Shown in pieces: positions 1-64,000 of a DNA stretch of 64,000 bases. Under the pieces are notes generated by a model. That model saw nothing but the letters and a program-made list of their open reading frames with translations. It was not told the origin of the DNA and did no database searches. The DNA lies in contig NZ_MARB01000003.1 of assembly GCF_001715975.1 (NCBI RefSeq), positions 1 to 64,000 of the forward strand, in the 5' to 3' direction. The DNA is from Candidatus Thiodiazotropha endolucinida (GTDB lineage Bacteria > Pseudomonadota > Gammaproteobacteria > Chromatiales > Chromatiaceae). The position numbers and the translations under genes were made by a program. Each line of letters opens with the position of its first letter. Position 1 is the stretch's first letter.

Positions 1-586
1 ATCAATCGCTAGATTGAGCGGTAATTACACCGCCAAACGAATTTGACGGCTGACGACGGGTAAAAATCAACAGCCTGCTAGAGGTCTTTGAGCTAACAGC
101 GCAATAACCTAGGTTCAGTTCAACAAGATACCTTCAAAAGGTGAGAAACCACTTTGCTAATCTCGCTTATCCATTTGAACTGAGATAAAACGACTACCAT
201 CCCGATGAAAGCCCAGATATTGTGGTCACGATTCTTCCCAGCACAATATCTTGTATCTTTAGACTGGTTACGCTATGGTTAGCCGATATAGTCTGGTTAC
301 GGGGGAACAGACCGACAAATGGTGGCAAAAGGCAGATTATCTAGGCCAATGCATTCGCATCGTAATTTTTACAACCGATCGTAATAGCCAGAATTACTGC
401 CCATATGAGAAGCCTGAAAAAGTGGTATTTCTTTGCAAAGTTTGGCACCTGGTGTCAAACAGGTGGTATTTTGGAATGTTGTTTTTCGAGTCATGGAAGT
501 TGGCGGCGCTCAAGACCCTGAAGAGGTATGAGTGCAGCGAATTCATTCTCTAAAGAGTCAAAACTTATTTATTAGGGGTAAACAAA
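1..586. other. Gene-poor left edge, no gene assigned
   Basis: I recognise no protein, RNA or mobile element here. An open frame of 92 codons runs from 275 to 553 on the plus strand, but it has no clear ribosome binding site, its composition (many W, C, Y, K) looks like translated non-coding DNA, and I see no family motif. The stretch could be an eroded gene whose start lies left of the window. Confidence 0.4.
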
Positions 587-778
587 ATGCACTGCACACA
601 CTGTTCTTCACTGATGGCCGAGATCGAGACACAGAAGGATGTGAAAATTGAACAGTTGCGTTATGAGTGCCCGGTTTGTCGACGAACACAGTTGGTGACA
701 AGGACGTTGGATCAATGGAAGGATCATTTATCTTTAGAGTCAGGAAGGTTAGCAAGACAAGCGCTTCGATACACATAA
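587..778 (+). CDS. Small zinc-ribbon protein
   Basis: A 63-residue protein with two CxxC knuckles: CTHC at residues 3-6 and CPVC near residues 29-32. This spacing is that of a rubredoxin-like or zinc-ribbon fold, so I infer it binds one zinc ion. The rest is charged and has no membrane segment or signal peptide. The start is supported by an AGGGG sequence about eight bases upstream, and a strong intrinsic terminator follows, so it is probably a single-gene transcript. The partner and the process are unknown; small proteins of this kind are often nucleic-acid or protein-binding adaptors, but nothing here shows which. Confidence 0.6.
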   Translation: MHCTHCSSLMAEIETQKDVKIEQLRYECPVCRRTQLVTRTLDQWKDHLSLESGRLARQALRYT

Positions 779-818
779 GGTGCTTTCAGGAACACTCCTC
801 ACTACCTGCCATTGCAGG

Positions 819-853
819 CGGGCGATGTCGCAATAGCACATCGCCCGGTTTTT
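819..853 (+). terminator. Intrinsic terminator after the zinc-ribbon gene
   Basis: A perfect 10-bp GC-rich stem (CGGGCGATGT at 819-828 pairing with ACATCGCCCG at 838-847) with a nine-base loop is followed by a run of T. It lies 40 bases after the stop codon of the zinc-ribbon gene. The remaining bases up to 1135 are AT-rich and hold no gene that I can see; they probably carry the promoter of the next gene. Confidence 0.8.
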
Positions 854-1135
854 CCTCTAACAGTTTGTATTTCTCTACTGTTTTCTAAAAATAATCATCC
901 ACCAATAAGGGCATGTATATTTTTTTAGGATCGTGGTCCGATTACCAAAGCAATACATCCCTATAGGCGACATAACATTCAGATGAGATGGGGGAGCTGA
1001 CTGTTGCAGCCACATGGCAGATAAAAGAAATCTATAATTCATGTTATTTTATTCCTACAATTCCTTTATATATGGGCAGTTTTAATTCAGTTTGGTTACT
1101 AATAAAATCATTATAAAACACTTGAGGTATTTGAA

Positions 1136-1369
1136 ATGTCGTTTCCCACTGCCGTTAACAGCCAAATCATAGACGCCGTCACTCAAGCACATAGTGCAGG
1201 CGGTGATGAAGCACTCTCAATAATCGCCGAACTGATGGAGAAAATTGCAAAGGGCCTTAATGGTGCCAGGCAAGGAGAGACCACAATAGATGACCTCTCA
1301 GACGCCTTTGAGAATGCTGAGGTGGCGCTACATGGTATTGTTGCAAAACTTGCCACAGGAAGAGAATAA
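1136..1369 (+). CDS. RebB-like small protein (orphan)
   Basis: This 77-residue protein begins with FPTAVNSQIIDAVTQA, which closely resembles the N-terminal signature of the RebB family (R-body / killing-trait proteins; family members typically begin with a PTxVNxQITDxVTQ stretch). After residue 20 it diverges: the usual alanine-rich half with NAQQQ-like repeats is replaced by an acidic, helical segment. R-bodies are extendable protein ribbons that need several Reb proteins and are found in Caedibacter and many free-living proteobacteria. No second reb-like gene lies in this window, so assembly of an R-body from this locus alone is unlikely. A GAGG sequence about nine bases upstream supports the start. 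The family assignment rests on the N-terminal motif only. Confidence 0.5.
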   Translation: MSFPTAVNSQIIDAVTQAHSAGGDEALSIIAELMEKIAKGLNGARQGETTIDDLSDAFENAEVALHGIVAKLATGRE

Positions 1370-1768
1370 GATTGTCACTAAATGGCATTCATTTTTTTCC
1401 GGAAGTTTAACCGGGTAAGCAATCGATGACAGTTCTCTGAAATATGACATCTGCCTGCACAGTTCTGTTATCCGGCAGATAATGCCTGTTAAGGAATCCA
1501 AACAAAACAGTTTAGATGGGACATCGACTTTGAGTCATGTCTGTAATCTCGTCTTCAGATAAATTCGTTGCCGGGACACCGATGATAATACCGGATGTAT
1601 TGACTGGCCTTGGTAGTCTCATCTGTCACACCGCATACATTTTGCGTACAGCAACCGTATTTGAGTTCCAGCACATATGGGGAAAGCAGTTTAAGGGTTA
1701 GCCTGCGCTTGAGCTTTAATTTATCCTTTTACACGCTCTTACAACACACTACGCTAGTGGAATAAATC
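1370..1768. other. Intergenic stretch without recognised feature
   Basis: About 400 bases between the RebB-like gene and the DUF2799 lipoprotein gene. I see no open frame with coding character and no convincing hairpin with a T tract. The promoter of the lipoprotein gene is presumably at its right end. Confidence 0.5.
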
Positions 1769-2383
1769 ATGATCAGACACTTAGTCCATATTACCGTTCT
1801 GTTTTCTTTGGCAAGCTGTGCAACCATGGATAAGGATGAGTGCCGGGTTGCTGATTGGTACGTTATCGGATATGAGGATGGTGCCAAGGGTCATAGTCTC
1901 TCTTACCTCGGTAATCACCGAAAAGCCTGTGCCAGTCATGGTATAGCACCGGATTCAGAACTTTATGAGCAGGGACGGTTGGCTGGTCTGAATGAATACT
2001 GCACACGACAAAATGGCTTTGAACTTGGAAAGTCGGGTAGCAAGTTTAACCCTGTCTGCCTCCCACCCCTCACCAAGGTGTTTAAGCAGGCTTGGCAGGA
2101 TGGGCGTGAGGTCTATGACGCCAAATCCAAACTGTTGGCAAGTGAACGCAGATTGAAACAGCAGCAAAAACTGGTCGATACACTATACCAGCAGCTTAAG
2201 GATTCTGAGGCCAGATTGATCAGTGATGGAATTAGCAGTAAACAACGCAGAGCACTTTTGGTTGAAGTCAAAGAACTAAACGACGAGTTGGATATAGCGG
2301 AGATCAAACTGACTGAGTTCCAGGATAGAGTAACGTATGAACGCAACAACTTGGAGGAAGTGGAGGAACGTTACCGCTACTAA
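1769..2383 (+). CDS. DUF2799 family lipoprotein
   Basis: A 204-residue protein whose first 20 residues form a lipoprotein signal peptide ending in the lipobox LASC (Cys near residue 17), so it should be lipid-anchored in the periplasm or outer membrane. Residues 25-115 carry the pattern seen in DUF2799 proteins: DWYxIGYxDGAxG, then a Gly/Tyr repeat (LYEQGRLAGLNEYC, WQDGREVYDAK). Residues 115-204 are highly charged and predicted as a long coiled coil with several L/K/E heptads. The function of DUF2799 is unknown; the coiled coil suggests oligomerisation or contact with peptidoglycan. It is monocistronic, and its stop codon lies five bases from the inverted repeat that begins at 2389. Confidence 0.75.
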   Translation: MIRHLVHITVLFSLASCATMDKDECRVADWYVIGYEDGAKGHSLSYLGNHRKACASHGIAPDSELYEQGRLAGLNEYCTRQNGFELGKSGSKFNPVCLPPLTKVFKQAWQDGREVYDAKSKLLASERRLKQQQKLVDTLYQQLKDSEARLISDGISSKQRRALLVEVKELNDELDIAEIKLTEFQDRVTYERNNLEEVEERYRY

Positions 2384-2388
2384 ACAAC

Positions 2389-2619
2389 TAGGGCCTGTTA
2401 ACACTAATCCAATGCACCCTGTTGTGCCTGAAAAAGCGCCAATCAAGGCGCACCCCAAGGGCACTTCCTTCGGGGCGCAACCCGAAGGGCTGGGGCTGTT
2501 TTTGCGCCCAGCGGCGTTATCATTCGCTCATGTAGTATAACTACACCTCGCTCATTCTGCCTTGCTGGGCACGAAAACAGCCCCAGCAGGGCGTATTGGA
2601 TTAGTGTTAACAGGCCCTA
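2389..2619. repeat. MITE-like inverted-repeat element, copy A
   Basis: A 231-bp non-coding element bounded by perfect terminal inverted repeats of about 25 bp that begin TAGGGCCTGTTAACACTAA; both ends are flanked so that they read CTAG. The interior holds further palindromes and no coding frame. The same element, inverted and with about 65 extra bases, is at 20065-20360, and partial ends are at 29915, 51650, 57184 and 60389. Size, inverted ends and lack of coding capacity fit a miniature inverted-repeat transposable element moved by a transposase elsewhere; I see no transposase in the window. CTAG may be the target-site duplication, but copy B does not keep it on both sides. Confidence 0.85.
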
Positions 2620-2647
2620 GAACTGTGTGTGCCGTCGTCTCTCTTTA

Positions 2648-3331
2648 TCACAACCGTGATTGCAGTTCGCGGATGTGGGAAATTGTACCCTTTGAACCTA
2701 AACCGCGGCGCTTCAGATCGTCTTTATTCTTCGTATCCAGGAAATAGGTCACGAGAAGACTGTCGATACCACACTTTTTTGCACCCAAGTGTTCGTTGCT
2801 GCTGCCATCCCCGACAAAAAGGGCCTGGTTTGAATTAATCTCCATTTCAGCCAGAGCCATCCGATAGATTTCTGGCTCAGGTTTTTTTACCCCATGCTTA
2901 CAACTGAAGTGCGCTGTTTTGAATAGTGGCGCAAGAGGCGAATCGGACCATGCGCGAACCTCACCCGTCGAGGCATTGGAAATAAGCCCCAGTGACAGAC
3001 CCCTATCATTAAGCCTCTCAAGTGCTTTTATGATACCTGGTTCTATATCGGTCAATGCCGTATCAAAGCGTATCTGACGCACTTCTGCGGCCTTACGAAT
3101 TGTGGAGAGTGGGATGGTTGGGTCGAGACTGTGCGCCATGCGCCTAACGGTTTCTACAGGATCGGTTTCGCTCAGTATATCGTGGTGTTCACTGAAACAC
3201 GCCTGATTCCATGCCTTGCGATCCAAGTCCAAGATATCAGCCGTGTAACGGCCTCCGTCGCCCGCGGCCTTTGAGACACTGATCAGGGTGCCGAAAAGAT
3301 CAAACAAAATGGCCTTGTATGGTGATTTCAT
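2648..3331 (-). CDS. HAD-superfamily hydrolase
   Basis: A cytosolic haloacid-dehalogenase-fold hydrolase of about 227 residues. All four motifs are visible: motif I FDLFGTL near the N-terminus (nucleophile Asp; the usual second Asp is Phe, as in the haloacid dehalogenase and related branches), motif II SNAS, motif III Lys in VKKPEPEIY, motif IV GDGSSNE. The helical insert between motifs I and II corresponds to a C1 cap. I chose the ATG at 3331 because the protein then begins MKSPYKAILFD right before motif I; a TTG at 3382 in the same frame would add 17 residues of low quality. It diverges from the DsrC-family gene at 3521 with a 190-bp shared promoter region. The substrate is unknown; a phosphatase role is most likely. 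Confidence 0.8.
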   Translation of the reverse strand: MKSPYKAILFDLFGTLISVSKAAGDGGRYTADILDLDRKAWNQACFSEHHDILSETDPVETVRRMAHSLDPTIPLSTIRKAAEVRQIRFDTALTDIEPGIIKALERLNDRGLSLGLISNASTGEVRAWSDSPLAPLFKTAHFSCKHGVKKPEPEIYRMALAEMEINSNQALFVGDGSSNEHLGAKKCGIDSLLVTYFLDTKNKDDLKRRGLGSKGTISHIRELQSRL

Positions 3332-3520
3332 GATTTTCTGTTTGATTGAGATCTGTAACACATTCGTATTTACTCCGGTCAATTCGCAGATGGCAATATG
3401 ATTATTGAATTGTCATATGACTTTACACACATATTTTTTGTGGTAATTACAGTCCCCTCCCAACCTGACACTATACTGACAAGACTGCCTGTCTTAATGA
3501 TATATAAAAGGGAGAAACGC

Positions 3521-3877
3521 ATGTCCATCATTGTGAATGGTAAGACGATCAACCTTGACGAGGAAGGCTTTCTCGTTAACCTGGAGGACTGGGACGAAGA
3601 TGTGGCTGAACATCTGGCTAAAAACGAGGGTTTGGAGATTTCTACGGAACACTCGCTGCTGATTCATAAGGCCAGAGAGTTCTACCTCGAAAAGCAGAAC
3701 ACTCCTTCAACTCGAGAGGTTATTCATATGATTGCGGATAATCTGGGCCAGGATCCGATAGTGGACAGACGCTCGATCGATAAATATCTCTATCAACTGT
3801 TTCCGCATGGCCCTGACAAGCAACTTGCCAAGCTTGCCGGTCTCCCTAAGCCACTGCCATCAGACACGGAAGCCTAG
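3521..3877 (+). CDS. DsrC/TusE-family protein lacking redox cysteines
   Basis: A 118-residue protein with the DsrC/TusE fold signature: N-terminal IIVNGKTINLDEEGFLVNLEDWDED, a central STREV segment and the C-terminal arm beginning LFPHGPDKQLAKLAGLPKP. In true DsrC the arm reads CKIAGLPKPTGC, with two cysteines that carry the trisulfide; here the first is Ala and the arm ends PLPSDTEA, so neither cysteine exists, and the whole protein has none. It therefore cannot act as a sulfur carrier. Cysteine-less members of this family have been proposed to be regulatory (RspA group). The start at 3521 has GGGAG about eight bases upstream; an upstream in-frame extension to 3398 is not DsrC-like. Its presence points to a sulfur-metabolising host. 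Confidence 0.85.
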   Translation: MSIIVNGKTINLDEEGFLVNLEDWDEDVAEHLAKNEGLEISTEHSLLIHKAREFYLEKQNTPSTREVIHMIADNLGQDPIVDRRSIDKYLYQLFPHGPDKQLAKLAGLPKPLPSDTEA

Positions 3878-3994
3878 AACGACTCAGATAAAGGTAGCCC
3901 ATAAACACTGTATTTCGTGTTGGTATGAAAGCGCTTCATCCGGATATATAAAAGCGGTCTGGACTGTTATCTAGCTATGTAAGCAACTTACAGA

Positions 3995-4039
3995 CCCGGA
4001 ATCCAGCACACTGTTTTGAACTGTTTTGTGGATTCCGGG
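3995..4039. repeat. Perfect 11-bp inverted repeat in a long intergenic region
   Basis: CCCGGAATCCA at 3995-4005 pairs with TGGATTCCGGG at 4029-4039, and the loop holds a direct repeat of CTGTTTTG (4011 and 4021). No T tract follows, so it is not a standard intrinsic terminator, although it sits 118 bases after the dsrC-like gene. The rest of the 3878-4466 gap is AT-rich and I see no gene in it. Confidence 0.55.
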
Positions 4040-4466
4040 TTGTATCGAAAAAGATGCGTTTACTTTCTGAACCTCTGATCGATTCAAATTTTAATGACCA
4101 TGTCACGCCCTGAGTCAGTCAACGTTCTTTTATCAGGTTGACGTTTATATTCAATATCGAAGTTTATGCAGGTAAGATTATAGTCATTACCCTGACAACA
4201 CTTCTCTCACCCTTCACTATAAAATGATTCTATGCCAACTATTTCGAACTTGCGAGTACCACCAGGACTGACCACAACACGGAACGCGGATCGGCCATCA
4301 GATAGAAAAAGAAGGTTGTTACGGATCTTACAACTGATGTTGTTGTTTTTGAGGCATACAGTTATACGTCCTGCTGTGTGACTACTGTCAACTGATTATT
4401 TCTGGATAGCTTGTAATTATAAATAATCTGGACAACGCTAGGTTACGAGATTGCAGTATTTTAATA

Positions 4467-4853
4467 TTACCCGATTATGTACTCCGCAAATTTTCTATCC
4501 TCTTTAACCGTATGACTTATAAACCACATTTTTAAAAAGTCTATCACCTGGATTGCTTCGATATGTCCCTCCTCAAAAAGCAATTTATTCTTATTCAAGC
4601 CGTCAATGAGTTTATTGTGTTCATGCAAACCCGGATAGCCAGAACGCTGCATTAAGTTTTCTTCGCTCACGAAGTGGAAATGGGTATATAAACCCAGTTC
4701 GACAAAGAGAGACTTCTGGTACGGGAAGTCACTACTGTTTTTTAACTCATCTGCAAGCCTGGTAATCAACCTGAAGAAATATTGATGTTGCAGGTCTATC
4801 TCTTTGATACCAAGTTCATATTCTTTTGACCAGCCTTGTAGTCTATTTTGCAT
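4467..4853 (-). CDS. Bacteriohaemerythrin
   Basis: A 128-residue single-domain haemerythrin that binds O2 at a non-haem di-iron centre. Iron-ligand motifs are present in order: His in EIDLQHQYFF (near residue 23), THFHFVSEEN with the helix-2 His and the bridging Glu (residues 57-66), the HEHNKLI pair (residues 77-79), and SHTVKEDRKFAEYI with the last His and bridging Asp near the C-terminus. The length is typical. The gene overlaps by 11 bases the end of the upstream REC-GGDEF gene, so the two are almost certainly cotranscribed and translationally coupled. Haemerythrin domains are known as O2 sensors fused to diguanylate cyclases (Vibrio Bhr-DGC); here the sensor is a separate protein, so oxygen input to the neighbouring cyclase is an inference from context. 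Confidence 0.9.
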   Translation of the reverse strand: MQNRLQGWSKEYELGIKEIDLQHQYFFRLITRLADELKNSSDFPYQKSLFVELGLYTHFHFVSEENLMQRSGYPGLHEHNKLIDGLNKNKLLFEEGHIEAIQVIDFLKMWFISHTVKEDRKFAEYIIG

Positions 4854-5832
4854 TATTCTGACTCACCCTATCTAACTCATCATCACCACAACATACCCAG
4901 TTTTTCAAAAGTGATTTTGCCTCATATAATTTCTCATCTGCTTCTACTATAAGTTGTCTGGCGGATTGGTTAATTGTGGCTTTCATGGCAGCACATCCAA
5001 TACTGGCAGTAACTAGATTTTTCTGTCCGATTTCTTTATTTTGCCTGGATATATGTTCTACAGCTGAGCGGATACGTTCAGCTATCTTAAAAGTGATTTG
5101 CAAGCTGCATTCTGGTAGTACTACAACAAAATCCTCACCATCATCGCGTGCAACTATGTCACCCGGTCTCTGTAATAACACCGACAGACAGTGTTCCACC
5201 TTTTTTAGATACTCTTCACCTCTACTGTGTCCATACATGTCGTTATAGACTTTAAATCCATCCAGGTCGATTATCAGTATCGCAATATACGATCCCCCGC
5301 GTATTGCCCGTCTCCACTCCAGCTCAAGTGTATCGTCTAACCTGCGACGGTTGGGTATACGAGTCAGCGGATCTATATTTAAGAGTTGCTCCAACAGATC
5401 CGTTCTATATTTGGCAGTAAGGTGGCTATTGATTTTTGCCTTTATAACAGACAGGCTGAATGGTTTTATTAATAAGTCTTCCGCTCCTGAAGATAGTGCA
5501 TTAATCTCATGATTTGGATCCTGCCTGTTGGCAATCAGAACCACTGGAATATTTGCGGTATTGGGAATTTCCTTTAGTGTCCGGCAGACATCAAGTCCAT
5601 CACCTGCGTACTTGAACGGATCCAATATAACCAGGTCCGGATATTGATGTCGATTTAGCAGACATTTCAGATCATCAACGGAACTGGCACACGTAGTATT
5701 GTAATCGTTCTTAAATAATCGATTTAAGACTGGGATGTTTTCATCGTCATTATCGAATATAAGCAAATGCGCGTTTGATAGTTCATATCCTGATTTTTGT
5801 GCTTCTTTATACACGATATTATATTTCTGCAT
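4843..5832 (-). CDS. REC-GGDEF response regulator, degenerate active site
   Basis: A 329-residue cytosolic protein with a receiver domain (residues 20-140; phosphoacceptor Asp71 in LVILDPFK, Lys in LIKPFS) and a GGDEF domain (residues 165-310; DPLTRIPNRR start, IDLDGFKVYND metal site). The signature loop reads RDDGEDF where an active enzyme has a GGDEF or GGEEF, so the first Gly is Asp and the second acidic residue is shifted. Catalysis is therefore doubtful, although the substrate-binding half is intact; it could be a weak cyclase or a c-di-GMP/GTP sensor. It is first in a two-gene unit with the haemerythrin. The start is an ATG at 5832 with only a weak ribosome binding site. The cognate kinase is not in this window next to it. 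Confidence 0.88.
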   Translation of the reverse strand: MQKYNIVYKEAQKSGYELSNAHLLIFDNDDENIPVLNRLFKNDYNTTCASSVDDLKCLLNRHQYPDLVILDPFKYAGDGLDVCRTLKEIPNTANIPVVLIANRQDPNHEINALSSGAEDLLIKPFSLSVIKAKINSHLTAKYRTDLLEQLLNIDPLTRIPNRRRLDDTLELEWRRAIRGGSYIAILIIDLDGFKVYNDMYGHSRGEEYLKKVEHCLSVLLQRPGDIVARDDGEDFVVVLPECSLQITFKIAERIRSAVEHISRQNKEIGQKNLVTASIGCAAMKATINQSARQLIVEADEKLYEAKSLLKNWVCCGDDELDRVSQNNAK

Positions 5833-6449
5833 ATAATTTATTTTTTATTTGCTATATTCACTTCTTCTGTCCTTATTAAGTATGCACAAAACCATTCATT
5901 GTCATTCGACTGGTGACTGTGAAGTTTAGTTATAGATCCATCTTGATTCCCTGCACGAAGAGACCCGAGGCCAATTCGCTGTTTCTTGAACCCTAACCAT
6001 TTCTGTTCGTCTGAATTAATATATAGATCCCTTGCAATTCAACCACAAAAGCGGACATCTGCTGTCTTTGAATCAAAGCGCCGGCATCTTGCCTTTTCAT
6101 GAACAATGCTTAACGCAACCTATAAATATACCGAAAATCGGATTATGATAACCCGTTACCGGTTAATTGAACGGTAGCGCAGTGAAAGTTTACAATCCTG
6201 TAACAATTACACCTTAGTGGATCTATGGATAATCCGGCGAATTGAGGGTTTGGAATGGTTTCTTTGGCGCTTAACTTTCCAGATCCCATTGTTTGGATCT
6301 TGTATACTTCAGATCTTTAGATTTATCAATCAAGGCGGATATTATCTGGATTAGTGTACAACGTAACTGAATTGAGAATCACAACGATATGGTTATTTAT
6401 GTGGTTCGCATACGAGAAGCTTTCGAATTAGAAACACATTACCATACAC
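5833..6449. other. Long AT-rich intergenic region
   Basis: About 620 bases separate the REC-GGDEF gene from the peptidase gene; both are read leftwards, so the promoter of the REC-GGDEF/haemerythrin unit should lie near its left end. A short imperfect palindrome (ACCGGTTAATTGAACGGT near 6157) is visible. I find no open frame with protein-like composition and no RNA gene that I recognise. Confidence 0.45.
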
Positions 6450-7793
6450 TCAGTAGATACAGGCATCAGTATCCACAATAGACTCCATACGCAGCCATGC
6501 CTGCGCACAGGCCGTAGGGTCGTATGTGCTACCCTCTTTTATTGCTGTGATTAACATTTGCATGTTAACAGCGTGCCCGCTGTTCACACTGAAAAAGTTT
6601 CTCAGCAACCTGTCCAGCACTTCTTTTCCCAACTTGTACTCAAGGTGTTTGAAGAAAAATGCACCTTTCATATAGGGTGCCGCGCCATATAGGCCATCCT
6701 CCAGTATATCTATCTCATTACAACCCTCTGGCCAGGCAATCTTGTTCTCATTGCTGTTTTGTAACAGATCGAGTCTGTTTTCATATGATTGCCAAATTTG
6801 ATTACCATATTCCTCACCGGCAACCTCATTGAGCGCCCGAGCCGCAAGATAGGATGCAATACCCTCAGATAAGACGAAATCCTCCCAGCATCCAATACGA
6901 ACACCATTGCCAAACCAGCCATGAGAGGCCTCATGCGCATGTACCACCGGATTGTTCAAGGATTCGCCGGCTATATGCCAAAATGGGTGATGTTCCAGGC
7001 CACCAAACCCACCCGCGGGCCATTTTACAGAGACACTAGCCACTTTCTCACCGAAGAGATAATCTCCGTATGTCTGTTCATACCAGTCGAAGACATCTCT
7101 CAGATACCGGGTTCCATTCAGAGCTTTTTCTGCCTCATCAGGAAAATAGTAGACACCCACCTCGGTACCGTTTGCCGTTATACCAAGCATGCTGTAATCG
7201 TAATCACCAACAGCCCAAGCCAACATATATGAAGGGGCATCGGCAGTAATCAATTCAGGATATATACTGATATCGCCATCTGGTATTCCACTAACCACCA
7301 ATTCAAAACCACTTCCTTCAGCTGGTTGCGACTTGCATGGAAAAATATTGCCGCAGTAATATGGCCAGGTGAAAGTTACACCGCTGTCAAGTATACCGTC
7401 AAAGTTATGATGCAGATTAAGGTAGTACTCTATTGTTATCGTCTGCGGCCCAACTGACAGAGGAATACCCACATCTAGCTGACCTAGTTTTGCATTAAAC
7501 TTCAGTTGATCGCCATCTGAGACAACATTGATGATCGTCAGATCACCAATCTCAAACGAGGCAGCTGATGATAATAGTGAACCCGACAGGACCAGGTCGG
7601 CAATTCCCGTCATTGTTTCTAGATCAATATTCAGACTGGTATGCAAGATATCCCTGGACCAGTCAGTCGAAGTATCCGGGAGGTCATCGCCGCCTGCATC
7701 ACTCCTATCAGTGACACATGCAGTCAATAGTGAAGTTAGCAGCAGAAAAAATACCGATAATTGCAATGCACGTTCACACACAGGCGTCGGCAT
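6450..7793 (-). CDS. M1-type metallopeptidase lipoprotein
   Basis: A protein of about 447 residues with a signal peptide ending in a lipobox (LLTAC near residue 26 of the ATG start at 7793), so it is an envelope-anchored lipoprotein. The zinc site of gluzincins is present: HEASHGWFGNGVRIGCWEDFVLSEGIASY gives HExxH and, 18 residues later, the third ligand Glu, as in M1 aminopeptidases. The canonical GAMEN exopeptidase loop appears as GGFGGLEHHP, so the substrate preference may differ. An N-terminal beta-sandwich (residues 40-230) precedes the catalytic domain, as in the M1 family, but the C-terminal part is shorter than in PepN. A longer start at 7856 is possible. No operon partner is seen. 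Confidence 0.8.
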   Translation of the reverse strand: MPTPVCERALQLSVFFLLLTSLLTACVTDRSDAGGDDLPDTSTDWSRDILHTSLNIDLETMTGIADLVLSGSLLSSAASFEIGDLTIINVVSDGDQLKFNAKLGQLDVGIPLSVGPQTITIEYYLNLHHNFDGILDSGVTFTWPYYCGNIFPCKSQPAEGSGFELVVSGIPDGDISIYPELITADAPSYMLAWAVGDYDYSMLGITANGTEVGVYYFPDEAEKALNGTRYLRDVFDWYEQTYGDYLFGEKVASVSVKWPAGGFGGLEHHPFWHIAGESLNNPVVHAHEASHGWFGNGVRIGCWEDFVLSEGIASYLAARALNEVAGEEYGNQIWQSYENRLDLLQNSNENKIAWPEGCNEIDILEDGLYGAAPYMKGAFFFKHLEYKLGKEVLDRLLRNFFSVNSGHAVNMQMLITAIKEGSTYDPTACAQAWLRMESIVDTDACIY

Positions 7794-7930
7794 GTACCTT
7801 AAATATAGTGACCGGCTGGTTGATACATCCATGAAACTGTAACTCTTAATTCCCATTCAACAATAAAAGATGTTCATGCGTTGATATAAACAACAGCCGT
7901 TTTTTCTGCTATTGGTTTGGGTAAGGCAGA

Positions 7931-9106
7931 TCAAACAGCATTGTCGGGCATTTCTTTGATATAGAGATCCTGTTTTGCAAAGGGAATCTCTATACCTTCC
8001 ATTAAAAACCGTTTATAAACAGCTGAATTAAGGGCATCCAACACGCGGCCACGTAATTCAGGATTGTCAACCCAGCAAAGCAGTTCAAAATCCAGGGAGG
8101 ATGCGCCGAAGGCCCTAAACCTCACACGCGACTCAGGTTGATCGCAGACCGTCTCTGACTCACGAGCCACGGACATTAAAACATCCCGCACCTGGTCAAT
8201 GTCAGAGCTATAGGCGACACCCACCGCAACTCTGATGCGGTACTTTACATGCGGCCCACCTGACTCATTGACGACCTTCGAGTTGCCCATAATTGAATTC
8301 GGTATCGTCACCTCAACATCATCCCGAGTTAGCAGACGTGTGCTGCGAATTCCAATGTGGGTGACTTTGCCCCGTATGCCACCCCCATCATCCAAGACAA
8401 CATAATCACCGATCTTATAAGGTGAGTCCGCCATAATGAAGACACCGGAAAACAGATTGGCCAGTGTATCTTTCGCTGCAAAGCCAATGGCGATACCCGC
8501 GATACCCGCAGATGCCAACCACGCCGTCATATCTACATGCCATGACTGAAATATGAAATAGACGGCGAATACAATAATGGTTATGGCGGCGATATTGGTA
8601 AAGAGTGGAAGCGTTTGAGGTCTCACCACTGCATTCGGCTTAGCCCTGCGACTGGCTTCAGACAACAACAGTTTTGAAATCCTGACAGCAAACAGCATCC
8701 ATAACAATATCAGAACAGAAATAACGAAGGATACCAGTGTACTGCGAACACTCTCATCGATCCCCATCATTGACGATGAGGCGACAATACCAATCAGGGC
8801 CAATGTCCAGAACAACGGACTGCGTAGATATTGTACTATCAGGTCATCGATATGGGTTGAAGTATGGGAAGTAAGTCTTCTGACCAACGGCATCACGATC
8901 CACTCAACCACCTTGGCCAAAACAATAAAGATCAGCAATACAATCAGACCCTTTACCCAAGGGTGATTGCCGAACAACGCTATTACCGGCTCTAACTGAT
9001 CAGGTACATCTATCTTATCAACCAGTTGCTCCATGCCAGACTTCAATGCCGATTCCACTGGCTCGCCGGATTCCAATATCTCTGTATCTTCGTTTTCACT
9101 CGCCAT
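7931..9106 (-). CDS. MscS-family mechanosensitive channel
   Basis: A protein of about 391 residues in the inner membrane. Four to five transmembrane segments occupy residues 50-215; the last, AWLASAGIAGIAIGFAAKDTLANLFSG, is the glycine/alanine-packed pore helix TM3 of MscS, followed by the beta domain (DYVVLDDGGGIRGKVTHIGIRSTRL) and a C-terminal alpha/beta domain ending in EIPFAKQDLYIKE. It releases small solutes on hypo-osmotic shock. It is longer than E. coli MscS (286 residues) because of extra N-terminal helices. Start: GTG at 9112 has AAGGA at ideal spacing, while ATG at 9106 is six bases further in; either is possible. It has its own promoter region and no operon partner. Confidence 0.9.
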   Translation of the reverse strand: MASENEDTEILESGEPVESALKSGMEQLVDKIDVPDQLEPVIALFGNHPWVKGLIVLLIFIVLAKVVEWIVMPLVRRLTSHTSTHIDDLIVQYLRSPLFWTLALIGIVASSSMMGIDESVRSTLVSFVISVLILLWMLFAVRISKLLLSEASRRAKPNAVVRPQTLPLFTNIAAITIIVFAVYFIFQSWHVDMTAWLASAGIAGIAIGFAAKDTLANLFSGVFIMADSPYKIGDYVVLDDGGGIRGKVTHIGIRSTRLLTRDDVEVTIPNSIMGNSKVVNESGGPHVKYRIRVAVGVAYSSDIDQVRDVLMSVARESETVCDQPESRVRFRAFGASSLDFELLCWVDNPELRGRVLDALNSAVYKRFLMEGIEIPFAKQDLYIKEMPDNAV

Positions 9107-9549
9107 GGCCACATTCAATCCTTATTTTGAAATTGTTCATAGAAGCGTCATTCGATATTCGATCATTAACAACGACACTATAACAGGACAGACTCAATAC
9201 ACCACAACAAGACTGAGCCCGCTATCGATGACACCTCAAATTAAAACTTTACGATATAATATTGTCTTGCCATTTTTATCTGATATTAACGTTTGTTCAC
9301 CATTTACGACAGCCTCATCACGGCTGATCGCACCATGTTTTCAGTATAAATCTTCAATATCCGCCTGGTCCTTTTACTGGTCTCTTTACAGCATAGGACA
9401 GACTTTTTTCCAACCGCATTCGCTCAACCGGCACTCAACGCACCATTCCGCTACAATACAATTCAGGTCCGGCATCCCCGATTTCATCTGACGGGTTGCC
9501 ATCACTGATTAACGCTCGTGTCCTGACAATTTCTTTTTTGGGAGGAGAG
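9107..9549. other. Divergent promoter region
   Basis: About 440 bases between the leftward MscS gene and the rightward hydrolase gene. Open frames across it have no family similarity that I recognise. AT-rich tracts near 9240-9300 could hold promoters for both directions, but no operator stands out. Confidence 0.4.
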
Positions 9550-10224
9550 ATGAACTGGAAGCAGGCATATCGTTCTTTTTACTATCAAGGCGCACCTGAC
9601 CCTCAGGATCTCAATCTTCGCTATCAAAACACCGCATTGCTGACCATTGACATACAGAATATTTACATGAAACCTGCTGAAGACCCAATTGAACGAACAC
9701 GTTGGGCACCGTTTAGAAAGCGAATGAACGAGATCGTCATTCCCGCCACCCGCGATCTGCAGGACCGCTTTCGCCGAAAAGAGATGGATGTCCTCCATGC
9801 CCGCATTGCCTGCCTCCTCGATGACGGGCGCGATCGGTCACTCAGTCAAAAGAAACCCGGCTGGAACTACCTGCTGCTGCCGCTAAATACGGAAGACTCG
9901 CAAATAGTGCCTGAGTTAAGCCCTGCAGCAGGAGAGATCGTCGTAAGCAAAACAACAGACAGCGCGCTTACCGGTACCAACCTTAGATTAGTGCTGCACA
10001 ATATGGGAATCGAAAATGTCATCATGTGCGGCATATTTACCGACCAGTGTGTCTCTTCCACTGTGAGAAGCCTTGCAGACGAGAGCTTTAATGTAGTAGT
10101 TGTTGAAGACTGCTGCGCGGCAGGTACCGATGAACTACACTATCGGGAGCTGGAAATCATCAATATGATCTATTGCCACGTCATGTCCAGTAAAGAACTA
10201 ATAGATATCATGGATCTGGCATAA
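9550..10224 (+). CDS. Isochorismatase-family cysteine hydrolase
   Basis: A 224-residue cytosolic enzyme of the isochorismatase-like fold. The catalytic triad can be placed: Asp in LLTIDIQN (near residue 35), Lys in VVSKTTDSALTGTNL, and Cys in MCGIFTDQCVSSTVRSLAD, followed by VVVVEDCCAAG. Members hydrolyse amides or ethers of small molecules (nicotinamide, N-carbamoyl compounds, isochorismate); the exact substrate cannot be read from the sequence. The start at 9550 has a strong GGGAGGAG site just upstream; 18 further in-frame codons to 9496 are less likely to be translated. The next gene on the strand is 140 bases away, so it is probably monocistronic. Confidence 0.85.
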   Translation: MNWKQAYRSFYYQGAPDPQDLNLRYQNTALLTIDIQNIYMKPAEDPIERTRWAPFRKRMNEIVIPATRDLQDRFRRKEMDVLHARIACLLDDGRDRSLSQKKPGWNYLLLPLNTEDSQIVPELSPAAGEIVVSKTTDSALTGTNLRLVLHNMGIENVIMCGIFTDQCVSSTVRSLADESFNVVVVEDCCAAGTDELHYRELEIINMIYCHVMSSKELIDIMDLA

Positions 10225-10365
10225 TCAATCTTCGTGTAAGCCGATTCTAAAAGTACCAGTTATATAGCTTCCGGCTACACGATGGATATATCCAATCACT
10301 CTTTGGACACCTCATTGTTATTATGATCTTGGATTGCATGCTTTACCCCACACAATGGTATAAAT

Positions 10366-10647
10366 ATGAAAGCGATATGGAATGGCGGATTACTGGCCGA
10401 AAGCAACAAAACCCTGATCGTTGAGGGCAACCATTACTTCCCTCCTGATTCATTAAACCGAGAGTACTTCAGAAACAGTGATACGACGTCAATGTGTGTC
10501 TGGAAAGGCATGGCCAATTATTACACAATCTGTGTCGGCGACAAGATCAATCGGGATGCGGCCTGGTACTACCCCTCACCTTCATCGGCGGCCGAGGAGA
10601 TCAAGAACTATGTGGCATTTTGGCATGGTGTGGAGGTCACCGAATGA
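10366..10647 (+). CDS. DUF427 domain protein
   Basis: A 93-residue protein that is one whole DUF427 domain: KAIWNGGLLAES start, VEGNHYFPPDSLNREYF, the conserved CVWKGMANYYTI core and a C-terminal AAWYYPSPSSAAEEIKNYVAFW. The domain is a small beta fold of unknown biochemical function that is common in actinobacteria and proteobacteria. No ribosome binding site of normal strength precedes the ATG. It lies convergent to the glutaredoxin gene, with 54 bases between them. Confidence 0.85.
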   Translation: MKAIWNGGLLAESNKTLIVEGNHYFPPDSLNREYFRNSDTTSMCVWKGMANYYTICVGDKINRDAAWYYPSPSSAAEEIKNYVAFWHGVEVTE

Positions 10648-10701
10648 TGAAAAGCCGCATGGCCGGACGGCCCCGACCACGGCTTTCCATCGTACAGCCA
10701 C

Positions 10702-10999
10702 TCAGGTTTTTTGACCAAGCAGACGATTGCCCAACTGCCGCAATCCTTTTACGGCCTTATCCGTGTTCCATAACGCATTCGTCATATAGCGAAAATCAGT
10801 CATTACCGCCAATTGCCTGGGAACCCACCACAATCTGCGGGAAGGTCCTGCCGCCGGTACGCTCAACCATTTCGGTGAGAATCTTGGGATCTTCAGTGAC
10901 ATCCAGCTCTACATAGGCGATACCGCGCGACTCCAACAACGCCTTTGCATGACTGCAATAGGGACAGTTCGGCTTGGTGTAAATGGATACGTCAGTCAT
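10702..10999 (-). pseudogene. Glutaredoxin, frameshifted in its last third
   Basis: The 5' part encodes a class I glutaredoxin: VSIYTKPNCPYCSHAKALL with the CPYC active site (residues 11-14), then the cis-Pro loop GGRTFPQIVVG and IGG, with stop at 10796 after 67 residues. A normal glutaredoxin of this class has 80 or more residues and continues with GGxDD. In the next frame the same strand continues DFRYMTNALWNTDKAVKGL and runs to 10702. Removing one T of the GACTGATT at about 10798-10801 would restore IGGNDDF and give a 98-residue protein. So the gene appears to have a +1 insertion (or a sequencing error), costing the last helix. Start: GGAGAGA before the ATG at 10999. Confidence 0.7.
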
Positions 11000-11110
11000 T
11001 TTCTCTCTCCGTTATTAGTTAACACGGAGGCTATTATCAAGCTTACTTACAAGACTAACTATGACTATTTATGTTTTTTTTATGTCTATTCGTCTAATTT
11101 TGCTAAATTT

Positions 11111-12031
11111 ATGGATATGGATGTACTGAGCGAAATATTACAGTCGCTGCACCTCAAGGCGAGCGTTTTTCTACACGCCTGTTTTCGTGGAGATTGGGCA
11201 GTGGACACATCAGGCCAGCGTCGCGCCACGTTCCACCTGGTAGCCAACGGAGGGTGCTGGCTGCACATGCCTGATCGGGAGGAGCCGATTGCGCTCGCCG
11301 GCGACGACCTGATCGTCTTTCCACACGACGCCCAACATACCATCAGTAACAGCCAACTCCCGATTGCCGAGGACTTTCCCCGCAATCAGTTGCCCGACGA
11401 GTCATCCACGGGTCCCGGTGTCACTTTGATTTGCGGTTATTTCGACTTTGACCGGGATAGTTGAAATCCACTCGTCGACGCGCTGCCGGCCGTCATGATC
11501 ATCCGTAATGACGGCACCACTGGCGTTCCCTTCTCCCATTCATTACGGCAGCTGTTGATTCATGAGATCGAGGCCACACAGCTTGGTGGAGCGTTGGTGA
11601 TCGATAAACTGTCGGAGGTCATGTTTATCAATACGATAAGACATTACTTGAAAAACAGCAGTCATGTGGGATTCATCGCCGCACTGGCCGATGAGAAGAT
11701 AGGCAAGACCTTGAGCAGGATTCACGAATCGCCCTCGCATAACTGGAATGTCGAACGCCTGGCACAAGTTGCCGGTATGTCTCGCTCGGCTTTCTCCGGA
11801 CGCTTCAACCACCTCGTCGGGTTGTCGCCAATGCACTATCTGAGCCGCTGGCGCATGACCCAGGCCCATCAACTCTTTCAGACCGGAAACCACTCTGTGA
11901 CTCAGGTTGCTGCACTCTCCGGCTACCAGTCGGAAGCCGCATTCGCAAAGGCGTTTAAAAGACAGTTCGGTTATGGCCCGGGAGTGGCAAGGAAAAACAG
12001 ACCGCCAAACCAGACCGAAACCGGGTCATAG
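11111..12031 (+). pseudogene. AraC-family regulator interrupted by an in-frame TGA
   Basis: Two halves of one reading frame. Codons 11111-11461 encode a cupin-type AraC ligand domain (MDVLSEILQSLHLKASVFL, CWLHMPD, LIVFPHDAQHTI, LICGYFDFDRDS); then TGA at 11462-11464; then, in the same frame, NPLVDALPAVMIIRNDG and the DNA-binding domain with two helix-turn-helix motifs (WNVERLAQVAGMSRSAFSGRF; SVTQVAALSGYQSEAAFAKAFKRQFG). In cupin_6-type AraC proteins, such as the RclR group, the ligand domain runs straight through this point. The TGA is thus a nonsense mutation of a sense codon (TGG, CGA or GGA by one change), or is read through. An ATG at 11495 could start a product of about 178 residues that keeps the DNA-binding half. 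Confidence 0.75.
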
Positions 12032-12409
12032 TGCATCACGCACCCTTTCCAGGCGGCTTTTTACATCCCTTGCCAGATCGGCGATTTTCTCTCCTTCCAC
12101 GAGTTGCAACACGGCAACCGGGTCCATGAAGGCAACTGTAATCCCACCGTCCTTCTCCTGACGAATGACTACATTACAGGGCAATAAAAGGCCGATATCC
12201 GGTTCAGCATCGAGGGCCTGATTCGCCAATGATGGGTTGCAGGCGCCCAATATCTTATAGGGACGTTTATCGATACCCAGCTTCTTCTTCATCGTCGCCT
12301 GGACGTCAATCTCCGTCAGCACCCCGAATCCTTCATTTTTCAGGGCCTCCACGACCCGAGTTTCAACCCGCTCCAGATCACCTTCAACACTGGTTTTAAA
12401 GCTATACAT
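12026..12409 (-). CDS. DUF302 domain protein
   Basis: A 127-residue single DUF302 domain: YSFKTSVEGDLERVETRVVEALKNEGFGVLTEIDV, the conserved YKILGACNPSLANQALDAEPDIGLLLPCNVVIRQ core and DPVAVLQL. DUF302 proteins are small soluble or periplasmic alpha/beta proteins of unknown activity and are frequent in sulfur oxidisers and metal-exposed bacteria. No signal peptide here. GAGG precedes the ATG by six bases. It converges with the AraC gene and overlaps its last six bases. Confidence 0.88.
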   Translation of the reverse strand: MYSFKTSVEGDLERVETRVVEALKNEGFGVLTEIDVQATMKKKLGIDKRPYKILGACNPSLANQALDAEPDIGLLLPCNVVIRQEKDGGITVAFMDPVAVLQLVEGEKIADLARDVKSRLERVRDAL

Positions 12410-12689
12410 AAAACACCTCTTGTATATATATGCTTAGACACATTCGTTGTGGCAGACAATGCTCCGTAAACTACCCGAGGATAGCATTGATAAACGCCAA
12501 ATAGGCCCCATGAGAATTATGTGTTCCTTCCCGTCGTTGGAGCCGTTGACCTGATTTAGCCGATTCATACAGGCTAGCTTGGCCTGCAACCGATCGTCAT
12601 GGCCATGGGGTAGAAAGTGAAGAAATAGAGCCTACTGCCGACAACTGGAATTGACTACACTTGATAATGTTTAATTGAGGGCTATCACA

Positions 12690-13007
12690 GTGACTCTTGG
12701 ACCTGTTCGCTATATTAGATACCTGGCAAGGAGCCTGTTTCTGACGCTCCTTTTCTCGGCCCCCCTCCTGGCCAACAAATTCGAAACCATCGGTGGAGGC
12801 GTCTCAGGCTCGACCCGGGTCAAGATCGAATACCTGCAGGTAATCGCCTACGCCGCAGGCGGGATCTTTCTGATCGCCGGGATTCTAACGATTGTGATGC
12901 ACAACAGCAATGCACAGACATTGAACTATACGATGTGGAAACCCTCCGCCGCGGTATTCTTTCTGTTGAGTATCGGCGCATTCGCGGCAGCCGTTCTGAT
13001 GAAATAG
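12690..13007 (+). CDS. Small predicted membrane protein
   Basis: About 105 residues, no family recognised. A first hydrophobic segment (residues 10-30, FLTLLFSAPLLANKF) looks like a cleavable signal or an anchor, and two further membrane spans follow (VIAYAAGGIFLIAGILTIVM and AAVFFLLSIGAFAAAVLMK). Between the first two is a short Gly-rich stretch, GGGVSGSTR. I chose the GTG at 12690 because TTGAGGG lies eight bases before it; a TTG at 12675 in the same frame would overlap that site. The 280 bases upstream hold no other gene. Confidence 0.55.
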   Translation: MTLGPVRYIRYLARSLFLTLLFSAPLLANKFETIGGGVSGSTRVKIEYLQVIAYAAGGIFLIAGILTIVMHNSNAQTLNYTMWKPSAAVFFLLSIGAFAAAVLMK

Positions 13008-13120
13008 GGCCGATACGCCTATGTGCAACAGCAACCCCCGCATGCGGAGGCAGGATCGACACACTGCGTGATAGGTCGAGATCCCCGGGATTGGAACAAC
13101 CATCAGACAACCAAACCATC

Positions 13121-13528
13121 TTATGTGGGAAAATCACCGGCATATTTATCGATCCATTCCAGGGCTGCCTCTTCTCCCGTGAGATCGCGTCCCTGTGACT
13201 GTTTAATGCTTTGCTTATAGTGTTCGATATAACAGAGCTGCTCTACCATGCGTACCGCATAGGCCGTCTCCTCCTCAGAGAATTTGATGCCTACAAGATA
13301 ATTGTCCCGTTCCTTATGGCACCATACCACGATACCTGTGGCGTGAAATTGGGGCGGTGTAATGGGGATAGCGATATGGATCTCGGTGCCGGCATCTATC
13401 TTCACATCGGACATAAAACAGAGCCCGCCTTCACTGTAGTTAGTCAAGGTTTCACGATTGGTTGAGGCTTGCCCACCAATCTGGAAATCGATCGGCACAT
13501 CAGTCGGATGTCGGATATATAGGCGCAT
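13121..13528 (-). CDS. PilZ domain protein
   Basis: A 135-residue cytosolic protein with a single PilZ domain, a c-di-GMP receptor module. Both ligand motifs are present: RLYIR at residues 2-6 (RxxxR) and NYSEGGL near residues 30-36 ([DN]xSxxG). A beta barrel follows, and the last 40 residues are helical and charged. The RxxxR motif lies at the extreme N-terminus, so binding of c-di-GMP could order that end. The target is unknown; there is no flagellar, pilus or cellulose gene beside it. Confidence 0.88.
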   Translation of the reverse strand: MRLYIRHPTDVPIDFQIGGQASTNRETLTNYSEGGLCFMSDVKIDAGTEIHIAIPITPPQFHATGIVVWCHKERDNYLVGIKFSEEETAYAVRMVEQLCYIEHYKQSIKQSQGRDLTGEEAALEWIDKYAGDFPT

Positions 13529-13798
13529 TTCTGTTTTTTCTCACCACAATCCAGGACTGTGGCAAATCCTGATAACACGATTAGCGAGAACAACTCCTGT
13601 TATCATAATCCTGGTTATAACAAAAGCAAAGGAAGCGGATTTTTGCAAGTTACGATGAAATTCACTATGACTGCTAAAGTGGCTCTTCAGATCCACATCC
13701 TTTTTTTCGTGAAGTATTACAGTCAATTCGGAATGAATGGCCTGTCTCCCTGTTTAACCGGGTTGCAAGATGTCATCCATGAACACAGAATCTGAGCC

Positions 13799-14944
13799 AT
13801 GACAAGAATGACATTACAAGACACGCTAAGCCGCCTGATCAATGCCGCTTCAGTCAGCAGCGTCAACCCCGCCTGGGATATGAGCAACCGGGAGGTCATC
13901 GAGCATCTCGAGAGCTGGTTCGATGCCTTGGGTTTCAGGACCGAAGTACTCACCATTCCCGGTCATCCTGACAAATTCAATCTCATCGCCAGTGCCGGCC
14001 AGGGGAATGAGGGCCTGGTGCTTTCGGGCCATACCGATACCGTTCCCTTCGATGAAGCTAAATGGCACAGTGATCCGCTGAAACTGCAAGAAAGGGATGG
14101 GCGTTTCTACGGTATGGGAAGCGCTGACATGAAGGTTTTTTTTGCCGTGATAATCGAAGCGATTCGGGAAGTGCCACTGCAGCAACTGAAACAGCCTCTG
14201 GTCATCATCGCCACAGCGGATGAAGAGAGTACGATGTGTGGCGCAAAGTCACTCACCGATCTGCATCGCCGGCTGGGACGTCATGCGATTATAGGTGAGC
14301 CTACCGACATGAAACCGGTAAGGCAGCACAAAGGCATATCCATGGAGTCGATTCGGATCAACGGCAGGTCGGGGCACTCAAGTGATCCCTCCCTCGGAGT
14401 GAATGCCCTGGATGCTATGTATCAGGTGCTTGGCGAAGTCATCCAATGGCGAAGCGAATTGCAACAGCGATATCGAAACCAGGCCTTCAAGGTCGCGTTT
14501 CCGACGCTCAATCTGGGCCATATCCATGGCGGGGACAACCCGAATCGGATCTGCGGTCAGTGCGAACTGCAGTTCGATCTTCGTCCATTACCCGGGATGT
14601 CCCTGGATAGTCTGCGTGGTGAATTGAGGCAGAGGCTGAGTAAATGTCTGCATGACGCCGACTTAAACTGGGAGTTGACGCCGGTCTTCGACGGCATCCC
14701 GGCAATGGAGACGCCGCGGGATGCTGCAATTGTCCAAGCTGTGGAACAACTCACCGGCGCCGAATCGGGAGCGGTTGCCTTCGGTACTGAAGGCCCCTTT
14801 TTCAACAGCATGGGAATGCAGACTGTTATCTGCGGCCCCGGCAGTATCGAACAGGCCCACCAGCCGGACGAATATCTGCCGCTAAAACATATTCAACCCG
14901 CGATCAACCTGATACAGTCACTGATCAGGCAATTCTGTTTATAG
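13799..14944 (+). CDS. argE: Acetylornithine deacetylase
   Basis: A 381-residue M20-family zinc hydrolase that removes the acetyl group of N-acetylornithine in arginine synthesis. Metal motifs are in order: LSGHTDTVPFD (first His and the catalytic Asp), GMGSADMK (bridging Asp), ATADEESTMCGA (general base Glu and metal Glu), IGEPTDMKPV, and FGTEGPFF for the last region. A dimerisation lid lies at about residues 180-290. It is followed after 17 bases by argA, so the two form an operon for the linear acetyl pathway. Having both ArgA and ArgE argues against full dependence on ArgJ recycling. Confidence 0.93.
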   Translation: MTRMTLQDTLSRLINAASVSSVNPAWDMSNREVIEHLESWFDALGFRTEVLTIPGHPDKFNLIASAGQGNEGLVLSGHTDTVPFDEAKWHSDPLKLQERDGRFYGMGSADMKVFFAVIIEAIREVPLQQLKQPLVIIATADEESTMCGAKSLTDLHRRLGRHAIIGEPTDMKPVRQHKGISMESIRINGRSGHSSDPSLGVNALDAMYQVLGEVIQWRSELQQRYRNQAFKVAFPTLNLGHIHGGDNPNRICGQCELQFDLRPLPGMSLDSLRGELRQRLSKCLHDADLNWELTPVFDGIPAMETPRDAAIVQAVEQLTGAESGAVAFGTEGPFFNSMGMQTVICGPGSIEQAHQPDEYLPLKHIQPAINLIQSLIRQFCL

Positions 14945-14961
14945 ACAATGGGTTAAACTGT

Positions 14962-16290
14962 ATGACAAAACCCACGAACAATGCTCCAGACAGCTTCGTC
15001 GACTGGTTTCGGGGCTCATCCCCTTATATCCATGCCCATCGAGGCCGTACCTTCATCATCTCCTTCGGGGGAGAGGCGGTTGTGGATGCCGGATTCGCCA
15101 ACCTGATACACGACATCGCCCTCTTGCATGGTTTGGGAATACGCCTCGTATTGGTTCACGGCGCCCGCCCTCAAATCGAGGAACGACTCAAGACCCGGGG
15201 TGTGAAAACAGCATATGTCGAAGGCCTGCGCGTCACCGACAATGCTGCATTGACCTGTGTAAAAGAGGCTGCCGGATCGGTACGGGTGGAAATAGAAGCC
15301 CTGTTGTCGATGGGATTGGCAAACTCGCCCATGGCGGGTGTCCGTATCCGGGCTGCCTCGGGAAACTTTGTCACCGCCAAGCCGATCGGCGTCAGGAACG
15401 GCATCGACTACTGTCATACCGGTGAGGTTCGGCGTGTGGACGCAACAGGGCTGGAACAACGGTTACAGGCAGGGGCCATCGCCATTGTACCGCCGCTGGG
15501 GTACTCACCTACAGGCGAGGTATTCAATCTGAGATCAGCCGATGTCGCCGCATCGGTGGCAGTTGCATTGGGCGCCGAAAAACTGATCTCTCTTGTCGAA
15601 GCCAAAGGGGTGACTGATTCACGCAACCAGCTGATTACGAACATAGTTCCAAAACAGGTTGATGTGTTGCTGCAACGGCGTAAAAAGTTACCGGATGATC
15701 TCAGGCAGCATCTCGAGGCAGCCGTCTATGCATGCCGCAGTGGCGTCAAGCGCATCCATATCGTCAACCGTAAGCGAGACGGGGCGCTGCTGAATGAGCT
15801 CTTCACCCGGGACGGTATCGGCACGCTTATCACCGCCGAGCCCTATGAAGAGACCCGTACTGCCCGTATCGATGATGTGGGCGGCCTACTGGAACTGATT
15901 GAGCCACTTGAGAAGACAGGTGTTCTGGTTCGTCGTTCCCGTGAGCTGCTGGAGACAGAGATCGACGGTTTCACCCTAATGGAGAGGGATGGCATGGCGA
16001 TTGCGTGTGCCGCACTCTTCCCCTATCCCAAGGAGGCGATGGCCGAACTGGCCTGTGTGGTGGTACATCCCGACTATCGGGGCAGTGATCGGGGTGACCG
16101 GCTGTTGGCGTATATGGAAAGGAAAGCGCAGCAAACCGGGATAGATAAGCTTTTCATATTGACCACCCAAGCCGCTCACTGGTTCAGGGAGCGGGGTTTT
16201 GTACAGGCCAATCTGCGTGACCTGCCAATGCGCAAACAGGCACTCTACAACTACCGTCGTAACGCAAAAGTCTTCATGAAGAAGATCTGA
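14962..16290 (+). CDS. argA: N-acetylglutamate synthase
   Basis: A 442-residue classical ArgA that makes N-acetylglutamate from glutamate and acetyl-CoA, the first step of arginine synthesis. Residues 20-285 are an amino-acid-kinase-like domain (FIISFGGEAVVD, VLVHGARPQIEERL) that carries the arginine feedback site; residues 295-440 are a GNAT acetyltransferase domain with the acetyl-CoA loop in VVHPDYRGSDRGDRLLAYMERKA. The length agrees with E. coli ArgA (443). It is second in the argE-argA unit. A GC-rich hairpin follows the stop codon. Confidence 0.95.
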   Translation: MTKPTNNAPDSFVDWFRGSSPYIHAHRGRTFIISFGGEAVVDAGFANLIHDIALLHGLGIRLVLVHGARPQIEERLKTRGVKTAYVEGLRVTDNAALTCVKEAAGSVRVEIEALLSMGLANSPMAGVRIRAASGNFVTAKPIGVRNGIDYCHTGEVRRVDATGLEQRLQAGAIAIVPPLGYSPTGEVFNLRSADVAASVAVALGAEKLISLVEAKGVTDSRNQLITNIVPKQVDVLLQRRKKLPDDLRQHLEAAVYACRSGVKRIHIVNRKRDGALLNELFTRDGIGTLITAEPYEETRTARIDDVGGLLELIEPLEKTGVLVRRSRELLETEIDGFTLMERDGMAIACAALFPYPKEAMAELACVVVHPDYRGSDRGDRLLAYMERKAQQTGIDKLFILTTQAAHWFRERGFVQANLRDLPMRKQALYNYRRNAKVFMKKI

Positions 16291-16308
16291 GCCGGCCAAT
16301 CGCAGAAC

Positions 16309-16336
16309 GGCCCCCCCGGGAAGTTCCGGGGCGGCC
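16309..16336 (+). terminator. GC-rich hairpin after argA, possible terminator
   Basis: An 11-bp stem with one mismatch (GGCCCCCCCGG at 16309-16319, CCGGGGCGGCC at 16326-16336) and a six-base loop lies 18 bases after the argA stop. It lacks a proper T tract, so termination here is only plausible. Confidence 0.35.
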
Positions 16337-16425
16337 CCCAATTTCCCTACTAAAATACTCTGTTATATTCATGGATCTCCTGCTAATAATAGTTTCGTGG
16401 TCTGAAAACAGACGAGGAGACAACC

Positions 16426-16566
16426 ATGACAGAGGCAGTAGCGGACCTCCAGCGCCTAACCGGCTATACCCTGCTGTGTATGGGCTTTATGTTGTTGATC
16501 ATTAACCATGTGAGCATTGTTTTGGGAGATCCCTGGCTTATACCGGAGTTTCTAAAGCTTCAATAG
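16426..16566 (+). CDS. 46-residue single-span membrane peptide
   Basis: A small open frame with a strong GAGGAG ribosome binding site nine bases before the ATG. The product has a charged N-terminus (MTEAVADLQRLTG), one hydrophobic span of about 20 residues (YTLLCMGFMLLIINHVSIVLG) and a short tail ending PEFLKLQ. The good ribosome binding site, a clean hydrophobic segment and the absence of anything else in the gap between argA and the next gene support its being real. No family recognised; peptides of this type often modulate larger membrane proteins. Confidence 0.55.
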   Translation: MTEAVADLQRLTGYTLLCMGFMLLIINHVSIVLGDPWLIPEFLKLQ

Positions 16567-16685
16567 ACAATGGGTTTCACGCCTCAGCACCCTTTTTAAA
16601 GAAAGGATACCAGGCCGCGCGGGGCTAGCTTTGTTGCAATCCCGGCACCGCCGATGAGATTGAAGCCTGGTTTAAAGATAATATT

Positions 16686-17870
16686 CTATTCCGCAGCAGC
16701 CATTCCTATTTCTTCATTGCAAATGATATACCGATCCTTACCTTGTCTCTTCGCGTCATCTCTGCGGTTATCAACCAGTTCCAACATGCTGGACCATTCC
16801 TCAATATCATCGGCAGATCTTTCGCAAACCCCGATACTGGCCGTGACCGGACGCCCGTCAGGCAGGGTGCCGAGGCCCTGATTGAGAACTCGTTGCGCAA
16901 TAATCCTTGCCCCCTTGCAATCCGTACCCGGCAAAATCATCATAAATACCTTTTCCCCCCAATGGACCAGCATATCGTTGTGGCGCAGGCCATCGGACAA
17001 TATATCGGCTGCTTCCAGCACGACATGATCATAAGTCGCGTAGTCAAATTCAGCGATGATGTTCTGCACATTATCGAGGTCAACAAGCGCGATACTCAGA
17101 AATTCATTTTGTAATTTAGCCTGCTGAAAGGCCTTTGCCAGACTCTGCACTCCGGACTTTCTGGTCTGCGCACCCGTCACGGGATCGTGATCCGTACGTG
17201 TTATTATTGAGATCATATACTGCAACTGTATCGTGGATGTAAATAAGACAATCCCCAGAATGATTATCAGCAGCCACAAGGTCGGCAATAGCTCCAATGC
17301 CGGTACAGTCGAGTAGTAACTCCAACCTGTCACAGTCAACATGGCTATCAGCAGCGCCAATACCGCACACTCCAGGAGTGTCAGAGGAAACAAACCCAAC
17401 AGGCCGACTGCGATGTAGGGCAAAAGTGTATATAGCGCCAGCGGAAGATGATAAACACTTTCTGGTGGAACCATCGCCAGATAGTGAGCAGAGGCGAAGA
17501 ATGTCAGCGGCAGATTGATCAGCATACCCGCCAGCAGGAGCAGACTCGTTTTAAGCGTGGCCTGTTCTGTACGATAACGTGCCAGATAGACAAAATGTGC
17601 AGTCGACAACAACCTGATCACCACAATCGGCCAAAACAGATTTAATGGCAGAAGCAGAAAATCGATGACCAGCCAGAGGGGAATCAAGATTGATAACAGT
17701 GAAGCGATAAAGCGTATTCGTTCAAGCAACAGTTCAGCGCGATGCTTGCGCATATACGCCGGATGCTCATCCGAGGAAATGAGTTTATCCAGTTCACCTA
17801 TCGAGTAGATGCGGGAGTTATCACCGAGATGTTGAATAAATGATCTGAATACCGACATGGTCTGTTCCAT
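16686..17870 (-). CDS. Membrane GGDEF protein with degenerate active site
   Basis: About 394 residues. Five to six membrane spans occupy residues 45-215, followed by a GGDEF domain (residues 225-385; DHDPVTGAQTRKSG start, IALVDLDNVQNII in the metal-binding strand). The signature loop is VHWGEKVFMMILPG: GG[DE]EF has become WGEKVF, which removes the second Gly and the second acidic residue. Diguanylate cyclase activity is therefore unlikely; a scaffold, c-di-GMP-sensing or regulatory role fits better. The I-site RxxD is not obvious. The ATG at 17870 is chosen; TTG at 17888 and ATG at 17858 are alternatives. It stands alone, with its promoter in the 300-base gap to its right, where I see no other feature. 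Confidence 0.8.
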   Translation of the reverse strand: MEQTMSVFRSFIQHLGDNSRIYSIGELDKLISSDEHPAYMRKHRAELLLERIRFIASLLSILIPLWLVIDFLLLPLNLFWPIVVIRLLSTAHFVYLARYRTEQATLKTSLLLLAGMLINLPLTFFASAHYLAMVPPESVYHLPLALYTLLPYIAVGLLGLFPLTLLECAVLALLIAMLTVTGWSYYSTVPALELLPTLWLLIIILGIVLFTSTIQLQYMISIITRTDHDPVTGAQTRKSGVQSLAKAFQQAKLQNEFLSIALVDLDNVQNIIAEFDYATYDHVVLEAADILSDGLRHNDMLVHWGEKVFMMILPGTDCKGARIIAQRVLNQGLGTLPDGRPVTASIGVCERSADDIEEWSSMLELVDNRRDDAKRQGKDRYIICNEEIGMAAAE

Positions 17871-18177
17871 TGGGTCAGGGGACCCCAATCTTATTTATTT
17901 TAAAGACATATATAAAGGGTGCATTTACAACAGGCACCGTTCAAAAAGCTAAACATCAACAATTTTTATAGACAAATACCAAAGCCTGTCAATATTGGCT
18001 TGCCTGACGCTGTCGTGATCGAAAGATGTTGATCAATGCATGAGCGGTATCCTGGCATAACCTAAAAGTCACTCACAAAAAATGACAGCAGACACCTCTT
18101 ATCGAAGCATCTGCCGCCAAGCTCTGGCAAAACATTGATACAGTGAAAAAGTATAGGCTAATGGCTCCGAAAAGACC

Positions 18178-19632
18178 TTATCGCTCCAATTCAATCTCTT
18201 CGACGGAAGCATCCCCGTCCCGGTCCTTTATCTTGGCCCTTTCGCCGATATTCAACTGACTGAAAAATGAGTCAGCGTCTGTCAGATCATCATCCAGCTT
18301 GTATTCCGTAGCTTCATACACAGTGAATACAGCGCCGACCAGGGTAACAGAAACCTGGCTGCTGAAAGCATCGATCGGTGCCTCTACTTTTGTCGCGGAC
18401 GACTCATCCTCCCGCTCTATACTGATGGCAATATACTGATCACCCATGCGCTTAAGCTCCACCTCAACATAATCTCCATCCATCAACTCATTGAGATTAA
18501 AGCTACCATCGTCATCCTGATCAAAATCGGAACTATCCTCAAACAGTGTCGAGTTATCGGTCACAATATCCAAACCCTGACTGTTACCCAGGTCCAGGGT
18601 AACCGTACCATTCTTCGCATCGACGCTTTGAACACCGCTCACCCGAGCTTTAATTTCAATCTCGCCGTCTTCAGCCTCTATCTTTTCAGTGATCAAGATG
18701 TCGCCCTGCATATAACCTTCGACTTCCACCTCCATCCCTGCATCGAGGTTACCTTCGAGTGTATCGGGTTCATAGCGTGTATCCGGGGAAATATCGATCT
18801 GGACACCATTCACTGAAAATCCACCAATTCCGTCGTCTGAAAGAATCCCGCGCAGTGAAACCTCCTCGTCATCATCATCGAGAAGATCGCTGTCATCGCT
18901 CTCGATGCGAACAACCTCAGTAGAACCCCCGCTGCTGTCAAGCTTCAGCTCAACAAACAGGCCGAGAGGATCTGCGGGTATATCCAAATCGACAGTTGAA
19001 CTGATGGGATACGGCCCGGCTACCACTCCGTTCTGCAATACCAGCGTGATCTCGCTGCCGTCATAACTGGTAACCGTTCCCTTTATCTCATAATCGCTAT
19101 CATTATCGTTCTGCAGTTCAAGCCGAGATGCGACAATCTGACTGCCATCGAAAAATCCACTGACTTCGATCTCTTGTCCCTCAGCAAGGCCTTCAAACGA
19201 TGCCCCGTCATCGAACACAGTACTGCCGGCATCCACCATGACAGCCATCCTTAAGATGGTAAAAGTGGCCATTTCTCTGTTTTTCACAAGAGATCCGCTA
19301 TCTATCGGGCCCTCCAGGTCATCGTCATAGGTAATGACATTGGCGACACCCGTCATATCATCCCGATTTACTGATCCTTCCACCCGCACCTTCATTCCCA
19401 CCGCCAGCGATGAATCGTCATAGCCCTGTTCGTCGTCGACCCGATATTGGGTATGTGAAGTATCGAACCTGATGCCATTGACATAAACACTGCCAAACCC
19501 GTCGATCCTGCCAACGGTGATGAAATCACCGCCGCTGCTGGTAGCGCTGTCACCGCTCCCACCACCACCACAGGCCCCAAGCAAAGCGACAAGAAAGGTG
19601 GAAGAAAGCAATACTGATTTAGACTGGATCAT
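18178..19632 (-). CDS. DUF5666 repeat lipoprotein
   Basis: About 484 residues. A lipoprotein signal peptide ends VALLGAC, followed by a GGGGSGDS linker. The remainder is made of four to five tandem beta-rich modules, each with the pattern GxIxGFGSVYVNGIRFDT or GxVxxxDGSEITL and VEVEGxxDG; this is the DUF5666 repeat. The protein is very acidic with many DDDDE runs, which suggests calcium binding. It should be a periplasmic or outer-membrane-anchored protein; its function is unknown. The ATG at 19632 has GGAGG nine bases upstream, better than the GTG/ATG eight codons earlier. Confidence 0.82.
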   Translation of the reverse strand: MIQSKSVLLSSTFLVALLGACGGGGSGDSATSSGGDFITVGRIDGFGSVYVNGIRFDTSHTQYRVDDEQGYDDSSLAVGMKVRVEGSVNRDDMTGVANVITYDDDLEGPIDSGSLVKNREMATFTILRMAVMVDAGSTVFDDGASFEGLAEGQEIEVSGFFDGSQIVASRLELQNDNDSDYEIKGTVTSYDGSEITLVLQNGVVAGPYPISSTVDLDIPADPLGLFVELKLDSSGGSTEVVRIESDDSDLLDDDDEEVSLRGILSDDGIGGFSVNGVQIDISPDTRYEPDTLEGNLDAGMEVEVEGYMQGDILITEKIEAEDGEIEIKARVSGVQSVDAKNGTVTLDLGNSQGLDIVTDNSTLFEDSSDFDQDDDGSFNLNELMDGDYVEVELKRMGDQYIAISIEREDESSATKVEAPIDAFSSQVSVTLVGAVFTVYEATEYKLDDDLTDADSFFSQLNIGERAKIKDRDGDASVEEIELER

Positions 19633-20064
19633 TAGCACATCCTCCGCTACACACATTCCTTGGCAAAGGCGTTGTATATAGTTGTATGTGAAAAATATTG
19701 GGAATTATTTCCCATTTGCATATGAAGTATATGATGAATCCAGAATTGTTCAAGTGGATTTTTATTAATATTTGATTAAGGCACCTACCATGGATAAATT
19801 CTTTAACACTCTGAATATAAAAAATTATTTATGATTTTCACCCATACCGGCACAACATGGATGACAGCAATGTAGGGAAGGTGATTCCCGCTTGACAGCC
19901 GATGATCTGTGCCAAATCGATGTCCTTCCGTGGTGGCAACACCGCCACCAGCCCAAATCTCACTCATTGACACCTGTGTAATAGAGAGTGGGAGCGATCA
20001 ACAGCCTCGATACGGGGCAGTTCTCATACCTCATATCGGACCTTTGTAAATGCATGGAAACAAC

Positions 20065-20360
20065 TAGGGCCTGTTAACACTAATCCAATACACCCTGCTG
20101 GGGCTGTTTTTGTGCCCAGCAAGGCAGAATGAGCGAGGTGTAGTTATGCTACATGAGCGAATGATAACGCCGCTGGGCGCAAAAACAGCCCCAGCCCTTC
20201 GGGTTGCGCCTGAAAAAGCGCCACTCGACGTTGCTCGTCGCTCATTTGGAATAACCAAACCTCTCTCCTCGCGCCCCGAAGGAAGTGCCCTTGGGGTGCG
20301 CCTTGATTGGCGCTTTTTCAGGCACAACAGGGTGTATTGGATTAGTGTTAACAGGCCCTA
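20065..20360. repeat. MITE-like inverted-repeat element, copy B
   Basis: A 296-bp element with perfect terminal inverted repeats of about 25 bp (TAGGGCCTGTTAACACTAA start, mirrored at 20336-20360). It is the reverse complement of copy A at 2389-2619 across nearly the whole length, plus an insert of about 65 bases (roughly 20210-20275) between the GTTGCGC and CCCGAAGG blocks. The flanking gap 19633-20064 has no gene that I recognise. Confidence 0.87.
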
Positions 20361-20451
20361 CATGAACACTCAAACAGCAACGCGACTCAATCTATGACAG
20401 CCGAAAATTTCGAACACAAACTGTTGTGCGGGATCGTCTATAATCGTATGC

Positions 20452-20859
20452 ATGGAACCGCTTGACACTGGAAAAGTCTCCCTCTGTATAGAAGATGGTC
20501 GCTATCTGCATGCTGTCATCTATACGAATGGAGAACTGGCAGAACAGGATATCAAACCCGTCACTGACTATTTGGACAGGTTCACTCTTCCGCTTCCCAC
20601 ACTCATCGTTAGAAAGGGGCGCTACGCTATCTCAATTCCTGTGCAGATAGCCATGCTTCAGCAGACGAAAAGACGCTTGAAGGCAGTTGCCTTCTTAGAA
20701 CGGGATCACAAGGATGTAATCATGACGCGCATTGCAGCCAATACCTATTTCAAGGATATCCCGGTAAAGTCCTTCTATGACGAGGAGGAGGCGGTCAACT
20801 GGCTGTCGCAACACTTTTATCAGACCCCATTACTGAGCGACGCGCAAAACAGCGCATAG
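20452..20859 (+). CDS. STAS/SpoIIAA-like domain protein
   Basis: A 135-residue soluble protein with alternating beta strands and helices: residues 8-30 (VSLCIEDGRYLHAVIYTN), LPTLIVRKGRYAISIPVQIAML, LKAVAFLERDHKDVIMTRIAANTYFKDIPVKSFYDEEEAVNWL. The last stretch, an aromatic and acidic segment followed by EEAxxWL, is typical of small SpoIIAA-like/STAS-like proteins found as free proteins in marine gammaproteobacteria. No catalytic motif. It precedes a convergent Lrp-family gene by 26 bases. Function unknown. Confidence 0.5.
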   Translation: MEPLDTGKVSLCIEDGRYLHAVIYTNGELAEQDIKPVTDYLDRFTLPLPTLIVRKGRYAISIPVQIAMLQQTKRRLKAVAFLERDHKDVIMTRIAANTYFKDIPVKSFYDEEEAVNWLSQHFYQTPLLSDAQNSA

Positions 20860-20885
20860 ACGCAACATTAAGTTGTGGGACTCAC

Positions 20886-21347
20886 TCAAACCGGCAACGC
20901 CCTTTTGTCCACTACCTTGCGCATGACAAAACTGGAGTGGACACCCGTTACCCCCTCGATACGTGTGATCTTATTCAATAAAAGGGCCTGATAGGCCTCC
21001 ATATCCCGCACTACCACCTTGACTTGATAGTCCGCATCTTGGCCTGTGATCAGCAGACACTCCAGAACCTCCGGCAGGTTTTTGATCTTATGTTCGAAAT
21101 TTTCAAAACGCTCAGGGGTATGGCGATCCATGGCGATGTGTATCAGCGCCATCAGGTTGAGATCCAATTTCCCAGCATCCAGTTGGGCCCTATATCCGGT
21201 GATGATGCCGGACTCCTCCAACGCGCGTACCCGACGCAGGCAGGGCGAGGGAGAGAGACCGATCCGTTCGGCCAGGTCCTGATTACTGATACGTCCATCC
21301 CGCTGCAGCTCATCAAGTATGTGTCGATCATAGCGGTCCAGATTCAT
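20886..21347 (-). CDS. Lrp/AsnC-family transcriptional regulator
   Basis: A 153-residue regulator: an N-terminal helix-turn-helix (DRHILDELQRDGRISNQDLAERIGLSPSPCLRRVRALEESGII) and a C-terminal RAM/ACT ligand domain (CLLITGQDADYQVKVVVRDMEAYQALLLNKI). Lrp proteins bind leucine or other amino acids and act as octamers. It diverges from leuA across a shared 330-base AT-rich region, so control of leuA is a reasonable inference. The ATG at 21347 is preferred to a TTG one codon earlier. Confidence 0.9.
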   Translation of the reverse strand: MNLDRYDRHILDELQRDGRISNQDLAERIGLSPSPCLRRVRALEESGIITGYRAQLDAGKLDLNLMALIHIAMDRHTPERFENFEHKIKNLPEVLECLLITGQDADYQVKVVVRDMEAYQALLLNKITRIEGVTGVHSSFVMRKVVDKRALPV

Positions 21348-21679
21348 CAAGTTGCCCTATCGCTAAAGATATTGCTAATTAATTGCGTGATTTTACTTAT
21401 TTTAGCTATTTTTATATTTATTTTGCAAATATTAGAGTATATTTCGCAATCTCTTGCCGGTCATTCTGCACTAATCTTTCACCATCGGCCACAAGCCGTA
21501 CTCATAAGATCCGGAATCACAAGTTCCGGGAACAGGGCAATCACCCCATAAGGGTTTTCACAGGGGGGTCCTCATCGCCATTTAAAGACCAAGGATTTGG
21601 TTATGGCCGGTGGTGGCATCCCGGTTGCCAGGAAAAGCTCAGATAGTCAGCCAACAAAACCTGCTGCAGGAGATTCACC
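21348..21679. promoter_or_regulatory. Divergent lrp-type / leuA control region
   Basis: The left part (21370-21450) is strongly AT-rich with several TATTTT and TTAGCTATTTT tracts, consistent with promoters and an Lrp-type binding region. A six-base perfect hairpin (CCGGAA at 21511-21516, TTCCGG at 21524-21529) lies in the leuA leader. I find no leucine-codon leader peptide and no T-box. Confidence 0.4.
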
Positions 21680-23368
21680 GTGAACCGCTTTGACCACCGT
21701 AAATACCGTTCCATGCAGGCCGTGCCGATGCACGATCGCCAGTGGCCGAACCATACGATCGATAGTGCTCCGATCTGGGCCAGCGTCGATTTACGCGATG
21801 GCAACCAGGCATTGCTTGAACCCATGAATGTGGTACAAAAACGCCGTATGTGGGCACTCCTGGTGAAGCTCGGTCTGAAGCAGATAGAAGTCGGCTTCCC
21901 CGCCGCCAGCCAAACCGATTATGACTTCGTGCGCTGGCTGATCGAAGAGGATCAGATACCACGCGACGTTACGATCCAGGTTCTGGTGCAAGCCCGTGAA
22001 ACGTTGATCCGCAAGACTTTCGAGTCCTTGAAGGGCGTGCACCGGGCAATTGTACATGTCTACAATTCCACCTCCACGGTGCAGCGTGAGAGGGTTTTCA
22101 ACCGTAATCGCGACGGTATCATGAAAATCGCTGTTGATGGCGCAGAAATGTTGCAAAGGGAGGCCGCCAACCACCCTGAAACCGAATGGGTTTTTCAATA
22201 TTCACCGGAGAGTTTTTCCAATACCGAATGGGATTACGCCGTTGCGGTCTGCGCGGCGGTCCTCGATGTCTGGCGGCCCACACCGGAAGATCCCTGTATT
22301 ATCAACCTGCCCGCCACGGTAGAGAGCAGCACCCCAAATCTGTTTGCAGACCAGGTTGAATATTTCTGCCGACATCTGCAGAACCGGGAATCGGTAATCG
22401 TCTCTGTTCACACCCATAATGATCGTGGATGCGCGATAGCCGCCGCAGAACTCGCCCTGCTTGCCGGCGCCGATCGTGTCGAGGGCACATTGATGGGCAA
22501 TGGTGAACGAACCGGCAACATGGACCTTATTACGATGGGCATGAATCTCTATAGTCAGGGTATTGACCCGGAGATCGATCTCTCCCGACCTGACGAGATC
22601 ATTCAGATCTATGCTCAGTGCACCGGTCTGCCGGTGCACCCACGGCATCCCTGGGTGGGGGAATTGGTGTATACCGCCTTCTCCGGTTCCCATCAGGATG
22701 CTATTCGTAAATGTCTGCATCGCCAGCAACCGGACGAGCCATGGCAGGTCGCCTATCTGCCGATCGATCCACAGGATATCGGCCGGGATTATCAGGCGGT
22801 AATCAGGGTCAACAGCCAGTCGGGCAAGGGAGGGGTGGCCTACGTCCTGGAACGGGATTACGCTCTGATGCTGCCGCGCTGGATCCAGACAGAATTGTCC
22901 GCCATCGTACAACGGACAAGCGAGTCATGTGAGGGAGAGGTCGACAGCAAAACCATCTTTGAACTCTTTCAGAACCACTTCGTGGCCGACATCCACCCCA
23001 CCAGGCTGGAAGGCTACCGTCTCGACTCCCATCGGGGCAGTGACGTGATCGATGTTAAGCTGTCAGACAAGGATAAACCCAGAACGATTCACGGTCAGGG
23101 TGAGGGGGCAATCTCTGCATTTATGGATGCCTGGACACAAGCCTATCGCACACAGGCGCGAGTTCTCGATTATCATGAACATGCGATCGGTGAGGGTACC
23201 GATGCGGAAGCTGTCGCCTATGTACTGCTTGATATAGATGGCCAAACATTCGCCGGAGCGGCATTTGATCAGGATAGTGTCAGCGCTTCACTTAAATCCC
23301 TTATATCGGCACTGAATCTTTATCAGATCGCGCAGGAGAGTGTGATGAATATGGGCATGACAGGATAG
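21680..23368 (+). CDS. leuA: 2-isopropylmalate synthase (long, type 2)
   Basis: A 562-residue LeuA of the fungal-like/type 2 branch that condenses 2-oxoisovalerate with acetyl-CoA, the first step of leucine synthesis. Visible: the DRE-TIM signature WASVDLRDGNQAL (catalytic Arg, Asp metal ligand), the metal site VSVHTHNDRGCAIAAAELALLAGADRVEGTLMGNGERTGNMDL, and a C-terminal LeuA dimer/allosteric domain (residues 440-555, with EGTDAEAVAYVLLDIDG) for leucine feedback. The start is a GTG with AGGAG eight bases upstream. Divergent from the Lrp-type gene. Confidence 0.95.
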   Translation: MNRFDHRKYRSMQAVPMHDRQWPNHTIDSAPIWASVDLRDGNQALLEPMNVVQKRRMWALLVKLGLKQIEVGFPAASQTDYDFVRWLIEEDQIPRDVTIQVLVQARETLIRKTFESLKGVHRAIVHVYNSTSTVQRERVFNRNRDGIMKIAVDGAEMLQREAANHPETEWVFQYSPESFSNTEWDYAVAVCAAVLDVWRPTPEDPCIINLPATVESSTPNLFADQVEYFCRHLQNRESVIVSVHTHNDRGCAIAAAELALLAGADRVEGTLMGNGERTGNMDLITMGMNLYSQGIDPEIDLSRPDEIIQIYAQCTGLPVHPRHPWVGELVYTAFSGSHQDAIRKCLHRQQPDEPWQVAYLPIDPQDIGRDYQAVIRVNSQSGKGGVAYVLERDYALMLPRWIQTELSAIVQRTSESCEGEVDSKTIFELFQNHFVADIHPTRLEGYRLDSHRGSDVIDVKLSDKDKPRTIHGQGEGAISAFMDAWTQAYRTQARVLDYHEHAIGEGTDAEAVAYVLLDIDGQTFAGAAFDQDSVSASLKSLISALNLYQIAQESVMNMGMTG

Positions 23369-23480
23369 CATTGACCAGACAGCTGCCGAATTGTCGCAAC
23401 CGATACAAAACAGATCCTGATTACTCACAATATTCAACCACTGAATTGGTAACCTGGCGATAGTGAGAGGTATAAGTATG

Positions 23481-23664
23481 CCGCGAATACACGCGAATGA
23501 TTCTTTATATCCGCATATAAATGCGAATAAACGCAAATATATTTATTTGCTGTTCAACATGCCTCAACACAGACTTTAACCCACTTCTCCATACAGGACA
23601 GACAAAAACATAAAATTTGCATCCATTTGCGGACTGATCAAGATTTGCGTCTATTAGCGGCTCG
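23481..23664. repeat. Cluster of degenerate GCGTnnATTnGCGG repeats
   Basis: In the 350-base gap between leuA and the convergent GGDEF-EAL gene are several variants of one motif: TTTGCATCCATTTGCGG at 23616-23632, TTTGCGTCTATTAGCGG at 23644-23660, and inverted versions near 23481-23500 and 23511-23537. A similar pair occurs at 43970-44012. They look like an intergenic repeat family; no coding potential. Confidence 0.5.
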
Positions 23665-23721
23665 CTTTTACGACACTCACCGCGGGTAAGAGATAGAGTG
23701 ACAGTGGATAGCTGAGAATGG

Positions 23722-25812
23722 TCAATCCAGCATCGACAGCTCAAGTAAATGAGGCAGGGGCTGGCCGATATAGAATCCCTGTGAATAGTCGATCCCCATT
23801 TCGCTGACCCGAGCCTGGATCTCTTTTGAGCACACATATTCCGCAACAATCGAAGTGATGCCGATTTTATGTGCGAGCGTGGTGATTGCCTGAATGGCCT
23901 GTGCGGCATGCGGATCCTCCATGATGTTCCGTATCAGCGACCCATCGATTTTCAGCGTGTGAATGTTCAGTTCCAATAGATGGCGCAGGTTTGAATAACC
24001 GCTGCCGAAATCATCGATGGCTATCCTGCATTCGTAGTCTGCCGAGCGTCTGACGAAATCCGCTATCGCTTCGTAGCTTTTGACCTCTTCACTCTCCAGT
24101 ATCTCAAAAGTCAAACGCCGCCCTATATCGGGTGACTGTTCAAGTCGATTGAACAGGAAGTCGGTCACCTCAGGATCAAGTATATCCTCAATCGCAAGAT
24201 TGACCGAAAACTCGAGCTCCGTATCGGTAAATGCCTTAAAGCTCTTTTCGATCATGATCCGCGTCAGATCCGCATTCAGGCGTCCCTCTCTCGCTACCGA
24301 TAGAAACTCATTCGGCAATAGTAGTGCACCATCTTCGGATACGACACGGACCAGGCATTCGTAACGCTCAATGCGATGGTTTGAATTATTCATGATCGGC
24401 ATGAAATAGGGTATGACCAAATCATTATTGATCGCTTCTTTCAACACACGGATAATTCTCAGGTTGTCTCTCATCCTGGCCTTTTGACCCACATCAGGAT
24501 CGTAGGCGAGAAACTTCATCCGGGTACGTTTGATCTGGTTGAGTGTCTGATTGGCCGTTTCCAGCAGTGGGGCGGCTGTTGACAGGCCGGCAGTCACGTT
24601 GATCGGTACCGGATTGCCGTCAAAGGTAAAAAGCGTATATTCCATTGTACCAATCAGTTTACGAGCGAGCATTTGCGGATCATCCGTTCCACCTTCGACA
24701 AGGACACCGAAATCGTCCCCGCCAAGACGGAAAAGTCCATGCTCCGACCGTGCAAGGGCAGACTGTAAAACCGCTGCCATCTGCACAAGAATACTGTCTC
24801 CGGCCTCATGACCGTAAAAGTTATTAATATGTTTGAAGCCGTCGATGTTGATAATGATCAGTGCCTGGTCAGTACCTGTGTCGAGTGAACGCTCAAATGC
24901 GAAACGGTTTTTTAAACCGGTCAGATGGTCGATGGTTGCACCCTGTTCAAGTGCGTTATGTAAACCCGATAGTTCCCTGTGCCGCCTGTCCAGGTTGATC
25001 AAAAAAATGACGATCATGCCCAGAGAACCGATGAATGCAAGGGTGATCAACAGTGACCAAAGATGGACACTCTCTGCCTGCCTTTTACTGATATCGAGAA
25101 ACAATTCACTGGTTTGATGCAGGGCCTTATCAATGGGGATATCGAGAATCCCCATAAAAACCGGTATGTACTGAGCCAGGTATCTGTCGACGATTCGGGC
25201 GTGCGATAGAAACACCCGATTGAATCGTTTTCTGTCCGGATCGGCAAACTCCTTGTCTTGCAGCCTTTGCAGCACCTCATTGAATCCGATCAGCAACTCG
25301 GCATCCATAGCGTTGCTGGCAAGAAACACAAGGGAGGTCGCTTGAGACAGGTCCTCCACGTACGCCTGGTCTTCATTGACGAAGTTCTTTATGTAGCGAT
25401 GCGTCAGTCCCGGCACATGGGAGACCGAGTTCTTGACCAGGGAATTGAGTGTCGTGTATCGGATGATGGCCTGTTCCTTTTGCTCCAACAGCTGGTCGAA
25501 TTTGTCCAACTTTTTCCAGAAAGCTTGGTATTCCGCTGAATCGAGGAACGCCAGGAGGCGTATCTCCCCCCCCAAATTCCTGATCTCCTTTATCAGTCGG
25601 TGCACCTCGTCATAATTGTGATAGAGACGGTAGGCGGTGCTCCAGATCTCTTCGTCAACACGCTTGTTCAGCAGCTCCATCTCCGCCAGATTATGGATGA
25701 GCTGATTATGACCTGACAGCAGCGCATCAGTTCGTGACTTGGAATAAAAAAAGGTCAATCCCGCCAGCAGGGCGAGAATCAGCGCTACATAGATCTTGAA
25801 TTGAAGCCTCAC
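23722..25812 (-). CDS. Membrane GGDEF-EAL protein with helical sensor
   Basis: A 696-residue inner-membrane protein. TM1 at residues 7-23, a helical periplasmic sensor region (residues 25-255) and TM2 near 258-278 precede a GGDEF domain (about 290-445) with an intact RLGGDDF loop, and an EAL domain (about 460-690). In the EAL domain the signature is ECL (YECLVRV), with the metal Glu kept, and the DDFGSGYSNL and DGSLI motifs are intact, so phosphodiesterase activity remains possible. The start is a GTG whose bases overlap the TGA of the upstream di-haem peroxidase gene, so the two are translationally coupled. Coupling to a periplasmic haem enzyme suggests that the sensor responds to redox or peroxide state; this is inference. 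Confidence 0.9.
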   Translation of the reverse strand: MRLQFKIYVALILALLAGLTFFYSKSRTDALLSGHNQLIHNLAEMELLNKRVDEEIWSTAYRLYHNYDEVHRLIKEIRNLGGEIRLLAFLDSAEYQAFWKKLDKFDQLLEQKEQAIIRYTTLNSLVKNSVSHVPGLTHRYIKNFVNEDQAYVEDLSQATSLVFLASNAMDAELLIGFNEVLQRLQDKEFADPDRKRFNRVFLSHARIVDRYLAQYIPVFMGILDIPIDKALHQTSELFLDISKRQAESVHLWSLLITLAFIGSLGMIVIFLINLDRRHRELSGLHNALEQGATIDHLTGLKNRFAFERSLDTGTDQALIIINIDGFKHINNFYGHEAGDSILVQMAAVLQSALARSEHGLFRLGGDDFGVLVEGGTDDPQMLARKLIGTMEYTLFTFDGNPVPINVTAGLSTAAPLLETANQTLNQIKRTRMKFLAYDPDVGQKARMRDNLRIIRVLKEAINNDLVIPYFMPIMNNSNHRIERYECLVRVVSEDGALLLPNEFLSVAREGRLNADLTRIMIEKSFKAFTDTELEFSVNLAIEDILDPEVTDFLFNRLEQSPDIGRRLTFEILESEEVKSYEAIADFVRRSADYECRIAIDDFGSGYSNLRHLLELNIHTLKIDGSLIRNIMEDPHAAQAIQAITTLAHKIGITSIVAEYVCSKEIQARVSEMGIDYSQGFYIGQPLPHLLELSMLD

Positions 25813-26741
25813 GGCGACTCCAGGATCGCCGGGCGTTTGCCGGTGAGCGTCTTGAGGAAAGCGGTTAGCAGGCGGTTCTCCTCCGCTGTGAGATCAAACC
25901 CCAGATTGTGGAATGCCATGGCCGCCAGGGTCTCGCCCAGCGTGCTTTTGCTGCCGTCGTGCAGATAGGGTGACGTAAGTTCAATATTGCGCAGGCTCGG
26001 CACCTTGAACCGGTTGCGATCGAAGGGATCGCCGGTGCGGGCATAGAGGTCCCCGGTCACTACGTCTTTCTCAAGCGGATTGACCGCACCGATATATTGA
26101 TATGAATTGCCACCCAGATTGATCCCGTTATGGCAGGTGACGCAACCCATGGTTCTGAATAACAGATACCCCTCTTTTTCATCCGCCGCCAGCTCGATTT
26201 CACCTCTCAGGTAACGATCGAAGGGGCTGTCCGGTGTAAACAAGGCCTTCTCGAATTCAGCGATGGCATCGGTGACATCTTCGAACCGGACGCGAGACTG
26301 ATGATAGACACGCGAAAAAAGCAGCAGATATTCGGCATGATCGTTGAGACGCTGCTCGACCTCCTCAGCCGTCATCGCCATTTCGATAGGGTTGTGCAGG
26401 GGACCTGCCGCCTGTTCTTTCAGGTCAAGGGCGCGGCCATCCCAGAACTGCCTGAAATTGTAATAGGTGTTGTAAACCGTCGGCGCATTCAGTGTGCCCT
26501 TCTGGTTTCCGATCCCAATGGAGACCTCGCGAGGCTCCGCGCCACCGTGATCAGGATCGTGGCAGGTGGCGCAGGACACACTACGGTCCTTGGAGAGCAG
26601 GGTATCGAAAAACATGCGTTTACCCAATCGTGCCTTGCCTTCGTCATAGTCCACTTCTTGAGGCAAAGGCTGCAGGGCCATGGCCTGATTGGGCAGGTGC
26701 GATACCAGCAAGAGGAGACTTAGTATAAATACTCTCGGCAT
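25809..26741 (-). CDS. Di-haem cytochrome c peroxidase (MauG/CcpA family)
   Basis: About 310 residues with a Sec signal peptide (MPRVFILSLLLLVSHLPNQAMA), so periplasmic. Two haem c sites, CATCH in the N-terminal domain and CVTCH in the C-terminal domain, and the family's SLRNIELTSPYLHDGS motif (high-potential haem Met position and C-terminal fold) and NTYYNFRQFWDGRA. It reduces H2O2 with electrons from a small cytochrome, or has a MauG-like oxidase role. The ATG at 26741 is chosen because it begins directly with the signal peptide; 29 codons upstream in frame are not signal-like. It is the first gene of a two-gene unit with the GGDEF-EAL gene. Confidence 0.9.
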   Translation of the reverse strand: MPRVFILSLLLLVSHLPNQAMALQPLPQEVDYDEGKARLGKRMFFDTLLSKDRSVSCATCHDPDHGGAEPREVSIGIGNQKGTLNAPTVYNTYYNFRQFWDGRALDLKEQAAGPLHNPIEMAMTAEEVEQRLNDHAEYLLLFSRVYHQSRVRFEDVTDAIAEFEKALFTPDSPFDRYLRGEIELAADEKEGYLLFRTMGCVTCHNGINLGGNSYQYIGAVNPLEKDVVTGDLYARTGDPFDRNRFKVPSLRNIELTSPYLHDGSKSTLGETLAAMAFHNLGFDLTAEENRLLTAFLKTLTGKRPAILESP

Positions 26742-27083
26742 CGAATATTTCCGATCATTGATTATTTTCCCCCAAAATCGACAACGGGAGTCGAAAACGA
26801 CATACCCAATGGTATCGGCTGAGACCACTGTTTCTTAAACCAGCGCCCCTTCTGCTATTTTTGTAGATGATTGATTTTATTGGTATACAGCCCACTCTCC
26901 AGATTTAATTGTAAAATTGTTATACAGGTTCGACATAGTGATTCTATGCACGGTATCTTCCGCGAAGGTATCCAAGTGGACATTGAGCCTCCCCCGGCAT
27001 TGGTGATTGTCGAGTTGAATGGAATTCACATCGGAAGCTGGGAACTGTGCCAGCCACAGCCACAACACTCTGAAATATATATT

Positions 27084-27119
27084 AAAAAGACCGGACATCC
27101 GATAATGTCCGGCCTTTTT
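27084..27119 (-). terminator. Bidirectional intrinsic terminator after argG
   Basis: A near-perfect hairpin (CCGGACAT at 27091-27098, ATGTCCGG at 27105-27112) is flanked by an A run on the left and a T run on the right, so it can terminate in both directions. It lies 20 bases beyond the argG stop codon on the minus strand. The neighbouring bases 26742-27083 form a promoter region for the peroxidase operon and hold no gene that I accept. Confidence 0.85.
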
Positions 27120-27139
27120 CATGAAGACAGGTCAGGGTG

Positions 27140-28360
27140 TTACTTGCTCTTCGAGGCGGCTACCCGCAGGCGCAGGGCATTGAGCTTGATAAAGCCCTCC
27201 GCATCCTGTTGATTATAGGCGCCGGCGTCGTCTTCAAATGTGGCGATCGACTCATCGAACAGACTGTTGGTATTGGAGCGGCGCCCGACAATGTCCACAT
27301 TGCCCTTGTAGAGTTTGACTCTCACCACACCATTGACCACCTGTTGGGTGTGATCGATCGCAGCCTGCAACATCTCCCTTTCCGGCGTGAACCAGTAACC
27401 GTTGTAGACCAGCTTGGCATACCGGGGCATCAGCTCATCCTTCATATGCGCAGCTTCCCGATCCAGAGTCAATGACTCCATGGCACGATGCGCCTTGAGC
27501 AGGATTGTGCCGCCGGGCGTCTCGTAACAGCCGCGCGACTTCATGCCCACATAGCGATTCTCGACAATATCGGCTCGCCCGATACCATTCTCACCGCCCA
27601 ACTGGTTGAGTTTCAATAATAGTGCCGCCGCGGAAAGCTTCTCACCGTCAATGGAGACCGGGTCACCGTTTTCAAATCCGATCTCGACATAGGTTGTCCG
27701 GTTTGGGGCCTCTTCCGGGGAGACCGTCCAGCGCCACATGTCGTTGCCTGGTTCATTCCACGGATCTTCAAGATCATACCCTTCATAGGAGATGTGGAGC
27801 AGATTGGCATCCATCGAATAGGGTGATTTCTTGCCCTCCCGCTTCATCTCGATCGAGATTCCATTGGCCTCTGCATAGGCCAAAAGCTTTTCCCGGGAAT
27901 TTAGATCCCACTCACGCCATGGCGCGATGATCTTGATATCTGGCCGCAATGCATAGGCGCCCAATTCAAAACGCACCTGATCGTTGCCTTTGCCGGTGGC
28001 GCCGTGGGAGATGGCGTCTGCGCCGGTCTCGTTGGCGATTTCAATCAGGCGCTTGGCGATCAGAGGCCTTGCTATGGAGGTCCCCAGCAGATACTCACCC
28101 TCATAGATGGCATTGGCGCGAAACATCGGGAACACATAGTCAAGGACAAACTCCTCTTTAAGGTCCTCTATGTAGATCTCCCTGATACCTGCCGCCTCAG
28201 CCTTGGCGCGCACTGGCTCGACTTCCTCGCCTTGCCCGATATCCGCAGTAAAGGTCACCACCTCACACTGATACTCATCCTGCAGCCACTTGACGATAAT
28301 CGATGTATCGAGACCGCCCGAGTAAGCCAGAACCACCTTCTTAATGCCATCTTTTGACAT
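27140..28360 (-). CDS. argG: Argininosuccinate synthase
   Basis: A 406-residue enzyme that joins citrulline and aspartate with ATP, the penultimate arginine step. The N-terminal P-loop-like ATP pyrophosphatase motif [18 protein letters not shown] (residues 9-26), the [15 protein letters not shown] motif and the [22 protein letters not shown] region are all intact; the length matches the family. GGGAGA lies before the ATG. It is monocistronic and ends at a strong terminator. argH is not next to it. Confidence 0.97.
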
Positions 28361-28575
28361 CTGCTATCTCCCAGAAAAGATGCTATTAAAAACAGCTCAT
28401 TATAACCTATCTTGAAACAGATGATATGCCGTGAAGCACCCGACATGCGCGTACGGTGAATGCATGCTCGACCCAATTACATCTTAATATTAAAGACTTA
28501 TTAGCTGCTATACTCTACCTGACTTGTCCCTCATTTTATCATCTGCATACTGAATAGTGCTGACGGCGAAAACTT

Positions 28576-29824
28576 TTGAATTCTAAAAGAGTAGCTATCA
28601 TCCTTCTGGCCGCATGGAGCTTGGTGGTGCTGATCTCTCTCGGCTGGAACATTAAACACACCCAAGATGAACATCACCATTTTCTGGAAGATACCGCACG
28701 CCTGATGTTTGATCATATCAAGCTGGTCAGAGATTGGAGCGCCGGTCACGGTGGAGTTTATGTGCCCGTCTCAGAATCCACCCCGCCTAACGAGTACCTT
28801 GAGGTCGATAACCGGGATATTGAGGTAAGCGACGAACTGACCTTAACACTGATCAATCCAGCCTATATGACTCGGCAATTATCGGAACTTGCTGCGCATA
28901 ACAAAGGCATCCAGTTACACATCACCAGTCTTAAACCTATCCGACCAAGTAACCAACCTACCGACCTGGAACGGGAAGCGCTTCTCATGTTCGAAACCGG
29001 TGCTACACAGGAGTACAGCCACTTGATTGAGGATCAAAGCGGATTGCGTTTCTTCTACATGGCACCCTTGATGACCACTCGCGCTTGTCTTCGTTGTCAT
29101 GAAAAGCAGGGGTATCAGCGTCACGATTCCCGATGTCAATACAGCTCCAATCTGGGGATTGGTTATTGGCCACATCACCATAGGCATGATCGGCATAACG
29201 TTAATCACCAGCCTCTCTCAAAGGCTATCCGCAAGCTATAAAAAAATGCATCAGCAATCAATCATCGATGCACTGACCGGCATTCCGAATCGTCGTCATT
29301 TTATCGATCGACTACTTGCCGAATACCGTCGCGCCAGCCGCAACTCAACCGCATTGACACTGATGATCTGTGATATTGATTATTTCAAGCTTTACAATGA
29401 CTCTCTTGGCCACTTGGAAGGTGATGAATGTCTCGTAAAAGTGGCGAAAACAATTCATTCGTCACTACAACGTGGCGGCGACCTGTGTGCGCGCTACGGG
29501 GGAGAGGAGTTCATTATCATTCTACCCAATACGGATTTAAACGGCGGAGAGAAAGTCGCCAGGCGCATCAAACAGGATATTGCCGCCTTAGCCATACCTC
29601 ATCCCAATTCGCCTGTCGGTGAACATCTTACCCTGAGTATTGGCGTGGCCACCGAGGCCCATGACTATCCGTCCCAATATAAACTGATCAAGCGGGCTGA
29701 CGACGCACTCTACCGTAGTAAGCAACTGGGACGAAACCGCATTGAAATTGACGCCCATGACCATAGTGTAAGCGCCTCGTCAGAAATAGTGGTGTTACAG
29801 GATAAAATCAATCAACCCGGTTAG
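28576..29824 (+). pseudogene. DUF3365-GGDEF diguanylate cyclase broken by a small deletion
   Basis: The first frame (28576 to about 29118) encodes a TM anchor (residues 5-24) and a periplasmic DUF3365/Tll0287-type haem-binding domain ending CLRCHEKQGYQ with its CxxCH site. The frame then changes: from about 29108 the +2 frame encodes GISVTIPDVNTAPIWG, a second TM (IGMIGITLITSL) and an intact GGDEF domain (DALTGIPNRRHF, RYGGEEF). In intact relatives, CHxKQGY is followed by about six residues and then GGISVxIP. Here the sequence jumps from one GGTATCAG-like segment to the next, which fits a deletion between short direct repeats that removed about 20 bases and shifted the frame. The start is TTG at 28576. 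The GGDEF half could still be made from internal starts. Confidence 0.75.
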
Positions 29825-29914
29825 TAACGGACGGAACTTCCCGCGTTGAGCAATCAGCCACCAATCATCTACGCATCCATACAGATCCTGACGGTGGCGT
29901 GCTCAGCCACTCCA

Positions 29915-29934
29915 AGGGCCTGTTAACAGGTCCT
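29915..29934. repeat. Palindrome of two repeat-element ends
   Basis: AGGGCCTGTTAACAGGTCCT is a near-perfect 20-bp palindrome composed of two AGGGCCTGTTAACA element ends fused head to head. The CTAG that follows supplies the TAG stop codon of the histidine kinase read on the minus strand, so the repeat defines the C-terminus of that protein. Confidence 0.7.
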
Positions 29935-30637
29935 AGGGTAATAGTATTGAGAAGACGCCTCCGTCAGCATCTGCGCGATTCGCCAACTCAACACGGCCAC
30001 GAACTCCGTCATGCTGATGCAGATCCAGCACAGTTTGGGTAAAAAAGAGTCCTAAGCCGGTATTATTGGTGATAAAGCCCGACTCAGGATTCATGAATCC
30101 GTTTTGTTGTGCCAGTATATTACTGGGAAATCCCTCTCCATTGTCCTCGACCCCAATAGTCAAACCATGAGGCGACGCCTCCGCAGTCAATCGAATGCTA
30201 TCGCCGGTATAACGCAAGGCATTGCTGATCGCATTCCCCATAACGCCCATCATCAGATTTCTGTCGAAATACCAATACAGGTCGTGATCACACTCAATAT
30301 CGTACTCGATCCCCTTTTGCCTCATTATGACAGCATGCTCCAGCAGTGCCTCGTCCAGAAAATCCTTGACTGAATGGGCATCCACATTCAACAGATAGAC
30401 TCCCTCCTCGACCTTGAACAGGGTCAATAACTTGACCAGATTGTTATTGATCCTACGCACCTCATATTCCATATCAGCGCATTGTTGAATTCCGGCACAC
30501 CCTTCCATCTCACTGCTCTCTGAAATCGTACCGATGAACTTGAGCAATATACCCAATGAGTTTTTTATATCATGGGACACCATTGCAAAAGCCGATTTTA
30601 GATCGATCCCATCCCTGTCATCCTTAATTTTGTCCAC
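29933..30637 (-). CDS. Soluble histidine kinase without sensor domain
   Basis: About 234 residues: a dimerisation/phosphoacceptor helix (FAMVSHDIKNSLGILLKF, His in the H-box) directly at the N-terminus, then a HATPase domain with N-box (GNAISNALRYTG), G1 (VEDNGEGFPS) and G2 (NTGLGLFFTQTV). There is no membrane segment and no PAS or GAF input, so it must receive its signal from a partner, most simply the REC-TPR protein encoded just upstream. I choose the GTG at 30637, which has GAGGAGG at good spacing; a TTG at 30652 is less likely. It overlaps the end of the REC-TPR gene by 14 bases. Its last codons lie within the repeat palindrome. Confidence 0.85.
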   Translation of the reverse strand: MDKIKDDRDGIDLKSAFAMVSHDIKNSLGILLKFIGTISESSEMEGCAGIQQCADMEYEVRRINNNLVKLLTLFKVEEGVYLLNVDAHSVKDFLDEALLEHAVIMRQKGIEYDIECDHDLYWYFDRNLMMGVMGNAISNALRYTGDSIRLTAEASPHGLTIGVEDNGEGFPSNILAQQNGFMNPESGFITNNTGLGLFFTQTVLDLHQHDGVRGRVELANRADADGGVFSILLP

Positions 30638-32264
30638 TAAAACCCTCCTCAACTGAAACCGGTGTAATCTTATTCAACATATCAAGAAAGCGGCCGGCGT
30701 CTGAATCCTGGTGATCCCTTTCAAGCAATCGGTTAAGCGAGAATCGGCACCTGAAATGGTAACCTGGATCAATACCGTTATCACGCATGTAATTGATCAT
30801 TGCCCCAGCCGCCATCAACATCAGCGTTCTATTCCTTGGATAACGCTCAATGGTGTCGTTTAGCAAAGTAATCGCCTGCTTCAGTCTGTCTGAACGTAAC
30901 AGTTCGGTACACTTTACATGTATCTGCTGCAATTCAGTCCTGGCAATTGAAACCAATTCTTCAATATGATGATCCCTGCCATGTTGCAGCATCAGCTGAC
31001 GGACACGGTCTATCCAGCGTTCATCGTCATGGTGATTGCCGAGCAGCACTTTCAACAGCTCCTGCGCCTCATCGGATTTTGACAATTGAAACAGGTCATC
31101 GGCAGCATCCAGTAAATGATGGGCGGTAACATCCCTTTTATGCTCATCAACCAGTCTTACTATTTCATCAAGATAGATTTCAAGACCTGTCATCACACCC
31201 TGATGATGTTGCGCCAGCGCCTGGCCGCATAACATTTGGATACGGTCTGCCGGCTGATGACTGAAGCGCTTACGCCCTTCACTGAGCAGTTTTACCATCT
31301 TTGGTCTGCGGCCAGTATTTTGGTAGATATTCGCCAAGTACCTGTATTCCTGTGCGCTGGCAAAACACGAATTTCTTCCCCAGCGTATGGCAGCCTGATA
31401 GGCCCTCTCAGCTCTGACGGCATCGCCGTTGCGCTCCGCCAACTGTCCAAGCTTCCTTTGCCTGACAACCGCTTTGGGGGACAAATCAACTGCCTCTTGC
31501 AACAGATGTTGCGCCTCTTCGGTATCCCCTCTCTTCTCCAACAACCGGACCAGCCAATCATAGACCTCGAGGTAGAGGTGGTTTTGTTCAATCAGCGTTC
31601 TGAATTCCACTTCGGCCCGGTCATGATTGTCTTTCAGAAAATCGATCTTGCTCAATCCGAATCGAGCCCAGGGAAAATTGCGAATCGCCAAAATCTCTTG
31701 ATAGATCTTTTCGGCTTCGTCAACACGCTTGATATCCAAGCACAGCTCTGCCTGGAGTTTAGCCAGATAGAGTCGCTGTTTGAGATCCTTACCGCAGCGG
31801 TCCCGACATAGATCTATGGCACTCAATTTGTCATCACGAATAAGCGCATCATCAATCGCCTTCAGTTGACGTTTTCTGTTTAATGCCACTGTCAAACGGT
31901 GGTGCAACACCTCCCGATTAATCGGTTTCACCATATAGTCATCGGGCTGATGCTCCAATGCGCTCATCACCATCGGCATATTGCTTTCTGCCGTGATCAT
32001 GAAAAAGGTGGCCGCATGCCCCAGGTAACCGAGATACCTCGCCTCTTCAAGAACCTGCTGTCCGTCTTTTCCATCACCCAGGTTATAGTCACATATCACT
32101 ACGTCGTAACTATTGTTTGCCAGCAGCTTCAGAGCCTTTTCACCCGAGGCACAGGTTGTGACATCGGTTGCGCCATAACTGGTAAGCATCCCCTTAAAGG
32201 AGACCCGCATCTGGTCAAAATCGTCGATTATCAGGTAGTTGAGGTTTTGCCGTAGTTCTTCCAT
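30624..32264 (-). CDS. REC-TPR response regulator
   Basis: A 546-residue cytosolic protein: receiver domain at residues 8-125 (DD pair in LIIDDFDQM, phosphoacceptor Asp59 in VVICDYNLG, Lys in YMVKPIN) followed by about ten TPR-like helical hairpins (residues 150-530, such as ARFGLSKIDFLKDNHDRAEVEF and YRYLANIYQNTGRRP). There is no DNA-binding output. Receiver-TPR proteins such as VieB of Vibrio act by binding a kinase or other partner. The kinase gene overlaps its 3' end, which supports a physical complex. An FNR-type box lies 113 bases upstream of the start codon, at a distance fitting class I or II activation. Confidence 0.88.
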   Translation of the reverse strand: MEELRQNLNYLIIDDFDQMRVSFKGMLTSYGATDVTTCASGEKALKLLANNSYDVVICDYNLGDGKDGQQVLEEARYLGYLGHAATFFMITAESNMPMVMSALEHQPDDYMVKPINREVLHHRLTVALNRKRQLKAIDDALIRDDKLSAIDLCRDRCGKDLKQRLYLAKLQAELCLDIKRVDEAEKIYQEILAIRNFPWARFGLSKIDFLKDNHDRAEVEFRTLIEQNHLYLEVYDWLVRLLEKRGDTEEAQHLLQEAVDLSPKAVVRQRKLGQLAERNGDAVRAERAYQAAIRWGRNSCFASAQEYRYLANIYQNTGRRPKMVKLLSEGRKRFSHQPADRIQMLCGQALAQHHQGVMTGLEIYLDEIVRLVDEHKRDVTAHHLLDAADDLFQLSKSDEAQELLKVLLGNHHDDERWIDRVRQLMLQHGRDHHIEELVSIARTELQQIHVKCTELLRSDRLKQAITLLNDTIERYPRNRTLMLMAAGAMINYMRDNGIDPGYHFRCRFSLNRLLERDHQDSDAGRFLDMLNKITPVSVEEGFSGQN

Positions 32265-32376
32265 GAGAATAGATCCATCCCTTGGTTAAGCATGAGAGGC
32301 GCTAGGATAAGCGCCTCGGTACATAAATCTCATATCGCGCAAATCTGTACGCGCTTAAACGGAATTGTAAACTCTG

Positions 32377-32390
32377 TTGATTTAGATCAA
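32377..32390. promoter_or_regulatory. FNR/Anr-type box
   Basis: TTGATTTAGATCAA is an exact match to the FNR consensus TTGAT-N4-ATCAA. It lies in the divergent gap between the REC-TPR gene (start 32264, minus) and the NarL-type kinase gene (start 32641, plus). By position (113 bases from one start and 250 from the other) the leftward operon is the more natural target. The remaining gap of about 375 bases has no other feature that I recognise. Confidence 0.7.
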
Positions 32391-32640
32391 TTAGAATACG
32401 AACAAGATGACTATTCCAATTAGCTATACTCCTCAACACTGAAGACCAAATCCCTTTACCAATCAGCAGATCATAACATCGGCCCTGTTTAAGGAATTAA
32501 CTTAACAGATCACTCAAGCTGTTAAATGGACAAACGCTATATCCATCATGTTGCAGAGCATTTGATCAATCAATGGATGTATTGGATTGCAATACCCTCG
32601 AACCTGTAGATCCGCTCAAGTTCGCAAATAAGAGAAAAAA

Positions 32641-33399
32641 ATGTCGGTAGCTAAAAAGAATACAATTCGTCACGCCTTCACTCACTCTCAATTACCGGAT
32701 ACAAATAAAATCTCTAGTCGACAGAAGAGTTCTTCTTCATCTTCGATCGATGAAGAGGAGAGAAAAAGACTATCGCGTGAGTTGCATGACGGGTTGGGAC
32801 AGCTTTTGACTACGATAGGATTGCAGGTAAAACAATGCCTGAATCATTATGACAGCAATTCATTCCCCAGCCTGTCACCACATGACCACAAAGCCTCGTT
32901 ACAACAGATTTCAACCATGGTGAAAGAAGCGATTGGTGAAGTCAGGTCCATATGCAGCGCTATTCGACCCTCCATTCTCGATGACCTCGGCGTCCTGGCG
33001 GCCATCTCCTGGCAATGCAGGCAGATCTCACAGGCCTCCCCATCTTTAAAGATTGTGACCGATTACAGGATTGAAGAGAACCAGATAGCCGTTGCTTACA
33101 GAACAGCAATCTACCGCATCGTACAGGAATCATTAAACAATGCCCTGAAATACTCCCATGCGAGCCGAATCGGAGTCACACTCTCCCTGCAAGATGAATC
33201 GGTCCACTTGAGTGTTATTGACAATGGCATAGGATTCGACATTGCCTCTATCCACGAGGGGCTTGGTCTGGGATTAATGAGCATGCGTGAAAGGGTGGAA
33301 TCGGTGAACGGCAAACTGGAAATCGCTGCCGCCGTCAATTCGGGAGTTGAAATTCAAGCATATTTTCCACTTCGAACAATGACACTCTGCGACACTTGA
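32641..33399 (+). CDS. NarL-family sensor kinase lacking a sensor
   Basis: A 252-residue kinase of the HisKA_3 type (NarX/DesK/UhpB class). The H-box is EERKRLSRELHDGLGQLL with the phospho-His near residue 48, followed by the long dimer helices and a HATPase domain (ESLNNALKYSHA N-box, VIDNGIGFD, GLGLGLMSMRERVESV). The first 40 residues are Ser-rich and disordered; no membrane span or input domain. Normally such kinases pair with a LuxR-type regulator; none lies in the window, so the partner is elsewhere. It is read away from the FNR-type box. Confidence 0.85.
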   Translation: MSVAKKNTIRHAFTHSQLPDTNKISSRQKSSSSSSIDEEERKRLSRELHDGLGQLLTTIGLQVKQCLNHYDSNSFPSLSPHDHKASLQQISTMVKEAIGEVRSICSAIRPSILDDLGVLAAISWQCRQISQASPSLKIVTDYRIEENQIAVAYRTAIYRIVQESLNNALKYSHASRIGVTLSLQDESVHLSVIDNGIGFDIASIHEGLGLGLMSMRERVESVNGKLEIAAAVNSGVEIQAYFPLRTMTLCDT

Positions 33400-33742
33400 A
33401 CAAAATCCTCAGACTTTCATCATCTCACCGCGTCAAGCGCGGAATTTCATAAACCCTTGCCCAGGCAGGTTTTATTTCATCGACAAGACGCGCTGAATTG
33501 TTAACTTTGATGTCACCCTGGGACTCGCAACACTGCAAGGTGTATCGTATATCAATGAATTGATGCGGAGCGACCCAAGGCTTTGCTCACAGGCTCTCGA
33601 GAATTTCACTTCGGTTATAACCGGCATCAGCGTTATTTCATGGTTTCAGGGCACTATTATACAGCCGCTACAGCCTCAGTTCGTTTACTGTGCATATCGG
33701 AAACCACCTGAGTAATGACAGCTACAAATGGGATGATGAATA
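33400..33742. other. Gap with an open but unassigned frame
   Basis: About 340 bases. A stop-free frame of some 70 codons (about 33497-33715, plus strand) gives LQGVSYINELMRSDPRL and ends QPQFVYCAYRKPPE; it has no good start or ribosome binding site, and I recognise no family. It may be a decayed gene end. Confidence 0.35.
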
Positions 33743-34522
33743 ATGGCTAACATAGATGCGATTAAATTGCTTGGCAGCATACTCAACAGCGGTGTCTTGT
33801 CCCGCGGTTCCGGCTCCAACATTTTGGGTTCGGTTATCGGATCCATGATGGGAGGCGGCCAAACCTCGACTGGTGGTGGACTCGGCAATATCCTGGGCAG
33901 CGTTCTGGGTGGCGGAGGTGCTCAAACGGGAACAGGAGGTCTCGGAGACCTGCTGGGCGGTGGCAGCAGGACAGGATCCAGCCAGCCTGGCGGCGGTGAT
34001 CTCACCGATCTGCTTGGCGGTCTGCTTGGCGGTGGCGCTGGAGGCGCGGGATTGGGAGGTTTACTGGGTGCCGCCATGTCCCAATTCGGCGGACAGCAGG
34101 GCGCCCAGCCTGTGACCCACTTCAAGTCCAGCGATCATCTGCCCCAGGGCATGGATTATCAGCAGGCAACGGATCAGGCGGCCCTGTTGATTCGCGCCAT
34201 GATCAATGCCGCCAAGGCCGACGGCAAGGTCGACAAGGAAGAACAGCAGAAGATTCTCGGTAAGCTCGGTGAGGTTACCCAGGACGAGATCGAGTTCGTT
34301 CGCAATGAACTTGCACAGCCGTTGGATCTGGAGGGATTCGTTCGCTCCATACCGCAAGGGTTGGAGCAACAAGTCTACGCCATATCGCTGATGGCCATAG
34401 ATCTGGACAGTCAAGCGGAAGCTCAATATCTGCACAGTCTTGCCCAGGCGACCCGAATCTCGCCTCAGGTCAGCAATCAAATCCACGAACAGTTTGGCGC
34501 ACCATCCATCTACAGGACCTGA
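33743..34522 (+). CDS. DUF533/TerB-like tellurite-resistance-family protein
   Basis: A 259-residue protein. Residues 1-110 are a low-complexity Gly/Leu-rich region made of repeats of the LGGLLGGG / GGLGNILGSVLGG type, probably membrane-associated or aggregation-prone. Residues 130-255 form the DUF533/TerB helical domain (ATDQAALLIRAMINAAKADGKVDKEEQQKILGKL, IDLDSQAEAQYLHSLAQATRISPQVSNQIHEQFG), including the acidic DGKVDKEE metal-like loop. E. coli YebE is a family member. Function unclear; envelope stress has been suggested for the family. GGGATGATGA precedes the ATG. Confidence 0.85.
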   Translation: MANIDAIKLLGSILNSGVLSRGSGSNILGSVIGSMMGGGQTSTGGGLGNILGSVLGGGGAQTGTGGLGDLLGGGSRTGSSQPGGGDLTDLLGGLLGGGAGGAGLGGLLGAAMSQFGGQQGAQPVTHFKSSDHLPQGMDYQQATDQAALLIRAMINAAKADGKVDKEEQQKILGKLGEVTQDEIEFVRNELAQPLDLEGFVRSIPQGLEQQVYAISLMAIDLDSQAEAQYLHSLAQATRISPQVSNQIHEQFGAPSIYRT

Positions 34523-34619
34523 AAGCAATTTACTGTAGCAGGCGTACGCGAAAGATCGTACGGCTCTTATGGTTCAGGGTGCGGCAGAGCCGCCCCCCAC
34601 CCCGATATTTGAATATGGA

Positions 34620-35663
<1,044 letters not shown>

Positions 35664-35701
35664 TTATATTCTGGTCTTACGCCGCAAATGAACGTTATAC
35701 A

Positions 35702-35760
35702 CGGTGCGGCAAGCCACACCCTACGCCTCATTCAACGGTAGGGTGCGGCTTGCCGCACCG
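35702..35760. repeat. 23-bp inverted repeat between ilvN and ilvC
   Basis: Arms at 35702-35724 and 35738-35760 (start CGGTGCGGCAAGCC, with ACACCCTAC or its G variant) pair with one mismatch around a 13-base loop. The motif GTAGGGTGCGGCTTGCCGCAC resembles REP-type intergenic repeats; no T tract follows on either strand. It could stabilise the 3' end of ilvBN mRNA or lower ilvC expression. Confidence 0.75.
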
Positions 35761-35791
35761 CATCTGGAAAGTCGCAGATGACAAACTATCC

Positions 35792-36283
35792 TCAGAGCCC
35801 CAATCCCTTCGATCCGCGGCCGATGCCTGAGGGACCGGTGCGTACCACCTCGATGATCAGATCTTCGTCCACCGCCTCGATAAAGGCATTCAGTTTGCTC
35901 GCCGCACCCGTCAGCTCGACAGTGTAACTGGTGTCGGTGACATCGATGATTTTGCCGCGGAATATATCCACCAGGCGCTTGATCTCCTCACGCTGGGTAC
36001 GTTCCGCCCGCAGCTTGATCATCATCATCTCGCGTTCGATATGGCTGCCTTCGGTGAGATCGACAAGCTTTACCGTGTCGATCAGCTTATTCAACTGCTT
36101 GGTGATCTGTTCAATGATCTCGTCACTGCCGCTGGTTACCAGGGTCATGCGGGAGAGGCTCAGATCCTCGGTGGGCGCCACCGTCAACGATTCGATGTTG
36201 TAGCCGCGTGCAGAGAACAGATTTGCCACCCGCGCCAGTGCGCCGGACTCATTCTCCAATAGAATAGATATGATATGTCTCAT
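35792..36283 (-). CDS. ilvN: Acetolactate synthase, small regulatory subunit
   Basis: A 163-residue IlvN/IlvH-type subunit. The N-terminal ACT domain (HIISILLENESGALARVANLFSARGYNIESLTVAPTED) binds valine for feedback; residues 80-163 form the second ACT-like domain. Its ATG overlaps the TGA of ilvB (TGATG), so the two subunits are made in a fixed ratio. The length is that of E. coli IlvH (163). Confidence 0.95.
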   Translation of the reverse strand: MRHIISILLENESGALARVANLFSARGYNIESLTVAPTEDLSLSRMTLVTSGSDEIIEQITKQLNKLIDTVKLVDLTEGSHIEREMMMIKLRAERTQREEIKRLVDIFRGKIIDVTDTSYTVELTGAASKLNAFIEAVDEDLIIEVVRTGPSGIGRGSKGLGL

Positions 36284-38040
36284 CAGACCAACTCGCTCCC
36301 GGGTGACAGATACATCTCATGATGCCCCTTGCCTGCCGCAATCATCGGATAGACATTCTCCGAGGGATCGACCACCACATCCAGGAAGACCAGCCGGTCC
36401 TTGAGAGAGAAGGCCTCTTTCATCGCTCCCTCCAGATCCTTCGTTTTATCAACGCGCATTCCCACGTGGCCGTAGGACTCGGTCAATTTGACAAAATCCG
36501 GTGTCACGCTCATGCCGGACTGGGAGTAGCGGCTCTCGTAGAAAAACTCCTGCCACTGCCGCACCATGCCCATATATCCGTTATTCAGCAAAATGATCTT
36601 TATCGGCAGTTCGTATTGAAGACAGGTCGCCAACTCCTGGATACACATCTGGATACTCGATTCGCCGGTGACCACCGCCACTTCAGCCTTCGGAAAGGCC
36701 ATCTGAACCCCCATCGCCGCGGGCAGGCCGAAACCCATGGTGCCGAGCCCTCCCGAGTTGATCCAACGCCGCGGTTTGTCGAAACGGTAGAATTGCGCCG
36801 CGAACATCTGGTGCTGACCCACATCGGAAGTCACATAGGCGTCTCCCTTGGTGACCTTGTGCAGTATCTCGACCGCGTGCTGCGGCTTTATCAGCTCACT
36901 CTTCTGGTCATACTTCAGACAATCCATAGAGCGCCATTTTTCGATCTGCTCCCACCACTGTTTCAAGGCTTGCTTCCTGGGTTGCTCATCACCTTCGTCG
37001 ACCACCTTCAGCATATCCCGAAGCACCTGCTTGACCGGACCCACGATGGGTACGTCGACACGGACGTTCTTGGAGATCGATGAAGGATCGATATCGATAT
37101 GGATGATGGTCGCATCCGGGCAAAACTGTTTCACGTGACCGGTGACCCGGTCATCGAAACGGGCGCCGACAGCGATCAGCACGTCGGTCTCGTGCATTGC
37201 CATATTCGCTTCGTAGGTGCCATGCATGCCGAGCATACCGAGGAAGTTCCTGCCGCTACCCGGATAGGCGCCCAAACCCATCAGGGTCTGGGTGATCGGA
37301 AACCCCAGCTTGTCCACGAGGTCGGTCAGCGGTTTGGCGGCATCGTCCAACACCACCCCGCCACCGGTATAGAAGACCGGGCGCTCGGCCTCCATCATGA
37401 TCTTGACCGCTTTCTTGATCTGCCCAAGGTGGCCTTTGACCACCGGATTGTAGGAGCGCATCTTGACCTTGTTGGGATATTTATAGGGAATCTTGATCCC
37501 AGGGTCCGTCACATCCTTGGGTATATCGACCACCACCGGCCCGGGACGACCGCTGGTGGCGATGTAGAAGGCCTTTTTGATGGTCTCTGCCAGATCTTCC
37601 AGCCGCTTGACCAGAAAGTTGTGCTTCACGCAGGGGCGTGTAATGCCAACCGTATCGACTTCCTGAAACGCATCACTGCCGATCACCGGCGTCGGAACCT
37701 GGCCGGTGAGAATTACCATCGGGATTGAGTCCATGAAGGCCGTGGCAATGCCTGTCACCGCATTGGTCGCCCCCGGACCGGAGGTCACCAGTACGACGCC
37801 CGGTTTGCCGGTGGCGCGCGCATAACCGTCGGCCGCGTGTCCCGCCGCCTGCTCGTGGCGCACCAGAATATGTTTCACATCCTTCTGTTTGAAAATAGCG
37901 TCGTAGATATGCAGTACAGCACCGCCCGGATAACCGAACACATGCTCCACACCCTCATCTTTCAAACATTGAACGATGATCTCGCCACCGCTGAGTTCCA
38001 CCTTGAGGCCTCCAATTGCGCCGATTGTCTTTTCGGACAC
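36283..38040 (-). CDS. ilvB: Acetolactate synthase, large subunit
   Basis: A 585-residue thiamine-diphosphate enzyme that condenses pyruvate with pyruvate or 2-oxobutyrate. N-terminal Pyr domain with [13 protein letters not shown] and catalytic Glu in [18 protein letters not shown]; middle FAD-binding domain; C-terminal PP domain. The ThDP motif reads [29 protein letters not shown], so GDG is GES: Glu for the metal Asp also occurs in related enzymes, Ser is less usual. The start is GTG at 38040. It leads the ilvB-ilvN-ilvC cluster; I see no attenuator leader peptide upstream. Confidence 0.95.
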
Positions 38041-38199
38041 TAAACTTATAGAAACAGTGCAAAATACTAATACTACCTTTACAGGTCAAGCGGATATCCC
38101 CTCTCATTTTGTACTTTCAGCTTCTCTCATTACTTGCCATTCGGGCAACATGCTCCATAATGATCCTGATCAATGATGTATGACACAGGGATCCAATCC

Positions 38200-38643
38200 G
38201 TGAAACAGACACTTTTACTCGCGCTATTACTTCCATTCTTAACCGTGGCTTCCGCTGAAACCTATCGCTGGGTCAACGAAGAGGGAGTGGTGACCTACTC
38301 ACAAACACCACCGCCGGATGTCAAAGCTGAAACCGTGAAGATAAGGACCACACCCGCGGGCAGTGGCGTCGATTCAAAAAAACAACTGGAAGAACTGCGG
38401 CAAAGACTGGCAGACAGCGCCGAAGACAGGGCGCTGAAAAAGGCGCAGAAGAAAGAGCAGGCTGAAATCAAAGCTGAAAACAGGAAAAACTGTAATATCG
38501 CTCGAAAGAATCTGGAGCAGCTCACGGCCTTGGGAAACCGTCTGTACAAGACAGAGGACGGCTATGTCCGCCTGACCGAGGAGAATCGCCAAAAGAAGAT
38601 GCAGCAGGCGAGGGAACAGATCAAAGAGCACTGCAAAAGGTAG
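38200..38643 (+). CDS. DUF4124 periplasmic protein
   Basis: About 147 residues with a Sec signal peptide (MKQTLLLALLLPFLTVASA), then the DUF4124 motif ETYRWVNEEGVVTYSQTPP typical of small gammaproteobacterial envelope proteins, then a strongly charged helical region (residues 70-147) likely to be a coiled coil. I chose the GTG at 38200, with AGGGA upstream, because it starts directly at the signal peptide; ATG at 38173 adds nine residues. It is followed after six bases by the MIF-like gene. Function unknown. Confidence 0.8.
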   Translation: MKQTLLLALLLPFLTVASAETYRWVNEEGVVTYSQTPPPDVKAETVKIRTTPAGSGVDSKKQLEELRQRLADSAEDRALKKAQKKEQAEIKAENRKNCNIARKNLEQLTALGNRLYKTEDGYVRLTEENRQKKMQQAREQIKEHCKR

Positions 38644-38649
38644 CCGCAG

Positions 38650-38994
38650 ATGCCGCTGCTCAAGATCACCACAAATCAGCCTCTCGACCAGGACAGGCTG
38701 GAGCCATTGCTCAAGCATGCCTCTGAGTCAGTGGCAGCCATCCTTGGTAAACCCGAGCGGTATGTCATGGTCAGCATCGAACACAACCCTCAGATGCTGT
38801 TTGCGGGCAGCCGTGACGCGCTAGCCTATCTGGAGCTGAAAAGCATCGGCCTTCCAGATGATCAGACACGACAGATATCCAACGCCTTATGTCAACTGAT
38901 GGAGCGGCAACTGGCCATATCTCCTGACAGGATTTACATAGAGTTCAGCGCCGCTGAACGCCATCAATGGGGTTGGAACTCCTCGACCTTTTAA
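38650..38994 (+). CDS. MIF/tautomerase-superfamily protein
   Basis: A 114-residue protein with the MIF fold: MPLLKITTNQ with the N-terminal Pro2 that acts as catalytic base after Met removal, the ERYVMVSIEHNPQMLFAGS region, LAYLELKSIG and the C-terminal ISPDRIYIEFSAAERHQWGWNSSTF. It should form a trimer and may tautomerise phenylpyruvate-like enols. It is cotranscribed with the DUF4124 gene (six-base gap). Confidence 0.85.
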   Translation: MPLLKITTNQPLDQDRLEPLLKHASESVAAILGKPERYVMVSIEHNPQMLFAGSRDALAYLELKSIGLPDDQTRQISNALCQLMERQLAISPDRIYIEFSAAERHQWGWNSSTF

Positions 38995-39037
38995 TCCAGC
39001 CGAATTGGGTGATAAAGCCCGACAATAGCTTATCTGT

Positions 39038-39051
39038 TTGATTTTTATCAA
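39038..39051 (+). promoter_or_regulatory. FNR/Anr-type box upstream of the octahaem operon
   Basis: TTGATTTTTATCAA is an exact TTGAT-N4-ATCAA match. The next gene on the plus strand, the octahaem cytochrome, starts about 490 bases away, which would mean a long leader or a missing short gene between. Anaerobic induction of a cytochrome of this type is expected, so the match is meaningful but the distance is unusual. Confidence 0.55.
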
Positions 39052-39542
39052 TAGAGACAATCATTTACTCTTTTCATGCTTTTGCGAAGCATCAATGACC
39101 GATACGGCCGCCCTTCACTGTAGTACTTCATGGACGGCATCCACAACCTTGTCTCCACAGGTTGTAGCGCCTGTCTTACCGGCTGTATGTCAGGTACCGG
39201 CAATCCTCTGTCAACTTCACTCATAGTGGCAGATTCCCGTCCCTGGCGGCACCGCATACTGCCGGTATCTATCGACCGACATGGCACAGAGCCATAACTG
39301 CACCCTATCACGTCGTAAGCTCACCCCGGCACTGCACTGCACTGATATTGTGCGCCCCGCTGACGCGCTCATTGGGAATTATCAATGTCATCCGGTACGA
39401 GGCTCAGTACCCTGATTTTGAATAGGGATTTCATGCTCAAATCTAGCAACCCCGAACCTCTCCGGTTTGGGGCGGCTAGTGTGCTTAAACAAGACCGGAC
39501 ATTGCCGTTTATGTGTCACGGTCATAAACCGTCAATGCGGAA
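39052..39542. other. 490-base leader of the octahaem cytochrome gene
   Basis: No convincing gene. A plus-strand frame beginning MLLRSINDRYGRPSL at 39076 is stopped by TAG and goes on in the same frame as YFMDGIHNLVSTGCSACLTG; it may be the remains of a small gene, but I recognise no family. Confidence 0.35.
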
Positions 39543-41249
39543 ATGAAGATGCATAAACAAGCCAAGCTGGTTATCAACCCCAGAATACTGGCCTGTCTTA
39601 CGGCCTTTCTACTGGGAATTTCAAACCAAACCCTAGCCGACACCAAGCACACTGCCGCCACGGAACATGACGATATAGATATGAACTTCCGCGTCATCAC
39701 GGATACCAAACCGAGTATCCGCGATGATGGCGAGTCAACAGCCGATCACAGTAAATTCGAAGTCCTTGAAGGCCCCTTTGAGCACGGCCCGGAAGTCACC
39801 AGGGCCTGTCTATCCTGTCACACCGAGGCGGGTCGCCACTTCATGAAGTCGGTACACTGGACCTGGGAATATGTTAATCCCGAGACTGGCCAGATACTGG
39901 GCAAGAAACATCTGATCAACACCTTCTGCACCAATGCCCGCGGCAACGAGGGGATGTGCGCCCAGTGCCACGCCGGATATGGCTGGAAGGACCAACACTA
40001 TGATTTCTCCAATCAGGACAACATTGACTGCCTGGTCTGCCACGACCGTACCGGCACCTATTACAAGACACCGAATAGTATGGGCAACAAGGCGTGTTCG
40101 GTGATGTTCGAGGGCAAACAGCCGATCCAGTGGGCAAAGGTGGCGCAGAGTGTCGGCAAACCGGGGCGTGAGAACTGTGGCTCCTGCCATTTTTACGGTG
40201 GTGGCGGCGATGGCGTAAAGCACGGCGACCTGGACTCCTCGCTGAAATCACCCAACAGGCAGCTCGATGTGCACATGGACGCCGGGGGCCTCAATTTCGC
40301 CTGCACAACCTGCCATGTAACCAAGCAGCATCTGTGGGCAGGTAGCCACTATAACGTCATGGCACACGACACTGAGGGGCTGGGACTGCCGGGTGAGCGT
40401 CGCGACGTGGCTACCTGCGAGTCGTGCCACGGCGACACACCCCATAAGAAGACCGAACTGGTAGGTATCAAGCTCAATGGCCATGTGGACAAGATCGCCT
40501 GTCAGACATGCCATATACCCACCATCGCACGCGGCGGCGTCGCCACAATGGTCGACTGGGATTGGCGCACGGCCGGTAGGACCAAGGACGGCGAGGGCTT
40601 CAAGGAGAAGAACTACACCCAGGGCAATGGTGATCATCGCGCCACTTATAAATCGATCAAGGGTAATTTCGAGTACGATGAGAATCTGATACCGCACTAT
40701 GGCTGGTTCGACGGTCAGATGCGTTATACCACCATCGACACCAGATTCGACCCATCCACGGGTCCGGTGGAGATCAACGGTTTCAAAGGCTCTCAGGACG
40801 ATGGCACCTCCCGCATCTGGCCCTTCAAGCGTATGCATACGGTGCAACCCTACGACAAGGGCAATAACACCATGGTCTACATGCACCTGTGGGGGGACGA
40901 TGATGACGCCTACTGGGGCAACTACGATTTTGCCCGCGCCATCAGGGTCGGCATGGCAAACAACAATATCCCCTACAGCGGTAAGTACGACTTTGTCGAG
41001 ACCTACTCCTACTGGCCCATCACCCACATGGTAGCACCCGGCGAGGATGCCCTCGGCTGTGCCGAATGCCATAGCCGCGACGGTCGTCTCGACGATCTCA
41101 AGGGATTCTACATACCGGGCCGTGACAGTTTCCGCTGGCTCGACATCCTAGGCTACTTCGCAATGGGCGGCGCGTTGGTGGGTGTACTTTTCCACGGCCT
41201 GTTGCGCAAACTCATAGGCAAGAAAAACCGGCAGAGGAGCGCATCATGA
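39543..41249 (+). CDS. Octahaem c-type cytochrome, tetrathionate reductase (Otr) family
   Basis: A 568-residue periplasmic protein with a signal peptide (residues 1-32), a C-terminal membrane anchor (about 533-555) and eight CxxCH sites: residues 89-93, 139-143, 163-167, 212-216, 254-258, 292-296, 320-324 and 506-510. The arrangement matches octahaem tetrathionate reductase; family members also reduce nitrite or hydroxylamine. The active haem of Shewanella Otr has a lysine ligand; K149 in GYGWKD just after site 2 is a candidate here. The C-terminal anchor and the cytochrome b partner encoded next indicate quinol-linked electron delivery. The direction in a sulfur oxidiser could be reductive or oxidative. 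Confidence 0.88.
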   Translation: MKMHKQAKLVINPRILACLTAFLLGISNQTLADTKHTAATEHDDIDMNFRVITDTKPSIRDDGESTADHSKFEVLEGPFEHGPEVTRACLSCHTEAGRHFMKSVHWTWEYVNPETGQILGKKHLINTFCTNARGNEGMCAQCHAGYGWKDQHYDFSNQDNIDCLVCHDRTGTYYKTPNSMGNKACSVMFEGKQPIQWAKVAQSVGKPGRENCGSCHFYGGGGDGVKHGDLDSSLKSPNRQLDVHMDAGGLNFACTTCHVTKQHLWAGSHYNVMAHDTEGLGLPGERRDVATCESCHGDTPHKKTELVGIKLNGHVDKIACQTCHIPTIARGGVATMVDWDWRTAGRTKDGEGFKEKNYTQGNGDHRATYKSIKGNFEYDENLIPHYGWFDGQMRYTTIDTRFDPSTGPVEINGFKGSQDDGTSRIWPFKRMHTVQPYDKGNNTMVYMHLWGDDDDAYWGNYDFARAIRVGMANNNIPYSGKYDFVETYSYWPITHMVAPGEDALGCAECHSRDGRLDDLKGFYIPGRDSFRWLDILGYFAMGGALVGVLFHGLLRKLIGKKNRQRSAS

Positions 41250-41947
41250 GCAGCAATACCAGCAGTGTAACGAACGCCTCCATCAAGCGGCGGGGCGAGA
41301 AACACTATGTCATGCTCTACACCCGCTACGAGCGCTTTTGGCACTGGTCCCAGGCGTTGCTGATCTTCACACTGTTCTACACCGGGCTGGGGCTGCATGG
41401 ACTGCACGATTGGCTCGATTTCAGCACTGCGGTGGTCGTCCACAGCTATGCCGCACTGGCGCTAATTCTGTTATGGATCTTCACCACTTTCTGGAACTTC
41501 ACCACCGGCCAATGGCGCCAGTATCTCTTCAAGGAGGGGGTGATGAAAGTGATCCGCTTCTACGCCTACGGCATCCTGGTGGGCGAGCCCCATCCCTACA
41601 AGAAAGGGCTGCAGCGTAAGCAGAATGCACTCCAGTCGCTGGCTTACATGAGCTTCATGTTACTGATCGGTCCCACCCTTTGGGCCTCCGGTATCATCTA
41701 TCTGCTCTACGATTTGTGGAGCGGCTACAGCTGGTCGGGCCTGGGGCTGACTCTGATCGCCTTCGCACACACCGCGGCGGCTTACCTCATGGGCACTTTC
41801 GTGATCATCCATGTCTACATGACCACCACCGGCAAGACACCGACCCACTACATCAAGACCATGATCACCGGTTACGACAACATCGAGCTGACCGAGGCTG
41901 AAGTTGCATATATCGAAGAGACCCACGCAGTCTCGATGAAGGACTGA
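41246..41947 (+). CDS. Cytochrome b561-type membrane partner
   Basis: A 233-residue integral membrane protein with four to five spans and the haem-ligand pattern of Ni-hydrogenase/b561-type cytochromes b (RYERFWHWSQALLIF, VVVHSYAALALI, AYLMGTFVIIHVYMTTTG). Its ATG overlaps the TGA of the octahaem gene (ATGA), so they are coupled and very likely form one complex that passes electrons between the quinone pool and the octahaem protein. Confidence 0.88.
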   Translation: MSSNTSSVTNASIKRRGEKHYVMLYTRYERFWHWSQALLIFTLFYTGLGLHGLHDWLDFSTAVVVHSYAALALILLWIFTTFWNFTTGQWRQYLFKEGVMKVIRFYAYGILVGEPHPYKKGLQRKQNALQSLAYMSFMLLIGPTLWASGIIYLLYDLWSGYSWSGLGLTLIAFAHTAAAYLMGTFVIIHVYMTTTGKTPTHYIKTMITGYDNIELTEAEVAYIEETHAVSMKD

Positions 41948-42045
41948 AATAGACGGCATAACTCGTATCGACCCTCTCCGACCGTGACCCGCCACCCGAA
42001 GCGGGATAGAATCACGCCTTTTCACTACCAGGCCGAGCCAGACCC

Positions 42046-43758
42046 ATGCGTACTTCAAACTTTCCTCTACACACCGTCAAGGAGACACCCGCCGATGCCG
42101 AGACCGCAAGCCATAGGTTGATGTTGCGTGCCGGTTTGATCCGCAAGTTGGCAGCCGGTCTCTACACCTGGCTTCCCCTGGGCCTGAGGGTGCTGCGCAA
42201 GGTGGAGAGCATCGTACGCGAGGAGATGGACCGGGCCGGCGCCCTGGAAGTGCTGATGCCGACAGTACAGCCCGCCGAACTTTGGCAGGAATCGGGCCGC
42301 TGGGAGCAGTACGGCCCTGAGCTGTTGCGCCTGCACGACCGCCACCAGCGGGAGTTTTGCTACGGCCCCACCCACGAGGAGATCATCACAGAGCTGGCGC
42401 GAAACGAGCTGCGCAGTTACAAACAACTGCCGGTCAACTTCTACCAGATCCAGACCAAGTTCCGGGATGAGATACGCCCCCGCTTCGGCGTCATGCGTGC
42501 CCGCGAGTTTCTCATGAAGGATGCCTACTCCTTCCACCTGAACCAGGATTCCCTGCAGCAGACCTACGAGGTGATGCACCAAACCTACTCCCGCATCTTC
42601 AGCCGTTGCGGCCTCGATTTCCGTCCGGTGGCTGCTGATACCGGCAGTATCGGCGGCAGCGGCTCTCATGAGTTCCACGTGCTGGCCGAATCGGGCGAGG
42701 ACGCCATCGCTTTCTCCACCATCAGCGACTACGCCGCCAACGTGGAGCTGGCCGAGGCGGTTGCACCGGCGGGGGAGCGTCCGAAACCCGGCATGGAGAT
42801 GACCCTAGTCGACACCCCGGGCGCCAAGACCATCCAGGAGCTGGTGGCACAGTTCGACCAGCCTATTGAGAAGACAGTGAAGACCCTGGTGGTAAAAGCA
42901 TCGGAGGAGATGAATGCCGAACTGGTGGCCCTGCTGGTGCGTGGCGACCACGATCTGAACGAGATCAAGGCGGACAAGCTGGCCCAGGTGGCCTCCCCAC
43001 TGCAGTTTGCCGAGGAGGCGGAGATCCGCGCCGCCATCGGTGCCGGCCCCGGCTCCCTCGGTCCGGTCAAGCTGCCGATCCCCTATATCGTCGACCGCAC
43101 GGTGGCCAAGATGGCCGACTTCAGCGCCGGCGCCAATCAGGACGGCAAACACTACTTCGGTATCAACTGGGACCGCGACCTGCCGGAGCCGACGGAGATC
43201 GCCGATCTTCGCAATGTGCGGGAGGGCGATCCCAGCCCCGACGGTCAGGGCGTACTCACTATCGCCCGTGGCATCGAGGTGGGTCACATCTTCCAGCTCG
43301 GTAAAAAGTACAGCGACGCAATGAATGCCACCGTTCTCGACGAGAATGGCAAGGCGGTGGTAATGACCATGGGCTGCTACGGCATCGGCGTCACCCGTGT
43401 GGTGGCCGCCGCTATCGAACAGCACCACGACGACAAGGGTATCGCATGGCCTACCGCCCTGGCCCCCTTCCAGGTCGCCCTCTGCCCCATGAAGATGGAC
43501 AAATCCCAGCGGGTGCGGGAGACAGTGGAGATGCTGTACGCCGATCTGCAGGCCGCCGGAATCCAGGTGCTGCTCGACGACCGCAGTGTGCGCCCCGGTT
43601 TCATGTTCGCGGACATGGAGTTGATCGGCATCCCCCACCGCATCGTGGTAGGCGAAAAGTCTCTCGACGGGGGCAAGGTGGAGTACCGGGGACGCAAGGA
43701 GAATGAGAACAGTTATATTCCCCTCGAGGAGATTGTCGGGTTCATCCTTGATCGATGA
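42046..43758 (+). CDS. proS: Prolyl-tRNA synthetase (bacterial type)
   Basis: A 570-residue class II synthetase. Motif 1 is in [39 protein letters not shown], motif 2 in [26 protein letters not shown], motif 3 in [27 protein letters not shown]. The editing insertion (about residues 225-400) that removes Ala-tRNA-Pro is present, as is the C-terminal anticodon-binding domain. The length agrees with E. coli ProS (572). Start ATG; about 98 bases after the cytochrome b gene, so probably separate. Confidence 0.97.
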
Positions 43759-43969
43759 GGTATAAATCAACCCACGAATGGAAACCGATCACCACAAGCA
43801 AACAACAAAAGCCAATGTACGAGAAAATAATTGTTTAGCGTGCGGTTTGTAGATCAATGGGATTAGCACTTAACTTCGGTTAGATTTTTGGATCCTTTGA
43901 TACGCGTTGTCAGCTATCCATTGAAGGTTTTTCATAATAGACAGAGACTCACTGATCCTGAACATGGGA

Positions 43970-44012
43970 TTTCATTTGCGTTCATTGGCAGTGATCGGCG
44001 TCCATTAGCGCT
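43970..44012. repeat. Degenerate GCGTnnATTnGCG repeat pair
   Basis: TTTGCGTTCATTGGC (43976-43990) and CGGCGTCCATTAGCGC (43997-44011) resemble the motifs in the leuA-downstream gap (23481-23664). They lie in the 380-base gap between proS and fabA, which has no gene that I accept. Confidence 0.4.
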
Positions 44013-44141
44013 TTTGTGGAGCAATAACTATAGGACTGCCGCAAAGAACAGGGACGGGGATTTGACAGCTTACCGTTGAAGCGGGGAAACTATGCCGCTT
44101 TTATACCCCACCGGGCTATTTCACAGAGAGGCAGAACCAAG

Positions 44142-44657
44142 ATGACCAGACAAAACGCTTACAACCGCGATGAGCTGTTGAGTTGCGGCCATGGTGATAT
44201 GTTTGGTCCGGGCAATGCTCAGCTGCCGACACCCAATATGTTGATGATGGACCGTATCATCAAAATCACGGATGACGGCGGGGAATTCAACAAGGGGGAG
44301 ATTCTGGCCGAACTCGATATTCAACCCGATCTGTGGTTCTTCGATTGCCATTTTCCCGGTGATCCGGTGATGCCGGGCTGCCTCGGACTCGATGCCATGT
44401 GGCAGATGGTGGGCTTCTTTCTCGCCTGGATCGGTAATCCGGGACACGGTCGGGCTCTCGGTGTCGGTGAAGTGAAGTTTACCGGCCAGGTGTTGCCCAC
44501 TGCCAAGCAGGTTACCTACCACATCAACATCAAGCGGGTGATAGCCCGTAAGCTGGTTTTGGGTGTGGCCGATGGGGTGATGAAGGTCGATGGCCGTGAG
44601 ATCTATTCCGCGAAGGACCTGCGTGTCGGTCTCTTCACCTCTACCGACAATTTCTGA
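44142..44657 (+). CDS. fabA: 3-hydroxydecanoyl-ACP dehydratase/isomerase
   Basis: A 171-residue FabA hot-dog enzyme that dehydrates 3-hydroxydecanoyl-ACP and isomerises it to the cis-3-enoyl form, the branch point of anaerobic unsaturated fatty-acid synthesis. Active-site His and Asp are in [28 protein letters not shown]; the length is that of E. coli FabA (172). GAGAGG lies upstream of the ATG at 44142. fabB does not follow. Confidence 0.96.
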
Positions 44658-44669
44658 TCCCTCCGGCCG

Positions 44670-45914
44670 ATGGCCATGTTGCAGGGATTGACCGGTCTGT
44701 TCCTTATCCCATTGCTAGCCTGGTTGATCAGCGAAAACAGGCGGGCTTTCGACTGGCGTGTGCCGGTTGCCGGGCTTACCCTACAACTGATACTCGCACT
44801 GCTGTTGTTGAAACTCTCCCTGTTCCAGGCACTGTTTATCCAACTTAATCAGGTATTGCTGGCACTGCAGCAGGCGACGGAAGCGGGTACCGGCTTCGTG
44901 TTCGGTTATCTTGGTGGCGCCGAATCCCCTTTTCTGGCGAGCGATGGCGGTAGCAGCTTTGTTCTCGCCTTTCGCGCCCTCCCGCTGGTGTTGGTGATCA
45001 GCGCCCTCTCAGCCCTGCTCTTTTACTGGCGGATACTACCGCTGGTGGTGAGATTTTTCTCATGGCTGCTGCAAAAGAGCCTGGGTATCAGCGGCGCCCT
45101 GGGCCTGGGCGCGGCAGCCAATGTGTTTGTCGGTATGGTGGAATCGCCCCTGTTGATCCGCCCCTACCTGAGCAAACTCACACGCAGCGAACTCTTCAGC
45201 CTGATGACCCTCGGTATGGCAACCATCGCCGGCACCGTGCTGGTACTCTACGCCAGCCTCCTCGAGGGCGTAATCGACAATCCCATCGGGCATCTGCTGA
45301 CCGCCTCGCTGATCTCCGCACCCGCTGCCGTCATGATCTCCCGGCTGATGGTGCCCGAAACCCAGCCCGGCACGGCTGGCGAGCTGCTCGATTTACAGCC
45401 GGTCAACAGCGGCATGGAGGCGATCGCCAATGGAACCATCGAGGGATTGAAACTGCTGGCCAACATTGTCGCTTTGCTGATTGTCTTGGTCGCTCTGGTC
45501 AGCCTTCTCAACCAGATGCTTGACTTGCTGCCGGATATCACAGGGGAACCACTGAGCCTGCAACGCCTCCTGGGGTGGCTGATGGCCCCGCTGGCATGGG
45601 TTATGGGCATCCCCTGGTCAGAGGCGATCACCGCCGGTTCACTGCTGGGTACCAAGACGGTCCTCAATGAGCTCTTGGCCTATATTGATCTTATCCGCTT
45701 ACCAGCGGACGCCTTGGATGAGCGCAGCCGCCTGATTCTCACCTACGCGCTTTGCGGATTCGCCAATTTCGGCAGCTTGGGTATCATGCTCGGAGGACTG
45801 GGGTCGATGGTACCGGAACGTCGCAGCGAGATTGTTGCTTTGGGCATGAAGTCAATTGTCGCCGGCACACTGGCTACCCTGCTCACCGGTACCGTGGTCG
45901 GTCTGATATGGTGA
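44670..45914 (+). CDS. NupC-family concentrative nucleoside transporter
   Basis: A 414-residue inner-membrane protein with about nine hydrophobic spans and two re-entrant loops. The family motifs are clear: GFVFGYLGG, LLQKSLGISGALGLGAAANVFVGMVESPLLIRPYL (first discontinuous helix) and GTKTVLNELLAYIDL ... CGFANFGSLGIMLGGLGSMVPERR (second). It imports nucleosides with H+ or Na+. It starts 12 bases after fabA, so readthrough from fabA is likely although the functions are unrelated. Confidence 0.93.
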   Translation: MAMLQGLTGLFLIPLLAWLISENRRAFDWRVPVAGLTLQLILALLLLKLSLFQALFIQLNQVLLALQQATEAGTGFVFGYLGGAESPFLASDGGSSFVLAFRALPLVLVISALSALLFYWRILPLVVRFFSWLLQKSLGISGALGLGAAANVFVGMVESPLLIRPYLSKLTRSELFSLMTLGMATIAGTVLVLYASLLEGVIDNPIGHLLTASLISAPAAVMISRLMVPETQPGTAGELLDLQPVNSGMEAIANGTIEGLKLLANIVALLIVLVALVSLLNQMLDLLPDITGEPLSLQRLLGWLMAPLAWVMGIPWSEAITAGSLLGTKTVLNELLAYIDLIRLPADALDERSRLILTYALCGFANFGSLGIMLGGLGSMVPERRSEIVALGMKSIVAGTLATLLTGTVVGLIW

Positions 45915-45988
45915 ATGAAAGAAGTGCTGATTCTTCAGGACATGTGCAAGCTTGCAACAACCGAGTGAAATAACCCGGAACTAATTTG

Positions 45989-47956
45989 ATGAAAAGCCTT
46001 TGGAATGACGTCAAAGCAACAGCCTGCGAGAGTGAACTGGATCTACGCGTCTACAGCTCCCGCCTGCTCGGTGCAGATCCATCGCTGGTGTTGCATGGAG
46101 GCGGCAACACATCGGTAAAAATCAGCGAACCAAACCTGTTCGGTGAGGAGCAGGAGATCCTCTACGTCAAGGGCAGTGGCTGGGATCTGGCAACAATCGA
46201 ACGTGAAGGTTTCACCCCCGTACGCATGGACCATCTGCTGCGACTGGCCCAGCTAGAGTCACTCAGTGACAGCGAAATGGTAAACCAGCTGAAAACCCAG
46301 CAAACCCTGGCCGCTGCGCCAACGGCGTCGGTAGAGGCGATCCTGCATGCGGTTCTCCCCTTTAAATATGTGGATCATACCCATGCAGATGCCATCGTAA
46401 CACTGACAAACACGCCGCAAGGAGAGCGGATCATTCGCGAACTCTACGGTGACCGGGTGGTGGTCATTCCCTATGTGATGCCGGGTTTTGATCTGGCGAA
46501 ATCTGTGGCGACACTGTTTCCGTGCAATGCCCATCAGGACACCATCGGCATGGTGTTGATGAACCATGGATTGTTTACCTTTGGCGATACTGCACAACTG
46601 AGCTATGAACGCATGATTCAGCTGGTTGACGAAGCCGAGCACCATATACGGCAATCCGGGGCCTGGGAACTCCCTCAACAATGCACAGAACATGAAATCA
46701 AGCCTCAGCTGCTGGCCGACCTGCGCAAGGAGATCTCCGATGTTGCAGGCTTTCCGATTATCCTGCAGAGTCATCGGGAGGGTGCCGAGCTTGCATTTTG
46801 CCAGCGCCAGGACCTTGCAAAGATCTCCCAGCGTGGACCGGCCACACCCGACCATGTCATCCGCACCAAACAGCTGCCCATGCTGGGCCGGGATGTCATC
46901 GAATACGTCGCGGACTATCAACGCTACTTTGAACATCACGCCCCTTCCTCCAGGACCCCTGTGGAGATGCTGGACCCGGCCCCCAGAGTCATACTCGATC
47001 CGGAACTCGGCATGCTCTGTGTCGGCAAAAACAGCCGTGATGCAGGCATCGTGGCCGACATCTACCAGCACACCATGGCAATCATCCAGCGGGCCGAGCT
47101 GCTGGGCGGCTGGCAGGCCCTGCAGACTCAGACCATCTTCGATGTGGAGTACTGGGAACTCGAGCAGGCAAAACTGCATAGAAACAGCCAGCCTCACCCT
47201 TTCCAGGGGGAGGTGGCGTTAATCACCGGTGCCGCCTCGGGAATCGGCAGGGCCTGCGTCGATTCGATGCTGCAACGTGGCGCCGCAGTCGTCGGATTGG
47301 ATAAAACACCGGATATCGTCGATCAACACACTCATGCGGACTTCCTTGGCCTGCACTGTGATATCAGCGACATCGACAGCGTAAAAGTGGCGCTGGAACA
47401 GGCAGTATTGCATTTTGGGGGCATCGATATGCTGGTTCTGAACGCCGGTATCTTCCCAGGTGGCTGCCCTGTATCGGAACTGGAGGATGACCAGTGGCGT
47501 CAGGTCATGGGCATCAATCTGGATGCAAACCTGAGTCTGCTGCGGGCGTGCCATCCCTATCTGAAACGTGCGCCCCACGGTGGCAGGATCGTCGTCATCG
47601 GATCGAAAAATGTACCCGCACCGGGCCAGGGAGCAGCCGCCTATTCCGCATCCAAGGCCGCGCTGACACAGTTGGCCAGGGTGGTTGCACTGGAGTGGGC
47701 GAGTGATGCCATTCGCATCAATACACTCCATCCCGATGCCGTTTTCGACACCGGCATCTGGACCGAAGAGGTCCTGGCCGCCAGGGCAAGTCACTATGGA
47801 ATCAGCATCGCCGACTATAAAAAACGCAATCTGATGAAGTGTGAAATCAGCAGTAAAGATGTGGCGGAACTGGCATCGGAGCTTTGTGATCAGCGATTCA
47901 GCAAGACTACTGGCGCACAGATACCGGTGGATGGCGGCAATGACCGGGTGATTTAG
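45989..47956 (+). CDS. Bifunctional aldolase/short-chain dehydrogenase
   Basis: About 655 residues: an N-terminal class II aldolase domain (residues 10-390; HGGGNTSVKI, VDHTHADAIVTLTN with zinc His, MNHGLFTFGDT) fused to a C-terminal SDR domain (residues 405-655; ITGAASGIGRA NAD motif, LNAGIFP, catalytic YSASKAAL). This fusion is the RhaD/RhaDH-type protein that splits rhamnulose-1-phosphate and oxidises lactaldehyde. No other rhamnose gene is near, so the sugar substrate is uncertain. ATG at 45989 follows a TTG in the same frame. Confidence 0.9.
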   Translation: MKSLWNDVKATACESELDLRVYSSRLLGADPSLVLHGGGNTSVKISEPNLFGEEQEILYVKGSGWDLATIEREGFTPVRMDHLLRLAQLESLSDSEMVNQLKTQQTLAAAPTASVEAILHAVLPFKYVDHTHADAIVTLTNTPQGERIIRELYGDRVVVIPYVMPGFDLAKSVATLFPCNAHQDTIGMVLMNHGLFTFGDTAQLSYERMIQLVDEAEHHIRQSGAWELPQQCTEHEIKPQLLADLRKEISDVAGFPIILQSHREGAELAFCQRQDLAKISQRGPATPDHVIRTKQLPMLGRDVIEYVADYQRYFEHHAPSSRTPVEMLDPAPRVILDPELGMLCVGKNSRDAGIVADIYQHTMAIIQRAELLGGWQALQTQTIFDVEYWELEQAKLHRNSQPHPFQGEVALITGAASGIGRACVDSMLQRGAAVVGLDKTPDIVDQHTHADFLGLHCDISDIDSVKVALEQAVLHFGGIDMLVLNAGIFPGGCPVSELEDDQWRQVMGINLDANLSLLRACHPYLKRAPHGGRIVVIGSKNVPAPGQGAAAYSASKAALTQLARVVALEWASDAIRINTLHPDAVFDTGIWTEEVLAARASHYGISIADYKKRNLMKCEISSKDVAELASELCDQRFSKTTGAQIPVDGGNDRVI

Positions 47957-48029
47957 GCGCCTGCTATCGCGTGCCGGCACCAGGTATGGAGCCTCGACCG
48001 CCGGAGAGACAAAGAGGGAGTATCAGCAG

Positions 48030-48980
48030 TCAGCCGACAGCCAGCTGGGCAGGTTCCGATACCAGATTCACGCCATGCAACTGGCAGGTGCGAATCGATT
48101 CCCAAAGCAGGTTTACCGCCTGTGGGCGAGGAAAGCTTTTCCGCCAGGCCAGTCCAATACGGCGCTGAGGCGATTTCACCGCCAAATGCCTGGTGGTAAG
48201 CAGGTCCCAGCGTAGATATTCGGTTCCAAGCGCCGTATCGGGTAGTACAGTGATGCCGATTCCGCTGGCCACCATATAGCGAATCGTTTCCAATGAGCCC
48301 CCCTCCAGATTCTCCTGCTGGTTGGCATCACCGTTGCCTTTATTCACACAGCCCGGACAGATCTGCTTGACCTGCTCGCGAAAACAGTGGCCTTCACCGA
48401 GCAGGAGAACATTCTCCTCCTGAAGCTGCTGTATGGTGATTGTTTCAAACTCGGTCAGCGGATGCTTCATGGGTAACAGTACGGAAAAGGATTCATCATA
48501 GAGCGGTCGGGTAACAATCCCTGGTTCGTCATAGGGGAATGAGATAAGGATCACATCCAAATCCCCCTGCTTCAACTGTTCCGTCAGTACGGCAGTGTAG
48601 TTTTCCCGGATCACCAGGGGCATATCGCTCGCCAGTTGTTTAAGTTGCGGTACCAGATGAGGAAACAGATAGGGCCCTACCGTGTAGATGGCTCCCACCC
48701 GCAGAGGACCCACCAGCTGGTCCACACTCTGGCTGGCGAGTTGGCGTATCATGCCGGCCTCCTCCAACACCCGCTGAGCCTGGGTCACGATGCGTTCACC
48801 CGCCGCAGTCAGACTCACCTCCCCCTGACCACGTTCAAAAAGCCCGACACCCAGCTCCTCCTCCAGTTTTTTCACTGCCACACTGAGGGTCGGCTGGCTC
48901 ACATAACAGGCCTCTGCAGCATGTCCAAAGTGGCGTTTCTGCGCCACTGCCACGATGTATCGGAGTTCGTTAAGTGTCAT
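48030..48980 (-). CDS. oxyR: Hydrogen-peroxide regulator OxyR
   Basis: A 316-residue LysR-family activator. N-terminal winged helix (MTLNELRYIVAVAQKRHFGHAAEACYVSQPTLSVAVKKLE); in the sensor domain the redox cysteines are at exactly C199 (GEGHCFREQ) and C208 (QICP), the pair that forms the activating disulfide in E. coli OxyR. It should activate peroxide-defence genes such as katG or ahpC; none lies next to it. The di-haem peroxidase and the GGDEF-EAL protein elsewhere in the window are possible but unproven targets. Confidence 0.93.
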   Translation of the reverse strand: MTLNELRYIVAVAQKRHFGHAAEACYVSQPTLSVAVKKLEEELGVGLFERGQGEVSLTAAGERIVTQAQRVLEEAGMIRQLASQSVDQLVGPLRVGAIYTVGPYLFPHLVPQLKQLASDMPLVIRENYTAVLTEQLKQGDLDVILISFPYDEPGIVTRPLYDESFSVLLPMKHPLTEFETITIQQLQEENVLLLGEGHCFREQVKQICPGCVNKGNGDANQQENLEGGSLETIRYMVASGIGITVLPDTALGTEYLRWDLLTTRHLAVKSPQRRIGLAWRKSFPRPQAVNLLWESIRTCQLHGVNLVSEPAQLAVG

Positions 48981-49217
48981 AACCTATAGTGTAGCCGCTA
49001 AGATAGAAAAAACTAATTGGCTTAAAAAATGTTAACGCCTCAACAGAAATCGAAGGAGAATATGGAATAATCCCTAAGCATAGGTCAAAGAAGTAAAAAT
49101 TTGGATTTTGCTTTAGTAAAACCTGTTCTAATATTATGGCAATATGACAAGGGTCCTGATGGGGCGCGGAGAAATAAATTGCTCGTCAGACTAAAAAACA
49201 GAAAAGCGAACCGTTCT

Positions 49218-50057
49218 ATGGGTAGCAGTCCTGACAATCAGCCGCCAAATTTCAAGCAGTTCCCTGCAGAGAGCCTCAACCTGCTGCAATTGACGGACAG
49301 CCACCTCTATGCCGACCCATCCCGCAGCCTTTTGGGTATCAACACTTTGGAGACCTTTGACCAGGTGCTAGCCCAGGCACTGCAGGAAACCGGCAACCCG
49401 GATTTCATTCTGGCCACGGGCGATCTGGTGCACGATGCCTCCGACACAGGCTACAAACGGCTACTGGGCAGATTACAACTGACTGAAATCCCTACATACT
49501 GCCTGCCGGGTAACCATGATATACCGGGCAAGATGAAACAGATCCTGAATCAGGACAATGTGCACTGTATACCGAGCGTGCAGACGAAAGGCTGGTCTCT
49601 GATTTTCCTCGATTCGACCATAGCCAAAAGTGACGGCGGCCGTATCGACGAAAGTCAATTGGAACTACTCAGAGTATTGTTGCGTGCCCATCCCGACAAA
49701 CACACCATGATCTGCATGCATCACCATCCCGTTCCTGTCGGCAGTCGCTGGATGGATACCATGGTGCTGGAAAACCCGGACGCCTTCTTCAAATTGATCG
49801 ATGCCAATCCGCAGGTCCAGGCGGTTCTCTGCGGACATATCCATCAGGCATTCGACACCGAATACCGAGGTGTACGCTTGATGGGTTCACCCTCGACCTG
49901 TGTGCAGTTCATTCCCAGGGTCGACGATTTCGCCATCGACGCCATTCCGCCAGGCTACAGATGGTTGAGCCTGCAACCCGACGGTACTATCCGGACGGGT
50001 CTCAACTCACTGCCGAAAATCCCATCGGGACTCGATCTCGCTTCCATGGGATATTGA
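49218..50057 (+). CDS. cpdA: 3',5'-cyclic-AMP phosphodiesterase
   Basis: About 279 residues, a class III metallophosphoesterase that hydrolyses cAMP. Metal motifs: QLTDSHLY (DxH), ATGDLVHDAS (GDxxxD), LPGNHDIPGK (GNHD), CMHHHPVPVGS and LCGHIHQAFD (GHxH). Length and motifs fit CpdA. The ATG at 49218 has a poor ribosome binding site; a TTG at 49179, with GGAG upstream, would add 13 residues. Its role is to lower cAMP; no Crp gene is visible here. Confidence 0.9.
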   Translation: MGSSPDNQPPNFKQFPAESLNLLQLTDSHLYADPSRSLLGINTLETFDQVLAQALQETGNPDFILATGDLVHDASDTGYKRLLGRLQLTEIPTYCLPGNHDIPGKMKQILNQDNVHCIPSVQTKGWSLIFLDSTIAKSDGGRIDESQLELLRVLLRAHPDKHTMICMHHHPVPVGSRWMDTMVLENPDAFFKLIDANPQVQAVLCGHIHQAFDTEYRGVRLMGSPSTCVQFIPRVDDFAIDAIPPGYRWLSLQPDGTIRTGLNSLPKIPSGLDLASMGY

Positions 50058-50084
50058 TCAGCGGCCAGCGAAATTATAAACAGT

Positions 50085-50795
50085 TCAGTCCAAGACAACT
50101 TCTACGGATGTTGTTACCCGCATGCTGTTCTTGCCGTGCTCGATTCGCAGCGCAAGAATCTCTACACCAAACTCCAGGACAACACGGCGTAGCGTCGCCC
50201 CATAGTCCGGGTCGATCTCGTCGGCAGGCTTAAAGCAGTCACCCTCAGGGCGATTCAGCGCGTAGACCATGACCCCCCTGTATCCTTGCCGACAGGCCTC
50301 GGCAAGCTGCGCCAGGTGTTTACGACCTCGTAATGTCACTGCATCGGGGAAACTCAATGCGGTTCCCTGCCACAGGGTCACGTTCTTGACCTCCACCCAG
50401 GCGTTGGCGCGGTCACCCTCGGTAAGGTAGAGATCGAACCTCGATTTCTCATCCTTATGCCTGAATACGACTTCTCGACGTACGGAACGGTAACCGCACA
50501 GATCATCCACCCTGCCCTCCCTGATCGCCTCCTCGATGACCGGATTGGTGCGACCGGTATGTACACCAATCCAGCCTTGCCCCATATCCACTCTCTCCAG
50601 TGTCCACGCCAGCTTCCGTTTTGGGTTGTCGCTGTGACTGATCTGCACCGACGCACCGGGTTGCCAGCAACCGAGCATGCTGCCGGTATTCGGGCAGTGT
50701 GCGGTCACAACCTTGCCATCAGGCAATTCTATATCCGCGAGAAACCGCTTATAGCGCCTGAGGATTCTTCCATTTGTAAGCGGTGGTAGTTGCAT
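50085..50795 (-). CDS. sfsA: Sugar fermentation stimulation protein A
   Basis: A 236-residue SfsA: N-terminal OB-fold (LPPLTNGRILRRYKRFLADIELPDGKVVTAHCPNTGSM) and a C-terminal PD-(D/E)xK nuclease-like domain (SRFDLYLTEG, WVEVKNVTL with the E-x-K pair, HLAQLAEACRQGYRGVMVYALNR). It binds DNA and is linked to maltose gene expression in E. coli; its molecular role is not settled. It converges with cpdA, with 27 bases between them. Confidence 0.95.
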   Translation of the reverse strand: MQLPPLTNGRILRRYKRFLADIELPDGKVVTAHCPNTGSMLGCWQPGASVQISHSDNPKRKLAWTLERVDMGQGWIGVHTGRTNPVIEEAIREGRVDDLCGYRSVRREVVFRHKDEKSRFDLYLTEGDRANAWVEVKNVTLWQGTALSFPDAVTLRGRKHLAQLAEACRQGYRGVMVYALNRPEGDCFKPADEIDPDYGATLRRVVLEFGVEILALRIEHGKNSMRVTTSVEVVLD

Positions 50796-50940
50796 AGTGA
50801 TCGTGTATTATTTCATTATTACGATTTTATGGCAGTTGATGAGGTATATGCTTCTTCCAATCCACACCTATATTACATAACTAAAATTCGTAGTTTCAGA
50901 ACTAACGAATCAAACGACCCATGCAGCGAGGGAGCTGAAA

Positions 50941-51636
50941 ATGAAATCAAAGATATGGCTGTTAATCAGCGGCACATTATTGATCTCCACCCATCTTCAG
51001 GCAGACGATTCCGACTATAGCAACAGGCAATTTAACGTGAACCCGGGAAATATGATGGGCGGCATGTTCAACCCGATGCGTAATTTCTTTGGCGGTTCAA
51101 ACCGATATTCTGATGACTACTACAACTACAGGCATGCCCCACCCCCGGGCTATCACCCGGGCTACGGCTATCCCGGTGCGGCTTACGGTTATCCGCCCAT
51201 ATACCCGGGCTATCAGCCACAACCGCACGCCGGCAGCCAACCTACAAACACTCCAGCGCGGCAAACCCCGACAGCTGCAGTCGATGCGAAGCCCCCTCAA
51301 GCTCCACCCGTCTCCGGCTATGGATCCACAGTTTCGGATCAACCTGTCTATGGCGAGGGATTCCGTTTCCGCCCCTTGAACAGCGGTGAGCAGGCAACGG
51401 ACAAAACGATCCCGGCAACCACAACGGGTAGTACAGAGATACCCACAAAGGTAACTCCGCAATCCCCTGCACCCTTAGGCTATCCAACTGCTCGGCAACC
51501 GGCCGGTCAGACCGCTGGCACTCTGGGCGCGCAAACCATGCAACAGAGTTATAAACCAAGCCTGGAGGCGCAATACGGCACACAGGAGAGTCAAATGAAA
51601 TTCAGGCCCCTGGATAAACCGGGATTTTCGGAATAG
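50941..51636 (+). CDS. Secreted Pro/Tyr/Gly-rich protein
   Basis: A 231-residue protein with a Sec signal peptide (MKSKIWLLISGTLLISTHLQA) and then a low-complexity chain: MMGGMFNPMRNFFGG, a PGYHPGYGYPGAAYGYPP tract, and P/T/Q-rich sequence. Two near-repeats, GFRFRPLN (about residue 140) and MKFRPLDKPG (C-terminus), mark a repeated FRPL motif. Compositional pattern suggests a disordered envelope protein. No family recognised. A GAG-rich site precedes the ATG. Confidence 0.6.
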   Translation: MKSKIWLLISGTLLISTHLQADDSDYSNRQFNVNPGNMMGGMFNPMRNFFGGSNRYSDDYYNYRHAPPPGYHPGYGYPGAAYGYPPIYPGYQPQPHAGSQPTNTPARQTPTAAVDAKPPQAPPVSGYGSTVSDQPVYGEGFRFRPLNSGEQATDKTIPATTTGSTEIPTKVTPQSPAPLGYPTARQPAGQTAGTLGAQTMQQSYKPSLEAQYGTQESQMKFRPLDKPGFSE

Positions 51637-51649
51637 CCTTCCCGGGCCA

Positions 51650-51663
51650 GTTAACAGGCCCTA
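51650..51663 (-). repeat. Solo repeat-element end
   Basis: GTTAACAGGCCCTA is the inverted terminal motif of the MITE-like element, without the rest of the element. It lies between two convergent genes. Confidence 0.6.
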
Positions 51664-51676
51664 AGCTCACCACGAC

Positions 51677-51973
51677 TCAGGCGATGGTGAAGCTTTGGTA
51701 ATCACGATAATCGATTGCCTCGCAGGAGACACCGGTCACTCTGGCATCCGCCGGACCTTTGCTTAGCCAGGACTGTAGGGCCTCGATCGCCTCCACGCTA
51801 CCGCATGCCACAACCTCCACACGACCGTCGTGGAGATTTTTGGCATAGCCTTTGATGCCCAATTGCCGGGCTTCATGCCGAGTTGTCGCCCGGTAGAAGA
51901 CGCCTTGCACCCGTCCCGCCACATGACAGCGGACACAGATCTTCACAGTACCATTGTCAGCCCTTTCACTCAT
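51677..51973 (-). CDS. acyP: Acylphosphatase
   Basis: A 98-residue acylphosphatase: CHVAGRVQGVFYRATTRHEARQLGIKGYAKNLHDGRVEVVACG carries the catalytic Arg (VFYR) and the conserved Asn (KNLHDG). It hydrolyses acyl phosphates. It overlaps by eight bases the end of the HlyD-type gene, so it is the last gene of the thioredoxin/efflux operon, probably by position only. Confidence 0.95.
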   Translation of the reverse strand: MSERADNGTVKICVRCHVAGRVQGVFYRATTRHEARQLGIKGYAKNLHDGRVEVVACGSVEAIEALQSWLSKGPADARVTGVSCEAIDYRDYQSFTIA

Positions 51974-52772
51974 CGCTCAGCCTCACAACCGCCTTCTCAC
52001 CGGCACGAATCACCCTATCTGAGGCAGGGGAAAACACTACCTCCAGCAGATACTTTGAACCATTGGCATCCCGCCCTATCGGATGCATACCCAGCCTGTG
52101 GATCTTGCCTTCCAACCATTGCCCTTGCACGCCTACCTGTACGCCCATACCCTGCTTCAATCCATTCACTGTCTGCTCATCGATCTCGGCAAGCGCCTTC
52201 ATTCGGCTGTTGTCGAACAGTATCATCAAAGGCATGGCCGAATAACGATTGATTACCGCTTGACCGGGTTGCACGTGAATGGACTCTACAATGCCGTTAA
52301 AAGGCGCGGTTATACGACTGTACTCCCGTTGCAAGCGGATCTTGACCAATTTGGCTTCCGCTTCGCGATAGGCAGCATCTGAACTGGCCGCGGCAATTTC
52401 GGCCTGCTTCCGCTCATGATCCGACAGCAGGGTTCGATCGTATAGTTCCAATGCCCGATCCAACTCTCGTTTTGCCTCTTCATTCTGCTGAGATGTTGCT
52501 TCAAGGCGTGATTCCGCTGCGGCGAGCCTTGATTGATACCTTCGCTGATCGAGCTCCAGAAGCACCTCCCCACGCTTCACGGAGGCTCCCACGTCCACAT
52601 TAACACGACCCACCATACCGCTGACCAGGGTAGTCAGTTCTGTCCTGTTATTCCAGTCGGTGACCGCCTCCAGGTCCTGTGCCATCAACTGGCTGCTGAA
52701 TAACAGACATATCAATATGATTCCGGCCGCCAAATAAGCCGTGTTCAGGACTTCAAGCATACCCTTCATCAT
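51966..52772 (-). CDS. HlyD/RND-type periplasmic adaptor
   Basis: About 268 residues: one N-terminal TM or signal segment (AYLAAGIILICLLFSSQLMA), then a lipoyl-like half (LVSGMVGRVNVDVGASVKRGEVLLELD), a coiled-coil hairpin (residues 85-160) and a beta-barrel domain (ITAPFNGIVESIHVQPGQAV). It links an inner-membrane pump to TolC. No RND or ABC pump gene is adjacent, which is unusual. The ATG at 52772 has a G-rich site upstream; a GTG at 52790 overlaps the tolC-like stop. Confidence 0.85.
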   Translation of the reverse strand: MMKGMLEVLNTAYLAAGIILICLLFSSQLMAQDLEAVTDWNNRTELTTLVSGMVGRVNVDVGASVKRGEVLLELDQRRYQSRLAAAESRLEATSQQNEEAKRELDRALELYDRTLLSDHERKQAEIAAASSDAAYREAEAKLVKIRLQREYSRITAPFNGIVESIHVQPGQAVINRYSAMPLMILFDNSRMKALAEIDEQTVNGLKQGMGVQVGVQGQWLEGKIHRLGMHPIGRDANGSKYLLEVVFSPASDRVIRAGEKAVVRLSDE

Positions 52773-52786
52773 CCTAATCCCCCCAT

Positions 52787-54121
52787 TCACTCACTCTTAT
52801 TTTCAGGCGACGTCAAAAGATCGCCTGTAAGCGCTTTGATACGGGCATGGGTCAAATGGATCTGATAATCATTTCTTGCCCGCTGCAGTTGTATATCGGC
52901 AATCTGGGACATGGAATCACCCAAATCCGCCGCCATATCCAGTTCATACAGTGTGCGGCTACGATCCAGGTAGAGATCACGAAAATCTTCTGTCACCTGC
53001 AATCCCTGGCGCTCAACCTTCAACCTCTGCAACTCCATCCAGAAGTCCAAGAGTTGTTGCCGCAAAACGAGTTCATAAGCTGCCAGTTCGGCCTGTTTCC
53101 TATCTGCACGCGCCCGCTGCTCCGCAATATCCGATGCAACCCGATCACCTTGATAGAGCGGTAGTTCGATCACCAGGGCCGCTGTCAAAGGATTGCGTCC
53201 CCCCAACCTACGCTGGTATGCGGCGGCCTCCAATTCTGCACGCAATACCGGGTTGTCTTCTGCCTCACTGGCCTGGAGCTGTTTCTTCGCCGCCCGCAGC
53301 TCGGCCTGCAGGGCCCTGATTTTCGGATTCTCCCGCAACGCCTTCTCAACCAGTATCTCGATTTCCGGCAGCTCCCCCAATGAGCCAAACTGCGGAGACT
53401 CCAATTCGGCCGGCAGATCCAGCGGCCGATTCAAGCTGATTGCCAACTGCGAGCGAGTGATGCGTTGCCTGTTCTGACTTGCCGTCATCTTGCGCAGCGA
53501 CTGCTGGTAGGTGGACTCGAGCTCCAACATGTCGACATCGGATACCTTTCCCAACTCATTTTTCGTACGCGCCCGGTCGAAGCGTATGTAGTCGATGGCG
53601 AGTGTTTCGTTATCTCTGGCAAACTCGAGGTCAGCCAGCAGGACATCGAAAAATCTTGCCATGACATCCAGTCTACGTTGCTGTCTGACCTGGAGTAATT
53701 GCCATTGCCGGGATGTCAGTCCAGCCTCGGCCGCCTCTTGCGCATGACTGGTACGACCGAAATCATAGAGCAGTTTGCTCAGATTGAGTCGGGCCAAGCT
53801 GTCGTTTCTGGAATCGTCTGCTGCAATGTCAGACGGATCGATGACTCGCAACTCCGCAGTCAATGCGAGATGGGCATCGTCATCTGCGGCAACCTGTTCA
53901 GCGAAAGCCCGGGCTTGTGCAAGATCGGCTTCTATCAAGCTTCGTTCGGGATGTGCGTGATCGGCCAGTTCCAAGGCATATTGCAATGTCAGTGGTGAGG
54001 GTAGAGGCTCCAATGCATGGGCAAGATGGCCTAGCAACAAAGATGGTATAAGCAGCAGTGACTTTACCATTCGCATAGGTGGCGAAGGAATTTTCCCACT
54101 CATCAGCATGCAATAAAACAT
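52787..54121 (-). CDS. TolC-family outer-membrane efflux protein
   Basis: A 444-residue (or 427 from an internal ATG at 54070) outer-membrane channel protein. A signal peptide (MVKSLLLIPSLLLGHLAHA) is followed by two OEP repeats with long helices (LSKLLYDFGRTSHAQEAAEAGLTSRQWQLLQVRQQRRLDVM and LVIELPLYQGDRVASDIAEQRARADRKQAELAAYE). It forms a trimeric barrel and periplasmic tunnel. It sits three bases after the thioredoxin-like gene and just before the adaptor. Confidence 0.87.
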   Translation of the reverse strand: MFYCMLMSGKIPSPPMRMVKSLLLIPSLLLGHLAHALEPLPSPLTLQYALELADHAHPERSLIEADLAQARAFAEQVAADDDAHLALTAELRVIDPSDIAADDSRNDSLARLNLSKLLYDFGRTSHAQEAAEAGLTSRQWQLLQVRQQRRLDVMARFFDVLLADLEFARDNETLAIDYIRFDRARTKNELGKVSDVDMLELESTYQQSLRKMTASQNRQRITRSQLAISLNRPLDLPAELESPQFGSLGELPEIEILVEKALRENPKIRALQAELRAAKKQLQASEAEDNPVLRAELEAAAYQRRLGGRNPLTAALVIELPLYQGDRVASDIAEQRARADRKQAELAAYELVLRQQLLDFWMELQRLKVERQGLQVTEDFRDLYLDRSRTLYELDMAADLGDSMSQIADIQLQRARNDYQIHLTHARIKALTGDLLTSPENKSE

Positions 54122-54124
54122 TAC

Positions 54125-54664
54125 CTATCTAACTTTGCGCAGCGCTCTTCTCTTTTCACGCTTGTAACGCGAAAAATTGGTCGTCTTGTAGTGATCATTG
54201 ACGACGAACTCTCCCAACCACAAAAACTCCTGGGCATCATTCGTAGCCCCGGTAAACCGGGCGATCATCTTCCCCTCCAGATCGAAAAATCCGAATACCG
54301 GTGTAGCCCTGACCCTGAATTGCTTGAATGCAAAGTCCTTCTCCTTCATGGTGTTGCCGCGAAAGTCAGCAATCTCAACATCCCCTTCGATGTCTACCGT
54401 ATAGATGAGAAAATGTTGTTTGAAATAGTCCTGAACATCGACCTGATTGAGCACCCGGGTCTTCATCCGGTGGCAGAACGGGCACTCGTCCATCTCAAAC
54501 ATGATGAGCACCCCCTTTTTGCCCTCATCCCTCGCCACCTCCAGTTCGTCGCTGAAGTTACCTAACGACTGGTCGAAAAAATGGTCTCCCGGATCCCGTG
54601 TTGCGGCGGCAATATCAGCGAACGGAAGCAGCAGCAAGGCAATTGAAATGAGATACCGTGACAT
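54125..54664 (-). CDS. Periplasmic thioredoxin-fold protein (SoxW-like)
   Basis: A 179-residue protein with a signal peptide (MSRYLISIALLLLPFADIAAA) and a thioredoxin fold with active site ECPFC (MFEMDECPFCHRMKTRVLN), a VRATPVFGFFDLEG cis-Pro loop, and a basic C-terminus (KREKRRALRKVR). Proteins of this kind, SoxW among them, reduce or maintain thiols of periplasmic sulfur-oxidation or cytochrome-maturation proteins. AGGAG precedes the ATG. Paired with the TlpA-like gene. Confidence 0.82.
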   Translation of the reverse strand: MSRYLISIALLLLPFADIAAATRDPGDHFFDQSLGNFSDELEVARDEGKKGVLIMFEMDECPFCHRMKTRVLNQVDVQDYFKQHFLIYTVDIEGDVEIADFRGNTMKEKDFAFKQFRVRATPVFGFFDLEGKMIARFTGATNDAQEFLWLGEFVVNDHYKTTNFSRYKREKRRALRKVR

Positions 54665-54675
54665 CTGTTTTCTCC

Positions 54676-55158
54676 TTACTCGCGCATGGTATCGATAAAA
54701 CTCTCGATATCTTCCATGGTCAGTGGCCCCACCTGACGGGCGACCAGTTCACCTTTAGGACTGACCAGAAAGGAAGTGGGCAGACCCGGCACCCTTCCCA
54801 GTTCTGTCCGTGCCGCCGGCTCCGCCATGAGAATGGGATAGCTGAGAAACTGTTCATCGACGAAGGCCTTCAAGCGTGGCTTTTCGATACGTTCCATGGC
54901 TACACCCAGGACGACCGCATCCTTATCCTTATGATTATTATGAAAAACTTCCAGTTCAGGCAGCTCCTCACGGCAGGGAGGACACCAGGTCGCCCAATAA
55001 TTCACCAATACCCATTTACCCCTGTAGTCAGAGAGGCGATAACTTTTACCATCCAATCCCTGCAATTCGAAATCCACCGTTTCCGCCGTTGCCGTGATCG
55101 ATAAAAGCGATAACGCAAAGATACCCAGCGCACGCAGCAACAGACTCATCAGGGACAT
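54676..55158 (-). CDS. TlpA/ResA-like periplasmic thioredoxin
   Basis: About 160 residues with a signal peptide (MSLMSLLLRALGIFALSLLSITATAE) and the TlpA/DsbE pattern VDFELQGLDGKSYRLSDYRGKWVLVNYWATWCPPCREELPELE; active site CPPC and cis-Pro GLPTSFLVSPKGE. It reduces periplasmic disulfides, for example of apocytochrome c. I chose ATG 55158 because of GGAGAG at the right distance; upstream in-frame codons to 55269 lack such a site. First gene of the operon thioredoxins - tolC - hlyD - acyP. Confidence 0.85.
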   Translation of the reverse strand: MSLMSLLLRALGIFALSLLSITATAETVDFELQGLDGKSYRLSDYRGKWVLVNYWATWCPPCREELPELEVFHNNHKDKDAVVLGVAMERIEKPRLKAFVDEQFLSYPILMAEPAARTELGRVPGLPTSFLVSPKGELVARQVGPLTMEDIESFIDTMRE

Positions 55159-55523
55159 ATTACTCTCCATATTTCTATCAATGACCGGCCTGCCAGGCTC
55201 AAATACATCACACAGGTTCCGGTAATTTTCTCTGACCTGCATTCTCAGGGTAAATTCCAGGAAGTGCAATTCATGAAAACCACAATATTATGGAATCCAT
55301 CGTAGAACCCCCTCATTTGACCGGCATTCCGGATCTCATCTCATTGAATGCCCTTTTGTATCAAAACGTTTTTCCTATAATGCAACCTATGCAACTGTAT
55401 TTATTGAATTAATTTAAAGCATCCCAACAACCTCCTACTCTCCTGAAGGCATGTTTGATCAAAAACACCAACAATTTAACCAGATGAGGACTATTCCGCG
55501 TCTCAACCGGGATGATATAGTGG
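55159..55523. promoter_or_regulatory. Divergent promoter region
   Basis: About 365 bases between the leftward thioredoxin/efflux operon and the rightward PilZ gene. The stretch 55370-55420 is AT-rich and probably carries promoters. No operator recognised. Confidence 0.35.
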
Positions 55524-57179
55524 GTGTCTGAGCAAGGGCTCGAAGGAACACTCATTCAGATCACCATGTTTGATTTTTTTTCCCACAGGAGCGCACCACC
55601 CTCCCAGGCACTTTTTTTTGTGCCTCAAAAGGATCCGTTTGAAAATCCCCTGGTGGAAACCGATCCCGCCTTGCTTCGCCAATGGGCCACGGCATTACCC
55701 TTTGCCAACCAAACACAGTTGGCGGAAACGGTGCTCACCAGTCTAAGCCGTCTCAACCGGTATCCGGGACAGGTCAAAAAGCGTGAGGAGTTGATGGCGG
55801 TCTACACAACGCCCTGCATAAGACTGGCCCATAGTCATGCGCAGCGTAAGTCGGAAACACCAGTTCATCTGATACGTCAGGTAATACTGGAGATGGCCTT
55901 TGGACATTGCCATATCGCTAATGAATGCGTCAGCAACAAGGCCAGCAGGAAAAACCTGCAACGCCTCAGCCATACGATCTACTATGCGATCAAGTATTTC
56001 GTCCAGGAGTACCTGCTTGCATGTGAGGATTTTGACTGCAGAAGCGGGAGAGTGTACCGGGATGTAACACGTTTGGTGACCTACGCTGAAGAGCAAAAGA
56101 TCCAACACAATCAAATCGAAGACGCGGATCAGGAACAACCGGAATATGCCACCATATCCCATCAGTACAATCGTTTTCTCCTGTTGTTACTGCTCGATCC
56201 CTGCCATCTGCAGGAGAGTGAGCCGCGGTTGTGTTTCGAGTATCTCAACACGCTGGCTGGAAATGCTCTTATCTCGGCCCCTACCCAAGAGACGGAAACC
56301 ACTGGACACTATGTCATCGACCGCTTGGGCGAGGTACCACCCTACCTTTTTCATCCTGAGTGTCTGAACAATCTGACACAACCCCGTTTTACCCTGTTCG
56401 ATCTCACTCCTGTCAGTAAACAGCTGCACCAGAAACTCAGACAGATGGAAAGATCTGAACAGGGAAAACCGGATGCCCTGGTGAAATTGAGCATGCAGGA
56501 ATCCACTAATCTGATGGCGCGAATGCTGAAGTCCTGGCACATCCGCCTGAAACGCGACAGTGAGCGTCACTCCACCACCGGACAGGTTATGATATGGATT
56601 GGCATTGACGCTATATACGCTTATCTCACAGGAAAAAGCGTGTCGTCGCAGACTGATGATGAAGAGATCGATATGACTCAACTCAGCGGCATTCAACGTG
56701 GAGAAGAGTCAGATTCCACACATCAATTCACGGCGATACGCACAAATCAAAGCCGTTCCGGTGTGGCGCTCAAGATCTCAAAAAGCAGCGTCAATATGCC
56801 CCTTGTCGGAGAGTTGGTGTTGTTTTCCACTCACCAGCAAAGACATGAGAATGAGTGGAAAATCGGCATTATAAAGCGTGCATTGAACTGTAACGAGAAT
56901 CTGTTGGAAATAGGGATACAGTTTATTCTCGGAAAGATCGAACCTATTACCTTGCGCCGGACAAATCAACAACAAACATCGCAACCGTCAAAGGATCGAG
57001 CGGCCATCTTTATCGATCAGGGCCATACTCACCGCAGCTCTCTTATCGTGCCGAAAAAATTCTTCATCATCGGCCATGAATACCGTGTTGAAGAGATGAT
57101 CCCGGCACCCAGCGTAACACCTTTACAACTGCTTGAGACGACATCAAGATTCGAAAGATACCGAATCAAGAACGCCTGA
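55524..57179 (+). CDS. Large cytosolic protein with C-terminal PilZ domain
   Basis: A 551-residue protein (537 from an ATG at 55566). Residues 20-400 are mostly helical and hydrophilic, with several conserved-looking Trp, His and Tyr positions (LRQWATALPFANQTQLAETVLTSLSRLNRYPG), without a known domain that I can name. Residues 415-540 form a PilZ-like domain with NQSRSGVALK ([DN]xSxxG). A second c-di-GMP residue set, RxxxR, is not obvious. Such large PilZ proteins occur in Chromatiales-type genomes and are of unknown function. The start codon choice (GTG 55524 or ATG 55566) is open. Confidence 0.65.
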   Translation: MSEQGLEGTLIQITMFDFFSHRSAPPSQALFFVPQKDPFENPLVETDPALLRQWATALPFANQTQLAETVLTSLSRLNRYPGQVKKREELMAVYTTPCIRLAHSHAQRKSETPVHLIRQVILEMAFGHCHIANECVSNKASRKNLQRLSHTIYYAIKYFVQEYLLACEDFDCRSGRVYRDVTRLVTYAEEQKIQHNQIEDADQEQPEYATISHQYNRFLLLLLLDPCHLQESEPRLCFEYLNTLAGNALISAPTQETETTGHYVIDRLGEVPPYLFHPECLNNLTQPRFTLFDLTPVSKQLHQKLRQMERSEQGKPDALVKLSMQESTNLMARMLKSWHIRLKRDSERHSTTGQVMIWIGIDAIYAYLTGKSVSSQTDDEEIDMTQLSGIQRGEESDSTHQFTAIRTNQSRSGVALKISKSSVNMPLVGELVLFSTHQQRHENEWKIGIIKRALNCNENLLEIGIQFILGKIEPITLRRTNQQQTSQPSKDRAAIFIDQGHTHRSSLIVPKKFFIIGHEYRVEEMIPAPSVTPLQLLETTSRFERYRIKNA

Positions 57180-57183
57180 TTCC

Positions 57184-57211
57184 AGGGCCTGTTAAAAACC
57201 AATCCAATCGG
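57184..57211. repeat. Solo repeat-element end
   Basis: AGGGCCTGTTAAAAACCAAT continues with CCAATCGG, a diverged copy of the MITE-like terminus. It lies between the PilZ gene and the convergent esterase locus. Confidence 0.55.
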
Positions 57212-57221
57212 TGCAGTTGCA

Positions 57222-57520
57222 TCAATCGGTAATGGCAACGTCAAACGGCCCAAATACATCGTTGCCGACTTTATACTTTATTTTCCAATTGCCAATGGGC
57301 AGGTTGACATTCTGCTGGGAACTGATGTGACCGCCAGTTGAAGATGTCAATTGTCTGGGCGATGCCCTGTTCCATGCAGAGGGTTCACTATCACCCTCGA
57401 TCCATATCTTGGTCTCGATCTCAAGGTTCGGCCATAGATCATTCATCATCACCAGAAACATGCTGTTGCCGGATTTATCGATACTATTGGTCACATCGAT
57501 TGTAGGCGCTGTTGATTTGC
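57222..57520 (-). pseudogene. Frameshifted C-terminal domain of the esterase gene
   Basis: An open frame whose product runs KSTAPTIDVTNSIDKSGN, NDLWPNLEIETKIWIEGDSEPSAW and IGNWKIKYKVGNDVFGPFDVAI. It looks like a small beta-sandwich (immunoglobulin-like) domain without its own start (only a TTG and no ribosome binding site). It directly continues the esterase gene in another frame. Adding one G to the GGG near 57522 would join YFIEYW to GKSTAPT, so the simplest explanation is a one-base loss in a G run. Confidence 0.6.
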
Positions 57521-58876
57521 CCAATATTCTATGAAGTAGATCAGATTGGTATCACCGTAGATGTTCATCCACATCGGATATTCAAATCCTGACAAAAAGG
57601 CCGGGTCAACGACGTAACCATCTCCTTCCGAGTCCACTTTCAGCACAGACCTCCATAACAGTTCAAAGTTAGTGAAGTCTCCCAGAACTCTGATCCTGCC
57701 AAGTTCGGGAACTGCCGCCCTGATCGTTGCATCTCTCTGAAAAGCATTCCAGACACGACTCATGATAAAGTAATGGCCCAGTGATGTAGGATGAAAACGA
57801 TCATGAGAAAGCAGACCCAATCTCGCCACTTGAAAATAGCTAGTATCGATTGAGACATCCGCCAACGCCTGACACTCAGCATCCAAGGCTCGCCAGTTAT
57901 TGAGCCTACCCTGCATCTCGGGTGAAATTATCTTCTCGACTTCGGCACGCTCGGAGGTATATAGGTTCTCTTCACCCGGCATTCCCGAGGTCTGATGCAG
58001 AAACGGCACACAATATTTTTTCTTTATGTTCTCCACCGCAACCTGACGATGCTTTTCCTCATCATAGGGCACCAACCTGGAATAGAGAATCAATGCTCGT
58101 GGATTGTTATCCCTGAAAAACCCGTACAACGCCCTGGCATCTGCAATCATCTCAGTCTGCGATCGATTTCCGAAGGAAAGTATGGCGTCATTTATCCCCA
58201 ATTCTAATATGATCACGTCAGGATCGCTTTCACTCGTCAGCTCGGCCCGGGTCTCTCCGGTTAAAGCATCGGGTTGCGTCATCGCCAGATGATGGGTCAG
58301 GGCGCCTGTCCCGGAATGAAAGACATTAACCTTAAGACCTTCGGATTTAAATGCGTCATCAATGAGGTCCACCCATGTCTGTCGCCACGGAAATACTGTC
58401 TCACTGGCCCCTAAGACGGCAAATTTAACGGTCTCAGTTAAGGCAAGTGAATTCTTTATAGTTGCCACATCATCGCTCAACTGTTGAGCGATCATGGTTA
58501 ATTTATCCAGTGAGTGCTCGATCTCCTCGGGTGCGTAACTACCCAGACTTTGAAGATCCGTCAGCTGCAACAGATCGACCACACGCTTGATATGCAACGC
58601 CTCATCACTGAGTAAGGGGCCGTTTATACCTGTGTATCCGATCTCCCCGCCCGGATTGTGTTGCTGATTCGCGTTCAGATTAACCGTATAGTCAACGCCT
58701 TCCGTCAAAACTTCTTCATTACCCACTCTGGTAATTTTGGTTACCCTGAGTTGCCCGGAATTGAACAGTGCGATGGAAAACGGAAATGTTGTGGTAACGC
58801 CGTCGCCATAAAACGGACCTTCTTCGCTGACAATTGTGTGTACTGTCATGGGACATATCATCCATTGATTTGACAT
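57491..58876 (-). CDS. Phage-adaptor/SGNH-hydrolase fusion (tailspike-like esterase)
   Basis: A 461-residue protein. Residues 12-115 match the pattern of podovirus tail-fibre N-terminal adaptors (FYGDGVTTTFPFSIALFNSGQLRVTKITR, then GVDYTVNLN, GGEIGYTG and ALHIKRVVDLLQLTDLQ), followed by a helical neck (EEIEHSLDKLTMIAQQLSDDVATIKNSL). From residue 150 an SGNH/GDSL esterase domain follows: block I is FAVLGAS, block III LELGINDAI with Asn, and block V DRFHPTSLGH with the catalytic Asp and His. The nucleophile is less certain because block I reads GAS rather than GDS. Such fusions are deacetylases of surface polysaccharide on phage tailspikes. No other phage gene is near. The reading frame ends after YWANQQRLQSM, probably prematurely. 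Confidence 0.7.
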   Translation of the reverse strand: MSNQWMICPMTVHTIVSEEGPFYGDGVTTTFPFSIALFNSGQLRVTKITRVGNEEVLTEGVDYTVNLNANQQHNPGGEIGYTGINGPLLSDEALHIKRVVDLLQLTDLQSLGSYAPEEIEHSLDKLTMIAQQLSDDVATIKNSLALTETVKFAVLGASETVFPWRQTWVDLIDDAFKSEGLKVNVFHSGTGALTHHLAMTQPDALTGETRAELTSESDPDVIILELGINDAILSFGNRSQTEMIADARALYGFFRDNNPRALILYSRLVPYDEEKHRQVAVENIKKKYCVPFLHQTSGMPGEENLYTSERAEVEKIISPEMQGRLNNWRALDAECQALADVSIDTSYFQVARLGLLSHDRFHPTSLGHYFIMSRVWNAFQRDATIRAAVPELGRIRVLGDFTNFELLWRSVLKVDSEGDGYVVDPAFLSGFEYPMWMNIYGDTNLIYFIEYWANQQRLQSM

Positions 58877-59005
58877 ACGGACTGCATGCCTGCCAAAAGC
58901 TGCGGAATAGGCCGATCAATGCGACGGCAGACATACAAGCCATATTGAAGTGCAATCTACCTACAGATCACACTATAGGGGGTTTATTCCCACTTTTAAA
59001 GAATG

Positions 59006-60238
59006 CTATAGAAAATCGTCCAATGGCAAATTCATTGTCTGTTGTAAATTGCAATTGATCTTTGTAAGCAATTTTCCCAGGGTATCCGGGGCCATTTTCA
59101 ATTGGTTGTCATCCGGCAACACATAGGCATCGGAATTGTAAAACTCGGCCACAGTGACCTCCCTGAGATCTCGCGCCAACACCCAACCCTTATCATCCGT
59201 ATGCAATACCAGACGGGCTCTCTGCAATGAGAGGAGTATAGCGTCCAACTGTTCTTCTGTGGCATGCTGCAATTGCTCCTGCAACTGGCGAGTTGTGATC
59301 GACACACCCTGGTGTTGAGCTTCACGTAGTTGGTGGAGTATTTTCACAGCAAGTAAAAACCTGTCCCCACGCTGCCCCATTCTTTCACGCCAATCATGGC
59401 GGTAGATACCCAGACAATAGCTGAACTCCGCCCCCAACAGGGTAACCAGCCAGGACAGATAAACCCAGATTAGAAAGATGGGAATTACGGCAAGCGCTCC
59501 ATAGATCGCCTCATAGGTAGGAAAGGTCGTGATATAGAGTGCAAACCCCCTTTTTGTAGCCTCAAACAAAAGTGCAGCTATGATTCCACCTGCGAGTGCA
59601 TGGCGCAGCATAACAGACCGGTTGGGGACCAGGGCATATAACAATGTAAAGGCGAGTGCCGAAATCATGACCGGCATCATACCCAACAACCTTGAGCGCA
59701 CCATCACCACTGTTTCAGCCTCACTGAAGAAGGGAATCGAGACCAGATAAGAGGTCACACCGACGCTAATCGCGATCAATATAGGACCCAGCGAGAGAAT
59801 TGCCCAATAGACGGTAAACTTAGCAAGCGGCGAACGTTTTCGCCTGACATGCCATATAGTGTTGAACGCCTTGTCGATGTTACTCATCAGCAGCAGCGCC
59901 ACCAAAATCAGAAACAGAAAACCAACTCCGGTAAGCTGAGCTGCCTTTTGACTGAAATTTTTAAGGTGTTGCTGTACAGCTTCACCGGCTGCGGGAACGA
60001 AATTCTGAAACAGGAAGTTTTCGATCTGCTCCGAGATTCTGTCAGAAACGGGAAATATGGATAACAGCGCAAACATGACCGTCATCAACGGCACCAGTGA
60101 GAGAAGTGTGGTATAGGTCAATGCAGCCACATGCTGAATTCCCCCATCATGGCTGAAATGGTGCAGCCACAGGCGCAGGAATGAATTGATATGCCGGATC
60201 GCCGAGAATCCCCTACCACTAAAATTTTTCTGGTTCAT
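59006..60238 (-). CDS. YihY/UPF0761 family inner-membrane protein
   Basis: About 410 residues with six membrane spans in residues 25-285 and the family's conserved HDGGIQHVAALTYTTLLSLVPLMTV and RRKRSPLAKFTVYWAILSLGPILI segments, then FPTYEAIYGALAVIPIFLIWVYLSWLVTLLGAEFSY. A cytoplasmic winged-helix-like C-terminus follows (residues 300-410, TTRQLQEQLQHATEEQLDAILLSL). The family was once called RNase BN; the activity is not established. ATG 60238 preferred over a GTG one codon earlier. Confidence 0.9.
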   Translation of the reverse strand: MNQKNFSGRGFSAIRHINSFLRLWLHHFSHDGGIQHVAALTYTTLLSLVPLMTVMFALLSIFPVSDRISEQIENFLFQNFVPAAGEAVQQHLKNFSQKAAQLTGVGFLFLILVALLLMSNIDKAFNTIWHVRRKRSPLAKFTVYWAILSLGPILIAISVGVTSYLVSIPFFSEAETVVMVRSRLLGMMPVMISALAFTLLYALVPNRSVMLRHALAGGIIAALLFEATKRGFALYITTFPTYEAIYGALAVIPIFLIWVYLSWLVTLLGAEFSYCLGIYRHDWRERMGQRGDRFLLAVKILHQLREAQHQGVSITTRQLQEQLQHATEEQLDAILLSLQRARLVLHTDDKGWVLARDLREVTVAEFYNSDAYVLPDDNQLKMAPDTLGKLLTKINCNLQQTMNLPLDDFL

Positions 60239-60388
60239 CACTGAATTCCACGTTTTTTCAATATCGATTTTATGGAACCGCTTCTGGAGCCATTCTCTCT
60301 GTATGGATACAATGACGGCAAATTAAGTTTGAGGCAAACCGCCACGCCGGTTTATTGATGGATGGTGCATTGTCAGACACAACAGAGC

Positions 60389-60420
60389 TAGGGCCTGTTA
60401 GCACTCATCCAACCGACCCT
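60389..60420. repeat. Solo repeat-element end
   Basis: TAGGGCCTGTTAGCACTCAT followed by CCAACCGACCCT is a diverged terminus of the MITE-like element. It lies immediately upstream of the ribosome binding site of arsC, so it forms part of the arsC leader. Confidence 0.6.
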
Positions 60421-60438
60421 AACAGGAGGTCATCGATT

Positions 60439-60786
60439 ATGAGTGTTGAGATCTACCACAACCCACGCTGCAGCAAATCCAGACAGACCCTACAACTGTT
60501 ACAGGACCAGGGTATCGATCCAGATGTTGTTGAATATCTGAAAACGCCGCCAGACAAGGCCACCCTTGGGCAGATTCTCGATATGCTCGGATTGGAGCCA
60601 CGGGAGCTTATGCGTACAAAGGAGAAGGAATACAAGGCACTGCAACTGGACAATCCGAGCCTGAGTCGGGACCAGTTGATTGATGCGATGATCGCCAATC
60701 CCAAACTGATTGAACGCCCCATTGTCATTCAAAACGGCAAGGCTGCAATCGGCAGGCCACCTGAAAAGGTCCTGGATATTCTGTAA
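60439..60786 (+). CDS. arsC: Glutaredoxin-type arsenate reductase (ArsC)
   Basis: A 115-residue ArsC with EIYHNPRCSKSRQTLQLL (catalytic Cys, residue 12 of the NPRCSKSR motif), ELMRTKEKEYKAL and IERPIVIQNGKAAIGRPPEKVLDIL. It reduces arsenate to arsenite using glutathione and glutaredoxin. A perfect AGGAGG precedes the ATG. There is no arsB or arsR nearby; family members of this kind include yfgD-like proteins near hda, which is also the context here. Confidence 0.9.
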   Translation: MSVEIYHNPRCSKSRQTLQLLQDQGIDPDVVEYLKTPPDKATLGQILDMLGLEPRELMRTKEKEYKALQLDNPSLSRDQLIDAMIANPKLIERPIVIQNGKAAIGRPPEKVLDIL

Positions 60787-60821
60787 ACAGAAACAGGCTG
60801 AATTAAATATCGGCCGTATAG

Positions 60822-61436
<615 letters not shown>

Positions 61437-61440
61437 ACCC

Positions 61441-62121
61441 ATGCCAGCTCAGCTTCCATTAAGCCTCAGTATCCGACCCAGTGTTGATTTCTCCGGCTTC
61501 ATCAGCGGACGAAATGGTGAGGCGGTATCCCGCCTGCGCAGTGGATCGGACCCGTTTATCTATTTATGGGGCACATCAGGCTGCGGCAAGAGCCATCTGC
61601 TCCAGGCCTGCTGCCACCAATCACAACAGGAGCAAGGTCAACCCGCTTACCTGCCATTTAAATCCGAGCATGGTCTTGAGCCGGCCATGTTGGAGGGACT
61701 TGAGGCATTCTCCATGGTCTGCCTCGACGATCTTGAAGTATTGGCGGGTAAAGATGATTGGGAATTGGCGATTTTCAATCTCTACAATCAACTACGGGAG
61801 AGAGCAGCGAAACTGATCGTCGCCAGCGACCGTCCACCCGCAAAACTGCCCTTGAAACTCGCCGATCTGGCCTCAAGACTGACTTGGGGACCCTGTTACC
61901 AACTGTTTCCCCTGAATGATGACGAGCGCCTGGAGCTGTTAATCAGCAATGCCGAGCGAAGGGGCATGACCATGAGCGTGGAGATCGCCAACTTTTTGCT
62001 GCAGCGTACACCCAGGGACATCCACTTTCTGTCTCTGCTCATTGAACGGCTCGACCAGGCATCCCTGGCCGCTCAGAGGCGGCTGACCATACCATTTGTA
62101 CGTGAAATCCTGAAACTGTAA
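61441..62121 (+). CDS. hda: DnaA regulatory inactivator Hda
   Basis: A 226-residue AAA+ protein related to DnaA domain III. It starts with the clamp-binding motif [10 protein letters not shown] (QL[SP]LxL type), the Walker A is [16 protein letters not shown] and Walker [10 protein letters not shown], with sensor [10 protein letters not shown] and the arginine finger region LASRLTWG. It binds the DNA polymerase sliding clamp and stimulates ATP hydrolysis on DnaA. Confidence 0.93.
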
Positions 62122-62231
62122 ATGGAGTATACTGGGGCTGTAAACACTGTTACAGCCGGCCCTGCTGCATCTTAAGGGCTTGGGCCAGCCTGGCCATACT
62201 CTCCATACATAACGATGACCGAGGTAGTGAT

Positions 62232-62552
62232 ATGACAACCATCCAGGAGACTATACAGACTAAACTGGCGTCCGCGTTCGCACCGCTGCATCTCGAGGTT
62301 GTCAACGAAAGCCATATGCACAATGTGCCGGCGGGCTCGGAATCTCATTTCAAGGTTGTGCTCGTCAGTGACGCCTTCAAGGGAGAGAAGCTGATCAACC
62401 GTCATCGGCGAGTCAACAAAGTGCTGACGGAGGAGTTGCAGGGAGGTGTACACGCCCTCGCGCTCCACACCCTAACCCCGGAAGACTGGTTTGACCAGGG
62501 AGGCAAGGTAGCGGACTCACCACCATGCCTTGGAGGTTCGAATCGGGGTTGA
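62232..62552 (+). CDS. bolA: BolA family protein
   Basis: A 106-residue Bol[80 protein letters not shown]. The conserved [11 protein letters not shown] and RHRxVN patterns and the invariant C-terminal His are present. BolA interacts with monothiol glutaredoxins and binds Fe-S clusters. GAGG precedes the ATG. It converges with the protease gene, with eight bases between the two stop codons. Confidence 0.93.
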
Positions 62553-62560
62553 GCTCGAGC

Positions 62561-63685
62561 CTAATTGCCCTGCTGCAACACCACTGTCAATTCAAGTTCC
62601 TCACCGTTGCGCCATATAGAGATGGTGGTCTGATCGCCGATATGAAAATCGTCCAGCCGACCCAACAGTTCATTGACCGTGGTCACCGGACGGCCACCGA
62701 TCGCCTGAATCACATCACCCAGCACCAGATCCCCATTGGGATCGATAAAGGTACTGCGCAGACCCACTGTCTCGGCCGCGGTACCGGCGGTCACCTGTAA
62801 CACCAGCACCCCCTCCAGATCGAGTTTGCTCAGGATAGTGCGGTTGACATCCTCGTCCACCGAAATCCCAAGTGATGGCCTGACATAGCGCCCCTTGGCA
62901 ATCAGTTCCGGCACCACCCGGTTTACCGTATCCACAGGCACTGCGAAACCAATCCCGGCATAGGCCCCCGAGGGGCTGTAGATGGCCGTGTTGATTCCTA
63001 TCAGCCGGCCGGCACTGTCGAGCAGGGGTCCTCCGGAGTTACCCGGATTGATGGCGGCATCGGTCTGGATCAGATGATCGACGGCAACCCCGCTGCGACT
63101 CTCGGGCAGAGAGCGGTCGAGGGCCGACACCACGCCGGTTGTCAGCGTGTAGTCGAGCCCGAAGGGGTTGCCGATGGCAAACACCTTCTGCCCTACCTTC
63201 AGATCGCTGCTGCTGCCGACGGGCACCGGCGGCGGCCGGTCAAAAGGGACCCGGATCCGCAGCACCGCAAGATCGTGATCGGGACTGCTACCGACCAGCA
63301 TGGCCTGATAACTGCGTCCATCGTTGAGTCGCACATTGGCCTGCGCTGTCTCTGCAATCACATGGTGGTTGGTCACCAGATGACCGAGATCGTCCCAGAT
63401 GAAGCCCGAGCCGGCCCCCTGAGGCACGCTGAAGATATCCCGTGTCCAGGGATTACGCACCCGTTGCAGGGTGGTGATATAGACCACCGAGGGGCTCGCC
63501 TGCTGAAATATCTCTACAGTGGCCTGCTCATCTGACGCCAAATCGCCTCGTGGTGTGACCTGGCGCGGTTCTGAGGTAAGCCCCGCCAGCCACTGCTCGG
63601 CCAGTGGCAGGAAGGTCCAGGCTAATATCAGCAGCAACAGGCCGCCGAAGATCAGCTGAATACGTCGCAGACTCGGATCACTCAA
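62561..63685 (-). CDS. DegS/HtrA-type periplasmic serine protease
   Basis: A 374-residue trypsin-like protease with one N-terminal anchor (residues 10-30), catalytic triad His (VTNHHVI), Asp (DHDLAVLRI) and Ser (GNSGGPLLD), and one PDZ domain (residues 270-365). One PDZ domain and a membrane anchor fit DegS/AlgW, which cleaves RseA to start the sigma-E response to misfolded outer-membrane proteins. The start is a TTG at 63685; no better in-frame start is near. Confidence 0.9.
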   Translation of the reverse strand: MSDPSLRRIQLIFGGLLLLILAWTFLPLAEQWLAGLTSEPRQVTPRGDLASDEQATVEIFQQASPSVVYITTLQRVRNPWTRDIFSVPQGAGSGFIWDDLGHLVTNHHVIAETAQANVRLNDGRSYQAMLVGSSPDHDLAVLRIRVPFDRPPPVPVGSSSDLKVGQKVFAIGNPFGLDYTLTTGVVSALDRSLPESRSGVAVDHLIQTDAAINPGNSGGPLLDSAGRLIGINTAIYSPSGAYAGIGFAVPVDTVNRVVPELIAKGRYVRPSLGISVDEDVNRTILSKLDLEGVLVLQVTAGTAAETVGLRSTFIDPNGDLVLGDVIQAIGGRPVTTVNELLGRLDDFHIGDQTTISIWRNGEELELTVVLQQGN

Positions 63686-63734
63686 GAGACCGCATACCTC
63701 AACTCCTCCTCATGAATCCAGACCTGGAGGGTGC

Positions 63735-64000
63735 TCAATCACGCTGGCTGAAGTAATCCCGCGTCAGAGAGAACACTACCGGACTCAACAATAACAGGGC
63801 TATCAGGTTGGGGATCGCCATAAGGGCATTCAGGGTATCCGAGATCAACCAGACAAAATTGAGTTGGTCCTGGGCAATGGCACCAATCGGAATCATCACC
63901 ACCCAGACCACACGAAAGGGGGTGATGGAGCGGACACCGAAGAGGTATTCCACACAACGCTCACCGTACACGCTCCAGCCAAGTATTGTGGTAAAGGCGA
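63735..64000 (-). CDS. Sodium:alanine symporter (AGCS), C-terminal part
   Basis: Only the last 88 residues or so lie inside the window; the gene starts to the right. They carry the family's conserved C-terminal pattern AFTTILGWSVYGERCVEYLFG, followed by two hydrophobic spans (VVWVVMIPIGAIAQ and NLIALLLLSPVVFSLT) and a charged tail DYFSQRD. It imports alanine or glycine with Na+. Confidence 0.88.
   Translation of the reverse strand, partial: AFTTILGWSVYGERCVEYLFGVRSITPFRVVWVVMIPIGAIAQDQLNFVWLISDTLNALMAIPNLIALLLLSPVVFSLTRDYFSQRD

Follow-up and report, generated by a model that had tools for sequence, protein, structure and literature searches.

The locus at 29933 to 33399 of the window (the whole stretch of DNA analysed, 64,000 nucleotides from Candidatus Thiodiazotropha endolucinida) raises the question of whether a response regulator and two sensorless histidine kinases around an FNR-type site act as one signalling system, and on what they act. 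A preliminary description of the sequence had proposed a partner-switching phosphorelay of all three genes. The features are:

29933..30637, (-) strand: sensorless histidine kinase with DHp and catalytic domain only, GTG start and HATPase_c match
30624..32264, (-) strand: REC-TPR response regulator of 546 aa, matching Response_reg and TPR repeats in Pfam
32377..32390, strand (.): FNR-type site TTGATTTAGATCAA, between the divergent units
32641..33399, (+) strand: soluble HisKA_3 kinase of the NarL-partner type, with HisKA_3 and HATPase_c; paralog at G000:C7

The open reading frames and Pfam matches agree with the layout first described. The REC-TPR gene and the soluble HATPase kinase overlap by 14 bases if the kinase begins at the GTG codon at 30637, which has GAGGAGG immediately 5' of it; with the mechanically called TTG start, the overlap is 29 bases. 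The NarL-type kinase divergent from the pair has 252 aa and matches only HisKA_3 and HATPase in Pfam, and the perfect FNR-type site lies between the divergent genes. The statement that the three proteins have no DNA-binding or membrane domain also held, as the Pfam scan found no DNA-binding domain in the REC-TPR, the soluble kinase or the HisKA_3 kinase, and inspection found no membrane helices in any of them.

Both members of the pair carry the residues expected of a two-component system, as judged from alignments. In the soluble kinase, the predicted phospho-acceptor His in the H-box (H27, codon at about 30572-30574) is present in 44 of the 45 aligned rows, and N144 (the N-box Asn), D170, G172 and G174 are present in all 45. 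The kinase profile also matched solved DHp+CA kinase structures such as SrrB. The receiver of the REC-TPR spans about residues 11-124 with the phospho-Asp at D59, the TPR matches lie at about residues 170-337, and the C-terminal part has no Pfam match. When rows of 500 aa or fewer were left out of the REC-TPR alignment, D59 was found in 51 of 54 rows, T91 and K113 in all 54, and D or E at position 14 in all 54; the predicted receiver thus has the Asp, the Thr/Ser, the Lys and the acidic pocket. Comparison of the window with G004 gave dN/dS values of about 0.08 for the REC-TPR and about 0.16 for the kinase, indicating purifying selection, and the kinase of G016 is intact.

In partner switching of the RsbW/anti-sigma type, a HATPase protein without an H-box works with a STAS antagonist. 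The H-box in the soluble kinase and the lack of any STAS match among the six locus proteins scanned led to the rejection of this mode, and partner switching is unsupported because the phospho-His and the phospho-Asp are conserved. The phosphorelay part of the proposal is likewise unsupported, since the same six proteins contain no Hpt and no second receiver.

The REC-TPR and the sensorless kinase form a widespread pair, predicted to be a two-component system. Among the relatives, the kinase adjoins the REC-TPR in 24 of 25 loci, the window included, and the 25th is broken by a contig end. In a class sample of 369 genomes, both genes of the pair are present in 37, and in 34 of 38 cases a strong match to the kinase follows the REC-TPR on the same strand; this count leaves out 18 weaker matches situated in longer frames (E 1.5e-23 to 8.7e-21), and 8 of the 45 REC-TPR genomes had no kinase at the threshold used. 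Such adjacency recurs far above the chance expectation.

There is no constant third gene, as the commonest other neighbour within three genes occurs in only 7 of 63 clustered loci. Pfam analysis of 28 neighbour proteins from the class sample, seven from relatives and one at L039 returned mixed functions, among them UreD, PdxJ, an RND pump, PilZ, an aminotransferase and methyltransferases. GGDEF genes turned up repeatedly, next to the window pair, L050 and L099, and the only hybrid kinase among the 28 class-sample neighbours is at L108. Since these functions varied, the neighbour genes were set aside as a functional clue, and a VWA protein was the recurrence taken further.

The REC-TPR gene starts 112-126 bp downstream of the site at 32377-32390, and the HisKA_3 kinase gene about 250 bp downstream of it on the other side. 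The 4.49-Mb genome holds 23 perfect TTGATNNNNATCAA places (10 of them within ORFs as drawn) and none of the same pattern read backwards as a control, and mononucleotide shuffles would place a site with no more than one mismatch within 450 bp in 0-4% of cases. The genome encodes Fnr above the curated cut-off, with an FNR-type site directly 5' of the Fnr gene, and 8 of the 14 proteins scanned after other genomic sites were of the hemerythrin, octaheme and multihaem cytochrome, NnrS, COX3-like, cytochrome cd1 and flavorubredoxin-like kinds. The promoter scan found no sigma-70-like promoter around the site. Among relatives (fragments L036 and L046, with no usable REC-TPR start, were left out of the scan), the site is perfect in 5 of 5 A1 loci, which have both units, and the early check on its presence in relatives is thus passed in the window's clade; further away it is not, as none of the 14 distant, B-type loci has a site within one mismatch. 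The class sample gave no perfect site and one-mismatch sites in 4 of 37 loci, at scattered positions. Hence, the FNR-type box looks functional, and at the A-type loci and in G015 and G021 a predicted site upstream, kept in relatives, coincides with an encoded Fnr, as in an FNR regulon. What stands of the early proposal is a real signalling pair next to an anaerobic-type control site kept by close relatives, and not the whole three-gene module.

The phyletic pattern is what separates the HisKA_3 kinase from the pair. In G015 and G021 it stands at the same place with the REC-TPR missing, while in G005, G013, G014 and G018 the REC-TPR has no adjoining HisKA_3 kinase. Each unit thus occurs without the other. 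The check on co-conservation set out with the early proposal is passed by the REC-TPR and its kinase and failed by the third gene; the three-gene module was rejected on this pattern, and by this distribution the HisKA_3 kinase is a neighbour unit rather than a constant member. It also duplicates the kinase at G000:C7, which adjoins a LuxR-type regulator. That the three genes nevertheless make up one FNR-controlled phosphorelay or partner-switching module would fit the intergenic site common to all three in the A1 clade; with the site retained where one unit is gone, a paralog sitting beside a LuxR-type regulator and no Hpt, second receiver or STAS domain among the six locus proteins scanned, we consider it very improbable. 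A related reading is that the site mainly serves the HisKA_3 kinase and that the REC-TPR pair is a mere neighbour. G015 and G021 speak for it with a one-mismatch site at the homologous place, as does G005, which has a perfect site close 5' of a second HisKA_3 kinase. However, the A2 loci, where the REC-TPR stands without a HisKA_3 kinase, retain, in 3 of 3 scanned, a site with one mismatch that precedes the REC-TPR by 106-120 bp, with differing spacers, and G003 has the kinase at the same locus with no FNR-type site upstream. This reading is therefore unlikely.

The REC-TPR has the closest described counterpart in layout in VieB of the Vibrio cholerae VieSAB system. In VieB a REC is followed by TPR and an unannotated C-terminal half, with a conserved phospho-Asp and no helix-turn-helix output; the protein is encoded with the hybrid kinase VieS and the phosphodiesterase/HTH regulator VieA, and inhibits VieS (PMC4352251). 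The window REC-TPR shares this layout without a DNA-binding domain, a likeness known at the level of layout, whereas its usual partner is a small sensorless kinase and not VieS/VieA. No VieS/VieA-like gene was found when six proteins of the locus were scanned, and plasmid matches in Aeromonas, Photobacterium and Vibrio showed no recognisable VieS/VieA by ORF sizes and profile matches in these unannotated records. The REC-TPR, whose layout is VieB-like, probably works as an adaptor switched by phosphorylation, with a putative target. It could instead be a VieB-like anti-kinase that binds and inhibits other histidine kinases, such as the divergent HisKA_3 kinase or its paralog, until phosphorylation by its own small kinase lifts the brake. 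A second kinase encoded across the same FNR-type site in the window suits this idea, yet the association with the HisKA_3 kinase is not constant and the dedicated small kinase is unlike VieB as described, so that we give the anti-kinase idea a minor share of our belief, perhaps a quarter. The divergent kinase itself aligns with the kinase part of the NarX, NarQ and UhpB models, below their cut-offs, and differs from them in having no sensor domain, as does its paralog beside the LuxR-type regulator; the periplasmic sensor (Pfam) and the membrane helices (inspection) of NarX/NarQ are missing in it. RcbAB of Vibrio vulnificus is a two-gene operon of TPR proteins that act on each other via TPR contact (PMC12282931); it is a c-di-GMP system whose domains are TPR and GGDEF, and the abstract names no kinase or receiver.

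What the adaptor would hold is hinted at by other families. In three of them the operon of the pair also encodes an exported-looking VWA protein and an acidic cytoplasmic tail (G025, G070, G319, G230 and G098), and in the order of G230 the link is found in 13 of 16 REC-TPR genomes. In 14 of the 16 VWA-linked operons examined the tail carries the motif IAEIPx[DE][LA], which could serve as a docking peptide; the other two have no such motif. In the 369-genome class sample, with 8 weak VWA genomes dropped, 33 genomes have both REC-TPR and VWA, 12 only REC-TPR, 70 only VWA and 254 neither, counts that ignore phylogeny. A strong VWA match is missing in 12 of 45 REC-TPR genomes; therefore, VWA is not the sole partner. 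VWA is also kept without REC-TPR in G011, G015 and G021. The window's genome has VWA and tail protein genes unlinked to the pair, and its tail protein has no IAEIPx[DE][LA] motif. The VWA proteins of G025, G230 and the window genome match the hypothetical NCBIfam family TIGR03503 part-length and below the cut-off, and no paper naming this family was found in the open-access literature searched. A CoxE-type VWA protein beside L103 was not counted, having no BLAST match to the other VWA proteins. In some other bacteria, a surface-directed VWA protein in the pair's operon thus hints at what the REC-TPR may grip. The output, left unknown at first, is narrowed and not solved by this partner in other families and by the LuxR-type regulator beside the HisKA_3 paralog.

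From the observed gene pairing, catalytic residues, site conservation and operon linkage in other families, we propose, as the probable reading, a two-gene cytoplasmic two-component system with a REC-TPR adaptor, FNR-family control, a VWA-tail membrane partner and a separate HisKA_3 kinase. The sensorless DHp-CA kinase would phosphorylate D59 of the REC-TPR and probably also dephosphorylate it. The REC-TPR, with no DNA-binding or enzymatic output domain, would act as a phosphorylation-switched adaptor whose TPR solenoid holds a partner protein. Because the kinase has no sensor, it would receive its input by forming a complex with a membrane partner, for which the best candidate, judging by other families, is the exported VWA protein with its acidic cytoplasmic tail carrying IAEIPx[DE][LA]; for the window genome this partner is presumed. 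An FNR-family regulator, predicted to bind at 32377-32390 as either activator or repressor, would tie transcription to anoxia or nitrogen oxides in the genus. The HisKA_3 kinase would share the box as a separate unit, probably feeding the LuxR-type regulator of its paralog. More tentatively, the pair may belong to an envelope signalling system of four parts, so far undescribed, in which it forms the cytoplasmic half. The exported, membrane-anchored VWA protein would be the outside half, either by itself or together with a separate acidic coiled-coil protein of the membrane. A short linear motif in the acidic cytoplasmic tail, IAEIPx[DE][LA], would then join the halves by docking on the REC-TPR under the switch of D59 phosphorylation, and the genus of the window would have brought the cytoplasmic part under FNR control.

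The pair is widespread but little studied: no paper on REC-TPR as such was found in the open-access literature, a search outside which most subscription papers lie. For a sensorless two-component pair that is common, the proposal names a partner concrete enough to test and a short peptide as a docking candidate; one clade of likely sulfur symbionts has put such a pair at a control site of the anoxia/N-oxide type. Since VieB was the sole worked example of a REC-TPR regulator in the literature searched, a second REC-TPR system for which a partner is clearly proposed would help settle how response regulators work without DNA binding or enzymatic output.

The REC-TPR response regulator and the small sensorless kinase share one strand, and a HisKA_3 kinase is divergent from them across an FNR-type site:

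29933-30637, minus strand, small kinase (234 aa)
30624-32264, minus strand, REC-TPR protein (546 aa)
32377-32390, FNR-type site (TTGATTTAGATCAA)
32641-33399, plus strand, HisKA_3 kinase (252 aa)

Since the start of the small kinase was set to the GTG at 30637, which is preceded by GAGGAGG, the 14-base overlap of the first two genes noted in the preliminary description holds. The closest named records are contigs of 'gamma proteobacterium symbiont of Ctena orbiculata', and lucinid symbionts of that type are Ca. Thiodiazotropha/Sedimenticolaceae. The neighbouring 'broken cyclase' (28576-29824) has Tll0287-like and GGDEF parts in two overlapping frames; its homologues in the relatives G004, G006, G015, G019, G020 and G021 are single ORFs of 411-449 aa (Pfam check in G015), the window holding the sole split copy among seven loci, and the split may be a sequencing error.

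In 56 genomes of relatives, REC-TPR was found as two types. The A-type (the window, G004, G005, G006, G013, G014, G018, G019 and G020; 56-97% identity) is invariably flanked by ilvC and argG (split over two contigs in G020), and the B-type (~31% identity) lies elsewhere in the genome. Among the matches listed for the 22 genomes of the window's genus, nine are A-type and ten B-type, both types are missing from three genomes (G011, G015 and G021), and no genome combines them. The content of the ilvC-argG interval varies within the genus, some genomes carrying signalling genes; G003 has a TIR-domain protein there (L160:9713-10825), and genomes with A-type REC-TPR without the HisKA_3 kinase have a CAP/PKD-domain protein (Pfam check in G018).

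The small kinase lies immediately 3' of REC-TPR in 24 of 25 fetched loci, the window counted (REC-TPR matches extending past the receiver, leaving out a second, weaker match in G025); the 25th (G042) is truncated by a contig end. The REC-TPR of G014 is broken into two pieces, one with a stop; this 2.6-Mb genome (locus L046) is also without a VWA match. When 369 genomes drawn evenly from the window's class were searched, REC-TPR was found in 45 (E <= 1e-40) and the kinase profile matched in 51 (E <= 1e-20). Strong kinase matches (E <= 6.4e-44) occurred in 38 genomes, 34 of them 3' of REC-TPR in the same orientation, with 33 within 280 bp and one at 689 as measured from the matched part; the other four comprised two on other contigs, one 12 kb off and one without REC-TPR at the threshold. 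Both genes were present in 37 genomes, REC-TPR alone in 8 and the kinase alone in 1. The tree distances of the two proteins correlate (r = 0.84, 40 adjacent pairs), which common descent alone could yield.

The REC-TPR alignment (54 rows) retains the phospho-Asp D59 in 51 rows and T91 and K113 in all 54, and the kinase alignment (45 rows) retains the H-box His in 44 and the N-box Asn in 45. Solved DHp-CA structures, e.g. 6paj (SrrB), match the kinase profile from position 6 onward, H-box covered, and dN/dS between the window and G004 is ~0.08 for REC-TPR, 0.16 for the small kinase and 0.14 for the HisKA_3 kinase. Because of the conserved residues, the profile match including the H-box and the low dN/dS, the soluble 'HATPase' looks like a genuine histidine kinase without a sensor, and RsbW-like partner switching is therefore unsupported.

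The HisKA_3 kinase adjoins REC-TPR in the window, G004, G006, G019 and G020, and is missing beside REC-TPR in G005, G013, G014 and G018. The REC-TPR-free genomes G015 and G021 carry it at the same ilvC-argG position (74% identity), as does G003 (56-58%). Thus, the HisKA_3 kinase forms a unit of its own, and the reading of the three genes as a single module, as first described, is not supported. A second-type copy, sharing 50-58% identity with the window protein, occurs in 19 of 22 genus genomes (E <= 1e-30). At G000:C7 in the window's genome (L157:5031-6582) this copy, a soluble kinase, lies tail-to-tail with a REC + GerE (LuxR-type) regulator, a layout found in all five fetched second-copy loci (L157, L161-L164); here the two genes follow those for ExbD, LpxK and a cytidylyltransferase. 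The phospho-acceptor His regions of the two kinases are identical at 19 of 27 positions, and the simplest reading is that the window HisKA_3 kinase feeds or competes for the LuxR-type regulator of G000:C7. G005, a genome without the first type, has a perfect FNR-type site shortly upstream of its second-type kinase (L164:5252-5265).

Perfect FNR-type sites number 23 in the 4.49-Mb genome of the window, 10 of them within ORFs as called here; the reversed pattern, used as control, gave 0. Fnr is encoded (above the curated cut-off), with a perfect site directly upstream of its own gene. Fourteen proteins after other sites were scanned: eight are hemerythrin, octaheme/multihaem cytochromes, NnrS, COX3-like, cytochrome cd1 and flavorubredoxin-like proteins, three are an APS kinase, a rhodanese and a membrane protein, and three had no match. 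The window has a second perfect site (39038-39051), which precedes an octaheme c-type cytochrome-like ORF (39543-41249) by ~500 bp.

The site between the two units is kept in part of the relatives. A perfect site lies upstream of REC-TPR in 5/5 loci with both REC-TPR and the HisKA_3 kinase (two in G019; one, plus another with a mismatch, in G006). The A-type loci without that kinase have a one-mismatch site (GTCAA half) with differing spacers in 3/3 scanned, G014 left out, and in G015 and G021 the aligned site matches the consensus save the last base. No site with <=1 mismatch was found upstream of REC-TPR in 13 B-type loci and L039, and none for the G003 HisKA_3 kinase at its ilvC-argG locus. 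The 37 class-sample loci gave no perfect site and one-mismatch matches in 4, at scattered positions. Aligning four lineages leaves 11 of the 14 columns of the site invariant, versus 28% elsewhere, certain neighbouring stretches being equally or slightly more conserved. Since the box is found with either unit across lineages, it is a property of the common intergenic region and could serve either the REC-TPR pair or the HisKA_3 kinase, by activation or by repression.

No third gene is constant beside the pair among 63 clustered loci (the top other neighbour within three genes occurs in 7). A VWA protein, with a signal peptide and C-terminal membrane helix as judged by inspection, forms one operon with the pair in G025 (gene order reversed), G070, G319, G230 and G098, and in all of these save G098 the operon also encodes a small acidic-tailed membrane protein as a distinct product. 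Of the 24 genomes in G230's order, which belong to a single family, REC-TPR is found in 16 and VWA in 20; VWA is directly upstream on the same strand in 13 of the 16 and on another contig in 3, and is present in 4 of 8 genomes without REC-TPR. In the class sample, with 8 weak genomes out of 111 excluded from the VWA count, 33 genomes have both, 12 REC-TPR alone, 70 VWA alone and 254 neither (Fisher p 1.3e-11, a statistic that ignores kinship); by family, VWA occurs in 20/29 REC-TPR families versus 53/178 (178 assumed; p 1.9e-6). VWA is present in 21/22 genus genomes, including G011, G015 and G021, which lack REC-TPR.

IAEIPx[DE][LA] is present in the acidic tail encoded immediately ahead of REC-TPR in 14 of 16 linked systems (4/5, missing G025, and 10/11, missing G412), counts that are non-independent because linked systems of one order are related. 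A contig-edge fragment in G403 also carries it, and in genus g79 the tail and VWA protein are fused. None of 15 stand-alone tail proteins, including the copy of the window's genome, has the motif; it is likewise absent from 6 unlinked VWA loci of G230's order (some truncated by contig ends) and from the 3.7 kb that precede REC-TPR in G414, where the gene is unlinked. A six-frame search of 2.1 Mb of loci with a stricter pattern gave no further match, and a looser one does not occur within the 64-kb window. Apart from the motif, tail proteins compared across the two families share ~18-28% identity. Because the short motif persists in a drifting acidic tail with REC-TPR as the next gene, we infer that it suggests a candidate docking peptide.

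The window's genome has VWA and tail proteins at G000:C13 (L226:7077-10104), unlinked to the pair; they are a TIGR03503-like VWA and an acidic coiled-coil membrane protein, frequent in the class sample, and no described function for such a pair was found in the open-access papers searched. That the candidate partner in this genome is unlinked and without IAEIPx[DE][LA] is the weak point. The system is ordinary in kind, being two-component signalling, and the REC-TPR layout is VieB-like. The new elements are the FNR-type box retained in the window's clade and, in other families, a recurring VWA/acidic-tail candidate partner with a specific motif.
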